In this document: positions 1 through 54,575 of the stretch, piece after piece | Numbering within the stretch: the first letter of the stretch is position 1 | Layout of the letters: each line of letters begins with the position of its first letter | The notes under the pieces: generated by a model | Databases searched by the model: none | What the model saw: the letters and a program-made list of their open reading frames with translations, nothing else | Told to the model about the DNA's origin: nothing | Source of the DNA: a virus | DNA: 54,575 nucleotides | Reading direction: 5' to 3' (one strand) | IMG/VR virus record: IMGVR_UViG_3300017742_002321 | Span: 1 to 54,575 of that record | Position numbers and translations under genes: made by a program

Positions 1-3000
1 GAATTACAGTTGCAGACGACAATATTAATTTATTTTACTATTGTAATGCACATACAGGAATGGGTAATTCAATCGATCTTTCTACAGACGCTAAATGGGA
101 ACTCCAAGTTCCGGGAACAACATGGAGCGGCGACTGGGCAACAGGTATTTACTACGAATTTGGAGACGTAGTAAACTATAATGGAATAGTTTATGTATGT
201 TTGTATCCGCATAATAGTTCTGGTACTGATACTAATGGATTAGAAGTTGACCAACATAATTGGACAGCTTTAGCGAAGGCAATTGATTATAGAAATAACT
301 GGTTAACTAGCACAAGATATAGAGTAAATGACGTTGTCAGATACGGAGGTAGATTATATCGTTGTACTGAAGGACATACAAGTGCTGATAATCAAGAATT
401 AGGATTAAATCTAGACATAGCAAAATGGTCAGTATTTTATGATTCTATATCTTATTTACAATCATGGGCCGACACTACATATAGAGTAAATGATATTGTA
501 AAAGAAGGCGGAAGCTTGTGGATTTGTACAACACATCATACAGCAACTACGTTTGCAGCAGATCATACTTCCGGATATTGGTCATTATTCCTTGATGGAT
601 TAGAATTTGACAACCAATGGAGTGATACTAGTTACTATCAAATAGGTGATGTAGTTAGCTATGGCGGTTATAATTATAGAGCAAAAGCTAATAGCACTAA
701 TGTAAAACCACAACCGTCAGATACTGCTACATGGCAACAGGTAACAGAAGCCTATAAGTTTAGAGAAGATTACGGATATGATAGTGCTTTAGAATATTTT
801 GTAGGCGATACTGTAAGACATAATGGTAATTTATATACAGCAATTTTAGATAACACAAGCATAGAACCGCCTAGCGAACCGCATTGGAAGATGGTTATTC
901 CTGGTACATACTGGACAGGTCAGTGGTATGCTGATATAGAATATAAACAAGGAGACCTTGCAACATACGGTAGCAATACTTACAAAGCAAAAGTTCCGCA
1001 TTTAGGATCTACAGATAAGCGTCCTGATACAGATTATGCTGGCGCTGGCTATAATTGGGAACTGTTTGCTGAAGGATTTAGTACAAACGTGCTAACTACT
1101 CGAGGCGACTTAATCACATATGATAATAATCCAGGAAAGCTTAACAAACAAAGATTTGGCAAGGGCGGTGAAGGAACAATATTATCAAGCACAGGAACAG
1201 AATTAGAGTGGACTGCTGCTGATTATGTTGCAAAAGTTTATTATGTTTCAGCAGACGGCGTTGACGGAGCCGCTAACGGAACAAGTTTATCTGCTCCATT
1301 TGCAACAATAAAATATGCAGCTGACTTTATAACAGCCAATGATGCAACTACAAAATTTAACACTGTACCTTACGATATTACAGGATCTATAGATCAATAT
1401 GTGCTACAAACAGCAATATCAAAAATTGCATCAAGTGTAGATATTACATCTACAGCTCCTAATTTATCTGCATTGCTTAATTCTATAAATCCTAGCACAG
1501 GACTTGTATATGCAGATGTTAATGCATCGACTTCAGTTGAAGCAGGCGATACCAGTGTAGCATACCGTTACGAAAGTCAATCTACAGGTAATACAAAAGC
1601 ACAAAACGATGCTGTGAAAGATATTATAGATGCTATTGAATCAAACTTAGAATTATATACTGGCGAATACGTAGTAGATAATAGTATAAATTTTTATGTA
1701 ACTTATTCTACATATCCAAATACAACTATATTTGTTAAGACTGGCATATATTCAGAAATACTTCCTATTAGTTTACCAAGAAATTGTGCATTAGTAGGCG
1801 ACGAGCTTAGAAGCACTATCGTTCAACCTGCAGCAGGATATGAACAGTCAAAAATGTTCTATGTAAATAGTGCTTGCGGAATTAGAAATATGACATTACA
1901 AGGGTTATCAGATGTATTGGGTGCTGATAATGCATATCTAACAAGACGTCCTGTTAATGACTCGTGTTATGTTTCATTAGACCCTGGCACAGGCCCAGCA
2001 GATTCAACAAAATGGATTTATAAATCGCCATATGTACAAAATGTATCAACGTTTGGAACAGCATGTACAGGTCTTAAAATTGACGGCGACTTACATAATG
2101 GAGGATATGACTCGGTTGTAGCAAATGACTTTACACAAGTACTAAGTGACGGTATCGGAGTTTGGGTAACTAATCTAGCTAGATCAGAACTTGTAAGTGT
2201 ATTCACATATTATAATCATATTGGTTATCTTGCAGAGGACGGAGGCAAAATAAGAGGAACAAATGGTAATAACTCTTATGGCAAATATGGGTCTGTAGCA
2301 GAAGGCGTAGACAACACTGAAACAGCTATTTCGGCGCAAGTAAACAACAGATCAACAGAAGCACAAATAGCTAATGTAATTACAGATGGTGAAAACATTC
2401 TTGCATTTGAATATTCAAATGCAGGTGAAGCATATACAGCAGCTACTTATGGAGTAACAGGTACCGGAACAGGAGCATCTATTACAAGTGCAAATGTAGT
2501 CAACGGAGGCATATTCCAAGTAAGATTAACCGGTGTAGGCGAAAGTCCTTTAGGAGCAGGATATGTGCAATTGCAAGGTAATGCACAAGACGGTCCTGTT
2601 GATGTATTAGGTAATATAAAAATATCAGCAGCTGATTCAAACACATATGATAATTATGCAGGAATGCGTATTGTTATTATTAGTGGGGCAGGCGCAGGAC
2701 AGTATGGATATATTACAGCTTATGACATTGCAACAAAAGATTGTGTAATTGCTAAAGAGTCCGACGGCGTATACGGTTGGGATCATATGGCACCAGGAAC
2801 TGCATTACAAATACCAGATAGTACTTCTAGATACCAAATTGAACCTAGAGTAATTGTTCCGGCACCGGCCTCAGGAACACAAGCTTTAATTAGACTAGAT
2901 ATATCAGGCGGCGGGCTAGGAGAGTTTAAAATTGTTAATCCAGGAAGCGGCTATACTGTAGGTGTACCTCCTGTAATTACAATAACAGATCCAAATAAAA

Positions 3001-3932
3001 CTGCAAACGGTTCGTGGACAGTGCGAGTAGGCAACGGTGTACTTACACAACCTACATGGTCTAACAGAGGTGCAGGTTATGTAACTGCTCTTGCAACAGT
3101 GTCCGGCGACGGGTATGCAGACGAATATCAAATTGGTAAATTTATACATGTAACTAACATGGATAATCTACCAGGACCTGGAGCAAACGTTCAGTTTACT
3201 GGAAATGATACAATTTATAGACTTGTTGACATTGATAATGTTACTGGAAGTTTAGGCAATCAAGCAGCAACGCTAACTGTAAGTCCATTAATTTCAGCAA
3301 TAGAATCTCCCGAACATACAGATTCGGTAACTATTAGAGAAAGTTATAGTCAAGTACGATTAACAGGACATGACTTTCTTGACATTGGTTCAGGAAACTT
3401 TGTAGACTCTGATTATCCTACTAGATACTTAGAAGGATATACATCTACTAACGAACCTACACAATCTTACGAGGCAGTGGATAGTGGCGGCGGACGAGTG
3501 TTCTACACAAGTACAGACCAAGATGGTAACTTTAGAGTGGGCGAGTTATTTGAAGTAGAGCAGGCGACTGGTATTATTACTTTGAATGCGGACGCATTTG
3601 AATTACAAGGTCTAGATGAACTAAGATTAGGCGGAGTACGCTTAGGTGGCACAAGTGCAACAGTACGTGAATTTAGTACTGATGCAACAATGAGTGCTAA
3701 CAGTGACGAAGTAGTGCCTACACAAAAGGCAGTAAAGGCATTTATTGAATCAAGAATTGGCGGCGGTTCAGCCAATCTTACAGTTAACGGATTAGTTGCT
3801 GGTCAAATACAAATACTAAACAACAATATCTCAACTGAAACAAATAGAATTAATATCGACGCTGATTTATATTTTAAAAATGGCATCGACGGAACTTATT
3901 TACAGCAGGCGTTGTTTTTAGGGAACGGATAA
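1..3932 (+). CDS. Giant tail fibre/baseplate-associated structural protein (5' end outside window)
   Basis: The reading frame is open from base 3, so the ATG at 60 is probably internal and the true start lies upstream; about 1309 residues are visible. The first residues contain YYCNAHTGMGN, a cupredoxin-like C-x2-H-x2-M signature. Six repeats of about 55 residues follow (to about 1080) with the pattern W-x(4-8)-Y-x2-GD-x-V-x-YGG-x-Y, resembling the aromatic-rich ChtBD3/CBM5-12 carbohydrate-binding fold. A central block (about 1730-2300) and the C-terminal block with FYTSTDQDGNF are closely shared with the next gene, so the two are paralogues. Cyanophage-like T4 relatives carry such proteins as virion components. 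Placement on a fibre or baseplate and glycan binding are inferred. A late-type box overlaps its stop codon. Confidence 0.8.
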   Translation, partial: ITVADDNINLFYYCNAHTGMGNSIDLSTDAKWELQVPGTTWSGDWATGIYYEFGDVVNYNGIVYVCLYPHNSSGTDTNGLEVDQHNWTALAKAIDYRNNWLTSTRYRVNDVVRYGGRLYRCTEGHTSADNQELGLNLDIAKWSVFYDSISYLQSWADTTYRVNDIVKEGGSLWICTTHHTATTFAADHTSGYWSLFLDGLEFDNQWSDTSYYQIGDVVSYGGYNYRAKANSTNVKPQPSDTATWQQVTEAYKFREDYGYDSALEYFVGDTVRHNGNLYTAILDNTSIEPPSEPHWKMVIPGTYWTGQWYADIEYKQGDLATYGSNTYKAKVPHLGSTDKRPDTDYAGAGYNWELFAEGFSTNVLTTRGDLITYDNNPGKLNKQRFGKGGEGTILSSTGTELEWTAADYVAKVYYVSADGVDGAANGTSLSAPFATIKYAADFITANDATTKFNTVPYDITGSIDQYVLQTAISKIASSVDITSTAPNLSALLNSINPSTGLVYADVNASTSVEAGDTSVAYRYESQSTGNTKAQNDAVKDIIDAIESNLELYTGEYVVDNSINFYVTYSTYPNTTIFVKTGIYSEILPISLPRNCALVGDELRSTIVQPAAGYEQSKMFYVNSACGIRNMTLQGLSDVLGADNAYLTRRPVNDSCYVSLDPGTGPADSTKWIYKSPYVQNVSTFGTACTGLKIDGDLHNGGYDSVVANDFTQVLSDGIGVWVTNLARSELVSVFTYYNHIGYLAEDGGKIRGTNGNNSYGKYGSVAEGVDNTETAISAQVNNRSTEAQIANVITDGENILAFEYSNAGEAYTAATYGVTGTGTGASITSANVVNGGIFQVRLTGVGESPLGAGYVQLQGNAQDGPVDVLGNIKISAADSNTYDNYAGMRIVIISGAGAGQYGYITAYDIATKDCVIAKESDGVYGWDHMAPGTALQIPDSTSRYQIEPRVIVPAPASGTQALIRLDISGGGLGEFKIVNPGSGYTVGVPPVITITDPNKTANGSWTVRVGNGVLTQPTWSNRGAGYVTALATVSGDGYADEYQIGKFIHVTNMDNLPGPGANVQFTGNDTIYRLVDIDNVTGSLGNQAATLTVSPLISAIESPEHTDSVTIRESYSQVRLTGHDFLDIGSGNFVDSDYPTRYLEGYTSTNEPTQSYEAVDSGGGRVFYTSTDQDGNFRVGELFEVEQATGIITLNADAFELQGLDELRLGGVRLGGTSATVREFSTDATMSANSDEVVPTQKAVKAFIESRIGGGSANLTVNGLVAGQIQILNNNISTETNRINIDADLYFKNGIDGTYLQQALFLGNG

Positions 3933-3935
3933 ATA
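3928..3935 (+). promoter_or_regulatory. Late promoter box GATAAATA
   Basis: GATAAATA differs from the T4 late box TATAAATA only at the first base. Its TAA is the stop codon of the preceding gene. The predicted start of transcription near 3941 precedes a GGAG ribosome site and the ATG at 3963. Confidence 0.55.
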
Positions 3936-3962
3936 TGTATAATAAACTTGTTGGAGTAACAC

Positions 3963-6900
3963 ATGGCAGAATTTAAATTAGGTAGAATCAGATTCGTATA
4001 CAAAAACGACTGGAATGCTTCTACTGTATATTATGTAGATGACGTAGTAAAAGTCAACGGAAAAACCTACATTTGTGTAACAGGACACACAGCAAAGTCA
4101 GACTTTAATTTAGATTTAGATTCTGCAAAGTGGGAACTGTTTTCAGATGGTCTAGGTTGGTTAGGAGACTGGTCAAGCTCAGTACAATATCAATTAAACG
4201 ATTTAGTTAAATACGGGTCCACTGTATATATTTGTATTGACGGACATATGTCACAAGGTACGCTTGAATTAGACCAAGCAAAATGGGACGTATTTTCTAC
4301 TACTGGATTAGAGTGGAAAAGTATTTGGGTAGCAGGTACCGTATACAAAGTCGGTGACGCAGTAAAATACGGAGGCTTGATTTACAGATGTAGTGAAGCC
4401 CATACAGCTGCAGCTACAGATACACTAGGACTTGAGAACGACAGTCTAAAGTGGGATGTTGTAAATAACGGTTTTGAATATAAAACTAATTGGTCTGCAG
4501 AAGTAAGATATAAAGTTAATGACATTGTAAAATACGGTGGCGGACTTTGGATTTGTACACAGTTTCATACTAGCGGCATATTATTCACAACAGACGAAGC
4601 TAAGTGGGCTCAGTTTATTGAAGGACTGGAGTTTGAAGATAGCTGGGACCAACAAACTAGATATCAACCTGGCGATATAGTAACATTTGGCGGATATCAA
4701 TATGCTGCTAAAACAAATAACCTAGATGCAAAACCAACAACAAGTTTAACAGATTGGGATGTGTTTTCTACAGGATTTAATTTTGTAGGCGAATGGGGCG
4801 AAGATTCAACTAACCAAGATTACCGTGTAGGTGACGTAGTTACAGTAGGCGGTTATACTTATCTATGTATTGAAGAGCATGAAAGTGGCGCACAGAAACC
4901 ACCTAATGTAAATTATTGGTCAAGACTTAATGCAGGTGCTAAATGGAAAGGCAACTGGTCAGACGCAACAGTATACGATCTAGGTGATATGGTCAGACAT
5001 AATAACTCTAGTTATATTGCAGTAGCAACACATACGTCAGACGAAACAACACTACAAAATAGACCAGATCAAGATTTAGATGGTAGTGAATGGAATCAAT
5101 TAGTAGGCGGCTCAGAAACAAGCGTACTAACAACAAGCGGTGATATTGTTTACTACTCAGGTGGCGGCGCAACAAGACTACCAATAGGACAAGATGGCCA
5201 AGTGCTTAAAGTATCTGGAGAGGATCTTGTTTGGTCAGACTACGGCATTATTAATAATGTTTTTTATGTAGCACCGTCAGGCTCAGACGCTACTGATTAT
5301 GGTTATACGTTAGATAAACCGTTTAAAACTGTACGCTATGGACTTGAAAGAATTGAAATTGGACATTTACGTGTACAATCAACTACATTGTTAAGAAGAA
5401 ATAGAAGCTTTATTCAAGAAGAATTAGTAGAATGGGTAAACACACAAGTTGCAGGCGGCTCAGGTATTTGGGCAGGATTTGTAAATGACAATGTTGCATC
5501 GTGTCGTAGAGATATGGGTCAAATCCTTGATGCATTAATTTGGGATATGAGTCACGGCGGAAACGAAAGAATAAGAGAAGCAACACTTACGTACTTCTCA
5601 GGCGGGTCGTTAATTGCATCTATTGATGACGAAGATGAGCAATTATCGGCAACAGTTAGTCAAATGAAAGTAGTAATTGATGCTGTTATGTCAAACGTAG
5701 CACCAGGAACTGTGTATAGTTCCTTTAATCAAGTTATTGATGCTACAAAAATTGAAGAGCCTGGTTCACAAACACTTGCAGAAAATTTATTAGATATTTT
5801 AATTACTGCTATTGATGCACAAACAGATACTGGTGTACCTGCACTACTAGAACCAACACATACACTCTTTGTAAAAACTGGAGAGTTTACAGAAGTATCG
5901 CCAATGATTGTTCCCAAAAGAACAGCAGTTGTAGGCGACGAACTTCGCTCAACAAGGATTACGCCAGCTGGTTCTTATGTACACACATCAGAAGTTGACT
6001 ATAGTTTAGGTGTGCTTGCACACATGGAAACATTCTTAGACGATATTGCAACTAATACTGCGTATACAAAAACCACAGGAAATAGTGAAACACAAGTTAC
6101 AACTACTCCTGCAGGCGCAACAGCAGCAGGCGAAGCTGCGGCCAATCTTGCTAGACAAATGTATGATTATATTGACTATCAAATTACTGGAGCTTCAGGA
6201 GACTCTGTAGCACCGATTTATGCAGGAAGTAATACACCTAATACTACTACAGATTACACTTATGCTATTGAAGCATTAGAAGAAAATAGAGCATTTATTA
6301 TTGCAGAAACAACAGCATATGTACAAGATACGTATACTGACACAGTGACAAATACAACTGTAACTACTAATGTACTTACAATTACAGACACATCTTGGAT
6401 GAATGTTGGAACAGCAATTAGATTTACAGGTACAACGTTTGGCGGCATTAGCACAGGAACAACCTATTATGTAAAAACTGTTGATAGTGGAACAACATTT
6501 ACAGTATCTCTTACAAGAGGCGGCGCAGCAGTTGCGCTTACTACAGCAACAGGTACTGCTACAGTAGATTTATATTATGATAGTGCAAAGTGCGAAAGAG
6601 ATGTAAGTAGATATATTGATGCAATACAATATGATTTGATTTACACTGGTAACTATAAGTCATTTATTGCAGCAGAACTTTATGTAAACTCGGTAACAGG
6701 ATCTGAAGCTGAAAATATGTTCCATATGAGAAACGGTACAGGTTTAAGAAATATGACACTATCCGGCCTTACAGGAACACTAGGCAGCGATAATGCTTAC
6801 GGAACTAAGAGACCGAGCGCAGGAGCATATGTATCGCTCGATCCAGGTTGGGGAACACAAGACCAAGATGTATGGATTGCTAATAAATCACCTTACGTAC

Positions 6901-9671
6901 AAAATGTATCAACATTTGGTACAGCATGCGTAGGTATGAAAGTTGACGGAGCATTACATGATGGCGGCTACGATTCAATGGTTGCTAACGACTTTACTCA
7001 AGTACTAAGTGATGGTATTGGATACTGGGTTACAAACTTAGGAAGATCAGAACTTGTATCAGTGTTTACATATTATAACCATATTGGTTATTTGTCAGAA
7101 AATGGCGGCAAGATTCGTGCTACTAACGGAAACAACTCATATGGAGCATTTGGATCAGTAGCTGAAGGTGTTGACGATACTGAATCGCCTATCACTGCAA
7201 CTGTGAACAACAGAGGCTTTGAAGCACAAGTGTCAAATGTTTATACAGACAATGATAAGATTTTTGCACTTGAATATTCAAATGCAGGTTCAAGTTATAC
7301 TTCGGAGAACAATGCTATAACTTTTTCTGGTATTGGATATGGGCAAGACTTTGTTTTAGAAGAAACACGAGACAATGCAGTATTTGAAATACGAATGTTA
7401 ACATCAGGTGAAGACTATAGATCAGCATCTAACAGCCCGCAAACTGGTAATACAACAAGTATTACACTTGCTGGTCAAGATACTGCTCCTTCAGTTGCTT
7501 ACACTGGTATGAGGTTAATGATTATAGCAGGTAAAGGATCTGGACAATACGGATATATTCAATCATATAATGCAGGCACAAAAGTTGCTACAATTTATAG
7601 AGAAACAGATGATCAAGCAGGTTGGGAACATATTATTCCTGGCACAGTAATTGAGACTACTCTAGATCAAACGTCTACATATATTATTGAGCCAAGAATA
7701 TCAGTTGCTGCACCGTCAACACCGTCTTATAACGGTGGCGCAGCTCCTAATAGTGGCACATATAGAACAACTAACGTTTATGATGCTATAGCATACGGTA
7801 ATGATGTATATGTAGCACTAAGTAGTACAAATACAGATTCAATGGTTTCTACTGTAAGAGGATCGTGGACACCAGGAGGAGATATATTTACAGCGGGCGG
7901 TGCAACACCTGCCGCACAAAACAATATAGCATATGGTAAAATTGGCGCAAGTCATTACTTTATGTCAACTCCAGTAGCTTCAGGTACACAAGGTGCTTAT
8001 ACAAATGATAACGGAGCAACGTGGACTCTTTCAACTTTATCAGCAACAGCTACATGGGTAGATATTGCATTTGGCGAAGGCAAGTTTATGGCAATTGCAG
8101 CAAGTGGAGAAGTAGCAGTTTCAACAGATGGCCAAACATGGACAGCTGGCACTACACTACCTACTATAGGTAATAACTATAGCGCAGTAGCATTTGGTAA
8201 TCACGGCAGATGGGTTGTAATGTCCGAAGGACAAGATACAGCGTATTCAGACAATGATGGCGCAGGCTGGACAGCTGGCTCTGCAAACTCTGCACTTACA
8301 TTTAAATCAATTGCATTTGGTAATAGTAAATGGGTAGCTACTGCTACTGGTACCGATACTGCAAACTACAGCTTAGATGGTATTACTTGGTATGCAACAA
8401 CACTTACAGCAAGCGGTGATTGGACAACTATAGAATACGGACAAGGAGTATTTTATGCTGTTGATGAAACAACAGGACAGAAAGCAAATACATCTAAAGA
8501 TGGATTGAACTGGGTAGCAAGTACAATTACTTTTGCTAACAATCACAAAGCTGCAGCGTTTGGTAATCCAAGTGGGATACCAACATGGGTTACAGTGGGC
8601 GGTAATGGAACCAACCATGTTATTCAATATCAGAAAAATGTTAGAGAAGCCTTTGCAAGATGTATTGTTGAAAGCGGACAAATCAGTGCATTTAAAATAT
8701 TAGAGCCTGGTAGTGGATATGACAGCGCACCGACTGTAACTATTACTGATCCTAATGACACAGCAGCAGCAACATTTACTGTAAGAGTAGGTGACGGAGC
8801 ATTAGGACAACCTACATTTAGGGAAAGAGGTACTGATTGGGAATCAGCAACTGCAACTGTTACAGGCGACGGCTTTGGAGACATTTATCAAAACGGCGGC
8901 TATGTAAAAGTTGACGGATTAACAGATGTTCCAATTGAAGGGTCTAATATTACATTTGCAGGTAACAGTACAGTATACAAACTTGTAAACGTTCTAGGAC
9001 TATTAGGATCCGGTCCATATACAGCTGAATTACAATTATCTCCAGCTGTTACTATTGCACTTGCGCCAGAGCACAATGATGCTCTTGAATCTAGACTAAG
9101 ATACTCGCAAGTACGATTAACAGGTCACGATTTCTTAGACATAGGTACAGGTAACTTTGCTAACACAAACTATCCAGGAGATCCTGCAATTACACCTTCA
9201 GCGGCAAAAGAAACTGTCGAAGGAGGCGGAGGTAGAGTGTTCTATACAAGCACAGACCAAGATGGTAACTTTAAGGTTGGCGAATTGTTTAGTGTTGAAC
9301 AGTCTACTGGTAAGTCAAGTTTGAATGCTGATGCATTTAACTTAGCAGGACTACAAGAACTACAACTTGGTTCAGTAACACTTGGTAGTTCTAACACTGC
9401 TGTTAACGAATTTAGTACAGACGGAACGTTTGCAGCTAATTCAGACAACATTGTACCAACACAAAAAGCTATTAGAACGTATATCCAAAGCCAGATAGGC
9501 GGTGGCGGAGCTACATTGAATGTAAATAGCATAACTGCTGGTGAAGTTAATTTAACACTGAATACAATTTCAAACACCGAGGGTAATGTTATAAATATAA
9601 CTAGCCCAGTAAAGTTTACAGGAAGTATTGACGGAGCTGCATTGGCTTTAAATTACTTCTTACAAAGATAA
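3963..9671 (+). CDS. Giant tail fibre/baseplate-associated structural protein with Asp-box propeller insertion
   Basis: At 1902 residues this is the longer paralogue of the preceding gene. The N-terminus has seven W/Y-GD-V-YGG repeats (to about 5110). Two blocks carry a C-x-RD-x3-I-DA-x3-D motif (about 5500 and 6590). The shared central domain lies at about 6720-7150 and the FYTSTDQDGNF block at about 9240. Between about 7760 and 8640 lies an insertion absent from the paralogue, holding at least five Asp-box/BNR motifs such as STDGQTWT, SDNDGAGW and SLDGITW, typical of sialidase-like beta-propellers. A GGAG site precedes the start. A role as a receptor-contacting fibre is inferred; sialidase activity cannot be claimed because the catalytic residues were not recognised. 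Confidence 0.82.
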   Translation: MAEFKLGRIRFVYKNDWNASTVYYVDDVVKVNGKTYICVTGHTAKSDFNLDLDSAKWELFSDGLGWLGDWSSSVQYQLNDLVKYGSTVYICIDGHMSQGTLELDQAKWDVFSTTGLEWKSIWVAGTVYKVGDAVKYGGLIYRCSEAHTAAATDTLGLENDSLKWDVVNNGFEYKTNWSAEVRYKVNDIVKYGGGLWICTQFHTSGILFTTDEAKWAQFIEGLEFEDSWDQQTRYQPGDIVTFGGYQYAAKTNNLDAKPTTSLTDWDVFSTGFNFVGEWGEDSTNQDYRVGDVVTVGGYTYLCIEEHESGAQKPPNVNYWSRLNAGAKWKGNWSDATVYDLGDMVRHNNSSYIAVATHTSDETTLQNRPDQDLDGSEWNQLVGGSETSVLTTSGDIVYYSGGGATRLPIGQDGQVLKVSGEDLVWSDYGIINNVFYVAPSGSDATDYGYTLDKPFKTVRYGLERIEIGHLRVQSTTLLRRNRSFIQEELVEWVNTQVAGGSGIWAGFVNDNVASCRRDMGQILDALIWDMSHGGNERIREATLTYFSGGSLIASIDDEDEQLSATVSQMKVVIDAVMSNVAPGTVYSSFNQVIDATKIEEPGSQTLAENLLDILITAIDAQTDTGVPALLEPTHTLFVKTGEFTEVSPMIVPKRTAVVGDELRSTRITPAGSYVHTSEVDYSLGVLAHMETFLDDIATNTAYTKTTGNSETQVTTTPAGATAAGEAAANLARQMYDYIDYQITGASGDSVAPIYAGSNTPNTTTDYTYAIEALEENRAFIIAETTAYVQDTYTDTVTNTTVTTNVLTITDTSWMNVGTAIRFTGTTFGGISTGTTYYVKTVDSGTTFTVSLTRGGAAVALTTATGTATVDLYYDSAKCERDVSRYIDAIQYDLIYTGNYKSFIAAELYVNSVTGSEAENMFHMRNGTGLRNMTLSGLTGTLGSDNAYGTKRPSAGAYVSLDPGWGTQDQDVWIANKSPYVQNVSTFGTACVGMKVDGALHDGGYDSMVANDFTQVLSDGIGYWVTNLGRSELVSVFTYYNHIGYLSENGGKIRATNGNNSYGAFGSVAEGVDDTESPITATVNNRGFEAQVSNVYTDNDKIFALEYSNAGSSYTSENNAITFSGIGYGQDFVLEETRDNAVFEIRMLTSGEDYRSASNSPQTGNTTSITLAGQDTAPSVAYTGMRLMIIAGKGSGQYGYIQSYNAGTKVATIYRETDDQAGWEHIIPGTVIETTLDQTSTYIIEPRISVAAPSTPSYNGGAAPNSGTYRTTNVYDAIAYGNDVYVALSSTNTDSMVSTVRGSWTPGGDIFTAGGATPAAQNNIAYGKIGASHYFMSTPVASGTQGAYTNDNGATWTLSTLSATATWVDIAFGEGKFMAIAASGEVAVSTDGQTWTAGTTLPTIGNNYSAVAFGNHGRWVVMSEGQDTAYSDNDGAGWTAGSANSALTFKSIAFGNSKWVATATGTDTANYSLDGITWYATTLTASGDWTTIEYGQGVFYAVDETTGQKANTSKDGLNWVASTITFANNHKAAAFGNPSGIPTWVTVGGNGTNHVIQYQKNVREAFARCIVESGQISAFKILEPGSGYDSAPTVTITDPNDTAAATFTVRVGDGALGQPTFRERGTDWESATATVTGDGFGDIYQNGGYVKVDGLTDVPIEGSNITFAGNSTVYKLVNVLGLLGSGPYTAELQLSPAVTIALAPEHNDALESRLRYSQVRLTGHDFLDIGTGNFANTNYPGDPAITPSAAKETVEGGGGRVFYTSTDQDGNFKVGELFSVEQSTGKSSLNADAFNLAGLQELQLGSVTLGSSNTAVNEFSTDGTFAANSDNIVPTQKAIRTYIQSQIGGGGATLNVNSITAGEVNLTLNTISNTEGNVINITSPVKFTGSIDGAALALNYFLQR

Positions 9672-9686
9672 TGGAGAAAAAATAAA

Positions 9687-10007
9687 ATGGCGTCAGGAAA
9701 ACTAGGAGCAAACAATTTATCAGCAGCAACCGATACTGTAGTTTATACATGCGGTGCAAATACATTTGCTGTTGCAACTGTTAATATTGTTAATAGAAGT
9801 GGAGCAACTGTAACTGCTAGAATAGCACTTGCGGATGCAGACTCACCCACAACAGCAGAATATATAGAATACGAAGTAGGCATTAGCCCATCTGGTGTTT
9901 TAGAAAGAACTGGTATTGTTATAGGACAAAACCAAAGAATAGTAGTTAGATCCAGCGCAACAGATGTTAATGCTGTTGTTTATGGAATCGAAACTAGTAC
10001 AGCGTAA
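9687..10007 (+). CDS. Small virion structural protein
   Basis: A 106-residue protein rich in Ala, Thr and Val, beginning MASGKLGANNLSA. It alternates short beta-like stretches, has no charged coiled coil and no membrane segment. It lies 15 bases after the second giant fibre gene and 11 bases before the adhesin, with a GGAG site at its start, so it is probably co-transcribed with them. Similar short proteins accompany tail-fibre genes in T4-like cyanophages, where they are called virion structural proteins. A fibre connector or tip accessory role is a guess from position only. Its reality is supported by operon spacing and codon use like its neighbours. Confidence 0.65.
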   Translation: MASGKLGANNLSAATDTVVYTCGANTFAVATVNIVNRSGATVTARIALADADSPTTAEYIEYEVGISPSGVLERTGIVIGQNQRIVVRSSATDVNAVVYGIETSTA

Positions 10008-10018
10008 GGAAGAATATA

Positions 10019-11536
10019 ATGGGTAGATTTATATCAGGCGGAAGTGTAACAGATTTTGGTTATACAAAGGCAGAGGTTTATTCCTCTCCAGGAACGACCA
10101 GTTGGACTGTCCCAGCTGGTGTTAGCAAAGCCAAAATATTCGTAATTGGAGCAGGTAGTTGTTATAGAACAACTGACTTTTGTTTTGTATCAGCATCTTG
10201 TTGTTCAGGTGTGCAAATGCCAGGAACAGATTATTGCATGAACTTTGTAGGTCACTTAACTGGCGCCGGCGGAGGCTATGCAGAGAAGACAATGGAAGGG
10301 TTAGCACCAGGTGCGACTATGACAGTCAATGTAGGTTCAGTAGGAGGACTTACAGCAAGTAGTGTTGTAATGGGTGCTACTACTGTTACTGCTAATAATG
10401 CAACTGAGCAATCAATATCTTGGAATTGTACTTCAAATTCAACAACAAGAGATAACTCCAATGACAACAAAGTAAGTTTAGGTTTTGATTTACCAGTATG
10501 CGGCTACGTAAACTGTATCAACGGTTATTTTAACACAGGCGGCACAGCAACAGGCGGCGACATTAATAGAACTGGCGGCGATGGTGTGTTTATACCATTC
10601 TTTAGAGAAGATGGAAATATCGACGGAACATTATGCATTCAAGAAGGCGCAGGCGGCGGAGGCGGCGGAGCTGGCCCAACAGGATGTACTTGTAATAATA
10701 ACTATTGGAACGGATACGACTATAGCTTCGGCGGCACACGTAGAAGTTGCGTTTGTACAGTTGCGTATCTAAGTTCTGCACAGTCGTTAAACGGCGGAAA
10801 TTGTGGATGTTGTTTCTATTGGGGCGGCGACAGTGATTATCAGTGTCTATGTTATGTTGGTTATCATTATGTATTTGGACAAACATTCTACGACAGACTA
10901 AATTGGCAGTGCTGTACATGTAAACGTATGTGTAGCAGTGTGTATCTATGCGCAGAAGGCGGCGGCGGAGGCGGCGGCAGCAGCGCAGAAGGAACTAATA
11001 TTTTAGCAAGTACAGCTTCAGGACCTTCTTTTCCATACAATGACGACGACTTTAATGTAAATGCATGCCCAGTAGGTATTGGTGCTGAATCAGGATCGTC
11101 GAGTGCAGATGGATTTGACGGTGTAAGTGATGTACAAGTAATGAATTTAGGCGGCGCAGCATCAGGTGGCGGAGGCGGCAGTGTTGATGTTGGCTCAAAT
11201 TATGTTTGTTACACAGGCTTTGGACAAGATCACTGGACATTCTACTTTGGATCAAACCAATCAAATTGGCCTTGTTCAACTTGGTCAAACTTAGTTGGTT
11301 CTAGTTCCAGCGGAGCTTCAGGCGTATCCTTAGGATATTCAAAAGATGTTGACTCTATGAGAACTTCAAATACTAGTGTTATTCCATTATCAACACTAGC
11401 AGCTGCAGATGGATCTAATATGGGTGACTATAAGTTTGGATACGGAGCAAACAGTAAAGAAGCCTCAGGCGCAGGCGGAGGCGGTAATAGACTATATCCG
11501 AATGGTGGTTCTGGATCAGTGGTCATAGTATATTAA
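10019..11536 (+). CDS. Glycine- and cysteine-rich tail adhesin
   Basis: A 505-residue protein with several polyglycine runs (near 10650, 10960, 11170 and 11470) and about 26 cysteines, some 14 of them in a stretch of about 100 residues (about 10680-10960). Runs of glycine separated by variable loops recall the polyglycine-II sandwich of T-even gp38-type receptor adhesins, where the loops decide host range. The N-terminal sequence TTSWTVPAGVSKAKIFVIGA resembles the start of glycine-rich phage fibre-tip domains. Position straight after the giant fibre genes fits a fibre-tip adhesin. The cysteine load is odd for a protein assembled in the reducing cytoplasm; metal binding or disulfides formed after lysis are possible. 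An AAGGA site precedes the ATG. Confidence 0.68.
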   Translation: MGRFISGGSVTDFGYTKAEVYSSPGTTSWTVPAGVSKAKIFVIGAGSCYRTTDFCFVSASCCSGVQMPGTDYCMNFVGHLTGAGGGYAEKTMEGLAPGATMTVNVGSVGGLTASSVVMGATTVTANNATEQSISWNCTSNSTTRDNSNDNKVSLGFDLPVCGYVNCINGYFNTGGTATGGDINRTGGDGVFIPFFREDGNIDGTLCIQEGAGGGGGGAGPTGCTCNNNYWNGYDYSFGGTRRSCVCTVAYLSSAQSLNGGNCGCCFYWGGDSDYQCLCYVGYHYVFGQTFYDRLNWQCCTCKRMCSSVYLCAEGGGGGGGSSAEGTNILASTASGPSFPYNDDDFNVNACPVGIGAESGSSSADGFDGVSDVQVMNLGGAASGGGGGSVDVGSNYVCYTGFGQDHWTFYFGSNQSNWPCSTWSNLVGSSSSGASGVSLGYSKDVDSMRTSNTSVIPLSTLAAADGSNMGDYKFGYGANSKEASGAGGGGNRLYPNGGSGSVVIVY

Positions 11537-11546
11537 GGAGACATGA

Positions 11547-12251
11547 ATGTATTTTACAACAATAACTAACAAATACGGTTTAAAAGTCGTGGAACATGTC
11601 GCTGGAGATGGTCAAGCAGACTTTGTTGCATCTTCAGGACTAGCATGGGTAGAAGTAGACGAAGAAATTACTATGCCAGCAACAGGTGATTATTGGCATA
11701 ATGAGGAACTTATTAAGCTTGACTCTGATAAGTATGACACTGTTATTGCTCCTATTTTAAAGGATGCAAGAGACGTAGAAAACGTAGCTATTCAAGCTAA
11801 ACATGATGAACTTGAAGCAGAGAAAGCTAGACTATTAGCCGAACACGAAGAAGGCGCTGGCGATTATGTTGCTCCAGACGCTGACCCAGCAGTTTTAGAC
11901 TTAGCAGAGCAAAAAATTATTGCAAAGCAGGCAAAAAAGCCAATCTATATTCCAATTAGAGAACAGGACGAGATTCCTCCTTATACCCAAGCAACACTTG
12001 ATTTGTATACAGAAATGTTAGCAGATACAAAAAGAATGATTGCTGGTATTAAGGCAGATACTGACCCCGACCCGGATGTTGTACGTTTTCCTGAACCTAT
12101 TACATTCTTAGATGGCACTCCAGAAGAACATACTTTAGAGTACATTGTATTAGCAGATGAAGACAAAGACGATTATCTAGTGCATTGGGGGAAAGTTGAA
12201 GCAGATCAACAAGCATTTGTTGAGTTCTTAACAGCTAGACTAGCAGGTTAA
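11547..12251 (+). CDS. Conserved hypothetical protein of the tail-fibre operon
   Basis: A 234-residue acidic protein that I do not recognise. An N-terminal beta-rich part (to about residue 65) is followed by a charged helical stretch around residues 80-105 (KHDELEAEKARLLAEHEE) that could form a coiled coil, then a proline- and aspartate-rich region. There is no signal peptide or membrane segment. The start at 11547 is chosen over an ATG at 11543 because AAGGAG sits six bases upstream of it. It closes the fibre operon, a position often taken by fibre-assembly chaperones in phages, but nothing in the sequence confirms this. Confidence 0.6.
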   Translation: MYFTTITNKYGLKVVEHVAGDGQADFVASSGLAWVEVDEEITMPATGDYWHNEELIKLDSDKYDTVIAPILKDARDVENVAIQAKHDELEAEKARLLAEHEEGAGDYVAPDADPAVLDLAEQKIIAKQAKKPIYIPIREQDEIPPYTQATLDLYTEMLADTKRMIAGIKADTDPDPDVVRFPEPITFLDGTPEEHTLEYIVLADEDKDDYLVHWGKVEADQQAFVEFLTARLAG

Positions 12252-12265
12252 AAAAGCCATAAAAG

Positions 12266-12321
12266 AAACACCTAGTATTGTTGTACACATAATTAATAGT
12301 GTATAAACAAACTAGGTGTTT
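12266..12321 (+). promoter_or_regulatory. Long hairpin enclosing the ribosome site of the GT9 gene
   Basis: An 11-base perfect inverted repeat (AAACACCTAGT at 12266-12276, ACTAGGTGTTT at 12311-12321) flanks a 34-base loop that has an inner TACAC/GTGTA stem. The only Shine-Dalgarno-like sequence for the gene at 12324, AGGTG, lies inside the 3' arm. A box-like TATAAACA (12302-12309) lies in the loop. It could act as a weak terminator for the fibre operon or as a translational switch. Confidence 0.5.
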
Positions 12322-12323
12322 TC

Positions 12324-13247
12324 ATGAAAAAAGTATTTTCTATCACAGGCGGAGCAGGCCGCGTTCTTTGTAGCATTCCTGCACTACTTAAATATTACAA
12401 AAGAGAAGGCAATAACTTTTACATTTTTGCAGAATCAGGTTTAGAATTTTTTGTAGGAATAAAAGAGTTACAAGATATTGCATACACACCAGATACAAAG
12501 GGTGTGTTTGAAAATATTATCAAACCAAATATTTTAATTACTCCTGAGCCTTATCGTAATAGAGGCTACTATAATCAAGAAAAAAATCTAATTGAGGCAT
12601 TTGATGCTGAAATAAATCAAACTGACGACCATTCTGATTTAGAAAAAATTAAAATAATCTTAAATAAAGCCGAAGAAATAAATGCTGTTGATGCAATGAA
12701 TAATGCAAAAAAACAACAAGGCAAAGATAAGACAATTGTTATTCAACCATTTGGAAGAAGTGCCCAACCTAAACAAAATGAAATAGTTGACGACATGAGT
12801 AGATCTTTAAGTTTACGTACTTATATTAACATAGTAGATGCTCTTCAAAAAAAATATAATGTAATATACATGGGAGAATTTATGGAAGTTGAAGATAAAA
12901 CTTTTAAAATACAAACCCAATTAAGACAATGGGCTGGAATTATTGAAGCTGCAGATTATTTTATAGGGTGTGACAGTGTTGGACAGCATATGGCTAGAGC
13001 ATTTGATAAGCCTGCTACTGTAATCTTAGGAAGTACATTTGCTGAAAATATTACATATCCTGATCATTTTCAAATATTACAAAAAACACCCGTAGATATT
13101 AGGTACTTTCCGATAAGATTATTAGAGCAAGGTATCGATGGTGATATTGCAAACCGTTATAATGATACTTGTATGGATTTTACACCTGAACAAGAAAAGG
13201 ACTTTATCAAAAAAATTATGAATGATATAGAGGAAAAAGTAAGATAA
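12324..13247 (+). CDS. Glycosyltransferase family 9-like (heptosyltransferase-type)
   Basis: A 307-residue protein resembling ADP-heptose:LPS heptosyltransferases (GT9, GT-B fold). The C-terminal half carries TIVIQPFGRS (about residues 136-146), where GT9 enzymes have their nucleotide-sugar loop, and ADYFIGCDSVGQHMARAF (about 210-227), close to the family signature G-x-DSG-x-x-HLA, followed by KPATVILGST. The glycine after DS is replaced by V-G. Donor and acceptor are not determined, but an ADP-heptose operon 13 kb downstream makes heptose a reasonable candidate. The stop overlaps the next start by one base (TAATG), so translation is probably coupled to the carbamoyltransferase. Confidence 0.7.
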   Translation: MKKVFSITGGAGRVLCSIPALLKYYKREGNNFYIFAESGLEFFVGIKELQDIAYTPDTKGVFENIIKPNILITPEPYRNRGYYNQEKNLIEAFDAEINQTDDHSDLEKIKIILNKAEEINAVDAMNNAKKQQGKDKTIVIQPFGRSAQPKQNEIVDDMSRSLSLRTYINIVDALQKKYNVIYMGEFMEVEDKTFKIQTQLRQWAGIIEAADYFIGCDSVGQHMARAFDKPATVILGSTFAENITYPDHFQILQKTPVDIRYFPIRLLEQGIDGDIANRYNDTCMDFTPEQEKDFIKKIMNDIEEKVR

Positions 13248-15067
13248 TGGAAAAAAATAAAGATGTTTGGATTGCTGGAATAACACGAGGACATAACGGC
13301 TCTTTGTGTCTACTTAAAAACGGCGAGATTGTTTTTATTATAGAAGAAGAAAGATTAACTAGGTTAAAGTATGATGCAACACCTTTTGCAGGAATGACCA
13401 AAATACTTGAGTTTACTGATCATCTAGATTATCTTGTATATGCCCATACAGCTACTAGAGCACAATTTTGCCCAACAGTAGATTATACAGGAGAAGACAT
13501 TTATTATTCACTCGCTAGAAAATTAGGTTTAATTGCAAATATTCCACATGAACAAAATAAGCATCCTCAATGTATTGATCTAGGAAATATACATCATAAA
13601 TTACATGCCGCATGTGCATTTTATCGCAGTGGATTTGATAGTGCAACAGCAGTAGTAATTGACGGCGCTGGCTCGGGTTTTGAAGTTGCGGCTGTTAATA
13701 ACAAGTATAGGGTATGGGAAACAGAAACTGTATTTGATATGAGCTATCCAAATAATGTTAAAACACTTTATAAAAATGCTGGAGGGAATTTTAACGATTA
13801 TTATCAAAATTCTATTTATAGATCAGATAACGTAAGTACTGAACTATGGTTTGAAGAAGATGGCGATGCAGAAGTAGTATTAAGTACACATGCTGGAATT
13901 GTAAAATCATATGAAGCTGCAACATACTACTGTGGTTGGCACTTTATTGAGGCAGGTAAAACAATGGGTCTTGCTCCTTACGGAAAAGATAATCCGGATG
14001 TGCCGCCTATATGGGACGAAGGATGCAACTTATCTAATAGAAATTTAATACAAGCAACTTATCCAAACGGAGCCTATATTAACAAAGGATATAATGAATT
14101 TTTAGGTGATGACAGTGCAGAAGATGTTACAACGCTACAGAATAGAAGAGATGTAGCATATGCAGTACAAAAAGTCACACAGCAAAAAGCATTAGACCTA
14201 ATACTTAAAGCAGTTGAACTTACCGGAAATAAAAATGTTGTACTAAGTGGGGGTTATGCATTAAATTGCGTTGCAAATTATTTCTACTTAGAAGAATTAA
14301 AGAAGCACGATATTAATTTATATGTTGAACCTATAAGCAGCGATGCAGGAACAAGCATAGGTGCAGCTCTACTAGTATGGCATGACTTCCAAGCGCAATT
14401 TAACGAAGGCGAATGGAAAACAATTGACTATACACAAGATAGAATGTACACTGGGTTTGAATATAACTATAAAGACTTAGAAGATGTAGCAGAAAAATAT
14501 GGCGCAGAAGTAATCGATGCAACAAATAATGATGTTGTTGATTTAATTACTGATAGAAATATTGTGAGTATTTTCCAAGGTCGTTCTGAAGCAGGACCTC
14601 GAGCGTTAGGCAATCGTAGTATACTTTATGATCCTACAGATCCAGATGGCAAGGATCATGTTAATGGTATTAAAAATCGAGAATATTTTAGACCGTTTGC
14701 TGGCACAATACTTGAAGAAGATGCACATGACTGGTTTGATTTACGTGGAATGAAATCAAGCCCTCATATGATGTATGCAGTAAATTGTAAACCTGGTGTA
14801 GAGGATAAAATTCCTGCTATTATACACGTGGACGGAACATGTCGCATACAAACTGTTAACAGACAGGAAAATGAACATTACTACGATCTAATTAATGAAT
14901 TTAAATCTAGAACAGGATGTCCTATTATATTTAATACAAGTTTTAACTTAGGAGGAGAACCCTTAGTAGAAACATTAGATGATGCGTGTAGGACATTGTT
15001 TGCGAGTAAGATTGAATATTTGTATTTGCCAGAAGTACAAAAATTAGTTAAGATTAAAAATCCTTAA
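13247..15067 (+). CDS. NodU/CmcH-family carbamoyltransferase
   Basis: A 606-residue protein of normal length for O-carbamoyltransferases of the NodU/TobZ type, which move a carbamoyl group from carbamoyl phosphate through carbamoyl-AMP to a sugar hydroxyl. The N-terminal Kae1-like domain begins VWIAGITRGHNGSLCLLK and continues with EEERLTRLK. The C-terminal domain has the strong signature GRSEAGPRALGNRSIL (about residues 447-462) and FNTSFNLGGEPLVETLDDA near the end. Such genes occur in some marine T4-like phages. Coupled to the GT9 gene, it probably decorates a glycan. The acceptor is unknown. The 3' end overlaps the convergent oxygenase gene by 14 bases. Confidence 0.9.
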   Translation: MEKNKDVWIAGITRGHNGSLCLLKNGEIVFIIEEERLTRLKYDATPFAGMTKILEFTDHLDYLVYAHTATRAQFCPTVDYTGEDIYYSLARKLGLIANIPHEQNKHPQCIDLGNIHHKLHAACAFYRSGFDSATAVVIDGAGSGFEVAAVNNKYRVWETETVFDMSYPNNVKTLYKNAGGNFNDYYQNSIYRSDNVSTELWFEEDGDAEVVLSTHAGIVKSYEAATYYCGWHFIEAGKTMGLAPYGKDNPDVPPIWDEGCNLSNRNLIQATYPNGAYINKGYNEFLGDDSAEDVTTLQNRRDVAYAVQKVTQQKALDLILKAVELTGNKNVVLSGGYALNCVANYFYLEELKKHDINLYVEPISSDAGTSIGAALLVWHDFQAQFNEGEWKTIDYTQDRMYTGFEYNYKDLEDVAEKYGAEVIDATNNDVVDLITDRNIVSIFQGRSEAGPRALGNRSILYDPTDPDGKDHVNGIKNREYFRPFAGTILEEDAHDWFDLRGMKSSPHMMYAVNCKPGVEDKIPAIIHVDGTCRIQTVNRQENEHYYDLINEFKSRTGCPIIFNTSFNLGGEPLVETLDDACRTLFASKIEYLYLPEVQKLVKIKNP

Positions 15068-15653
15068 CATTAAGAAATTCACGCTGAGGGTATGTAACAC
15101 TACCAGTACCCTCAATGTTTCCTACAACAATAACTCTATCATTATCACCTTCATGAGATTGTACTTCGTGTTCTAACCATCCTGGAAAAATAATTCCAGT
15201 ACCGCTAGTAGGTTTATAATACATACCTGGTTTGTTATGAAAGTATATTGGGGCTGAGTTGTCATCTACTTTTGCATAATAAACCCAACTATATAATGCA
15301 GGAACATGTGCATGTCTTTCACTATAGTCACCTTTATTATATATAGAACCCCAGCATGTTGTTTGGAAGGTTTTAAGTTGTAAATCTGTGTACTCACTAT
15401 GCCAATCTTCTACAGTTTTTGTTGCTTTGTTTGATATAGCTGCAAATTCTTTATGTTCTAACATATTCCACTTAGTCATATGAGCTTTTACATTAGTTTC
15501 TCGTTTACGCACATCACCACCATTTCTAATAATATTTTCGATATTGTTGTGCAGTTCTTCTAATGTATATTCTTCAGTGTCAGACATAGAAAATTCCCAA
15601 AAGTGTATCGGTATTTCCATATACATAATATGTTGTTTAAAGTCGCTATCCAT
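15054..15653 (-). CDS. 2OG-Fe(II) oxygenase-like protein
   Basis: A 199-residue protein of the small 2OG-FeII_Oxy_5-type group common in marine phages. Candidate ligands are H114 and H116 (YSERHAHVPALYSWVYYAKV), H162 in FPGWLEHEV and R173, expected to bind 2-oxoglutarate, in NDRVIVVGNI. Family members couple oxidation of 2-oxoglutarate to hydroxylation of a substrate; the substrate here is unknown. An AGGAT site four bases upstream supports the start at 15653. It is the last gene of a four-gene minus-strand operon and lies next to a related oxygenase. Confidence 0.75.
   Translation of the reverse strand: MDSDFKQHIMYMEIPIHFWEFSMSDTEEYTLEELHNNIENIIRNGGDVRKRETNVKAHMTKWNMLEHKEFAAISNKATKTVEDWHSEYTDLQLKTFQTTCWGSIYNKGDYSERHAHVPALYSWVYYAKVDDNSAPIYFHNKPGMYYKPTSGTGIIFPGWLEHEVQSHEGDNDRVIVVGNIEGTGSVTYPQREFLNVKDF
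15085..15114. terminator. Possible terminator hairpin between convergent genes
   Basis: An 8-base inverted repeat (TGAGGGTA and TACCCTCA) with a 14-base loop lies just after the carbamoyltransferase stop, inside the end of the oxygenase gene. It has no clear T-run, so it may be weak. Confidence 0.3.
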
Positions 15654-15661
15654 TTTACATC

Positions 15662-16231
15662 CTATAGATTAAATGAGAAAACTTTTCTCGGTTGATCGTT
15701 TTCTTTATACATTAATTCGTGTGTTAACCAGCTATCCCACATTAGTATCATCCCATTTTCTGGTTTAATTGATTCAATATACTTACCACCATAATCACTA
15801 GGTTCAAATTGTACGTGTGGTCTAGGGTCATGAAATAGTAATTGCGGAACATCGTCACCTACTTCTAAATATATAATTCCACTAAATCTACAATCTTTAT
15901 GAGTGTGTTTTCTCAAATGAGCACCTTTTTTCATATTACTAAAAAAGCCGTAAGGTCGAAAAGAATCTTTATCAACAAATTGCTGTCGCTGACTCGCAAA
16001 ATTATTTGCAATTTCATACAGATACTCGAATACCATTTTTACTGTAGGGTCTGTATTTACAGGATAAGATAATTCAGTATTTGCAAGTGTACTAGGAAAA
16101 TTATCTATATGTAGTAAATTTGTTTGAGTCTTAGATGTGTAATCATTGCATAATTTTAAAAGATCGTTTTTCATATTTTCATTTACAATATCTTTAAAAA
16201 TTTGCGTGGGGAAAAAGTTAACAATCTCCAT
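15662..16231 (-). CDS. 2OG-Fe(II) oxygenase-like protein
   Basis: A 189-residue paralogue-type neighbour of the preceding gene. The iron and co-substrate residues appear as H109 and H111 in LRKHTHKDCRFSGIIYLEV, H171 in WDSWLTHELMYKEN and R182 in QPRKVFSFNL, the usual order for this oxygenase group. The N-terminal 90 residues are mostly helical. It ends nine bases before the next start, and only three bases separate it from the gene upstream in the operon. The substrate is unknown; the two oxygenases share little sequence beyond the core, so they may act on different targets. Confidence 0.75.
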   Translation of the reverse strand: MEIVNFFPTQIFKDIVNENMKNDLLKLCNDYTSKTQTNLLHIDNFPSTLANTELSYPVNTDPTVKMVFEYLYEIANNFASQRQQFVDKDSFRPYGFFSNMKKGAHLRKHTHKDCRFSGIIYLEVGDDVPQLLFHDPRPHVQFEPSDYGGKYIESIKPENGMILMWDSWLTHELMYKENDQPRKVFSFNL

Positions 16232-16234
16232 AAG

Positions 16235-16948
16235 TTACTCCATTACATTCTTTTTTATCTCTTGTATTATATTTTTTTTAATTTTTGACTCATTAAACAT
16301 AGAATATAATTTTGCTAAACTTCTTTGTTTCCAAAAAGTTTTTAATCTTACACAACTTAACGAATGATTAAACAGTTCCTCTGTCATTCTAAATTTCTTA
16401 AATATAACTCGATCTGTTGTATTTGCCCTTACATACATCATTGGCTCGCCCTGAAGTATTTTAAATTTAGTTTCATTAGGATACATTTGATATGCATATT
16501 CTAATGGCCTAAACCATTGATTTATATCAAATCCACCTGGTACATAGTATCCATAATCAGACGCTGATGTTTTGTGCATAAACGGATGCATTGATTCTAA
16601 ATGTAAACTTTCTTCACAGAAAAAGATCCAGTTTGCTGAAACTTTTATTGTATGTGAATTAAGTAGGCTGGGTTGTTTAATTATTAAATGTTTGTCAGTA
16701 GTATCATTATTTCCAATTACTCCGTTAGAAGTAATTTCTATATCTGCAAACGTAGGACTATTCAGTAACCAAGTATTTTTATATTGATTTGTAAACGCTG
16801 GACAATTTAAAAAATTATCTTGCTTATTTTCTTTGTTTATGTTAGACTGTAGATCCTGTAAAACATTTACAGGATCTGAATATGATAAAAACTGTTCAGC
16901 AACTTGATCGACAGGCCCCCAAGGCGCCCAATAGACAATTTTTGTCAT
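16235..16948 (-). CDS. Unknown phage protein, paralogue of the neighbouring 243-residue protein
   Basis: A 237-residue protein without a recognised domain. It shares an ordered set of motifs with the gene upstream in its operon: NCPAF followed about 13 residues later by P-x2-ADIEI, a central N-x-W-x3-C segment, and GEPMMYVRANTTDRV followed by an EE pair. This indicates distant paralogy. The C-terminal 45 residues are lysine-rich and helical. It overlaps the upstream gene by four bases. Proteins of this look occur beside oxygenase genes in marine phages, but I cannot name a function. Confidence 0.6.
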   Translation of the reverse strand: MTKIVYWAPWGPVDQVAEQFLSYSDPVNVLQDLQSNINKENKQDNFLNCPAFTNQYKNTWLLNSPTFADIEITSNGVIGNNDTTDKHLIIKQPSLLNSHTIKVSANWIFFCEESLHLESMHPFMHKTSASDYGYYVPGGFDINQWFRPLEYAYQMYPNETKFKILQGEPMMYVRANTTDRVIFKKFRMTEELFNHSLSCVRLKTFWKQRSLAKLYSMFNESKIKKNIIQEIKKNVME

Positions 16949-17676
16949 TTAACTGGCTTTACTCCTTGTTGTCTATAATATCTTCCTACCATTGTTGCAG
17001 GCATATGATTTCCCATCTGCGCCCATTCCTCAACTGATATCTGATGATATCTTAGTTCAACTGGACGTTCTGTCATTGGAAACATAGACATTAGAGGATG
17101 TCCAAATTTTAGTGTTACAATATATGGTTCTGGCTTTACTGGGCAATTAAGGTGTACATTAGTGCTAACTTGATATTTAAAATTTGTAAGACCAGGTGAC
17201 TGATATATACCCTTGTCTTTTAAATAAGAGGAACTATAATGTGAATCCATCATTAAAAAATCAACAGGTTCTGAACATCTAAGCTTCCAAGGATTTTCTA
17301 ACTTTAGTGCCACACGCTGACCCTTATATACTCCTTTCCATTGCTCTGGAGGATGCTCGCTAACATTTAAATCAAACGGCCGCATTTCAATTGTAGTTGA
17401 CCAAGTTGCGTCCGGATTCATACGTATATCAAGATCTGCCCACATAGGAAAATGTATAGCTTTAGACATAAAGTCTCTAATACCGGGACATATACCTACA
17501 GTACTCATTTTATTGTGCATGCCTATTTGCTCAATCCATAAAGTTACGGTTGTTTTTAATTCTTCTAACCAAGTAGGCTTAGGCCGTTCTGTCCCAAATG
17601 TAGGTTTTGCATTTATAAAATACGATTTGTTGCTAGTATAGCAATCTAATATAATTGGTTTTTTTCTAAACATCAA
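16945..17676 (-). CDS. Unknown phage protein, paralogue of the neighbouring 237-residue protein
   Basis: A 243-residue protein that opens the minus-strand operon. It has VGICPGIRDFMSKA (about residue 60), P-x2-ADLDI, NPWKLRCSEPVDFLMMDSHY (about residue 129) and FGHPLMSMFPMTERPVELRY near the C-terminus, all with counterparts in the next gene. No catalytic motif is evident. An AGGAG site lies just upstream of the ATG. The promoter for this operon is not obvious in the 61-base gap to the divergent gene at 17738. The operon order suggests it works with the two oxygenases, perhaps supplying or binding their substrate, but that is speculation. Confidence 0.62.
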   Translation of the reverse strand: MMFRKKPIILDCYTSNKSYFINAKPTFGTERPKPTWLEELKTTVTLWIEQIGMHNKMSTVGICPGIRDFMSKAIHFPMWADLDIRMNPDATWSTTIEMRPFDLNVSEHPPEQWKGVYKGQRVALKLENPWKLRCSEPVDFLMMDSHYSSSYLKDKGIYQSPGLTNFKYQVSTNVHLNCPVKPEPYIVTLKFGHPLMSMFPMTERPVELRYHQISVEEWAQMGNHMPATMVGRYYRQQGVKPVK

Positions 17677-17709
17677 TAACTCCTGTGTGTTGTACTTATG
17701 ATCATTTTA

Positions 17710-17717
17710 GATAAATA
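17710..17717 (+). promoter_or_regulatory. Late promoter box GATAAATA
   Basis: One mismatch to the T4 late box, in a 61-base gap between divergent genes. It would start transcription near 17723, 15-20 bases before the structural gene at 17738. Confidence 0.55.
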
Positions 17718-17737
17718 TAACTAATACTGAGAGCGAG

Positions 17738-18139
17738 ATGATAATGGATTTTACAGACTACTTTGATAGAGGGGCTAAAGGCTCATTAAAGCTTAGAAAC
17801 AATACTCAACTATCACACAAAGGACTAGAAAAACAAGTCTATAATAACACAGTAATAGACTCGTGGCATGTTGGCGAAATTATGTCCGCTGAATATACAT
17901 TAGTTGTAGACAACGGTAGGGATAGTAAAGAGGTTGTAAAAGTTTTAGTTGTTGCAGGACCTGAGGATGCAGCAGTAACAATTTACGGTAGGGCAAATAT
18001 TGAAGAAAAACTTATTACTGTAACTGGTAATGTAGATCTTTCAGTTTTTAAATTAATTGTAGGACCTACTAGAGAAGAATTAGCAGGAGCTAGAATTATA
18101 TACAGTGCAAATTATTACCATACGCTGTCAGACAAATAA
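17738..18139 (+). CDS. Small virion structural protein
   Basis: A 133-residue protein starting MIMDFTDYFDRGAKGS. A second ATG at 17744 has better spacing to the GAGCGAG sequence and may be the true start, giving 131 residues. The body is beta-rich with no membrane segment. A late-type promoter precedes it and another overlaps its stop codon, placing it among late genes. Similar proteins are listed as virion components in marine T4-like phages. No enzymatic motif is visible. Confidence 0.6.
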   Translation: MIMDFTDYFDRGAKGSLKLRNNTQLSHKGLEKQVYNNTVIDSWHVGEIMSAEYTLVVDNGRDSKEVVKVLVVAGPEDAAVTIYGRANIEEKLITVTGNVDLSVFKLIVGPTREELAGARIIYSANYYHTLSDK

Positions 18140-18142
18140 ATA
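18135..18142 (+). promoter_or_regulatory. Late promoter box AATAAATA
   Basis: One mismatch to TATAAATA. It contains the TAA stop of the previous gene and is followed by an ACGGAG ribosome site for the gene at 18164. Confidence 0.45.
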
Positions 18143-18163
18143 CATTAACGGAGTAAGAAGTAA

Positions 18164-19072
18164 ATGCCTATAACAAATAATCCATTTGAATCAGATTTTG
18201 GTTTTGCGAGCCCGGGATTTTCTGTAGATGCAAATGGTAACATAGTTGCAACTTCCATTCAAGCAGCGGGTGCCGGAGGCGGCGGCGGCGGAGTAAGTGA
18301 CTGGACTCTTTCCGATACAGCTACCGGTTTTATTTTTACAGGCGAAGCTGGAGAAAATCCACCTATAACAATTTATAGGAATGCAAGATATACATTCAAC
18401 TTAGATCTAGATGATTTGGTTATGAAAATATATTCTGATAGTGCAGGCACTACATTATATAATACTGGATTAGTACATTCAGATGGAACAGTAGAACAAT
18501 TTGCTCAAGGTAAAGTAGATGGACAGTTACAATTGTCTGTTGCATTAGACGCACCTAATACGTTGTACTATGGAAACGTTGACGGAACAATAGTTGGCAC
18601 AATAAACATACAAGATCAATCAGGTGTGTTTGGTACACTAGAAGTTACTAGTGTAACACAAAGCACAAGCACTACTTCAGGGGCACTGCAAGTGTCCGGT
18701 GGAATGGGAGTAGCAAAGAATCTACATGTAGGCGGATCAACTACTACAAGCGGATTAGATATTGACGGTTTAGGGATTTCTAAACTAGATAGTACAACTA
18801 ACCTAGAAATAAATGCTACTAATAAAGTAGTTTTTCAAATAAACAACGAACTAAAAGGTAGAATTACAGACAATGGGTTAAGCATACCTATTGTAAGTAG
18901 TGCTATTACATCTAGTACAATAGATGCATCACCAATAGGAGCAACTACGCCTTCTACTGCTGCATTCACCAGTGGTACGGTGGCAAACGCTCCGACTATA
19001 AATACTAGCATGACAAATAAAACATACGTAGATGTAACATCAATAGTCTACGCAATTGCACTTGGATCATAA
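18164..19072 (+). CDS. Virion structural protein with degenerate cupredoxin-like domain
   Basis: A 302-residue protein. After a Gly-rich linker (residues about 40-46), residues 48-150 follow the pattern of the cupredoxin-like modules of marine phage fibres: ITIYRNARYTFNLD, a YNTGLVHSDGT segment and DAPNTLYYGNVDGTIVG. In the usual version the last motif reads YYC-x2-H-x2-MG, so the copper-type ligands are lost here. A second part holds ALQVSGGMGVAKNLHVGG, a motif common in phage fibre proteins. The C-terminus is Ser/Thr-rich. It lies four bases before the giant gene at 19076, suggesting co-translation and a shared tail location. Confidence 0.65.
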   Translation: MPITNNPFESDFGFASPGFSVDANGNIVATSIQAAGAGGGGGGVSDWTLSDTATGFIFTGEAGENPPITIYRNARYTFNLDLDDLVMKIYSDSAGTTLYNTGLVHSDGTVEQFAQGKVDGQLQLSVALDAPNTLYYGNVDGTIVGTINIQDQSGVFGTLEVTSVTQSTSTTSGALQVSGGMGVAKNLHVGGSTTTSGLDIDGLGISKLDSTTNLEINATNKVVFQINNELKGRITDNGLSIPIVSSAITSSTIDASPIGATTPSTAAFTSGTVANAPTINTSMTNKTYVDVTSIVYAIALGS

Positions 19073-19075
19073 AAA

Positions 19076-22000
19076 ATGGCAAAAACACAAATAAAAAATT
19101 ACGTATTTAAACCAGGAATGGGTGGATTAGAAAATCTTTATCCTAATGCATATTCATTACTTACAAGCAATAAATCCTTTTTACAAAAGGAAGTTAATGC
19201 ATATATAACACAAAAAGTATTGGACGCAAGGCAATATACACCCCAAACTGCAACTTACTTACCTGCAACTGGAGTTATGGAACTTACTATTATTCCTAAT
19301 ACAATGTTTACTCCAACTACAGGTACTTATAACCCTAGTTCGGGCGATGCTGTACTTACAATAGGAACTCATACTTTAACCGTTGGCCAATATATAAAAG
19401 TTTCTGCTAACGGAATAACTTGGTCAAATACAAGTAATACTCAGCCTACATATCCAACATACGCAATAAGAATTAATGCTGTAAGTGCAACTACAATCAC
19501 AGTTGATCTTGGAGTAAGAACAGATGATGTTTCTGTGCATACTTTTGTTAGTTCATTAACAAATTCTGTAGTACTAAGTCACAACTTTAATGTTGGAGAC
19601 GCAATTAATATAGCTACACACGGAATTACTTTTAGATGCGCATTAGATGGTAATGCTACATTACACCCATATCCAAGACCTGTTGGCGTGCCAAACGCAA
19701 CAGGTCATGATCCGTACTATAACAAACCTATTATTATTACAGATATAGGCGATACAACAGTTTCAGTAAATGTAGGCATATCTTCTGATACTTCTGTACA
19801 CACATTTGAAAGTGCAGTTACAGATGGTGTTAGTGATGTATTTTTTAACTATGTTAATACAAGTGCAGATAAGTGCGAACGAGATGTTGGACTAATATTA
19901 GATGCATATAAGAATGACTTACGATATGGCGGCAACGAAAAAACATACAAGTATGTAAATTACTATTGGGACAACGGAGTTGCTCAAGTTGACGGCGATA
20001 GAGGTGCAGAATTAGCATCCCATGCACTTATTCAACGCTTACTTACAGATTATATATTCCAAAATACTACATATCCGCAAGTGTTGAATAGTGAAGTTAC
20101 ACAAACTACAAATTCAACCAACGGAGAAGCGGTTGCAAGCACTCGTATAGATACGTTAAGTAATGTTGTTATAAACGTAATACACAACGGTGTATCAAGC
20201 TTGCCAACATATGAAGAAAATACAATTGGTAAACTATCTTTCCAAGGTAGATACGATCAAGATGAAATTTTAATTGCTTCAAATACAACTACAAACAATA
20301 TCATTTATAACTTTGCTGATGTTAATGCAGGCGCAAAGGTTGAATTACAAACAAAAGGTACTAACGAAAACTTTAAGTCTTATTTACAAACAACTGACGC
20401 AGTCACTATGTTATGGCTTAATATCAACACTGAAGATCAATCAGAAACTGATGATATACAAATTTTTGTAGAAAAAATAGAAAACGGCAAAAGTGTTCAA
20501 ACAGTAAGACCATACGATTTTGGTACAGATGCTATTGAGCGTATGCGTATTGCACCGCCACTAAGTATGCTCGATGCTGACTTTGAGTACGGGCTTCAGC
20601 CTACTAAATGGTCTGCAATTGCTATGATGAGAGGGTATCCTAGTGTATACGAAATACCTGGAACTAGTTCCGAAGTATTATCAGTTGTAACTGATGCAAG
20701 TGCAGGAACAAGTGGCGTAGGTGCATCATTAATTACAGTAACAACAGTTGCACCACATGGTTTTGATTCAGGAACTCCTATAACAATTAAAGCTTTAGAA
20801 AATGCAGTTTCGGGAGCAGCTAGAGGAGAAGGTAGTTTTGTTATAGTCGAAACACCAACTGACAATACTTTTACATATTATGCAAAGTCAAAAGTTGGCA
20901 CTAATAATGGTGATGTACTTTCTACGGGATACACGCAGTTAAGAGAAGCTGGATTTTATACAGGCGCTGGCATTACTAATGCAAATTTCCAAGTTGTAAG
21001 TAATGGTAGTGCAGGAACAATGATAACTGAATTGTCTGTTCCGACAGGTTCTAACACACTGCCATATGACGGTAATAGTCCAGAAGTTGGCTCACCGTTA
21101 ACTGGCACCGGAATACCACTAGGCGCACAGGTTACAAACTTTGTTGATAACTCATCTGGCGGCGGCGAATTTAGTACATTAGAAATTGCAGAAAATGCAG
21201 TAATTGGAGATACTGATATTGAAGTAGTAGATTCTACAGGTATACTTGCAAACCTTGCATTAGATCGCGGCGACGGACAAGCTATATTTGTTAATAATAT
21301 TGTAGGTAATACACTTACACTGAGTGGCGGATTAACATCAAACTTAGCTTCTAATACTAAAACATATACCGGAGTATTACCTAGCACCGAACCAGTAGAT
21401 GGTCTAGGTGCAACATTTGACATTACTAGATCTGGTGGATCTTATTCTTTAGATGCAATTGCTACAGCCGGTGTTGATTATAAAGCTGGGGATAGACTAA
21501 AAGTATTAGGTACGATTCTAGGCGGAACAACTCCTACAAATGACTGTTTAATTTATGTTGACAGTGTTGCTACAAGTCCGTTAGGAGCAATAACAACTGT
21601 TACTTTGTCAGGTACAGCCGTTGGCGGAACAGCATCATTTAACGGTTCCGGCGCAATATACGAAGGCGGCCAAGGTCGAGACGTATTAGTAGACGTTACA
21701 GTTAACAATAATGTATATTCAATAGCACTAAATGCAGGTGATGTATCTGATGACTTTATAGCAAATGATACATTTAGAATATTAGGTTCAAACCTTGGAG
21801 GCATTGATTCAACTAATGATGCGATATGTACAGTTACTAGTGTAGGTACTGTGGGCGGAAGAACCGGTGCAATTACAGGAATAAGTATTTCTGGCACAGG
21901 CGCAGATGCTGATGTTGTTTATTCAGATGTACCTTATACAACTTCAGCCGCAGGGGGCACAAGCGCAACTGTAGATATAAGACGTGTAGGCACTGTGTAT

Positions 22001-25000
22001 CAAGCAATTATTCCTTTACTAAACGGCGGCGCAGGATATAGTATCGGAGATCAATTTACAGTTGATGGTGCAGACCTAGGAGGCGCATCAACAACTAACG
22101 ATTGTACTGTAACAATTGATAACGTAGACGGTAGTGGATCTATTACAGCATCAAGCGCAGCTGGTGTATCTGTAAATAATGAATCATTTACAACAGGTAT
22201 TATCGAAATTATTAACCCAACTGGAGCAACATTTGATGTTGACTTAAATGCAACAGTATATACGATAACACTTGCTACGGGCGGCACCAATTATGCGCCG
22301 AACCAAGAATTAAAAATATTAGGTAACTTAGTTGGCGGTGCAACACCAACTAACGATATTATAATCACAGTGCTAACAGTGGACGCCACAGGTGCTGTGT
22401 TAACATTCAACTCAACAGGCAGTGGTAATAACGGCACATTAGCATATACTAATGTAGCACCACAAGCTGATGTACCGGCAGGATCAGGCGCCGAGTTTAC
22501 TATTAGAAGAATAAACGGCATATATGATAATATATTAATTACTCAAGGCGGCACAAACTATGAAATTGGTAATACTTTGTTTGTACCTGGATCACAATTA
22601 GACGGTGATGGTACACACGATTTAACGTTTTTTGTAACCGGTGTAAACGCGGGTGCAGTAACATCGTATACTCCAAACTTTACAGGTGCTAATCCGGGTG
22701 ATAGTGTAGCATTAATTTGTACATTTACAATGAGTGAAGTAACAACAGAACCTGTGCCACAAACTACATCTATTAGCTTCAGCGAGTTAGCAACAATTGA
22801 AGCAACATTTGATACTCCACATGGTATTGTTCCTGGCAACAGTTTCATAACAGTTATTGGTTCAGATGATGGATCAAACAACCATTTACTTGCATCGGGT
22901 GCTTTCCTTGCAACTAATATACCTTCAACTAATCAATTAAGATTTGTAGCAAGAGCTGCAGGATCAATCTCAACTAGTGCTTCAGATGTTATTTCAGGAA
23001 CATTCTATACTAGGCCAGATAGTTTCTTTATTCATAGGCCATTTGACGGCGGCGTTCAGTTAGGAACTGGCGGCCCGCAGCACGGAGCGCAAGCAATACG
23101 TCAAAGTAAAAAATATATTCGTTACCAATCAGGTAAAGGTATTATGTACACAACTGGTGCTCTATTTGCACCAAGCTATGATTTAGCAAGTGTAACTGCC
23201 GATGGCACAGAAGTTAATTCTTTAATTACTATTACGACAGACGATAACGATCACGGAGTTCAAGTAGGCGGTATAATTAGATTATTAGCTGTAGAAAGTA
23301 GCGGCTACAACAGTGGTACAGAAACAGTAGTACCCCCCGAGTTTGATTATACTGTACAAGAAGTTATAAATGAAAGAACTTTCAAAGTGAGGGCACTTAG
23401 ACGTCTTGCTGATGACACTGAATTTTTAGAAGCAACAGCAATTGCTGATTGGCCGTTAGTACAAGTATTTGACGAAGTATTACTTGATACTAACACAAGC
23501 GATGTACACGACTTTTTCCTTAATGAAACAGCATATGACGGTCGTAAGTGGGGCGATTTTAACGAAAGCGATTCTATAACAGTAGATGACAAAACTGCAC
23601 TTACAAATCATTTGCAAGGTATTAGTCAAACTGCAACTATAGATAACCGAGTGAAAATTGCGCTAGCTGAATTAAAATCAAGAAGAAATGTAGGCACAGT
23701 AGAAGATACTGTTCCGGTAATGAAACAAGAAGCTGTACTTGGTTTTGGCTCCCAAATGAGTGTTGTTGCATGGCACGGCGCAACTGTACGTTCTGGTATT
23801 TTTGATGATCAAAATGGTATTTTTTGGGAATTTGATGGACAAAACGTTAGTGTAAATCAACGTACAGGTACACAACAATTAGCAGGAACATGTGCTATTG
23901 AAGTTGACAGCAATACTGTTACTGGTACAGCAACAAGATTTAGAGACCAAACAAAGGCTGGCGATAGAATTATTATTAGAGGTATGACACATGTTGTATC
24001 ACACGTTGTTAGCCAAACAGAAATCAATGTAACACCAGATTTTAGAGGTGTTACTGATATTACTGGTGCAAAAGCTAATTTAGTAGTTGACAAAAAAGTG
24101 AAACAGCAAGACTTTAACTTAGATACACTTGACGGTGCTGGACCAAGTGGTTACGATATTGACATTGCTAAGATGCAAATGATCGGTATTCAATACAGTT
24201 GGTATGGTGCTGGTTTTATCGACTTTATGCTACGTGGCTCAGATGGTAACTTTGTATTTGCACATAGAATGCGTAACTCAAACGTAAACACAGAAGCGTT
24301 TATGCGTTCAGGTAACTTGCCTGTGCGTTACGAAGTTACTAACGAAGGCTATCCAGCAAAACTTGCAGCAGCACTAGATAATACACAAACTACGATTCCG
24401 TTATTAGATAGTAGTTTCTTCCCAGAGTTTGGAACTGTGTACATCGATAATGAAATTATTAGTTTTACTGCTAATGACAAAACAACAAATACACTTACTG
24501 GATGTACAAGAGGCACTGCACTAACTAACTTCCAATCAGGAGCAGAAAGAACGTATAGCGCAGGCGCAGCGGACGCACACGTAGATAAAACTGGAGTAGT
24601 ATTAATTAGTAATACAATTACTCCGTTGATATCACACTGGGGTTCAGCATTTTTAACAGATGGCGGATTTGACGAAGATAGAGGATACATTTTCTCATAC
24701 GCTGAAACAGGTCTTAATGCAAATACAATTAAACAAACAGCGTTTATGTTAAGACTAGCACCTAGTGTTTCTAATGCTATTATTGGCGACCTAGGTGAAA
24801 GAGAATTGCTTAACAGAGCACAGTTGTTGTTGCAAGGACTAGAAATTACATCAGATGGTTTTGAAAGCGACGGCACTCCTATTCAAGGCGGCATTGTTAT
24901 TGAAGGTGTGTTGAATCCACAAAACTATCCAATTAATCCAGCAGATGTTGGTTGGACAGGACTGTCAAGCGTTGCACAAGGTGGACAACCTAGCTTTGCA

Positions 25001-25825
25001 CAAGTTGCATCAGGTGGTAGTGTGAACTGGACAACTGATAACACTGTTACAAACACCACAGGTACTCAAATATCTAATACAACTGGCACATTAGACAGTG
25101 GTATATATACCAGTTATCGAAGAAATAGTGTAGTTTATGTTAACGCAACAGACTTTAGAAATACATTCGGAACCGATATTAATGCAGTCCTTGGAGCATC
25201 TATTGTAGATAACGTTCAAGGTCGAATTCCAGCTAACACAACTATTACTGGCGGACAGATAAACGGTAGCGGCGACTATGGCTATCTTCGACTTTCAAAT
25301 CGTATATCAGGCAACATTAATGGAAATCAATCAAATAGATTTGACATTACTCGAAATGCTACGCTTGTAAACAGGAACTATGCATACATAGACTCAACTA
25401 GTTATGCTGCTTCGGGTATTACGCTAGGAACACCAGTAACCGAATCCGGCGGAAGTGTAGTATTCCCTGCAAACACAAGTGTATCTGCAATATCCCAAAA
25501 AATATTTGGTAGTGTAACATATTACGAAGTACAGTTTAACAACGCATTTACAGGAACACTAGCTGCAGGCACAGGAACAATACAATTTGCATTTAGTCAA
25601 CCTCCGTTTGCACAGCCGGGCGAAACAGTATTTTCGTTTATTGCTAACCCAGGAGAAAGATCAACTGTGGACTTTAGTGAATTGAAAGAACTTACAAATA
25701 CCACACTAGGTGGCAGAGGAACCTTCCCAAATGGTCCAGATGTTCTTGCAATTAACGTGTATAAGGTTTCGGGTGCGGATGCAAATGCAAACCTTATTCT
25801 AAGATGGGGTGAAGCACAGGCCTAA
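19076..25825 (+). CDS. Giant (2249 aa) tail/baseplate-associated virion protein
   Basis: The N-terminus, KNYVFKPGMGGLENLYPNAY, is typical of a very large structural protein of T4-like cyanophages whose place in the tail is not settled. A C-x-RDVG-x-ILDA motif (about 19873) is shared with the second giant fibre. Between about 21410 and 22710 are five diverged tandem repeats of about 75-90 residues with the pattern Y-x(6-12)-GG-x-(D/N)-Y-x2-(G/N)-x3-(K/R)-(I/V)-LG-x-LGG-x3-TND. Conserved segments near 23030 (FIHRPFDGGVQLGTGGPQHG) and 23700-24500 follow, with a terminal domain ending in ILRWGEAQA. No catalytic motif is seen. Its stop overlaps the convergent gmhB gene by four bases. Confidence 0.8.
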   Translation: MAKTQIKNYVFKPGMGGLENLYPNAYSLLTSNKSFLQKEVNAYITQKVLDARQYTPQTATYLPATGVMELTIIPNTMFTPTTGTYNPSSGDAVLTIGTHTLTVGQYIKVSANGITWSNTSNTQPTYPTYAIRINAVSATTITVDLGVRTDDVSVHTFVSSLTNSVVLSHNFNVGDAINIATHGITFRCALDGNATLHPYPRPVGVPNATGHDPYYNKPIIITDIGDTTVSVNVGISSDTSVHTFESAVTDGVSDVFFNYVNTSADKCERDVGLILDAYKNDLRYGGNEKTYKYVNYYWDNGVAQVDGDRGAELASHALIQRLLTDYIFQNTTYPQVLNSEVTQTTNSTNGEAVASTRIDTLSNVVINVIHNGVSSLPTYEENTIGKLSFQGRYDQDEILIASNTTTNNIIYNFADVNAGAKVELQTKGTNENFKSYLQTTDAVTMLWLNINTEDQSETDDIQIFVEKIENGKSVQTVRPYDFGTDAIERMRIAPPLSMLDADFEYGLQPTKWSAIAMMRGYPSVYEIPGTSSEVLSVVTDASAGTSGVGASLITVTTVAPHGFDSGTPITIKALENAVSGAARGEGSFVIVETPTDNTFTYYAKSKVGTNNGDVLSTGYTQLREAGFYTGAGITNANFQVVSNGSAGTMITELSVPTGSNTLPYDGNSPEVGSPLTGTGIPLGAQVTNFVDNSSGGGEFSTLEIAENAVIGDTDIEVVDSTGILANLALDRGDGQAIFVNNIVGNTLTLSGGLTSNLASNTKTYTGVLPSTEPVDGLGATFDITRSGGSYSLDAIATAGVDYKAGDRLKVLGTILGGTTPTNDCLIYVDSVATSPLGAITTVTLSGTAVGGTASFNGSGAIYEGGQGRDVLVDVTVNNNVYSIALNAGDVSDDFIANDTFRILGSNLGGIDSTNDAICTVTSVGTVGGRTGAITGISISGTGADADVVYSDVPYTTSAAGGTSATVDIRRVGTVYQAIIPLLNGGAGYSIGDQFTVDGADLGGASTTNDCTVTIDNVDGSGSITASSAAGVSVNNESFTTGIIEIINPTGATFDVDLNATVYTITLATGGTNYAPNQELKILGNLVGGATPTNDIIITVLTVDATGAVLTFNSTGSGNNGTLAYTNVAPQADVPAGSGAEFTIRRINGIYDNILITQGGTNYEIGNTLFVPGSQLDGDGTHDLTFFVTGVNAGAVTSYTPNFTGANPGDSVALICTFTMSEVTTEPVPQTTSISFSELATIEATFDTPHGIVPGNSFITVIGSDDGSNNHLLASGAFLATNIPSTNQLRFVARAAGSISTSASDVISGTFYTRPDSFFIHRPFDGGVQLGTGGPQHGAQAIRQSKKYIRYQSGKGIMYTTGALFAPSYDLASVTADGTEVNSLITITTDDNDHGVQVGGIIRLLAVESSGYNSGTETVVPPEFDYTVQEVINERTFKVRALRRLADDTEFLEATAIADWPLVQVFDEVLLDTNTSDVHDFFLNETAYDGRKWGDFNESDSITVDDKTALTNHLQGISQTATIDNRVKIALAELKSRRNVGTVEDTVPVMKQEAVLGFGSQMSVVAWHGATVRSGIFDDQNGIFWEFDGQNVSVNQRTGTQQLAGTCAIEVDSNTVTGTATRFRDQTKAGDRIIIRGMTHVVSHVVSQTEINVTPDFRGVTDITGAKANLVVDKKVKQQDFNLDTLDGAGPSGYDIDIAKMQMIGIQYSWYGAGFIDFMLRGSDGNFVFAHRMRNSNVNTEAFMRSGNLPVRYEVTNEGYPAKLAAALDNTQTTIPLLDSSFFPEFGTVYIDNEIISFTANDKTTNTLTGCTRGTALTNFQSGAERTYSAGAADAHVDKTGVVLISNTITPLISHWGSAFLTDGGFDEDRGYIFSYAETGLNANTIKQTAFMLRLAPSVSNAIIGDLGERELLNRAQLLLQGLEITSDGFESDGTPIQGGIVIEGVLNPQNYPINPADVGWTGLSSVAQGGQPSFAQVASGGSVNWTTDNTVTNTTGTQISNTTGTLDSGIYTSYRRNSVVYVNATDFRNTFGTDINAVLGASIVDNVQGRIPANTTITGGQINGSGDYGYLRLSNRISGNINGNQSNRFDITRNATLVNRNYAYIDSTSYAASGITLGTPVTESGGSVVFPANTSVSAISQKIFGSVTYYEVQFNNAFTGTLAAGTGTIQFAFSQPPFAQPGETVFSFIANPGERSTVDFSELKELTNTTLGGRGTFPNGPDVLAINVYKVSGADANANLILRWGEAQA

Positions 25826-25836
25826 AGAGCCTGTGC
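25814..25836. terminator. Hairpin at the convergent gene junction
   Basis: Perfect 8-base stem GCACAGGC/GCCTGTGC with a 7-base loop spans both stop codons. It lacks a T-run and may act together with the hairpin at 25844. Confidence 0.4.
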
Positions 25837-26427
25837 AAAATCCCACAAGTTATTATAAACTTGTGTTTGTTTTTTAATAGGTCTGTAAGAATGTCTACTA
25901 CTTAATAGTTCTTCAGTTTCAACACCGTGACCTGTGCGCACAAGTATAGGTGTTGCTTTTACCTTGAATGCAGCTTTTAAATCAGTAATTTTATCACCTA
26001 CATAATATCCTGTAGACCAATTTAAATTTTTAATATCCGTGGCTGCTTTTTTAAACATACCTACGTTAGGTTTTGCAAACGGATCTTGTTTTACATTAGA
26101 TGCACTAAAATATATTCCGTCTATACTAGGACATCCTGCTTGACCAAATAAGTCAAGCATGTAATGATGTAAAGTGTTTACATCATCCTCTGTATATAGT
26201 CCTTTGTGTATGCCGGCTTGATTTGTAATTATTACAACTTTGTGACCCTTTTGTCTAATCAAAGACACAGCTTCTATAGATTTTGGTATAGGCTCAAAGT
26301 CTTCTTTTTTCCAAGTATATGTACCACGATCTAAATTTATAACGCCGTCTCTATCTAATCCTACAACGCTTTTTTTAAAATTATCTATAGTGTGTTGAGA
26401 ATTTTTAAGATGGTTGTATCGGCTCAT
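25822..26427 (-). CDS. gmhB: D,D-heptose 1,7-bisphosphate phosphatase (HAD family)
   Basis: A 201-residue HAD phosphatase. The catalytic aspartates are D25 and D27 in GLDRDGVIN, followed by VVIITNQAG, the lysine in AKPNVGMF and GDKITDL. GmhB removes the 1-phosphate from D-glycero-D-manno-heptose 1,7-bisphosphate between the two HldE reactions. The zinc-binding loop (C-x-H and C-x-C) of the E. coli enzyme is replaced by cysteine-free sequence, YFSASNVKQDPFAKP. It overlaps the cupin gene by 23 bases and ends the hldE-hldD-cupin-gmhB operon. Context raises confidence over a generic histidinol-phosphatase-like HAD. Confidence 0.82.
   Translation of the reverse strand: MSRYNHLKNSQHTIDNFKKSVVGLDRDGVINLDRGTYTWKKEDFEPIPKSIEAVSLIRQKGHKVVIITNQAGIHKGLYTEDDVNTLHHYMLDLFGQAGCPSIDGIYFSASNVKQDPFAKPNVGMFKKAATDIKNLNWSTGYYVGDKITDLKAAFKVKATPILVRTGHGVETEELLSSRHSYRPIKKQTQVYNNLWDFAQAL
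25844..25875 (+). terminator. Intrinsic terminator for the giant structural gene
   Basis: An 8-base stem (CACAAGTT/AACTTGTG) with a 6-base loop is followed by TTTGTTTTTT. It lies inside the coding end of the convergent gmhB gene. Confidence 0.65.
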
Positions 26428-26797
26428 TTTCTACCTTCTGGCTATCACCTGGAAAGACTCTATAATTATCTTCAACTGAATCAGCAGTACTAACCTCAGT
26501 AATAGTTCCTGCTGTAATAGCTGTCAGCTGATGAGGTTGTAATGGAGGATTATGCCATGTATCCCCCGGCTTTAGTTCTTGTGAGAACAACTCTGCTGTT
26601 TTAGTATCTATCCATCTTACCATAAATCTGCCTTCATTAACAAACCATGTTTCATCTTTTTCTTTATGAAAATGCATTGAAAATTTAGCACCGGGCTTAT
26701 TAAATACCATAAGCTTACCACAGTATAAATCATTAGTAGCCCAAATTAATTCTATGCCCCAACCTTTTTCTACTGTTCCTGAAAGTCTACTTGCCAT
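26405..26797 (-). CDS. Cupin-domain protein (mannose-6-phosphate isomerase type II-like)
   Basis: A 130-residue single cupin. The first cupin motif is clear: G-x5-H-x-H-x4-E-x6-G in GAKFSMHFHKEKDETWFVNEG (split at the two histidines), and the second is GDTWHNPPLQPHQLTAI. N-terminal WGIELIWATND resembles the start of the cupin half of type II mannose-6-phosphate isomerases, which isomerise sugar phosphates with a metal. It overlaps hldD by 11 bases and gmhB by 23 bases, so it is embedded in the ADP-heptose operon. It might replace or assist a missing sugar-phosphate isomerase, but single cupins are diverse and this is only a hypothesis. Confidence 0.72.
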   Translation of the reverse strand: MASRLSGTVEKGWGIELIWATNDLYCGKLMVFNKPGAKFSMHFHKEKDETWFVNEGRFMVRWIDTKTAELFSQELKPGDTWHNPPLQPHQLTAITAGTITEVSTADSVEDNYRVFPGDSQKVENEPIQPS

Positions 26798-27605
26798 GTA
26801 TATAATCCTCTATGTTAATCCAATCTATGTCCAATACTGAATTTAGTTTATCCATTTTTGCACATGTAAATTCTTGATACTGTGATTTTATGTTTTCTGG
26901 CATCGGCACATATTCTATATTGCCGCCATGCTTGTTAACAATAGCCTGTGCTACAGATTCAAAGCTCACAGAACGTCCTGTACCTACATTGTATATGTCA
27001 GAACTATTAATATCTAACATTGCTTCGTGTACTTTACACACATCATCAACACATATAAAATCTCTACGATAGTTATTACTATCTTCAAATAATTTAATTA
27101 CACCATTGTCTTTGGCTTGATATGCAAATTTAGTATAAGGACTTGCTTGATCGCCTTTGTGTTCTTCACCTTCTCCGTATACATTAAAATATCTAAAACC
27201 TTGTATGTTTATTTGAAATTCATCCTTAAGTTGCATTACAAATCTATCAAATAGGTACTTTGTCCATGCATAAGGTGATTGAGGTTGTAATGGACCATGC
27301 TCAATAAAATGCGTAGTGGGTCCATACACACTTGCGCTAGAAGCATATTGCATATTAACACCCATCATATCACAAGTTTGTGCAAGCCTAACGCTAAATT
27401 CAAAATTTGTTTCCATAATTTCTTCTACGTTTGTAAACGTTGTAGAAGTAATTGCACCTAGATGTATAACCCAATCGTATCCACTCGGATCAGGTATTGT
27501 ACCAGGAATATAATCCCAACCTTCTACATCATGGCCTTTGCGTTGCAGATATTTTGCAACGTTTGATCCAATAAATCCTTTGTGTCCTGTAACTAATATT
27601 TTCAT
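26787..27605 (-). CDS. hldD: ADP-L-glycero-D-manno-heptose 6-epimerase
   Basis: A 272-residue extended short-chain dehydrogenase. The NAD(P) motif GHKGFIG is at residues 7-13, a serine-rich stretch YASSASVYG is at 87-95 and the Y112-x3-K116 pair is in SPYAWTKYLFD. HldD-type features include GAITSTT, GFRYFNVYGEGEEHKG, NNYRRDFICVDDV, YNVGTGRSVSFESVAQAI and YQEFTCAKMDKL. HldD inverts C6 of ADP-D,D-heptose to give the L,D form used in LPS cores. At 272 residues it is shorter than the roughly 310 of E. coli. It overlaps hldE by four bases (ATGA) and the cupin by eleven, indicating translational coupling. Confidence 0.9.
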   Translation of the reverse strand: MKILVTGHKGFIGSNVAKYLQRKGHDVEGWDYIPGTIPDPSGYDWVIHLGAITSTTFTNVEEIMETNFEFSVRLAQTCDMMGVNMQYASSASVYGPTTHFIEHGPLQPQSPYAWTKYLFDRFVMQLKDEFQINIQGFRYFNVYGEGEEHKGDQASPYTKFAYQAKDNGVIKLFEDSNNYRRDFICVDDVCKVHEAMLDINSSDIYNVGTGRSVSFESVAQAIVNKHGGNIEYVPMPENIKSQYQEFTCAKMDKLNSVLDIDWINIEDYIHGK

Positions 27606-28741
27606 TTGCTGTTCTCTATAATCTGTGTTGTTGAATATCCATCCACTGTAGGTATAATATGTACATCAGCTAAATTATGTCCTACTACGGTTTCAACAGT
27701 ATAGTCACCACCTTTTACAATTAAGTTAGGTGCTATATGTTTAATTAACTCATAAGGAGTATCTTGTTCAAAAACGTGAACTTCGTCTACCCATGGTAAT
27801 ATAGATATTTGTTCAACACGTTTTTTTATGTTGTTTACTGGGCGATTATTGCCCTTTAGACGTTTTACACTTGCATCTGAGTTTATACCCACAACAAGTC
27901 TATCGCCTAAACTACGTGCTTCTTTTAGTAAATTAAAATGTCCTGTGTGCATAATATCAAACACACCATTTGTAAAAATTACACGCTCTTCAATATCATT
28001 GTGCGCTAGTGTATATGTGCCTACGTGCTGTACTGCACATCTAGAACCTTTTATAGCAATCTCTAAACATTTCATATAATCATAACTTTTAGTTAAGCCA
28101 TATACAAATGCTGCTAAGAAACAATCGCCTGCTCCTGTAACATCTGATACTTCTACTTGTGCAACAGGAAGATTATAATCAACATCGTCTATACAAGCAA
28201 CTACATTATCACTGGCATTAGTAGTAATGATATTGCCATTCCAATCACTAAATCCAAACTTAGTAAATTCACTATTATTAGGTTTTACTAACCATGCGTT
28301 TTTGTACTGAGTTGCATGTTCTTTAGGGTCTACAATAATTTTACAACCAAATTTATTAATATGTTCTATAATTTTTAAAGATTCATCTAGAACACCTTTG
28401 TTATAATCACTTAGTACTACATAATCATACTTAGAAAAATCACTACATAATACTTCATCTAAAACTACGTTTGAATTTGCATGTTTATCGTTGTCTATAC
28501 GGGTTATGTAATGACCGTCACATATTATACGTGTCTTAATACTACGTGGTTGATTTGTTTTAAATAATGTAACATCAACTCCTAAACTTTTAAGATTCTC
28601 ATATACAAGTCCTGCCCCTCCAAGTGTTTCAACTTCGCTCTTGTATGTAATTACAGGAACGGGGGCTTCGGGACTAATGCGTGAACTAGTACCGTAGATA
28701 TACTTGTCGATGATTATGTCACCAAGAACTAATACTTTCAT
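27602..28741 (-). CDS. hldE: Bifunctional heptose-7-phosphate kinase / heptose-1-phosphate adenylyltransferase
   Basis: A 379-residue two-domain protein, about 100 residues shorter than E. coli HldE (477), mainly in the kinase. The ribokinase-like domain begins VLVLGDIIIDKYIYG, has ISPEAPVPV at 22-30, GGAG at 41-44 and DVTGAGDCF at 200-208. The nucleotidyltransferase domain starts at about residue 252 with VIFTNGVFDIMHTGHFNLL (HTGH at 265-268) and has VKGGDYTVE near 342-350. It would phosphorylate heptose 7-phosphate at C1 and later load the 1-phosphate onto AMP. A perfect sigma70-type promoter ends so close to the ATG that the mRNA may be leaderless. It heads the overlapping heptose operon. 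Confidence 0.9.
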   Translation of the reverse strand: MKVLVLGDIIIDKYIYGTSSRISPEAPVPVITYKSEVETLGGAGLVYENLKSLGVDVTLFKTNQPRSIKTRIICDGHYITRIDNDKHANSNVVLDEVLCSDFSKYDYVVLSDYNKGVLDESLKIIEHINKFGCKIIVDPKEHATQYKNAWLVKPNNSEFTKFGFSDWNGNIITTNASDNVVACIDDVDYNLPVAQVEVSDVTGAGDCFLAAFVYGLTKSYDYMKCLEIAIKGSRCAVQHVGTYTLAHNDIEERVIFTNGVFDIMHTGHFNLLKEARSLGDRLVVGINSDASVKRLKGNNRPVNNIKKRVEQISILPWVDEVHVFEQDTPYELIKHIAPNLIVKGGDYTVETVVGHNLADVHIIPTVDGYSTTQIIENSK

Positions 28742-28747
28742 CTTTAT

Positions 28748-28776
28748 ATTATACTACGTTTGATGCGATATGTCAA
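28748..28776 (-). promoter_or_regulatory. Perfect sigma70 promoter for the hldE operon
   Basis: On the minus strand TTGACA (28776-28771), 17 bases, then TATAAT (28753-28748): both hexamers and the spacing match the bacterial consensus exactly. The -35 and spacer lie within the 3' end of the Nudix gene. The expected first transcribed base is the A of the hldE ATG at 28741. Confidence 0.8.
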
Positions 28777-29239
28777 GTAAATTTATGGTTTGGAATACAG
28801 TTTCTAATTTATTTAAATTTACTTTACTTTGTAATGTATTGCGTAAACCAAAATGTAATGGTTTTGGCCATTTGGTAAATGCACTCCATGCATAACCGTC
28901 ATGTTCGTTATTAAGGGTAGGTATAAATTCAGATTGGACAACGCAAAGATATGTGTGGAAATAAAATTTACTATCTGCACTTATAAAACTTTCTAAAGGC
29001 AAAGTTTTTTTAATGTCTGGCAAAAAGCCAATTTCTTCTTCTATCTCTCTTGTTAAACCTTCGAATGGTGTTTCTAATCCTTCATTTGTGCCGCCAACTA
29101 GCCCCCACATGTTATTACGTTTGCCGTTTGCTCTATGTAAAAAAAGAAATCTATTTGTATCTAAAGTATAGAATAGTGCTCCACTACATGTAATCATATC
29201 TGTCATACATATAATTAGCCCGTTAGTGATATTCTCCAT
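28754..29239 (-). CDS. Nudix hydrolase
   Basis: A 161-residue protein with a complete Nudix box, G-x5-E-x7-RE-I-x-EE-x-G, around residues 50-72 (GTNEGLETPFEGL, then TREIEEEIGF). Nudix enzymes hydrolyse nucleoside diphosphates linked to another group, with a divalent metal. NMWGLVGG before the box is typical of the MutT/Nudix fold. The substrate is unknown; a role in nucleotide pool cleaning or sugar-nucleotide turnover would fit. The start at 29239 lies 25 bases inside the end of the gp15 gene and has no clear ribosome site, so M12 at 29206 or M15 are alternatives. It carries the hldE promoter in its 3' end. Confidence 0.85.
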   Translation of the reverse strand: MENITNGLIICMTDMITCSGALFYTLDTNRFLFLHRANGKRNNMWGLVGGTNEGLETPFEGLTREIEEEIGFLPDIKKTLPLESFISADSKFYFHTYLCVVQSEFIPTLNNEHDGYAWSAFTKWPKPLHFGLRNTLQSKVNLNKLETVFQTINLLDISHQT

Positions 29240-30624
29240 GTACCAATTGGATACTCGCCATCTATACTAAGTAGCCATTCGTTATCTCTAAATCTGTATT
29301 GAACGCTTGTGTTTAAATTAGTTGTGTAAGTTGTAGATGTAGCAGTACTAGAATCAAACACAATATTCCATTTGTTTCCATCCCACTCAATTATATCATT
29401 TGCGCTTGCAACTAAGTTAGTATTATCAGCATTTTTCCAAGCCGATGCTCCTGATCCAGTAGTTTGATCACCAATACTTTCTAATAGTAATAACCTTAAA
29501 CCTGAAGATTTTATCGAAGACGGATTAAAGTTAGTTGGATTTATAATGTAATCTATGGTAGTTCTACCATCTATAATAGTGTCACTTGGAAAACTATCCA
29601 TGTCCCAATTTATTTCTAGTTTACCTTCGTCAAACGGATTATGTACAAACGTGCCTGTAATTGTATTACTATTTTCATTATTGTTTACATATATTCTACT
29701 AACGTCTGCCATATATGTTCCTGGAAGTGCTTCAAATATTTCATTCCAACTCTTCATTCCAACAACACCGTTATTAATTAATTGCGCACACGATGTTTCT
29801 AGGTATAAACCGTATTGTTTATAGTTTACGTTTGCTAGTTCCTTTGCTACAGCAGTTTGTGCTTTACGATTTTTATCGCCTCCTGTGAGTCCTGATAAGA
29901 AGTCAGTGCCTGCATTTGTAATAGGCCCACTTACACCATCTTCGATAGTACCTCTAGTTTCGTCAAACATGCTTGTTATAATATTGGTAATAACCCCCAT
30001 TTTCTTAACTTTAGTCGGAGGACTAATGTATATTGGGATACTAAAAGTAAGTGTAGCAATATCAATTTCACTATCAACTCCTACAGGTACACTTCTATTT
30101 GACCATTGTACGTTTTCTAAATTTACAACAGTAATACTTGTCCAGTCAATAAAATTATCTGTAGTTTGCATTTCTAAACTTGGATTAAACAACACAAGTA
30201 TTTGTTCAAGTAGTTGTAATTTTTGATCAGTATTTGTAGCCCATATATCAGCATTTACTCTCATCATATACGGAGTTGGTATTAATCGTTCTACCGTATA
30301 ATTCTTTCCTTGATAGTTTAAATATTCGTCAGTCGTTTCGTCATATGCTCGTTCACGTATGTTTACTGATCTAGTATATGTTGCATCAGTTAATCTATCT
30401 CTATCTAATTCCAGCCCAGTAAGATACACTGCGATACGCGGCGCACTAGGAATTTTGTTTTCTGAATTTTCTCTAATAATATTTGCAACTTGTCTTGATA
30501 AATCGCCGTATGTTACAGGCACTTCTTTAGTTTTACCTTTACCATCCTTAACTGGAAAGTTGCTTAAAATACGCATCATTTGTGTTGTGTATCTTCTTAT
30601 TTGTCCGTCATAAAAATGTAACAT
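29215..30624 (-). CDS. gp15: Tail terminator / proximal sheath stabiliser, gp15-like
   Basis: A 469-residue protein. Its N-terminus, FYDGQIRRYTTQMMRILSNF, followed by VPVTYGDLSRQ, matches the start of T4 gp15 (FY-x3-FRRY, LFSN, VPITY). LLEQILVLFNPSLEMQTT and FSIPIYISPPTKVKK match later gp15 segments. gp15 caps the tail after sheath polymerisation and joins the neck. T4 gp15 has 272 residues, so this one has a C-terminal extension of about 200 residues with beta-rich, Asn-rich sequence. The start overlaps the gp14 stop by one base (TAATG on the minus strand). Both lie opposite in strand to gp13 and gp18. Confidence 0.8.
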   Translation of the reverse strand: MLHFYDGQIRRYTTQMMRILSNFPVKDGKGKTKEVPVTYGDLSRQVANIIRENSENKIPSAPRIAVYLTGLELDRDRLTDATYTRSVNIRERAYDETTDEYLNYQGKNYTVERLIPTPYMMRVNADIWATNTDQKLQLLEQILVLFNPSLEMQTTDNFIDWTSITVVNLENVQWSNRSVPVGVDSEIDIATLTFSIPIYISPPTKVKKMGVITNIITSMFDETRGTIEDGVSGPITNAGTDFLSGLTGGDKNRKAQTAVAKELANVNYKQYGLYLETSCAQLINNGVVGMKSWNEIFEALPGTYMADVSRIYVNNNENSNTITGTFVHNPFDEGKLEINWDMDSFPSDTIIDGRTTIDYIINPTNFNPSSIKSSGLRLLLLESIGDQTTGSGASAWKNADNTNLVASANDIIEWDGNKWNIVFDSSTATSTTYTTNLNTSVQYRFRDNEWLLSIDGEYPIGTWRISLTG

Positions 30625-31793
30625 TAGTTATCTGCCTCTGGTGTACGTGGGCGCAATGCTTTAGATAAGCTTTGTCTTTCTTCTACAACTTCACCGTCTA
30701 TGTTATTTGTATTAGTATTATTAATAAATTCTGTTTTATACGTTTGACGTTGTAGTGTATTACTTAGAGTCATTCTAATATCATCTTCTACTTTAACCCA
30801 TCTTATACCGTCATATTTAAACATTCTATTTGGTAGGAAATCTGTACGTAAAAAATAATCACCTTCTTGATGATCTACAGGAAACTTAATACCAAAACCA
30901 AAAGGTGCTCCGTTTGGCGCATTGTCTCCTTGACCTACTAGATATCCTGTATACCCGGATCTATCAGGTCTATCAGTAACTTCGTCTGCATTTGTATTAA
31001 CATTTGATGCATCGATATCGCCTTGGTCAGCAGTACGCAATGCAACACTTCCGTCCTCGTTTGTTGCTAAAGAATAATAATGACTAATATCAAAGCCGCT
31101 TTTAGGAGCATCAGCTTCTGCTTGTGCAACTACTGCATTTGAAATTTGCATTTCTTTTTCGTATGTTGATAATAAATCGCGTAATGTATTATCACTACCT
31201 TCTTCTGCAGGTAAATCTAATATTTCTGCAAATTCTTGCGAGTCTACTATTTGCTTTAATTTCAGTCTATATAAATGTGGATACCAAGTTTGTGAAAATC
31301 CTTCTGCTGCACGATTAACATCGTCTACCACATAAAATCTTTTTAATGCAAAAGCAGCATCATTAAGAGCGTATTCATCTTTTAAATGCGGTAATTCAAT
31401 TACATCACCGCTCATAATTTTTCTGCCAAGTGTTTTTACACTACTGTTAATATGTATGGTCATAAACAATGTGTCATTGCTAAGAAACATACCAAACTGG
31501 CTTAAATCAAAATCTATATCTTGTACATTATATATTGCTCGCATTGTATAAATGTCAGGATCATATTTCCTGTCACGATTTTCTAAGAACAATAAATCTT
31601 GAATATTAGTTTCTGCAACAGCATCATATTCTGGCTGTGTAGCACTTCTGTCGTCATCTGACGGCACTTCAGTACCTAAGTATTTGTGTATGTTAATATC
31701 AGTTCCGCCAACAGTAAACATCTCTTGGATTTGTTTATCTAAGAAGTTGTAATCGTTTCCGCGTTCTGGTTTATATAAAGATATTCTCGGCAT
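30624..31793 (-). CDS. gp14: Neck protein gp14-like
   Basis: A 389-residue protein starting MPRISLYKPERGNDYNFLDK, with LGRKIMSGDVIELPHLKDEY and ALKRFYVVDDVNRAAEGFS, typical of gp14 neck proteins of T4-like cyanophages. gp13 and gp14 form the collar that joins the head to the tail. It is longer than T4 gp14 (256 residues), mainly through a region at about 220-330. It faces gp13 across a 38-base gap that holds a palindromic late promoter. No ribosome site precedes the ATG, and the predicted transcription start coincides with the ATG, so the message may be leaderless. Confidence 0.8.
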   Translation of the reverse strand: MPRISLYKPERGNDYNFLDKQIQEMFTVGGTDINIHKYLGTEVPSDDDRSATQPEYDAVAETNIQDLLFLENRDRKYDPDIYTMRAIYNVQDIDFDLSQFGMFLSNDTLFMTIHINSSVKTLGRKIMSGDVIELPHLKDEYALNDAAFALKRFYVVDDVNRAAEGFSQTWYPHLYRLKLKQIVDSQEFAEILDLPAEEGSDNTLRDLLSTYEKEMQISNAVVAQAEADAPKSGFDISHYYSLATNEDGSVALRTADQGDIDASNVNTNADEVTDRPDRSGYTGYLVGQGDNAPNGAPFGFGIKFPVDHQEGDYFLRTDFLPNRMFKYDGIRWVKVEDDIRMTLSNTLQRQTYKTEFINNTNTNNIDGEVVEERQSLSKALRPRTPEADN

Positions 31794-31798
31794 ATATA

Positions 31799-31814
31799 TA
31801 TTTATCGATAAATA
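31799..31814. promoter_or_regulatory. Palindromic bidirectional late promoter
   Basis: TATTTATCGATAAATA is a perfect 16-base palindrome, giving back-to-back GATAAATA boxes on the two strands. The right-hand box would serve gp13 (ATG at 31832, GGAG at 31821). The left-hand box ends six bases from the gp14 ATG at 31793. Confidence 0.7.
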
Positions 31815-31831
31815 CTATACGGAGAACTTGT

Positions 31832-32590
31832 ATGGCAGAACTAGCAACACAAAAACAAGAAGTATATGATTATGTAAACACATTCCTTGGCGGAGGAATG
31901 ATTGATGTTGAACTTGATCCAATACATTATAAAACTGCATTAGATAAGGCACTTTCTAGGTTTAGACAACGTAGTGATAACAGTGTTGAAGAATCGTATA
32001 TGTTTTTAACAACGGTAGTAGACCAAAACGAATATATATTACCTAACGAAGTTATGGAAATTCGTAAGTTATTCCGTAGAAGTATAGGTTCTAGATCAGG
32101 CGGTGGAGATGGTGGCAGTTTATTTGAACCGTTTAATTTAGCATATACAAACACTTATTTGTTATCTGGTTCTAAAATGGGCGGCCTAGCAACTTACGAT
32201 ATGTTTTCACAGCATCAAGAACTTGTTGGCAGAATGTTCGGCAGTTTTATTGAATTTAAATGGAACCCAACGAGCAAAAAATTAACATTATTACAACGTC
32301 CAAGAGCTGAAGAGGAAATATTATTGTATGCATACAATTATCGTCCCGATAACGAGCTATTAAACGACTACTTAGCATCACAATGGATTAAAGACTATAC
32401 ACTAGCAGCTTGCAAATATATGTTAGGGGAAGCACGTTCAAAGTTTGCAACTATTGCAGGCCCACAAGGTGGATCAACTCTTAATGGCGATACATTAAAA
32501 GCAGAAGCGCAACAAGAAATGGACAAGTTAGAACAAGAAGTATCACTAGCTGTACCAGGCGGCGTTGGCTATAGTTTTGTAATTGGTTAA
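31832..32590 (+). CDS. gp13: Neck protein gp13-like
   Basis: A 252-residue protein resembling T4 gp13 (309 residues). Recognisable parts are the N-terminal helix TQKQEVYDYVNTFLGGGMID, HYKTALDKALSRFRQRSDNS, EVMEIRKLFRR, FEFKWNPTSKKLTLLQRP-like sequence at about 145-165 and the late helical part ending in AQQEMDKLEQEV. gp13 binds the portal after packaging and, with gp14, forms the neck. A GGAG site lies seven bases before the ATG. In T4 genes 13, 14 and 15 lie head to tail, whereas here gp13 diverges from gp14-gp15. Confidence 0.85.
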   Translation: MAELATQKQEVYDYVNTFLGGGMIDVELDPIHYKTALDKALSRFRQRSDNSVEESYMFLTTVVDQNEYILPNEVMEIRKLFRRSIGSRSGGGDGGSLFEPFNLAYTNTYLLSGSKMGGLATYDMFSQHQELVGRMFGSFIEFKWNPTSKKLTLLQRPRAEEEILLYAYNYRPDNELLNDYLASQWIKDYTLAACKYMLGEARSKFATIAGPQGGSTLNGDTLKAEAQQEMDKLEQEVSLAVPGGVGYSFVIG

Positions 32591-32597
32591 AAAACAC

Positions 32598-32626
32598 TTG
32601 ACAACTTCTTAAAACTAAGCTATACT
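32598..32626 (+). promoter_or_regulatory. Sigma70-type promoter for the dNMP kinase gene
   Basis: TTGACA (32598-32603), 17 bases, TATACT (32621-32626): perfect -35 and spacing, one mismatch in -10. Transcription would start near 32633, just before AAGGAG at 32641. Confidence 0.75.
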
Positions 32627-32652
32627 ACACAGTATACTTTAAGGAGAATCCT

Positions 32653-33198
32653 TTGCTACCCAAACTATTAATTGTAGGACACGGCAGACACGGTAAAGAC
32701 ACTGTTTGCGAATTACTTGAAAATTACAATTATTCTTTTCAATCTAGTAGTAAGTTCTGTTCTGAACTTTTTATCTTTAATGATCTTAAAGATCAATACA
32801 ATTATAAAGATGAAGAAGCATGTTATGCTGACAGGCATAATCATCGAACAGAATGGTATAATATGATTCATAACTATTGCAAAGATGATTTAGCTAAATT
32901 AGGGCGTAACTTATTTGCTAAACACGATATATACTGCGGCCTGCGTAACAAGCGTGAATTCTTTGCTATGCAAAATGAAGAACTATTCGACTATGCAATT
33001 TGGGTTGATAGGACAGATCATTTGCCCTCTGAAGATTCTAGTTCAATGAGTATTGAACAGTGGATGTGTGACTACACTATTGATAATAACGGAGACTTAA
33101 AAAGACTAGAGCAAAACGTAGATATTTTAATTAAGACTATTTTTAAAAATCAGGACGTAAGTCTCCCTGCTTCCAATGAACGCCGTCTTTTTGCATAA
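32653..33198 (+). CDS. Deoxynucleoside monophosphate kinase-like P-loop protein
   Basis: A 181-residue P-loop protein. The phosphate-binding loop GHGRHGKDT is at residues 9-17, of the GKDT type seen in phage dNMP kinases (T4 gene 1 group). DDLAKLGRNLFAKHDIYCGL and an AIWVDRTDHLPSED segment also fit. It would convert dNMPs to dNDPs for phage DNA synthesis. The start is a TTG at 32653, six bases after AAGGAG. It has its own sigma70-like promoter inside a block of late genes. The 3' end overlaps the convergent HNH gene by 56 bases. Confidence 0.72.
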   Translation: MLPKLLIVGHGRHGKDTVCELLENYNYSFQSSSKFCSELFIFNDLKDQYNYKDEEACYADRHNHRTEWYNMIHNYCKDDLAKLGRNLFAKHDIYCGLRNKREFFAMQNEELFDYAIWVDRTDHLPSEDSSSMSIEQWMCDYTIDNNGDLKRLEQNVDILIKTIFKNQDVSLPASNERRLFA

Positions 33199-33478
33199 TG
33201 CGCTGACAGTTAGCACGAATAGTTTTTAGATTATTAGGTCGACAGTTATTTAAATCACCGTCAATATGAAATACATTAAATTGTTCTTCGTGTTTTGATT
33301 TGAACCCGCACTTTTCACATTCAGTTTTCTTTTCATAACCACGTTGTTTCCATTTTGGAATACCGTGCCCTAAACCGTGCTTCAAACAAATCTCACATAG
33401 CTTTCTATAGTAAGTTCTGTTATTCTTTTTATAATTTATAGCGGCCGGTCTTTCACCGCATTGGCATAAAGGTCTCAT
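33143..33478 (-). CDS. HNH endonuclease
   Basis: A 111-residue protein with CQCGERP at the N-terminus, LCEICLKHG, CEKCGFKSKHEEQFNVFHID and DGDLNNCRPNNLKTIRANC, an HNH pattern with zinc-ribbon cysteines like the stand-alone HNH nucleases of T4-like cyanophages. Such nucleases often act as mobile homing elements. It is transcribed against gp13, the kinase and gp18 and overlaps the kinase coding end by 56 bases, which suggests later insertion. A box-like GGTAAATA lies five bases from the ATG on the minus strand. No ribosome site is evident. Confidence 0.8.
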   Translation of the reverse strand: MRPLCQCGERPAAINYKKNNRTYYRKLCEICLKHGLGHGIPKWKQRGYEKKTECEKCGFKSKHEEQFNVFHIDGDLNNCRPNNLKTIRANCQRIMQKDGVHWKQGDLRPDF

Positions 33479-33590
33479 ATTGTATTTACCTCACCTTTTT
33501 TATCCCTTTTTTTAGCTAATTATAGCTATGATTTTGTTCTGGATAGCTAAATACATACAGCGAAACATAATTCCAACAGGAGAACAAAAC

Positions 33591-36500
33591 ATGGCACTAG
33601 TATCACCAGGAGTAGAAGTCAATGTAATTGACGAGAGCTTCTACACACCAGGGGCAGCAGCTACAGTTCCAATGGTATTTGTCACAACAGCGACAAATAA
33701 AACAAAGGCATCTGGCAGCGGCATTGCACAAGGAACATTGGCAGCAAATGCTGGCAAACCATATCTCGTAACAAGTCAAAGAGAATTAGGCGACTTGTTT
33801 GGAGATGCATTATTTGAATCGGATGCAAACGGCAACATGGTTCATGGAGGAGAGCTAAATGAATATGGACTTAATACTGCATACTCATTACTTGGCGTAT
33901 CTAACAGAGCATATGTTGTAAGAGCAGACTTAGATTTATCAGAACTTGCTGCAAGTGCAACTGCACCAGGCGGCGAACCAGCAGACGGTGCTTGGTGGTT
34001 TGATACACTAAACACAAAGTTGGGTATTTTAGAATGGAATGGTGAAGCTATTACAACTAGCGGCGGCCAATCATTTACAGCAGTTACAACAAAAGTAATT
34101 ACTGAAACTACTGACTTAGTTGGAAATGTTGCAACAGGTATTCCAAAAGGATCAGTAGGCGCAATTGGAGACTTTGCTCTTAACGCTGCAGCTGATTCTA
34201 ACAAACTATATTATAAAGCATCAGGTAACGCAACAGGTGTTACTGCAGGCGAATGGGTGACAGTTGGTAGTAATAAATGGATGGCAAGCCATGCAACAGT
34301 CAAAGGTACTTCACGTAATCCAACACTTGTAAACGGTGACGAAATTGTAATTAACACAGTGACAGTGACACTAGCTGGAACTACAATTGCTAATTTAGCA
34401 AGCGATATCAATGGTGCAGGCATTACAGGTGTAAGTGCAGCGGCAGTAGACGGCGTATTAGAAATTTACGGTGATTCGACTGCAACTTCAAACGGTAGCG
34501 ATGCAGACGGAAAGATTGTAGTTGGTGGCGGACAAGGTTCACTTACAGGACTTGCTGACTCAGCAGCTGGCGGCTTAGGAATTGAAAACGGTACGTATAG
34601 TGTACCAAGATTAACTATTGCTCCGCATACAAGTGTACCTACTTATAAAACTGGCGACACAACACCAGCACCAACCGGTAGCTTATGGATTAAAACTACA
34701 GTACCAAACGGTGGCGCTAACTGGAGAGTCAAGCAATATAGCACAGATACACAACTTTGGAATAATGTTAATGCTCCGTTATATACGAGCAACCAATCTG
34801 CGCTAATGGCATTAGATAAAACAGGTGGCGGCGAAAATTTACTTGCAGACGATTTATACATAAGAGTAAATATTGATGAGGAAACACCAACTGTAGCAAA
34901 CTATAAAATTCATTATAGAGCCGCAGTAGGCGCTACTTCAATTGTATCTGACAAAATTGTTTCACAATTAACAGCTGGCACAAAAGCATTTACAATTGCT
35001 GAAACAGTAAAAAATTCTGCGACACTTGCAAGTAAAGCTGTAACTAACGTAGTTATTAACGGCACAACAGCAGATGCAGATACTATCGCAGGCGCTATTA
35101 ACGCTGCTAACTTTACAAACGTTGTATCGTATGTAAACGCACAAAACAGAGTTGTTATTGAGCACAAGTTAGGCGGAGATTTCCGTATTATAGATACAGA
35201 TGGTCTTTTAAATGAAATGGGATTTGCTGGTCTGACTGCTAACGAAAGCAATAGAGATCTTGCTACAGCAAACTTATATGTTGCACCAACAGGCGATGCT
35301 ACGCATAGTTTAGTTGCTTCTAACTGGAAGCCATTAACATACACTGCATCACCAGCAGAGCCATTAGCACTTACATCAGATGGACAGCGTTGGTATAGCT
35401 CAACAGTTGACGATGTTGATATTATGATTCACAATGGTACTACATGGGTAGGTTATCAAAACTACAATGCAGACTATGCAGACACAGACCCAAGTGGTCC
35501 AATTGTAAGTGCATCTAAGCCAACAAAACAGTCAGATACAACACCGTTAGTAGATGGAGACATATGGGTTAGCACAGCTGACTTAGAAAACTATCCGCTA
35601 GTGTATCGTTATAATGGCACATCAACTGACTGGGTATTAGTAGATAAGTCAGACCAAACTACTGAAGCAGGTATGCTATTTGCAGACGCACGTTGGTCTA
35701 CAAGCGGCGGAAGCGCAGCAGGCCCATATGCAGCAGCAGCAATTGTTGATTTACTTGATAACGATTACTTAGATCCAGATGCTCCAGATCCTGCACTATA
35801 TCCAAAAGGAATGTTGCTATGGAACACACGCAGAAGCGGATTTAATGTTAAGAAATTTGTATTAAATTCAATTGATGTTGCAGGTTCAAATCAACGTTTT
35901 GAAGTAGATGATCCACAAAGTTCAGATCCAGCAGACGTTATTGATCAACCTATGGGTAGTTACTATCCACATAGATGGGTAACTGACTCAGGAAACAATG
36001 CAGATGGCTCAGGCACATTTGGACGTCATGCACAGCGCAAGAGTGTCGTACAAGCACTACAGGCTATGGTTAACAGCAATCAAGATATACGTGACGAAGA
36101 AAGTCGCCAGTTTAACTTAGTTGCTACGCCAGGATATCCTGAATTGATTGGTGAAATGGTTACACTTAATTATGACAGACGCTTAACTGCTTTTGTTGTA
36201 GGTGATACACCATTACGCTTAACACCAGATGCTACATCATTAAATGAGTGGGCTAATAACGTAAGAGGCGCACTAGAAGATAATGATTTAGGTGGTGTAT
36301 CTAAAGACGAATATTTAGGTATGTACTATCCAGCAGGCTTTTCAAGTGATAACTTTGGAAACAATGTTGTAGTTCCAGCATCACATATGGCACTACGCAC
36401 ACTTGTACTTAATGACCAAGTAGCATTCCCCTGGTTTGCTCCAGCAGGTACAAGACGCGGCGGCGTAACAAATGCTTCAAGTTCAGGTTTTATTAATGCT

Positions 36501-36965
36501 GAAGGAGAATTTGTAGGTGTTGCTCTTAACACAGGACAGCGTGACACGTTGTACTCAGCACAAATTAACCCAATTACGTTTATTAGCGGAGCAGGGTTAG
36601 TTGTATTTGGTCAGAAAACTAGAGCAAGAAATGCTTCTGCACTAGATAGGGTCAATGTAGCACGTTTGGTTGTTTACTTACGTGGACAATTGGAACTACT
36701 TGCAAGACCTTATTTGTTTGAACCAAATGATAAAATTACACGTGACCAAATTAAATCTGCAGCTGATCAGTTGTTAATTGAATTGGTTGGACTAAGAGCA
36801 TTATATGACTTCTTAGTTGTGTGTGACGAATCAAACAATACTCCTGCGAGAGTAGATAGAAACGAGCTGTATTTGGATATTGCAATTGAACCAGTAAAAG
36901 CAATTGAATTCATTTACATTCCATTAAGACTTAAGAATACAGGAGAAATTGCAGCTCTGGGATAA
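33591..36965 (+). CDS. gp18: Contractile tail sheath protein gp18
   Basis: The start at 33591 (MALVSPGVEVNVIDESFYTP) is preferred over an in-frame ATG at 33528 because ACAGGAGA precedes it and the sequence matches sheath N-termini. The protein has 1124 residues against 659 in T4. The C-terminal sheath core is clear: FNLVATPGYPELIGEMV, then AFPWFAPAGTRRGGV and the terminal domain FISGAGLVVFGQKTRARNAS to the end. The extra length is in the middle (about residues 130-780), with repeated modules of the type P-x-GDIWVST and GSLWIKT, probably displayed on the outside of the sheath. The sheath contracts to drive the tube through the host envelope. Confidence 0.92.
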   Translation: MALVSPGVEVNVIDESFYTPGAAATVPMVFVTTATNKTKASGSGIAQGTLAANAGKPYLVTSQRELGDLFGDALFESDANGNMVHGGELNEYGLNTAYSLLGVSNRAYVVRADLDLSELAASATAPGGEPADGAWWFDTLNTKLGILEWNGEAITTSGGQSFTAVTTKVITETTDLVGNVATGIPKGSVGAIGDFALNAAADSNKLYYKASGNATGVTAGEWVTVGSNKWMASHATVKGTSRNPTLVNGDEIVINTVTVTLAGTTIANLASDINGAGITGVSAAAVDGVLEIYGDSTATSNGSDADGKIVVGGGQGSLTGLADSAAGGLGIENGTYSVPRLTIAPHTSVPTYKTGDTTPAPTGSLWIKTTVPNGGANWRVKQYSTDTQLWNNVNAPLYTSNQSALMALDKTGGGENLLADDLYIRVNIDEETPTVANYKIHYRAAVGATSIVSDKIVSQLTAGTKAFTIAETVKNSATLASKAVTNVVINGTTADADTIAGAINAANFTNVVSYVNAQNRVVIEHKLGGDFRIIDTDGLLNEMGFAGLTANESNRDLATANLYVAPTGDATHSLVASNWKPLTYTASPAEPLALTSDGQRWYSSTVDDVDIMIHNGTTWVGYQNYNADYADTDPSGPIVSASKPTKQSDTTPLVDGDIWVSTADLENYPLVYRYNGTSTDWVLVDKSDQTTEAGMLFADARWSTSGGSAAGPYAAAAIVDLLDNDYLDPDAPDPALYPKGMLLWNTRRSGFNVKKFVLNSIDVAGSNQRFEVDDPQSSDPADVIDQPMGSYYPHRWVTDSGNNADGSGTFGRHAQRKSVVQALQAMVNSNQDIRDEESRQFNLVATPGYPELIGEMVTLNYDRRLTAFVVGDTPLRLTPDATSLNEWANNVRGALEDNDLGGVSKDEYLGMYYPAGFSSDNFGNNVVVPASHMALRTLVLNDQVAFPWFAPAGTRRGGVTNASSSGFINAEGEFVGVALNTGQRDTLYSAQINPITFISGAGLVVFGQKTRARNASALDRVNVARLVVYLRGQLELLARPYLFEPNDKITRDQIKSAADQLLIELVGLRALYDFLVVCDESNNTPARVDRNELYLDIAIEPVKAIEFIYIPLRLKNTGEIAALG

Positions 36966-36979
36966 TATGCGTACTTTAT

Positions 36980-37001
36980 AGAGTGGGAGAAATCCCACTC
37001 T
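36980..37001 (+). terminator. Hairpin with GAAA tetraloop between gp18 and gp19
   Basis: A perfect 9-base stem (AGAGTGGGA/TCCCACTCT) with a GAAA loop. The following sequence TTAAATT is a poor T-run, so it may attenuate transcription or protect the gp18 mRNA 3' end. Confidence 0.6.
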
Positions 37002-37008
37002 TAAATTG

Positions 37009-37016
37009 CATAAATA
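37009..37016 (+). promoter_or_regulatory. Late promoter box CATAAATA for gp19
   Basis: One mismatch to TATAAATA. Transcription would begin near 37022, giving a leader with AGGAG about eight bases before the gp19 ATG. Confidence 0.5.
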
Positions 37017-37038
37017 CAACTGTAACAGGAGAACAAGA

Positions 37039-37686
37039 ATGCCAATTACAACATTAACAAATATTTCGATTCCAACAGAAGATGGTGGCGGAAGCAATAG
37101 TTCACTACTCATGCCTAAATTACAATACCGTTTTAGAGTATTGTTTGAAAATTTTGGTACAACAGGTGGTGCTGACGGCATCCGTGAAATTACAAGACAG
37201 GTAGTTGATGTAACTCGTCCAAACTTAACGTTTGAACAAATGACTATCGATGCTTATAATTCAAGAAGCTATCTTGCTGGTAAACACACATGGGATCCAA
37301 TTACAATCACTTTACGTGAAGATGCAAATAACAATGTACAGAAAATCATTGGTCAGCAGCTTCAAAGACAGTTTGACTTCTTTGAACAATCAAGTGCTGT
37401 ATCAGGCGGTACATATAAGTTTATTACAAAAATTGAAATCTTAGACGGCGGCAACGGCGCCAACGGTTCAAACGTAATTGATAGATTCCAACTAGTAGGT
37501 TGTTATCTAGAATCAGCAAATTATAATACACTAGCATATGCTACAAGTGATGCAGTAACTACAACACTTTCTATTCGTTATGACAACGCTATCCAGTATG
37601 GCGCAGACGAGCAGTTTACTGGAGTTGGTGAAGTAGTAAGCAGAATTGCAGCAGACGGCGTAGGCGGTACTCAAGTAACTGGCTAA
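37039..37686 (+). CDS. gp19: Tail tube protein gp19
   Basis: The start at 37039 (MPITTLTNISIPTEDGGGSN) is chosen because AGGAG lies eight bases upstream; an in-frame ATG at 37006 would overlap the late promoter. The 215-residue product carries the tube-fold pattern: MPKLQYRFRVLFENFG, a D-V-T-RP-x-L segment, TWDPITITLREDANNNVQK and the late strands ending in TTLSIRYDNAIQYG. T4 gp19 has 163 residues; the tube stacks hexamers inside the sheath. It stands between a hairpin after gp18 and a strong terminator, so it is its own transcription unit, consistent with the large amount of tube protein needed. Confidence 0.88.
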   Translation: MPITTLTNISIPTEDGGGSNSSLLMPKLQYRFRVLFENFGTTGGADGIREITRQVVDVTRPNLTFEQMTIDAYNSRSYLAGKHTWDPITITLREDANNNVQKIIGQQLQRQFDFFEQSSAVSGGTYKFITKIEILDGGNGANGSNVIDRFQLVGCYLESANYNTLAYATSDAVTTTLSIRYDNAIQYGADEQFTGVGEVVSRIAADGVGGTQVTG

Positions 37687-37718
37687 TAGCTTAGTAATTG
37701 GGTATCTTGTAATTTAAG

Positions 37719-37748
37719 AAGCAGGGGTCAAATGATTCCTGCTTTTTT
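37719..37748 (+). terminator. Intrinsic terminator after gp19
   Basis: Stem AAGCAGG/CCTGCTT with a 12-base loop followed directly by a T-run at 37743-37748. Confidence 0.7.
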
Positions 37749-37772
37749 ATTATATACGCACCTAATAAGTGA

Positions 37773-37780
37773 GGATAAAT
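37773..37780 (+). promoter_or_regulatory. Late promoter box GATAAATA close to an ATG
   Basis: The box ends seven bases before the ATG at 37787, so the expected transcript starts one base before the start codon. Confidence 0.55.
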
Positions 37781-37786
37781 ATTAGT

Positions 37787-39022
37787 ATGAGCTTTTTCAA
37801 CAACTATTTAGATAATCAAGCGTTAAACACTCACTTGCGTGACGCACAACATGCACATAATCTTTTTAATGAGTATGGGCATATATTTGCACCTAAAACA
37901 AAGTTTCTTTATCATGTTGTTTTTGAAGTTACCGATGATGTAAGTATTGGTTCAAATATGAAACAATTTCAAAAACAAATCGGTGTATTAGTAAAGTCCG
38001 CAGATTTGCCTGGTTTTAGAGCAGATATACAAAATAAACAACAGTACAATCGCAAGAAGAATATGCAGACTAGACTAGATTATCAAGATGTTAATCTTGT
38101 ATTACACGATGATAATTTAGGCGCAACTAGAGCAATGTTAGAAGAGTACTATAGATTTTATTTCCAAGACGGAAATCATTCATTAAGTTCGTCTACATCT
38201 ACTACTGATGGAAGTTTTGCACCAAGAGACAAGTATTCGCCACGTACACCAAATTATGGATTAAATAACTTTTACGATAAACCATTCTTTTCAACAATAA
38301 AAATATATCAACTGAGTTTACAAAATTGGTTCAGTTATACTCTTGTTAATCCTTTACTTAGTTCGTGGAACCATGGAGGAGTTGATAGCTCAGACGGTAG
38401 TAGTTTTAATGAAAACTCAATTTCTATTGCTTACGAGTCTGTTATGTATGATAACGGAATAATAGGAGAAAATAGTGAACCTACAAACTTTGCTGATCCC
38501 GAAACACTGTACGACAATACATTTAGTCCTTTAACAACTAGTCAAGGCACTGCTAATATAGCTGATCTTATTCTTACTCCTGTTTTACAGAAAATAACTG
38601 ATATATTACCTTTTAAAAGTCCCCTTGTAAAATCAGTTGTAGCAGGCGTTGCTAGTGATTTTTTAACAAGTACAATTTTCAAAAATACAGCAACTAGACC
38701 TAGATCTTCAAGCACTATTCCCGGATATTTTACTCCTGTTAGGGATCAACAAAATAACTTTGTTCCGGATGTTAGACTACCTGCAAGTAGAAGAACAGGA
38801 GATCCTGAATCAACATGGAATAGATTAAGTAACAACCCTGAAGCATTTAATAGTTTTCTTGCTAAAGTACTTAACACAGGATTTGTTGAAGACCTAGACT
38901 TTCAAGGATACAATCAATTATCACCAGACCAAAAAAATATTATATTATCTGACATACAATCAGCAATATTTGCCGGCGACTTTAAATTATTTAATTTTAT
39001 GAAAAGCGCCTTAGGAGAATAA
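37787..39022 (+). CDS. gp19-like tube-fold protein, candidate tube initiator
   Basis: The start at 37787 (MSFFNNYLDNQALN) is preferred; a GTG at 37769 would run through the late promoter. The 411-residue product has a gp19-like pattern: FLYHVVFEVTDDV, VLVKSADLPGFRADIQ, TRLDYQDVNLVLHDDNLG, LEEYYRFYFQDG and, after an insertion, FFSTIKIYQLSLQNWFSYT with SISIAYESVMYDNG. About 150 extra C-terminal residues include PLVKSVVAGVASDFLTSTIF. In T4 the tube-fold proteins gp48 and gp54 start the tube on the baseplate; this could be their counterpart, but the match is to the fold pattern rather than clear sequence identity. Confidence 0.65.
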   Translation: MSFFNNYLDNQALNTHLRDAQHAHNLFNEYGHIFAPKTKFLYHVVFEVTDDVSIGSNMKQFQKQIGVLVKSADLPGFRADIQNKQQYNRKKNMQTRLDYQDVNLVLHDDNLGATRAMLEEYYRFYFQDGNHSLSSSTSTTDGSFAPRDKYSPRTPNYGLNNFYDKPFFSTIKIYQLSLQNWFSYTLVNPLLSSWNHGGVDSSDGSSFNENSISIAYESVMYDNGIIGENSEPTNFADPETLYDNTFSPLTTSQGTANIADLILTPVLQKITDILPFKSPLVKSVVAGVASDFLTSTIFKNTATRPRSSSTIPGYFTPVRDQQNNFVPDVRLPASRRTGDPESTWNRLSNNPEAFNSFLAKVLNTGFVEDLDFQGYNQLSPDQKNIILSDIQSAIFAGDFKLFNFMKSALGE

Positions 39023-39023
39023 T

Positions 39024-39386
39024 ATGGCATTAAGTAGTAATCCCCAACAGCCTACACAAGAAGAAACTCAAGTTATTTTTAATAATTATTTTAAAGACCC
39101 AATTTCTTATAATGCAAGTGATGTAAGTGCAGTAGTAGGATATTTTCTAAAAAGAGGTTTTGACAAAGTATCAGCAATCAACACAGCAGCAATATTTTTA
39201 CAGCAAGCACAAATAGATCAAGTTCCTGTATACGTCTTGTTAGATACATTAAAGGGCTTAAAAGAAATTGAACTTACTGATGTTGTATCTCAAATATTAA
39301 ACTTGTATAGGAAGAAAACATCTACATTAGGTTATAAAACTTCTGCAGAAACTTCACTTTTTGATGAGAGAAATGTTGTTTACTAA
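39024..39386 (+). CDS. Conserved hypothetical protein
   Basis: A 120-residue, mostly helical protein that I do not recognise, starting MALSSNPQQPTQEETQ. Residues 20-60 (YNASDVSAVVGYFLKRGFDK) and 70-100 (YVLLDTLKGLKEIELTDVVS) look like a small helical bundle with no cysteines or catalytic motif. It lies one base after the tube-fold gene and its stop overlaps the gp4 start by one base, so it is translated with late head and tail genes. A structural or assembly-adapter role is likely from position only. Confidence 0.6.
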   Translation: MALSSNPQQPTQEETQVIFNNYFKDPISYNASDVSAVVGYFLKRGFDKVSAINTAAIFLQQAQIDQVPVYVLLDTLKGLKEIELTDVVSQILNLYRKKTSTLGYKTSAETSLFDERNVVY

Positions 39387-39823
39387 TGTCAAGATTTGCC
39401 CAAGGAAAGTACAATCTTAAAAACCCGGACAAATATGTAGGTACTAAATCACCAACATATAGATCAGGATGGGAATTTACATTTATGAAATTTTGCGATG
39501 AGCACCCAAGTGTAAGTCAATGGGCAAGTGAAGCAATACGTATTCCTTATAGAAATCCATTAACGGGTAAACAAACCATATATGTACCTGACTTTTTTAT
39601 TGCATATAATGATAAAGGAGGGAAACAGCGAGTAGAACTTATAGAAGTTAAACCGTTAAGTCAAGCAAGACGAGATAAATTAGGAAACAGCAAACATAAT
39701 CAAGCTCATTATGTAGTAAATCAAGCAAAGTGGGAAGCAGCAAGAGCATGGTGTAAACAAAAACGAATATTATTTAGAATCGTTACCGAAGAAGATATAT
39801 TTCATAATGGTCGCAGACGATAA
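39386..39823 (+). CDS. gp4: Head completion nuclease-like protein gp4
   Basis: A 145-residue protein matching T4 gp4 (gene 4/50). Key segments are QGKYNLKNPDKYVG, TYRSGWEFTFMKFCDEHPSV, WASEAIRIPYRNPLTGK, YVPDFFIAY and ELIEVKPLSQAR. The E, PD and E-x-K residues form a PD-(D/E)XK-like set. gp4 is added to filled heads before tail joining and is thought to trim or close the DNA end. The start codon overlaps the previous stop (TAATG). The stop lies within a late promoter box for gp16. Confidence 0.85.
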   Translation: MSRFAQGKYNLKNPDKYVGTKSPTYRSGWEFTFMKFCDEHPSVSQWASEAIRIPYRNPLTGKQTIYVPDFFIAYNDKGGKQRVELIEVKPLSQARRDKLGNSKHNQAHYVVNQAKWEAARAWCKQKRILFRIVTEEDIFHNGRRR

Positions 39824-39826
39824 ATA
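39819..39826 (+). promoter_or_regulatory. Late promoter box GATAAATA for gp16
   Basis: The box includes the stop codon of the gp4 gene. Expected start near 39832, 21 bases before the gp16 ATG. Confidence 0.5.
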
Positions 39827-39852
39827 ATAGTAGTATATAATGGATTGGAACC

Positions 39853-40356
39853 ATGACTAAAAAATTAGAAGATTTATTAAATTTGCCTGATTCTAAAGAA
39901 ATAATAGAACAAGCGGAAGAACAAGAAGCAGATCAAAGAATGCACGAAATAGAAGAAAAGAATAAAACTATGCGTGACATTGCTGAATTTGACAAAATTA
40001 GTTCTGCATTACCTGCTGTTAAAGGCTTAGGTGAAATGGCAGATAAAGAGCTTAACGATATTGCTGACAAAGCTATGCAAGCGTATGAAGATCTAATGGA
40101 TCTAGGAATGAATGTAGAAAGTCGATATAGTGGTAGAGTATTTGAAGTAGCTGGCGGTATGCTTAAAACAACACTAGATGCAAAAACAGCAAAGCTTGAT
40201 AAAAAATTAAAAATGATTGAGCTACAATTAAAAAAAGAAAAGCAGGATAAAGATTCAGGTACCGGTGACAGCGACATAGTTAACGGGGAAGGCTATGTAG
40301 TCACTGATAGGAATAGCCTATTAGAAAGATTAAAAGGCTTGGATAAAGATAAATAA
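39853..40356 (+). CDS. gp16: Terminase small subunit gp16
   Basis: A 167-residue, highly charged helical protein of the size of T4 gp16 (164 residues). The central part, LNDIADKAMQAYEDLMDLGM followed by NVESRYSGRVFEVAGGMLK, is the conserved region of T4-like small terminases, predicted to form the coiled-coil hairpin that oligomerises into a ring. KLDKKLKMIELQLKKEKQ follows. gp16 stimulates gp17 ATPase and recognises DNA for packaging. It is separated from gp17 by two genes for candidate head proteins; in T4 genes 16 and 17 are adjacent. Confidence 0.85.
   Translation: MTKKLEDLLNLPDSKEIIEQAEEQEADQRMHEIEEKNKTMRDIAEFDKISSALPAVKGLGEMADKELNDIADKAMQAYEDLMDLGMNVESRYSGRVFEVAGGMLKTTLDAKTAKLDKKLKMIELQLKKEKQDKDSGTGDSDIVNGEGYVVTDRNSLLERLKGLDKDK
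40348..40355 (+). promoter_or_regulatory. Late promoter box GATAAATA
   Basis: Overlaps the end of gp16 and precedes the gene at 40382 by 26 bases. Confidence 0.45.
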
Positions 40357-40381
40357 TATATAACAATAGGATCAGTGCGCA

Positions 40382-40939
40382 ATGAGATCATTTAAAGAAA
40401 TACTTACAGAGTCAAAAAAGACTTATGAATTTAAAATAGGAGTTGCTGGAGATTGTCCAGACGACTGTGTAGATAAATTAGAAACAGCTCTAAAGAAATT
40501 TAGTGTAGTTAATATGACAGCAGGCAAAAAAACTCCAATCCAGGAACGTCCATTAGATTTCCCTCAATTACAAAATATGGAAGTTACGTATTTTGAAGCT
40601 GAAGTAGAATATCCAACTACAAGCCAAGTGTTACAAGAATATTTAGGTAGATGTTGCGGTGTTGACCAAAGTTATATAATTGTTAGAAATACAAATGATC
40701 CTAGAGAAGAATATCAGGAAACAAAAGACGATACACCTTACGAATCAGTATTAAATACCGAAGACATGGGCGGTGAAAGCGCACAAGCTGATGTTGCCGG
40801 TGAGCGTGTAATGAGCTTGCTTAAAGAATTAGAAACAGCACGTAAAGAAAGAGATCATGAACCATCTGCAGGCGCCCCAAAAGGCGAATCAACGGATATT
40901 GAGATGGAAGAAAATACTAAAGCAGTTGTAGGAGGCTAA
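40382..40939 (+). CDS. Candidate head-internal (prohead core) protein
   Basis: A 185-residue protein starting MRSFKEILTESKKTYEFKIG. The first ten residues look like the capsid-targeting sequence of T4 internal proteins (MKTYQEFIAEA), which is cut by the prohead protease after L/I-x-E; here L-T-E at residues 8-10 would be the site. Residues 15-115 form a compact domain with GDCPDDCVDKLETALKKFSV and RCCGVDQSYIIVRNTND. The C-terminal third is acidic and probably disordered. It sits between gp16 and gp17 under a late-type box. The internal location is inferred from the N-terminal motif. Confidence 0.6.
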   Translation: MRSFKEILTESKKTYEFKIGVAGDCPDDCVDKLETALKKFSVVNMTAGKKTPIQERPLDFPQLQNMEVTYFEAEVEYPTTSQVLQEYLGRCCGVDQSYIIVRNTNDPREEYQETKDDTPYESVLNTEDMGGESAQADVAGERVMSLLKELETARKERDHEPSAGAPKGESTDIEMEENTKAVVGG

Positions 40940-40943
40940 CAAC

Positions 40944-41858
40944 ATGGATATGAAAAAACTTATAAAACAGATGACAGATATAGAAACATCTGAAACATCT
41001 AAAAGAACTGAATTAAACGAAGCCGCTACAATTTCTATTAGTGCAGAAACAGGCGCCGAAATTAGTGATATGATTGCAGCAATGCAAGGAAATGCAGGCA
41101 TGCAAGACAAACCAGCTGCTCCGGCACCAAGTTTAGGAATGCGTGGAGACATGGAAAAGTTTCGCACAGCAATGGGAGACGACCCGGATATTCCAGGTAA
41201 AGATGACGTAGAAGGCGATGAAGATTTAAAAGCTGGCTTAATGGGAGCATTAGCAGGCGGAGCACTTGGAGCAGCAGTTCCGGGCGCAAGCGCTGCACTC
41301 GGCGGCATTGGCGGGCTAGGCGGCGGAGCACTTGGTGGCGCAATAGGTGGCCCGGGTGGCGCAGCATTAGGTTCTAAGATTGGCAGTGCTATTGGCAAAG
41401 CAGCACCTAGTGCAATTGGTGCTAAACTAGGTGATAAACTTACCGGTGAAGAAGTTAGTGATTGCAATTGCGATAATGATCCGTGCGACTGTGCTGAAAA
41501 AGAAGGTTACGATAACGAACCTGATGCACAATACGGTGACATGAGCGATGCTATTCCAGATGGCAACGACTTAAACCGAAAAAAGAAAGCATATGCTGCT
41601 ACACAACTAGGTGACAATCCAATGGCTGTTGAAACTGTAAAACAAAGACTTATGGCAGCACTTAGTGAAAAGAAAGCAAAGCCAGACTTTCCAGACTTAG
41701 ATGGCGACGGCGATAAAAAAGAACCAATGAAAAAAGCTATTGCTGATAAAAAATCTAAAAAAGGTACAGATGAAAGCGGTCAAGTAAAAGATTGTCCAAA
41801 ATGCGGCGCACCAGGTAAAAAGAAATTAATGGCGTGTTCAAGCTGCGGTTGTAGCTAA
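40944..41858 (+). CDS. Glycine-zipper protein with EF-like loop and C-terminal zinc ribbon
   Basis: A 304-residue mosaic protein of unknown function. Residues about 95-155 are a long glycine zipper (GALAGGALGAAVPGASAALG, then GGIGGLGGGALGGAIGG and onward), as found in membrane-inserting proteins. A CNCDNDPCDC cluster lies near residue 174, DLDGDGDKKEPMKKA at about 252-266 resembles a calcium-binding DxDxDG loop, and the end has CPKCGAPGKK and CSSCGC, a zinc-ribbon pattern. AGGAGG lies about ten bases before the ATG. A protein packaged in the head and ejected into the host envelope is one possibility. A strong terminator follows. Confidence 0.6.
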   Translation: MDMKKLIKQMTDIETSETSKRTELNEAATISISAETGAEISDMIAAMQGNAGMQDKPAAPAPSLGMRGDMEKFRTAMGDDPDIPGKDDVEGDEDLKAGLMGALAGGALGAAVPGASAALGGIGGLGGGALGGAIGGPGGAALGSKIGSAIGKAAPSAIGAKLGDKLTGEEVSDCNCDNDPCDCAEKEGYDNEPDAQYGDMSDAIPDGNDLNRKKKAYAATQLGDNPMAVETVKQRLMAALSEKKAKPDFPDLDGDGDKKEPMKKAIADKKSKKGTDESGQVKDCPKCGAPGKKKLMACSSCGCS

Positions 41859-41877
41859 AGTATCCCCCAAATAAATC

Positions 41878-41904
41878 AATAGGCTCTTCGGAGCCTATTT
41901 TTTT
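41878..41904 (+). terminator. Intrinsic terminator with TTCG tetraloop upstream of gp17
   Basis: A perfect 9-base stem (AATAGGCTC/GAGCCTATT) with a TTCG loop and a seven-base T-run. It ends two bases before the gp17 late box, insulating gp17 from read-through. Confidence 0.85.
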
Positions 41905-41905
41905 C

Positions 41906-41913
41906 TATAAATA
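41906..41913 (+). promoter_or_regulatory. Perfect late promoter box TATAAATA for gp17
   Basis: Exact T4 late consensus. The last A lies six bases before the A of the gp17 ATG, which is the normal distance from the box to the transcription start, so a leaderless mRNA is expected. Confidence 0.75.
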
Positions 41914-41918
41914 GTTTT

Positions 41919-43499
41919 ATGTCAAAGAGTTTAGATGGCGTATTAACTAAAAAAGCTAATACCAAAGAAACATTTACAGAAGAACAAATTGCTGACTTAC
42001 TAGCATGTACAGATCCTGATGAAGGATACTTATACTTTGCTAAGAAGTTTGCTTTTATACAGCATCCTGTACAAGGTAAGTTGTTGTTTGACCCCTATGA
42101 GTATCAATTACGTTTGATGCACAGTTATCACAGCTATCGTTTTAACATAAACATGATGCCTAGGCAAACGGGCAAGACAACTTGTGCTGCAATATATCTA
42201 GCATGGTATGCTATGTTTAATCCAGATCAAACTATTCTTATTGCCGCACACAAGTATACAGGGGCGCAAGAGATTATGGCCCGCATACGCTATGTTTATG
42301 AAACGTGTGAAGATCATATTAGGGCAGGCGTTACAAGTTACAACAAAGGTAGTATAGAGTTTGAAAATGGTAGTAGGATTGTATCACAAACAACTACTGG
42401 AAATACTGGACGTGGTATGAGTATTTCATTACTATACTGTGACGAGTTTGCATTTGTGCAGCCTAACATCGCAGAAGAATTTTGGACTTCAATATCTCCT
42501 ACACTAGCAACAGGTGGTCGTGCTATTATTACTAGTACACCTAATTCAGACGAAGATACATTTGCTACTATATGGAAACAAGCAGAGCAAAAGTTTGATG
42601 CACATGGTAATGAGCAAGAACTTGGCACAAATGGATTTCATAGTTTTGTAGCAGAATGGCAAGAACACCCGGACAGAGACGAAGCGTGGAAAGAAGCTGA
42701 AATTGGTCGTATTGGTGAAGAGAAATTTAGACGCGAATACGGATGTGAATTCCTAGTATTTGACGAAACGCTTGTTAATAGTATAAAACTTAGTGCAATG
42801 GAAGGCACTTCTCCCATATTAAATATGGGACAAACACGTTGGTATAAAAAGCCTACAAGTCAATACACTTATTGCATTGCACTTGATCCATCGATGGGTA
42901 CCGGAGGTGACTATGCAGCTATACAAGTCTTTGAATTACCAACATATGAACAAGTAGCAGAATGGCAGCATAATCAAACTGCTATACCAGGACAAATACG
43001 TGTGCTTGCAGACATATGTAAATATATTGACGACCAAACAAAAAATCCACAAGGTATATATTGGAGTGTAGAGAATAACGGTTTAGGCGAAGCTGCACTA
43101 ATTGTCATAAATGACTTTGGTGAAGAGAATATACCAGGATTATTTGTAAGCGAGCCAATACGTAAAGGACATGTACGTAAGTTTAGAAAAGGCTTTAATA
43201 CTACACATAGTACAAAAGTTACAGCATGTAGTAGATTAAAAACAATGGTAGAAAATGATAAAATGATTATACGTAGTAAACCTTTAATATCTGAACTTAA
43301 AGGATTTGTTGCAACTGGTTCGAGCTATCAAGCAAAGAGCGGAATGACTGACGATCTTGTTAGTGCTACATTATTATCATTGAGGATGATGACTGTATTA
43401 AAAGATTGGGATCCGAGAGTGTATAGTACATTCACACAAGCCGAAGATTTAGAAGACTATGAAGCACCTATGCCAATCTTTATAAGTACCAACTATTAG
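41919..43499 (+). CDS. gp17: Terminase large subunit gp17
   Basis: A 526-residue packaging motor and nuclease (T4 gp17: 610). The ATPase has Walker A PRQTGKTT at 81-88 and Walker B LLYCDEFAF at 171-179 with the catalytic glutamate. SISPTLATGGRAIITSTPNS gives the coupling motif. The RNase H-like nuclease domain starts near 316 with CIALDPSMGTGGDYAAIQVF (D323 and D331), E385 in VENNGLGEA and SGMTDDLVSATLLSLR near 450-465. No ribosome site lies before the ATG; instead a consensus late box sits immediately upstream. gp17 pumps DNA into the prohead and cuts the concatemer. Confidence 0.95.
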   Translation: MSKSLDGVLTKKANTKETFTEEQIADLLACTDPDEGYLYFAKKFAFIQHPVQGKLLFDPYEYQLRLMHSYHSYRFNINMMPRQTGKTTCAAIYLAWYAMFNPDQTILIAAHKYTGAQEIMARIRYVYETCEDHIRAGVTSYNKGSIEFENGSRIVSQTTTGNTGRGMSISLLYCDEFAFVQPNIAEEFWTSISPTLATGGRAIITSTPNSDEDTFATIWKQAEQKFDAHGNEQELGTNGFHSFVAEWQEHPDRDEAWKEAEIGRIGEEKFRREYGCEFLVFDETLVNSIKLSAMEGTSPILNMGQTRWYKKPTSQYTYCIALDPSMGTGGDYAAIQVFELPTYEQVAEWQHNQTAIPGQIRVLADICKYIDDQTKNPQGIYWSVENNGLGEAALIVINDFGEENIPGLFVSEPIRKGHVRKFRKGFNTTHSTKVTACSRLKTMVENDKMIIRSKPLISELKGFVATGSSYQAKSGMTDDLVSATLLSLRMMTVLKDWDPRVYSTFTQAEDLEDYEAPMPIFISTNY

Positions 43500-43506
43500 A
43501 TAAATA
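43499..43506 (+). promoter_or_regulatory. Late promoter box GATAAATA close to an ATG
   Basis: The box begins at the last base of the gp17 stop and ends five bases before the ATG at 43511. No ribosome site lies between. Confidence 0.55.
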
Positions 43507-43510
43507 CAAT

Positions 43511-46333
43511 ATGCAGAAACTAGATAACATAAGCCAAGATTTGTTTAAGAAACTGAGAAGCAGATTTCCTAATATGACTATAGGAGATCAAGCAGGGACA
43601 GTAACTAATAATCCTGGAGAAGCAAGATTTTTTGATTTTGCGTATACAAATGACGGAACACCTATTGGAAAAGTAAGTGTAAGCATAGACGAAAACGAAG
43701 GTTTAGTTGTGCTTTATTCAAATGACATAGTTGAATATCAAGATGATATTACTAAAAAGAATTGGTTTAATTTTCTCAAAGAATTAAGAATTTTTAGTAA
43801 AAAAAGAATGTTAGACTTTAGTGTAAGAGATATTAACAAATCAAATTTAACAAAAAAAGATTATAATTTTTTAGCAAAAAATCGTACTGGGGACGGTAAA
43901 ATGAACGAAACAAAACTCTATGGAACTAGCCGCATTAGTTATCAAAATGTAGGCGAAGCACGTATAATGATTAAACACACAGAAAGTGTTGATCAAGAAA
44001 GTACAATTGGACGTACAAGAAATATTGGTAAGATTTATATTGAATCACCAGACGGAGAAAGATTCCGTTATCCATTTAAACACCTAAGTGGTGCTAGAGC
44101 AATGGCAAGACACGTTGCTGAAGGTGGAAACACATATGATGACTTTGGCAAACATATTGTAGGTTTATCAGAAGAGATGGCAAAACTGCGTAAGTTTAAA
44201 AACTATATGGGTCGTTCAGCTGTAATGGCAGAAAGTTTATCAGGATATTTAGATATTGTAAAAGAGCGCATTTCTACAGTTAAAAAAACAATAGAGTCAT
44301 TACAAAAGCCAGGTTATTATAAGCAAACATTTGAAGCATTTGAAACTCCAGTATTAGAAGATGTACCAAATGACGTTGCTGAAAATTGGATCGACGAACT
44401 TACTATTAGACAGTTTAACGAAGAATTGCAAGATATCTTTCCGTACATTTACAACTTAGTAAAAGAAGGAACAAAGGCTGTAGAACTAGGGCCAGAAGAA
44501 TTGGTTGACGAAGCAAGCAAAGGCATTGAAGCAATGAAAAAAGCAGGCAATGCAAAAGCAGATGCAGAGGCAAAGGAACGGGCGAAAAAAGACAAGTCGG
44601 TAGAAGAAGGTCCATTTAAAGGTGTCGGTAAAACTTTAATGAAAAGAAAACTTGACAAACAATATAAAAAATCAGACCTTGCAAATTTTGATAAATCAGG
44701 AATTGACACAACTGGAAAAACGCCTGATGAGATTGGACAAATGAAGTCAGATTATTATCATAGCCATATGGACAAGGCAGATAAAGCAAAAAAAGCCAAA
44801 AACCGTTTATCAAGAGAAGAAATTGCACTAGAGCAAGGCTTTGAAGAAATGATGGGCCAGTTTGGTGAAGGTGCTATGAGTGATATGCACCAAGATGCAC
44901 AAGAAATGAGCAAAGAAGAATTTGTTGCAAAGTACGGTAAGTCTGCAGGCAACGACTGGGAAAATGTACAAAAGGATATGGAAACTGAAGCTGAACAACG
45001 TACAGACGAATTTCTTCCAGCATTAGCTATTCCTGCATTGATAACCGCAGCAAGAGTAGCAGCACCAAAGCTTGCACAAATAGGTGCGAAGATACTTTCT
45101 AAAGGAGCCCAAGGCGCTGCTACTGGTGCTAGAGTAGTTGGTAAGACAGCTCTTAAAAACCCAGGAACTACAGCAGCAGTAGGCGGTGGAGCATATGTTG
45201 GTAAAAAAGCAGGCGATGCTATTGATGCAGTAGGCGACATGGCGGACGGCCTTGCAACTTCAGCAGGAGATATACTTGCAAAAGCCGAAGGCGGAATTGA
45301 AGCAATTCAAGGCGAGATTTCAGCATTTTTAGGAGGCGGTGCAGTTAAACAAGTTGCAGCAATGGCAGCAAAATATGCACTACCTGCACTAGCAGTAGTT
45401 GCATTATTATATGGTGGCAAAAAAGTAATTGATATGCTCAGAAGTAAAGACGATGGCGAAATGCAAACTGCCTCTATAGAAGAAGTAGCAGGACCAGATA
45501 AGTGCTGGCCTGGACATAGAAAAGTCGGCACACAAGCAGGCACTGGTAAAAACAAAGGCAAACGTGTAAACAAATGTAAGAAGATTGAGTCAGAAGAAGA
45601 AGTACAAGAAGCATATATTGACACAAGTAAAGATGCTATAGAAGTATTAGGCGCACTACGTGGCAAAGGAAAAGCAATTGAACGTGGACAAGATGACGAT
45701 CAAGGCAACTTAGCAAATCAGTACGTAAGTGATGTATGGGATGTGTATTCATTTATTGAAGCAAGAACAAATGGATTTAGCGGACTAGACAAAGGTGCCA
45801 AAGCTGCAATTGACGCAATGATGAAACTACGTGGTGAAGCAAAGAAACTAGAAACTCAGCCAGGATCAGGTAAAAATGCTCGCTTTGGTAATCAAATTGT
45901 AACTGCATTGTATCCTGTAATGGAATATCTATATACAACAGATTTTGACAGAAACAAAAAAGAAGACGACACTGATGAAGGCAACGCATACGCACACGCT
46001 GTAAAGAAAGCCAAAATGAATGGCAAGAAAAAAGGCGATAAAATTGACGGACCAGACGGTGATGAGATTACACTTGAAAAGGACGAAAAGACACCATTAG
46101 GCGAATTTATACTATCATACTATGACAGAGAGTCAGGCGAATTTCCAAAAGGCGAAACAGCAGTATTAACAATGGTAGAAAAAGATTACGGCGAGCAGTT
46201 CATAGAACCTGCTAAGGCGTTTATTGAGCAAGTTCAAGCCTTGTTCGACGAGTACCAAATGGATACACAACCGCAACAAATGGGAGTTGAGTCAGGGCTT
46301 GAACGTATGAAAGAGTTAGCAGGAGTAAGATAA
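43511..46333 (+). CDS. Large candidate head-internal/ejected protein
   Basis: A 940-residue protein that I cannot assign to a known family. Residues 1-330 are mixed alpha/beta. Residues 330-500 are lysine- and glutamate-rich, with coiled-coil character. An alanine- and glycine-rich region follows (FLPALAIPALITAARVAAP near residue 500, ALKNPGTTAAVGGGAYVG), then a membrane-like segment YALPALAVVALLYGGKKVI at about 622-640. CWPGHRKVGTQAGTGKNKGK is reminiscent of repeated basic motifs in marine T4-like phage head proteins. The end reads ESGLERMKELAGVR. Its place after gp17 and its membrane-like part suggest a packaged protein ejected with DNA, but this is inference. Confidence 0.65.
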   Translation: MQKLDNISQDLFKKLRSRFPNMTIGDQAGTVTNNPGEARFFDFAYTNDGTPIGKVSVSIDENEGLVVLYSNDIVEYQDDITKKNWFNFLKELRIFSKKRMLDFSVRDINKSNLTKKDYNFLAKNRTGDGKMNETKLYGTSRISYQNVGEARIMIKHTESVDQESTIGRTRNIGKIYIESPDGERFRYPFKHLSGARAMARHVAEGGNTYDDFGKHIVGLSEEMAKLRKFKNYMGRSAVMAESLSGYLDIVKERISTVKKTIESLQKPGYYKQTFEAFETPVLEDVPNDVAENWIDELTIRQFNEELQDIFPYIYNLVKEGTKAVELGPEELVDEASKGIEAMKKAGNAKADAEAKERAKKDKSVEEGPFKGVGKTLMKRKLDKQYKKSDLANFDKSGIDTTGKTPDEIGQMKSDYYHSHMDKADKAKKAKNRLSREEIALEQGFEEMMGQFGEGAMSDMHQDAQEMSKEEFVAKYGKSAGNDWENVQKDMETEAEQRTDEFLPALAIPALITAARVAAPKLAQIGAKILSKGAQGAATGARVVGKTALKNPGTTAAVGGGAYVGKKAGDAIDAVGDMADGLATSAGDILAKAEGGIEAIQGEISAFLGGGAVKQVAAMAAKYALPALAVVALLYGGKKVIDMLRSKDDGEMQTASIEEVAGPDKCWPGHRKVGTQAGTGKNKGKRVNKCKKIESEEEVQEAYIDTSKDAIEVLGALRGKGKAIERGQDDDQGNLANQYVSDVWDVYSFIEARTNGFSGLDKGAKAAIDAMMKLRGEAKKLETQPGSGKNARFGNQIVTALYPVMEYLYTTDFDRNKKEDDTDEGNAYAHAVKKAKMNGKKKGDKIDGPDGDEITLEKDEKTPLGEFILSYYDRESGEFPKGETAVLTMVEKDYGEQFIEPAKAFIEQVQALFDEYQMDTQPQQMGVESGLERMKELAGVR

Positions 46334-46578
46334 TGTCATATACACTTATGGATTTTACAAAAGATATACAAGAGATGCATGACGATAATATTGATACAGC
46401 ATCGCAATTTCCGGCGCTTTATGAAAAGTTAAAGGATTCAGAATTACCATTGATTAAATGTGTACATATATACAACCGTATTATTCTTCCTGAATTTGCA
46501 CTTTCAATGAGGCAAATAGCAAATAAGTGTGATGCGATCGGAAAAGATTATACAGCACTAAATTTAGCAGAAAGCTAA
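46333..46578 (+). CDS. Small hypothetical protein
   Basis: An 81-residue acidic helical protein starting MSYTLMDFTKDIQEMHDDN. Its ATG overlaps the stop of the 940-residue gene by one base (TAATG), so it is translationally coupled to it. KLKDSELPLIKCVHIYNRII is a likely central helix. I do not recognise it. Size and place near gp32 invite comparison with T4 gp33 or other small transcription or replication factors, but no motif supports that. Confidence 0.55.
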   Translation: MSYTLMDFTKDIQEMHDDNIDTASQFPALYEKLKDSELPLIKCVHIYNRIILPEFALSMRQIANKCDAIGKDYTALNLAES

Positions 46579-46596
46579 AAAAAATACAAAAAATAC

Positions 46597-46625
46597 TTGA
46601 CAAGATAAATATTAGAGTGTAGTAT
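46597..46625 (+). promoter_or_regulatory. Composite sigma70 and late promoter for gp32
   Basis: TTGACA (46597-46602), 17 bases, TAGTAT (46620-46625) forms a sigma70-like promoter. The spacer contains GATAAATA (46604-46611), a late-type box. The host-type start would be near 46632 and the late start near 46617, so gp32 could be made throughout infection. Confidence 0.65.
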
Positions 46626-46632
46626 ATAGTAT

Positions 46633-46676
46633 GTGCTACACAAATTAGGCACTAAGAGCAATAATAATATTGTTCT
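46633..46676 (+). promoter_or_regulatory. Structured gp32 mRNA leader, candidate autoregulatory operator
   Basis: The leader of about 80 bases can form GTGC/GCAC (46633-46652) and AGAGCAAT/ATTGTTCT (46655-46676, one G-T pair) hairpins. T4 gp32 represses its own translation by binding a structured leader followed by unstructured AT-rich RNA. A similar role here is inferred. Confidence 0.4.
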
Positions 46677-46709
46677 AACATAGGCATACATTATAGGAGA
46701 AAAGGCACT

Positions 46710-47699
46710 ATGGCATCATTAGCAGAAATCCGAGCGAAGCTCAAAGAACAAGAAGCCGGCGCAGGCGGCAACCGAGGACCACAAGGTCCAAACCCAATTT
46801 ACCCATTTTGGAATATTAAAGAAGGCGAATCAGCAACGATGCGTTTCCTTCCTGACGGCAACCCCAATGCAGATTTTTTCTGGGCAGAACGTTTGATGAT
46901 TAAACTTCCATTTAGTGGAGTAAAAGGTGACACATCGAGTCGACCAGTACAAGTACAAATTCCATGCATGGAAATGTATGGAGAAACATGTAATATTCTT
47001 AACGAAGTGCGTGGATGGTTTAAAGATGCATCACTTGAAGATATGGGTCGCAAATATTGGAAAAAGCGTTCATACGTATTTCAAGGATTTGTTACAGATA
47101 ATCCTTTAGCAGACGATGAAGCACCTGACAATCCAATTAGACGCTTTATTATTGGTCCACAAATTTTCCAGCTTATTAAGCAGGCACTTATGGATCCTGA
47201 TATGGAAGAATTGCCAACAGATTATACTGCTGGTGTAGACTTCCGTCTTAATAAAACTTCAAAAGGCGGCTATGCTGATTATGGCACAAGTACATGGGCA
47301 CGTAGAGAACGTCCATTATCCGACGACGAAATGAATGCAATCAATACACACGGATTGTTTGATTTGTCGGATTTCCTTCCTAAAAAGCCAGACGAGACTG
47401 CACAGAAAGTAATGCAAGAAATGTTTGAAGCGTCAGTAGACGGTGAAGCATATGATGCAGATCGTTGGAGCAACTATTTCCGTCCAAGTGGTATGCAAGC
47501 ACGGACTGGTGATCCAAACACAAAACCAAGTCCACAAGCAACTGCTGTAAGCCAAAGTGCTCCAGCACCGGAAGCAACACCAGCACCAGCACCAGAAGCG
47601 GCTCCTGTAGCAGAAGCAACACCAGCACCAGAAGCAGCCCCTGCAGAAGGCGGTAATGCAAATGACATTCTTGCAATGATCAGAGCACGTCAAGGATAG
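46710..47699 (+). CDS. gp32: Single-stranded DNA-binding protein gp32
   Basis: A 329-residue homologue of T4 gp32 (301). The N-terminal basic region MASLAEIRAKLKEQE is followed by the OB-fold core: FWNIKEGESATMRFLPDG, MIKLPFSG, KYWKKRSYVFQGFV and RRFIIGPQIFQLIKQALMD. The T4 zinc site is eroded: only PCMEMYGETC remains and the position of the third cysteine is leucine, so zinc may be absent. The C-terminal tail (about 275-315) is a Pro-Ala-Glu repeat, acidic as in T4, where it recruits replication and recombination partners. AGGAG precedes the start. It sits next to uvsX, its partner in strand exchange. Confidence 0.9.
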   Translation: MASLAEIRAKLKEQEAGAGGNRGPQGPNPIYPFWNIKEGESATMRFLPDGNPNADFFWAERLMIKLPFSGVKGDTSSRPVQVQIPCMEMYGETCNILNEVRGWFKDASLEDMGRKYWKKRSYVFQGFVTDNPLADDEAPDNPIRRFIIGPQIFQLIKQALMDPDMEELPTDYTAGVDFRLNKTSKGGYADYGTSTWARRERPLSDDEMNAINTHGLFDLSDFLPKKPDETAQKVMQEMFEASVDGEAYDADRWSNYFRPSGMQARTGDPNTKPSPQATAVSQSAPAPEATPAPAPEAAPVAEATPAPEAAPAEGGNANDILAMIRARQG

Positions 47700-47707
47700 T
47701 AACAATA

Positions 47708-47727
47708 ATGGGGGAGCAATCCCCCAT
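47708..47727 (+). terminator. Hairpin with GCAA tetraloop after gp32
   Basis: An 8-base GC-rich stem (ATGGGGGA/TCCCCCAT) with a GCAA loop. Only TTTT follows, seven bases later, so it may stop transcription partly or protect the gp32 message. Confidence 0.65.
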
Positions 47728-47750
47728 ACGCTTTTAATCTAGGAGATATT

Positions 47751-48839
47751 ATGGCTAATAAGGCATTTGATCCGACTAAGTTTCGGACATCATTAACAAA
47801 ATCTATTTCAGGAATGAGTGCAGGATTTAACGATCCTACAGACTGGATTAGTACTGGCAACTATGCACTCAATTATCTTATCTCAGGAGACTTTAATAAA
47901 GGTGTTCCGATGGGTAAGGTAACTGTTTTTGCAGGAGAGTCTGGCGCAGGCAAATCATATATCTGTGCAGGCAATATTGTAAAAGCAGCACAAGATCAAG
48001 ATATCTTTGTAGTACTAATTGACTCAGAGAACGCACTTGACGAATCGTGGCTACATGCACTAGATGTAGATACATCAGAAGAAAAACTACTTAAACTTAA
48101 CATGTCAATGATTGATGACGTTGCTAAAACTATTAGTACGTTTATGACAGACTACAAAGCAATGAACGAAGAAGAACGCCCTAAAGTATTGTTTGTTATT
48201 GATAGTTTAGGTATGTTGCTAACACCTACAGATGTTGATCAATTTAACAAGGGTGATATGAAAGGTGATATGGGTCGTAAGCCTAAGGCATTGACTTCAC
48301 TTGTTCGTAACACAGTTAACATGATTGGTTCACATAACGTAGGCTTAGTATGTACTAACCACACATACGCATCACAGGATATGTTTGATCCAGATGACAA
48401 GATCAGTGGTGGACAAGGCTTCATCTATGCATCAAGTATTGTTGTAGCAATGAAGAAACTAAAACTAAAAGAAGACGAAGACGGTAACAAGATTAGTCAA
48501 GTTATGGGTATCCGTGCTGGCTGTAAAGTTATGAAAACTCGTTATGCAAAACCGTTTGAAGGTGTACAAGTAAAGATTCCATACGAAACTGGTATGAATC
48601 CTTATAGTGGTCTAGTTGAATTGTTTGAAGCCAAAGATTTATTAGTTAAGCAAGGCAACAGACTAAAATATGTTGATTTAGACGGCAACGAACATCTTGA
48701 TTACCGTAAGCAGTGGCTCGGTCCTAAACTTGATCTTCTTATGTCAGAATACTTAATTAAAGAAACTCAATTGGTAAATAACGACAAGACAGCCGTTGAT
48801 GAAGAAGAGGCACTTGACTTACAACCAATTGAGGACTAA
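47751..48839 (+). CDS. uvsX: RecA-like recombinase UvsX
   Basis: A 362-residue RecA/UvsX protein, close to T4 UvsX in length (391). Walker A is GESGAGKS at 62-69, the catalytic region VVLIDSENALDESWL is at about 89-103, Walker B is VLFVIDSLG at about 139-147 and GLVCTNHTYASQDMFDPDD corresponds to the DNA-binding loop region. UvsX coats ssDNA with UvsY help and carries out strand invasion for recombination-dependent replication. AGGAG lies seven bases before the ATG. It follows gp32 and is followed closely by the acidic protein and UvsY, a recombination gene cluster typical of T4-like cyanophages. Confidence 0.95.
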   Translation: MANKAFDPTKFRTSLTKSISGMSAGFNDPTDWISTGNYALNYLISGDFNKGVPMGKVTVFAGESGAGKSYICAGNIVKAAQDQDIFVVLIDSENALDESWLHALDVDTSEEKLLKLNMSMIDDVAKTISTFMTDYKAMNEEERPKVLFVIDSLGMLLTPTDVDQFNKGDMKGDMGRKPKALTSLVRNTVNMIGSHNVGLVCTNHTYASQDMFDPDDKISGGQGFIYASSIVVAMKKLKLKEDEDGNKISQVMGIRAGCKVMKTRYAKPFEGVQVKIPYETGMNPYSGLVELFEAKDLLVKQGNRLKYVDLDGNEHLDYRKQWLGPKLDLLMSEYLIKETQLVNNDKTAVDEEEALDLQPIED

Positions 48840-48845
48840 GGTTTA

Positions 48846-49073
48846 ATGGATACAGAACAAATATGTGATATTTGGACAATGTTTAAAGAGTATACTGACA
48901 AAAAACAAATAGAAGTAGTTGCAGAAAGATTTGTTGATCTGCTTGCTGATTATGGTACATCAGATGAAACATTGAAAGAATGTATAGGACATGACTACGC
49001 ACTAGACGAAGCAGTCGGTTACTACTTTGATGACGGTGACGAGGAAGAAGACTTTGATGATTGGGATGAGTAA
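48846..49073 (+). CDS. Small acidic protein between uvsX and uvsY
   Basis: A 75-residue protein with a helical N-terminal 60 residues (ICDIWTMFKEYTDKKQIEVV) and a very acidic tail, DDGDEEEDFDDWDE. It starts six bases after the uvsX stop and ends three bases before uvsY, so it is co-transcribed with recombination genes. Acidic tails of this kind mimic DNA or bind ssDNA-binding proteins. A modulator of UvsX or gp32 is possible but unproven. I do not recognise a family with certainty. Confidence 0.6.
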   Translation: MDTEQICDIWTMFKEYTDKKQIEVVAERFVDLLADYGTSDETLKECIGHDYALDEAVGYYFDDGDEEEDFDDWDE

Positions 49074-49076
49074 TTA

Positions 49077-49532
49077 ATGGGTTGGTATTCAGAAATATCA
49101 CGCGATATTTCAAAAATTCCAGATGCAGTAGCATATTTTGAAACAGAACTAGTACAAGCAAAAGCTGAATGCAAACTTGTAGGTAATGTTGAAAAGTCGG
49201 CTGCAATGATGCCTGGAATTGTTGAACAGCGTTTTAATCAACTTCAAGAATTAGAAGCAATTCTAAATTACTTAAATATTGAGCTACGTAGGTTACGTAG
49301 CTCATTTTTTAAAAAATATCTTGAAAATTACCAACGAGCATTATCTAGCCGCGACGTAGAAAAATATGTAGACGGCGAAGCAGATGTTGTTGATTACGAA
49401 AAAATTATAAATGAGTTTGCATTAATACGTAATAAATGGTTAGGTGTGCTCAAAGCACTTGATCAGAAGCAATGGCAAATTACAAACGTTGTAAAACTTA
49501 GAGTAGCAGGCATGGAAGATGCTACGTTATAA
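49077..49532 (+). CDS. uvsY: Recombination mediator UvsY-like
   Basis: A 151-residue helical protein with T4 UvsY layout (137 residues). The C-terminal half, RSSFFKKYLENYQRALSSRD followed by EKYVDGEADVV and NKWLGVLKALDQKQWQITNV, parallels the UvsY part with a long helix, an acidic loop and the closing aromatic-rich helices. UvsY loads UvsX onto gp32-coated ssDNA. Its position just after uvsX matches cyanophage gene order. The match is by pattern and context more than by strict identity. The stop overlaps the next start by one base. Confidence 0.7.
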   Translation: MGWYSEISRDISKIPDAVAYFETELVQAKAECKLVGNVEKSAAMMPGIVEQRFNQLQELEAILNYLNIELRRLRSSFFKKYLENYQRALSSRDVEKYVDGEADVVDYEKIINEFALIRNKWLGVLKALDQKQWQITNVVKLRVAGMEDATL

Positions 49533-50143
49533 TGTCATATATAGACATACATCATAAGAAATTATTTCGACTATTCTATAATAAAAGAATTGCTGTTATT
49601 GGTAATGCACGTTCATTATATAACAGTACTAATTCTCCAGGAGGCTACGGTAATCTTATAGACAAAAATGATATTGTTGTAAGATTTAACTTAGGCATAG
49701 ATCATAAAAATACCATTACACATGGATCAAAAACTAATTGGGTAGTATACAATAACGATTACTGGGCAAAATCTGTAGATTTATTTGACTACAAAGAAAA
49801 TGTAAATTGGATGCAGATTTATTTAAATGAGCAGAGTAGTATAGATCAACCTGTATATACTATTCCTAATTTTGTTCTACAAAGATTATTTGATTTAGGT
49901 AAATTTAATGAAAATGCAATTCCTTCTATTGGTCTTGCATTTATATGGTTTCTTACATACGTTAGCCCAAAACAAGTAAATATATTTGGTTTTGATTTTA
50001 AACAAACTCACACATTTTATAATTATGTTAGAAAACGTAAAAAAGACGAACGTAAAAAAGGACATGATTGGAATAAGGAAGAAAAGTTTTTCTTAGAACA
50101 AATACTTCCAATGAGAAATAATTTTAACTATTATCAATCGTGA
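49532..50143 (+). CDS. GT29 (sialyltransferase-like) glycosyltransferase
   Basis: A 203-residue protein with GT29 features. The L-type motif is IAVIGNARSLYNS followed by NLIDKNDIVVRFN (about residues 20-53). The S-type motif is PSIGLAFIWFLTYVSPKQVN with IFGFDF (about 131-156). The catalytic histidine region is GHDWNKEEKFFLEQ (about 178-191). GT29 enzymes use CMP-sugars, classically CMP-sialic acid; the donor here is unknown. Some marine T4-like phages carry such genes. It opens the surface-glycan island and is coupled to uvsY by a TAATG overlap. Confidence 0.78.
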   Translation: MSYIDIHHKKLFRLFYNKRIAVIGNARSLYNSTNSPGGYGNLIDKNDIVVRFNLGIDHKNTITHGSKTNWVVYNNDYWAKSVDLFDYKENVNWMQIYLNEQSSIDQPVYTIPNFVLQRLFDLGKFNENAIPSIGLAFIWFLTYVSPKQVNIFGFDFKQTHTFYNYVRKRKKDERKKGHDWNKEEKFFLEQILPMRNNFNYYQS

Positions 50144-50168
50144 TAATTATAATAAAGGAGCAAGTTAT

Positions 50169-50753
50169 ATGGCAGAAGTAGTATTAGATGATACTCAACC
50201 ACATTTAGGTGGTAATAATGTAGAATTAAACAGACACACGTTTGCTCCCGAAGCGTGGACATATATAATAAAAAAATATAACATTGGCTCTGTACTAGAC
50301 GTAGGCAGTGGATACGGCCATCACTCAAAATGGTTTGCTGAACAAGGATTAACTTCTATTGCTATTGAGGGTTTACAAAAGAATGTTGACAATGCAGTAT
50401 ATCCAACAACCAAAGTTGACCTTACAGAAAGTAGTTATACTACAGAAGTAGATATGGTGAATTGTATCGAAGTAGTAGAACACGTAAGTGAAGAATATAT
50501 TGATAACTTATTACAAACATTAACTTGCGGCAAGTATATTTTTATGACACACGGCGTTCCTGGACAACGTGGGCATCATCATGTAAACTGTCAGTGGCAG
50601 GACTATTGGATTAATCATTTAGCAGATTATGGCTTTACATGGATAGAAGAAGATTCAAAACAAATAAGAAACTTATGCACTGGCACAAAAAAGAATAATG
50701 AAAACGGTAAACATATTAACGAAAGTGGTTTGTTTTTTATAAGAAAGGAATAA
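50169..50753 (+). CDS. Class I SAM-dependent methyltransferase
   Basis: A 194-residue Rossmann methyltransferase. Motif I is VLDVGSGYGHHSKWF (about residues 39-53), the acidic end of strand 2 is IAIEGLQ and motif IV is VDMVNCIEVVEHV (about 96-108). There is a histidine-rich RGHHHVNCQWQDYW segment near 138-151. It starts seven bases after AAGGAG and lies in an island of sugar genes, so an O-methyltransferase acting on a sugar or lipid is a reasonable guess. Target unknown. Confidence 0.8.
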   Translation: MAEVVLDDTQPHLGGNNVELNRHTFAPEAWTYIIKKYNIGSVLDVGSGYGHHSKWFAEQGLTSIAIEGLQKNVDNAVYPTTKVDLTESSYTTEVDMVNCIEVVEHVSEEYIDNLLQTLTCGKYIFMTHGVPGQRGHHHVNCQWQDYWINHLADYGFTWIEEDSKQIRNLCTGTKKNNENGKHINESGLFFIRKE

Positions 50754-50757
50754 CGTA

Positions 50758-51396
50758 ATGGGTTACAGGACATCGTATCTACGTTGGATCAATGAACATA
50801 TTAGTCAAGTTTACAGTTCAGTAAATGGATTAAAAATGTTAGAGCTCGGAAATCAAGTTATTAGACCAGATAAAAAAATATCCGAAACTACAGGAAAGGC
50901 ATATTTTACAAGATTAGGATATGAACACACTTCAATAGACTTAAATGGACTAGACGGAGCATTAGTTAAAGACCTATCAAAATTACAAGACTTTTCTGAA
51001 TACAAAGAATGTTTTGATGTAATAACTAACGCAGGAACTATAGAACATGTAGAACCATATGAAGCACAACATACTGCTTTCTTAAATGTACATAATAGCT
51101 TAAAAATTGGTGGAGTAGCAATACATATTGGACCAGACGTTGAATTTACAAAACGCGGACATTGCCAGTATTATTACGATTTGCCATTCTGGCACAACAT
51201 AACAGAGAATTCAGATTATCAATTTCTAGGAACAACAGAACTATCTCGTTGGCGTTTATATGCTGTTAAGAAGACAGGTAATGGCTTTATAGATGCAGAT
51301 AAATTGCATTCTAAGATCCATGTTTTACCAGGACCTATAGGCGGCATGTATATTGATGGTAAACATAAAAAAGATAAAAACAGATTGAAAAATTAG
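50758..51396 (+). CDS. SAM-dependent methyltransferase-like protein
   Basis: A 212-residue protein with a methyltransferase layout: MLELGNQVI (motif I-like, glycine-poor), YEHTSIDLNGLDGALVKDL for the second strand and FDVITNAGTIEHVEP for motif IV, then the GGVAIHIGPD strand and a histidine-containing YYYDLPFWHNI segment. The loop after motif I is ELGNQ rather than D-x-G-x-G, so cofactor binding may be altered. It starts four bases after the preceding methyltransferase stop. Both probably modify the same glycan. Substrate unknown. Confidence 0.7.
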   Translation: MGYRTSYLRWINEHISQVYSSVNGLKMLELGNQVIRPDKKISETTGKAYFTRLGYEHTSIDLNGLDGALVKDLSKLQDFSEYKECFDVITNAGTIEHVEPYEAQHTAFLNVHNSLKIGGVAIHIGPDVEFTKRGHCQYYYDLPFWHNITENSDYQFLGTTELSRWRLYAVKKTGNGFIDADKLHSKIHVLPGPIGGMYIDGKHKKDKNRLKN

Positions 51397-51397
51397 C

Positions 51398-52726
51398 ATG
51401 TGTGGATTTGCAGCTACTAATTATACTAACCCAACGATATCAAATGAAAAGTGTAAGCCCCGCGGCCCCGATCTAACCACAGTAGAACAGTGCGAAGAAG
51501 GCGTTTGGTATCTGCATAACTTGTTACATATTACAGGCGAAATAACTCCTCAACCTATTAAGAAACATAATGTTGTTGCTGTTTTTAACGGCGAAATATA
51601 TAACTACAAAGAATTTGGAAACTATTCAAGCGACGGCGAATGTATTGTAGATTTATATAATACATATGGAGAAAAATTTTGTCATATGTTAGATGGCGAA
51701 TATGCAATCTTTTTAATAGACTATAAACTACGTAAATTAATCATTAGCACAGATACTTTTGCATGCAAACCTCTTTGGTATGAATTTAAGGGAGATAAGT
51801 TTTGTGTAGCATCTTACAACAGTCAACTACAAGGACTGGGATTTACAAACGGTAAAAAATTATATGCAAACAAAACACAAGTATATAACTTTGATACATT
51901 AGAAATATTAAGACAATACAATAATTTTAATTTTGATATCACACAAAAAAATAATAGTTTTGATAATTGGTGCGAAGCATTTAGTAATAGTATAAAGAAG
52001 CGTACACGAAATACTACACACGGAATGTTCTTAGGACTTAGTAGCGGATTCGATAGCGGTGCTATTGCTTGCGAATTACATAAGCAAGGTATTGTAGCTA
52101 CGGGCTATAGTATTGTTAACAATGAAAATCCAGACGTAATGAAGGCACGTTTTGACATACTACCAAGTACAGAAAGTATAACACTAAGTATTGCAGACTT
52201 TAATAAACGCAAAGAAGAACTTGTTCAATGTGAAGATTTTATATATGACGATGGACATAGAAACTACAATATAAAGAGCGATCAGGCAGTACAAGGTTTG
52301 GCAACTATATGCAAAAGAGCTAACGCAAATAATCAAAGAATATATTTTAGCGGACAAGGCGCTGATGAAATTATTAGTGACTACGGATTTAACGGAAAAC
52401 GTATATACAAGCATAGTCAGTTCGGCGGCAAGTTTCCTGATACATTAGAAGGCTTTTGGCCGTGGCATAGTTTTTGGGACGGAACACAGGTACAGTATCT
52501 TAATAAAGAAGAATACATTGCAGGACACTATGGAATTGAAACACGTTATCCCTTTTTAGATAGACAGTTAGTACAAGAATTTTTATGGTTAACTTCTAAA
52601 TTAAAAAACAGCAAATATAAAAGTTGCCTTGCAGAATATCTAATACGTAATAATTTTCCTTTTGAACAAGAAAAACGAGGATTTAATGTTGTTGTTAAAG
52701 GTAAGAAAGTAAAACAAGTATTATGA
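51398..52726 (+). CDS. asnB: Glutamine-hydrolysing asparagine synthetase
   Basis: A 442-residue AsnB-type enzyme, shorter than E. coli AsnB (554). Cys2 in MCGF is the glutaminase nucleophile, FNGEIYNYKEF (about residues 62-72) lines the glutamine site, and GLSSGFDSGAIACELHKQGI holds the PP-loop for ATP (SSGFDS). FSGQGADEIISDYGF and ETRYPFLDRQLV are synthetase-domain motifs. It amidates a carboxylate, classically aspartate. In sugar islands such enzymes can amidate uronic acids or aid peptidoglycan or capsule changes. Its stop overlaps the following glycosyltransferase by four bases (ATGA). Confidence 0.88.
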   Translation: MCGFAATNYTNPTISNEKCKPRGPDLTTVEQCEEGVWYLHNLLHITGEITPQPIKKHNVVAVFNGEIYNYKEFGNYSSDGECIVDLYNTYGEKFCHMLDGEYAIFLIDYKLRKLIISTDTFACKPLWYEFKGDKFCVASYNSQLQGLGFTNGKKLYANKTQVYNFDTLEILRQYNNFNFDITQKNNSFDNWCEAFSNSIKKRTRNTTHGMFLGLSSGFDSGAIACELHKQGIVATGYSIVNNENPDVMKARFDILPSTESITLSIADFNKRKEELVQCEDFIYDDGHRNYNIKSDQAVQGLATICKRANANNQRIYFSGQGADEIISDYGFNGKRIYKHSQFGGKFPDTLEGFWPWHSFWDGTQVQYLNKEEYIAGHYGIETRYPFLDRQLVQEFLWLTSKLKNSKYKSCLAEYLIRNNFPFEQEKRGFNVVVKGKKVKQVL

Positions 52727-53412
52727 TTAAAGTAATTACAGCAGCCGATAAGAATTTTAAAGATATGGTAGATGTAGCATATCGTTCTGCAAAAACATTA
52801 GGATATGAAACTACTGTCTACGATTTAGGTGGCTTAGGTTACGGAACACCATTCCAAGGAAAGGTTAGTGATAGTATAGGAGCTAAAATACCTTGTAAGC
52901 CCGCAATGATACTAGATGCATTAACTAAAGCTAACGACAACGATACAATTGTATGGATTGATGCTGATGCAATAATGTGGAGTCGTATAGACGAAATATT
53001 AGACGATGATTGGGACTTTGGTGTAACTATGCGTAAACCTAAGTCAAACGAAAGAGATGATCCAATTAATGCAGGAATAGTATTTGTTAAAAAGACGCCT
53101 GCAAGTATTGCCTTTATGAATACTTGGATTAATAATGTAAGTACTGGCATTAGTGATCAAAAAGAGTTGAATAAACTTTTTGCTTTAAATAATGTTGATT
53201 ATTTGCGTAAAAGAAAATTACATAATATGACTGTTAAAATTTTTCCATGTACAATCTATAATAATTTTTATTTTAAACAGCCACAAAAGAATGCAAAAAT
53301 TACACATTACAAATCTAAATTACGTTACATGTGGCCTAAGAGAACTGTAACTAAAGTTCCTAAGTCGTATAGTTTAGAAGAAAGACTATCAGTTGCCGAA
53401 CCACGTTTTTAA
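52723..53412 (+). CDS. GT-A type glycosyltransferase
   Basis: A 229-residue protein with a nucleotide-diphospho-sugar transferase pattern: MIKVITAADKNFKDMVDVAY at the start, TIVWIDADAIMWSRIDEIL with a DxD metal motif (about residues 83-86) and DDPINAGIVFVKKTPASIAF downstream. C-terminal basic residues (KSKLRYMWPKRTVTKVPK) may contact acceptor or membrane. Donor and acceptor unknown. It is coupled to asnB by overlap and followed after 31 bases by the cytidylyltransferase-cupin gene. Confidence 0.75.
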   Translation: MIKVITAADKNFKDMVDVAYRSAKTLGYETTVYDLGGLGYGTPFQGKVSDSIGAKIPCKPAMILDALTKANDNDTIVWIDADAIMWSRIDEILDDDWDFGVTMRKPKSNERDDPINAGIVFVKKTPASIAFMNTWINNVSTGISDQKELNKLFALNNVDYLRKRKLHNMTVKIFPCTIYNNFYFKQPQKNAKITHYKSKLRYMWPKRTVTKVPKSYSLEERLSVAEPRF

Positions 53413-53430
53413 ATTTATAGTATACTACTA

Positions 53431-53438
53431 GATAAGTA
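53431..53438 (+). promoter_or_regulatory. Variant late box GATAAGTA close to an ATG
   Basis: Two mismatches to TATAAATA, but the box ends exactly six bases before the ATG at 53444, as at gp17 and gp14, and no ribosome site is present. Confidence 0.3.
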
Positions 53439-53443
53439 TTTTT

Positions 53444-54223
53444 ATGCAAAATGTAGTATTAGTAACAGGTGGCTTTGATCCACTACACAGCGGACATATT
53501 GAATATTTTAAAGCAGCAAAACAACTAGGTACAAAGTTAATTGTTGGTGTAAATAGCGATGATTGGTTAACACGCAAGAAGGGTAGACCGTTTATGCCTT
53601 TCGAAGAACGTTGTGCAATTATTAAAGAATTAAAAGTTGTAGATCAAGTTATAGGATTTAATGATGCTGACGATAGTGCATGTCAGGCAATATTTCAAAC
53701 ACTAAGTACACACAGTAGCGGAACAAAACTTATCTTTGCTAATGGCGGAGATCGCACTAACACAACTACGCCTGAATATGCAACATACGGTAACATGCCT
53801 TATGTAGATTTTGCGTTTGGGATAGGTGGCGAGAATAAAGCTAATAGCAGTAGTTGGATACTTGATGAATGGAAAACACAAAAAACTGAGCGCGACTGGG
53901 GCTACTGGCGTGTGTTAGATCATAAGCCTGAGCAAGGGTATAAAGTAAAAGAACTTGTAATCTATCCAGGCAAAAGTCTAAGTGATCAAAAACATTTTAA
54001 AAGATCAGAACAATGGATGATACTAGAAGGTGTTGTAGATATGACAACAGAATGGCATGGCAAGGTAGATACTGTACAATTACAACCACACGGAATGCCA
54101 TACGAAATTGGAATTGAAGTTTGGCACAAGCCAAGCAATTCTGGAACAGAAAACGCACACATACTAGAAATACAATGGGGTAGTGAGTGCATAGAAGAAG
54201 ACATAGAAAGAAGAAACCAATGA
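53444..54223 (+). CDS. Cytidylyltransferase-cupin fusion protein
   Basis: A 259-residue two-domain protein. Residues 1-130 are a nucleotidyltransferase of the HldE/TagD group: VLVTGGFDPLHSGHIEYFK contains the H-x-GH motif (HSGH), LIVGVNSDDWLTRKKGRPFM follows, and FANGGDRTN matches the late GGD motif. Residues about 145-250 are a cupin resembling the end of type II mannose-6-phosphate isomerase, with VKELVIYPGKSLSDQKHFKR and SEQWMILEGVVDM; its first-motif histidine pair is reduced to QKHFKRSEQW. It probably makes or regulates an activated sugar or alcohol phosphate. The stop overlaps the next gene by four bases. Confidence 0.78.
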   Translation: MQNVVLVTGGFDPLHSGHIEYFKAAKQLGTKLIVGVNSDDWLTRKKGRPFMPFEERCAIIKELKVVDQVIGFNDADDSACQAIFQTLSTHSSGTKLIFANGGDRTNTTTPEYATYGNMPYVDFAFGIGGENKANSSSWILDEWKTQKTERDWGYWRVLDHKPEQGYKVKELVIYPGKSLSDQKHFKRSEQWMILEGVVDMTTEWHGKVDTVQLQPHGMPYEIGIEVWHKPSNSGTENAHILEIQWGSECIEEDIERRNQ

Positions 54224-54575
54224 AAGTATTCGTAGGATATGACCCAAGAGAAGACATTGCTTATCAAGTTTGTAAGCACAGTATTATTGCTAGGAGCAAG
54301 GATGCAGAAGTATATCCCTTAAAGCAAAAAGAGCTGCGAGATGCAGGCTGGTATACTAGACCTACAGATAAACTTGCAAGTACTGAATTTACATTTACAC
54401 GTTTTTTAGTGCCAGAGCTTGCTAACTTCAAAGGATGGGCAGTGTTTATGGATTGCGATATGATCCTTACCACAGACATTAAAGAACTGTTTGATCAAGC
54501 AGACGACAAGTATGCTGTTATGTGTGTGCAACATGATTACACACCTAAGGAAGGCATGAAGATGGATGGACAAAA
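54220..54575 (+). CDS. GT8-like glycosyltransferase (3' end outside window)
   Basis: An open frame from the ATG at 54220 to the window edge, 118 residues visible. It starts MKVFVGYDPREDIAYQVCKH, has STEFTFTRFLVPEL and GWAVFMDCDMILTTDI with a D-x-D metal motif (DCD), and DDKYAVMCVQHDY. This is the usual start of a GT-A glycosyltransferase such as GT8. The ATG overlaps the stop of the cytidylyltransferase-cupin gene (ATGA). Length and C-terminus cannot be judged. Confidence 0.75.
   Translation, partial: MKVFVGYDPREDIAYQVCKHSIIARSKDAEVYPLKQKELRDAGWYTRPTDKLASTEFTFTRFLVPELANFKGWAVFMDCDMILTTDIKELFDQADDKYAVMCVQHDYTPKEGMKMDGQ

Follow-up and report, generated by a model that had tools for sequence, protein, structure and literature searches.

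Can a phage that carries recognisable genes for ADP-heptose synthesis, and in which a small cupin stands where the isomerase GmhA would be expected, run this pathway from end to end? The question is raised by an IMG/VR record that is itself a 54,575-base fragment (hereafter the window, meaning the whole stretch of DNA analysed). Judging by two of its proteins, the window probably belongs to the jumbo genome of a T4-like phage: the terminase shares 53% identity with that of the Pseudomonas phage PA5oct group, and UvsX 63% with its counterpart in Agrobacterium phage Atu_ph07. The phage is large and marine. The features of interest are:

27602..28741, minus strand: hldE-like bifunctional gene (379 aa), with a PfkB heptose 7-phosphate kinase domain (residues ~1-250) and an adenylyltransferase (AT) domain (residues ~250-379)
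26787..27605, minus strand: hldD-like ADP-glyceromanno-heptose 6-epimerase (272 aa)
26405..26797, minus strand: single-domain cupin (130 aa), proposed as a metal-dependent sedoheptulose 7-phosphate isomerase replacing GmhA
25822..26427, minus strand: gmhB-like HAD phosphatase (201 aa)
28754..29239, minus strand: NUDIX hydrolase directly upstream of HldE and in the same direction (PF00293, 1e-12)
12324..13247, plus strand: possible GT9-like glycosyltransferase (weak match, TIGR02201, 5e-6)
13247..15067, plus strand: NodU-type carbamoyltransferase (PF16861, 1e-59), a possible sugar-decorating partner

All four heptose-cassette ORFs lie on the minus strand and read, in the direction of transcription, HldE, HldD, cupin and GmhB, arranged head to tail with frames that overlap by 4, 11 and 23 nucleotides according to the ORF coordinates. 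The overlapping hldE-hldD-cupin-gmhB operon that an earlier note on this DNA had placed at 25822-28741 is thus present in full. The cassette is preceded on the same strand by a tail-sheath-stabiliser-like gene and the NUDIX gene, the latter adjoining HldE in 97 of 109 scored loci, and a giant virion ORF (19076-25825, plus strand) runs convergent with it.

The family matches of HldE, HldD and GmhB are far beyond chance, and heptose enzymes are their best structural or profile matches. HldE joins a PfkB kinase with the GAGD catalytic motif to a fused CTP_transf_like domain, and is closest to HldA/HldC. It matches NF008454 at 1e-82 in profile searches, in addition to TIGR02198 and TIGR02199, and a 40-sequence HldE profile run against the PDB finds Burkholderia cenocepacia HldA (4e84) at 8e-59. 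With its AlphaFold model (pLDDT 92.5), Foldseek places HldA at the top (2.5e-23; the next kinase scores 1e-13), a lead of about ten orders of magnitude over other PfkB kinases, and the C-terminal part matches HldC. HldD matches TIGR02197 (3e-70) and the HldD structure 1eq2 (9e-47), with the catalytic residues aligned: the SDR YxxxK motif and the second catalytic lysine (K178 in E. coli) are retained, and Y112, K116 and K150 are invariant among nine phage homologues. GmhB matches PRK08942 (4e-39) and the solved heptose bisphosphate phosphatases 4pnh and 2gmw (2e-18); alignment to these two structures shows the HAD DRDG motif to be present and the zinc-loop cysteines of bacterial GmhB to be absent. 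Because the heptose-specific models all score below the NCBI equivalog cut-offs (278 versus 521 bits for HldE, which is both divergent and shortened), the cassette enzymes are best described as divergent members of their families. The HldE kinase domain is ~65 aa shorter than its bacterial counterparts, and short domains of this kind recur in other phage cassettes. A broken kinase was considered and rejected, since the short form is conserved and yields a confident model. The earlier note was therefore right that HldE, GmhB and HldD are recognisable, and comparison with solved structures, which it had named as a way in which HldE and HldD might be moved to another pathway, leaves HldA as the closest kinase and HldD as the closest epimerase. 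Its tally of three activities out of four has to be amended, however: the route has five, of which these three proteins supply four (kinase, phosphatase, adenylyltransferase and epimerase).

The fifth activity is that of the isomerase. A Pfam search gave no SIS match among the cassette ORFs, and the cupin, although it fills the slot of GmhA, is not a GmhA (SIS_2, PF13580). It matches Cupin_2 (PF07883, 3e-8) in the profile search of the window ORFs, and its own profile matches the D-lyxose isomerase 2y0o. In the Thermofilum D-lyxose isomerase (TsLI), K62, H75, H77, K86, E88, H143, E156 and D163, together with Mn, hold the bound fructose and mannose (PMC8378251). Counterparts in the cupin are K28, H42, H44, K47, E49, H89, E101 and D110, all eight invariant in 50/50 diverse homologues; the mapping comes from the 2y0o alignment, in which YCxK, HxH, KxE, H and the E of ExS(S/T) fall on Y25-K28, H42/H44, K47/E49, H89 and E101, with D110 placed by spacing only. 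The His, His, Glu, His metal-ligand pattern of the D-lyxose isomerase family is accordingly found at H42, H44, E49 and H89, and the extra sugar-contacting residues K62, K86, E156 and D163 of TsLI are matched by K28, K47, E101 and D110. Seventeen columns are invariant across the 50 homologues; W13, G14, E16, S40, S103 and T104 are likewise invariant in the family, and R113 is conserved in 48 of the 50. The AlphaFold model is a single barrel (pLDDT 93.4) for which sugar isomerases rank highest by Foldseek TMq (0.74 for an E. coli sugar isomerase, the best, and 0.72 for the Thermofilum enzyme). By E-value, both in Foldseek and with the larger profile, quercetinases and oxalate decarboxylases rank beside or above the isomerases, and since these three classes are left unseparated the chemistry cannot be deduced from the fold by itself. 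In comparison with the cupin D-lyxose/D-mannose isomerases (2y0o, 3kmh and 7nzo), the phage protein has the same fold, metal ligands and active-site complement of two lysines, a glutamate and an aspartate, but it is one short barrel of ~115-130 aa, falls below the cut-off of the D-lyxose isomerase family PF07385 (the window cupin gives no match and a relative, L009, scores 20.6 against 20.8) and has a phosphorylated heptulose as its proposed substrate. D-lyxose/D-mannose isomerases and GmhA yield the same, manno-type, configuration at C2. Two other assignments were set aside: cysteine dioxygenase is ruled out by the active-site pattern and the gene context, and for an RmlC-type NDP-sugar epimerase the family is unmatched and the window cassette has no 4,6-dehydratase.

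Since the window is a 54.6-kb fragment, its lack of GmhA is in itself no proof that the phage has none, and relatives are needed. We scanned viral loci with four seeds (cupin, GmhA, HldD and the short kinase), detecting GmhA with one E. coli sequence as query (E < 1e-5), which recovered GmhA in 80/80 GmhA-seeded loci. Dereplicated loci with a heptose kinase and flanks of at least 2.5 kb (n = 105) comprise 83 with the cupin only, 22 with GmhA only, none with both and none with neither; as the seed was itself an isomerase (cupin or GmhA) in two of the four scans, which thus select on the trait, the odds ratio of this table is inflated, and the informative figures are the empty 'both' class and the HldD and kinase scans. 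The HldD-seeded scan gives the cupin in 75 of 80 loci and no GmhA, four of the five loci without the cupin having less than 750 bases beyond HldD, and the kinase-seeded scan gives the cupin in 74 of 80, again with no GmhA. Around the cupin itself, a heptose kinase or adenylyltransferase is found in 80/80 seeded loci and GmhA in 0/80; the well-flanked cupin loci (n = 177) contain a kinase in 176 cases, an epimerase in 175, a phosphatase in 129 and GmhA in none. Conversely, the 80 GmhA-seeded loci, which include kinase-GmhA-AT-GmhB and HddA-GmhA clusters, contain the cupin in only two cases, ~5 kb off, and in the one inspected (L155) it adjoins an AT gene. This apparent replacement of GmhA by the cupin recurs across hundreds of phage contigs. 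Nor does the cupin merely accompany a GmhA encoded elsewhere in the phage: a whole-record test with the Pfam profile (PF13580) found SIS_2 in none of 21 cassette-bearing records, namely six complete cyanophage genomes (181-252 kb) and fifteen environmental contigs, which makes the cupin the invariant companion of a pathway missing one step. The search for gmhA elsewhere in the phage that the earlier note had called for thus came back empty in these relatives. Its proposals that GmhA alone is missing from the ADP-heptose route, and that a cupin of sugar-isomerase type sits in its place, gain good support from the comparative data, which it did not have.

The same substitution occurs in a second pathway. 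HddA is the GDP-heptose kinase and HddC the guanylyltransferase, and the isomerase and phosphatase steps are common to the ADP and GDP routes. In a scan seeded with HddA, all 16 complete loci (those continuing past HddA, amounting to about four dereplicated groups) read HddA-cupin-HddC or HddA-HAD-cupin-HddC, with GmhA in none. Related phage clusters therefore put the cupin in the GmhA slot of the bacterial GDP-D-glycero-alpha-D-manno-heptose pathway (GmhA, HddA, GmhB, HddC), a pathway absent from the window. Recurring in both routes, in place of GmhA and beside the phosphatase, the cupin is best explained as the isomerase.

A phage heptose cassette is in itself already known. Sullivan et al. 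(2010, PMC3037559) described T4-GC 304, 305, 307 and 308 among seven co-occurring cyanophage 'LPS genes', left their functionality undecided and suggested that clusters of this kind might be 'stuffer DNA'. We find that P-SSM2, S-CAM1, S-SSM7, S-SM2, P-TIM68 and S-T4 have a kinase, an adenylyltransferase, a cupin of the same family and an epimerase in a cluster. The LPS set of T4-like cyanophages (P-SSM2, S-SSM7, S-SM2, S-CAM1 and P-TIM68) shares with the window the short PfkB kinase, the adenylyltransferase, the HldD-like epimerase and the cupin (34-40% identical to that of the window), and often lies beside a carbamoyltransferase. It differs in gene order, in having the kinase and adenylyltransferase as separate genes where the window has them fused, and in its phosphatase, which is a short EcbF/BcbF-like HAD protein whereas that of the window is GmhB-like. 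Measured against the bacterial GmhA-type route, the kinase, phosphatase, adenylyltransferase and epimerase families are common to both, but the window has a cupin for GmhA (SIS fold), a shorter kinase domain and a phosphatase without the zinc loop. RefSeq labels would give the cyanophages a GmhA. We reject this assignment, as the 'phosphoheptose isomerase' proteins so labelled (103-118 aa) are short HAD phosphatases that have a DIDGT/DIDET HAD start (DIDGTIC) and match TIGR01689. A search of open PMC papers found none that links a cupin to phosphoheptose isomerase and nothing relevant on phage-encoded ADP-heptose; both the cupin/GmhA replacement and the mislabelled phosphatase appear to have gone unrecognised so far.

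Among 81 picocyanobacterial genomes, some SIS_2 protein is found in 25 and HldD above cut-off in only two, so that cyanophages probably need the entire route. Cellular replicates of the cupin unit are few. A Parcubacterial cluster reads GT9-cupin-kinase-[AT+HAD]-HldD-like, and its genome has no SIS_2, and a Deltaproteobacterial genome (L107) carries the cupin unit and GmhA together. An AT-cupin pair without a kinase is present in Poseidonibacter (L114; 2/200 genomes of its class match the cupin) and in two phages (L155 and L157), while Marinoscillum (L093) and two Patescibacteria (L109 and L384) have the cupin with no heptose genes nearby. The existence of such pairs and solo cupins indicates further roles for the wider family; weaker Patescibacterial matches are mostly of mannose-6-phosphate-isomerase type or fused to an NTP transferase.

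The gene identities, the conserved operon, the cupin/GmhA swap and the active-site conservation are observations of this study, and we consider it quite probable that the overlapping genes suffice by themselves for every step that turns sedoheptulose 7-phosphate into ADP-L-glycero-beta-D-manno-heptose, the cupin being a non-orthologous replacement for GmhA. The cupin, with a divalent metal on H42, H44, E49 and H89, would interconvert sedoheptulose 7-phosphate and D-glycero-D-manno-heptose 7-phosphate by way of an enediol intermediate, in the manner of cupin D-lyxose/D-mannose isomerases acting on their own substrates. The kinase domain of HldE would then make the 1,7-bisphosphate, GmhB would take off the 7-phosphate, the adenylyltransferase domain of HldE would form ADP-D,D-heptose, and HldD would epimerise it. 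We infer the substrate and direction of the cupin, as well as flux in the infected cell and the use of the product. On balance we also favour the broader view that this is a new family of cupin sedoheptulose 7-phosphate isomerases, analogous to GmhA, which would provide the usual entry to ADP- and GDP-heptose in marine phages and a few bacteria, the phages supplying the whole pathway to hosts most of which do not have it.

The product would most likely go into a glycan of the host envelope or of the virion, which may be carbamoylated. The GT9 gene that the earlier note placed at 12324 finds weak support, as the ORF has a weak TIGR02201 match (5e-6 over 42 aa) and no Pfam match. Homologues of this ORF occur in 48/218 cupin loci versus 0/80 GmhA loci, and carbamoyltransferase homologues in 65/218 versus 0/80; a carbamoyltransferase adjoins the cassette in P-SSM2 and S-CAM1. 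The carbamoyltransferase counts suggest a decorated sugar, though lineage may explain them.

Lineage could also be invoked for the exclusion as a whole. Cupin loci are mostly from marine T4-like phages and GmhA loci mostly from others, and the labels are strongly clustered in the kinase tree, so that lineage does explain part of the pattern. That phage lineage and habitat explain all of it, with the cupin serving marine phages in tailoring or regulation and hosts providing GmhA, is in our judgement improbable. At least two cupin/GmhA label changes are forced by starred branches of the tree, and one locus (L154, kinase-HAD-AT-GmhA) has swapped within an otherwise all-cupin short-kinase clade that itself has 99% support. 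The same cupin is also found in the unrelated HddA/HddC and Parcubacterial clusters, is retained more constantly than the phosphatase and has invariant catalytic residues.

Alternatively, the cupin might isomerise or epimerise another sugar phosphate, or yield another C2 epimer, in which case the cassette would make a different heptose-like nucleotide sugar and the host would provide GmhA. Sequence cannot reveal the substrate of a cupin, and the kinase-free pairs and solo cupins are relatives outside the heptose pathway. We nevertheless regard this as unlikely, given that the exclusion holds in ADP and GDP routes alike, that the nearest kinase is a heptose 7-phosphate kinase and the nearest epimerase HldD, and that the manno-type C2 configuration which the pathway requires is the one made by D-lyxose/D-mannose isomerases; picocyanobacteria mostly lack HldD, and such hosts are therefore unlikely to run the pathway. 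Finally, the shortened kinase domain, the GmhB without a zinc loop and the scores under the equivalog cut-offs might be read as signs of divergent genes that are filler DNA or have altered functions and produce no ADP-heptose. Intact overlapping frames, active-site residues invariant across divergent phages and a confident HldA-like model of HldE make this very hard to credit.

A heptose isomerase role for the cupin would explain what a widespread family of marine phage proteins, annotated as 'cysteine dioxygenase' or hypothetical, does, and would reduce the question of cyanophage LPS gene function, posed in 2010, to a one-enzyme assay. The 'phosphoheptose isomerase' mislabel may also underlie the use of 'gmhA' as a phage marker gene (PMC9238414). 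If the proposal is true, phages can equip picocyanobacteria, most of which have no HldD, with heptose chemistry, and this is relevant at sea to the remodelling of envelopes, to superinfection and to the glycosylation of virions.

Two regions of the window flank or lie apart from the ADP-heptose cassette:

28754-29239, minus strand: NUDIX hydrolase gene, immediately upstream of hldE
13247-17676: NodU-type carbamoyltransferase gene and, beside it, a pair of 2OG-Fe(II) oxygenase genes plus two genes of unknown function

A NUDIX hydrolase gene directly precedes hldE in 97 of the 109 scored loci. The carbamoyltransferase region lies close to the tail fibre genes.

Relatives of the window cupin also occur in other settings. 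The cupins of a Marinoscillum isolate (L093) and a 'Rickettsiales' MAG (L094) are 67-70% identical to it, and no heptose genes were found in either cupin neighbourhood. These two neighbourhoods match almost gene for gene, and the 'Rickettsiales' assignment of the MAG looks doubtful. In the cyanophage records L003, L004, L005 and L008, the cupin (phrog_7851) is annotated as 'cysteine dioxygenase', and the phrog_1238 proteins, annotated as 'phosphoheptose isomerase', are short HAD phosphatases; both annotations look wrong, and they have propagated.

On viral contigs, L403-L418 are compact GDP-heptose clusters with overlapping genes in the order HddA (kinase)-(HAD)-cupin-HddC (guanylyltransferase). 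A nucleotidyltransferase and a cupin form two-gene pairs without a sugar kinase (L114, from Poseidonibacter; L110; L115; and the phages L155 and L157). Such kinase-free pairs, which are found in Campylobacterales and phages, possibly represent a different nucleotide-sugar route.
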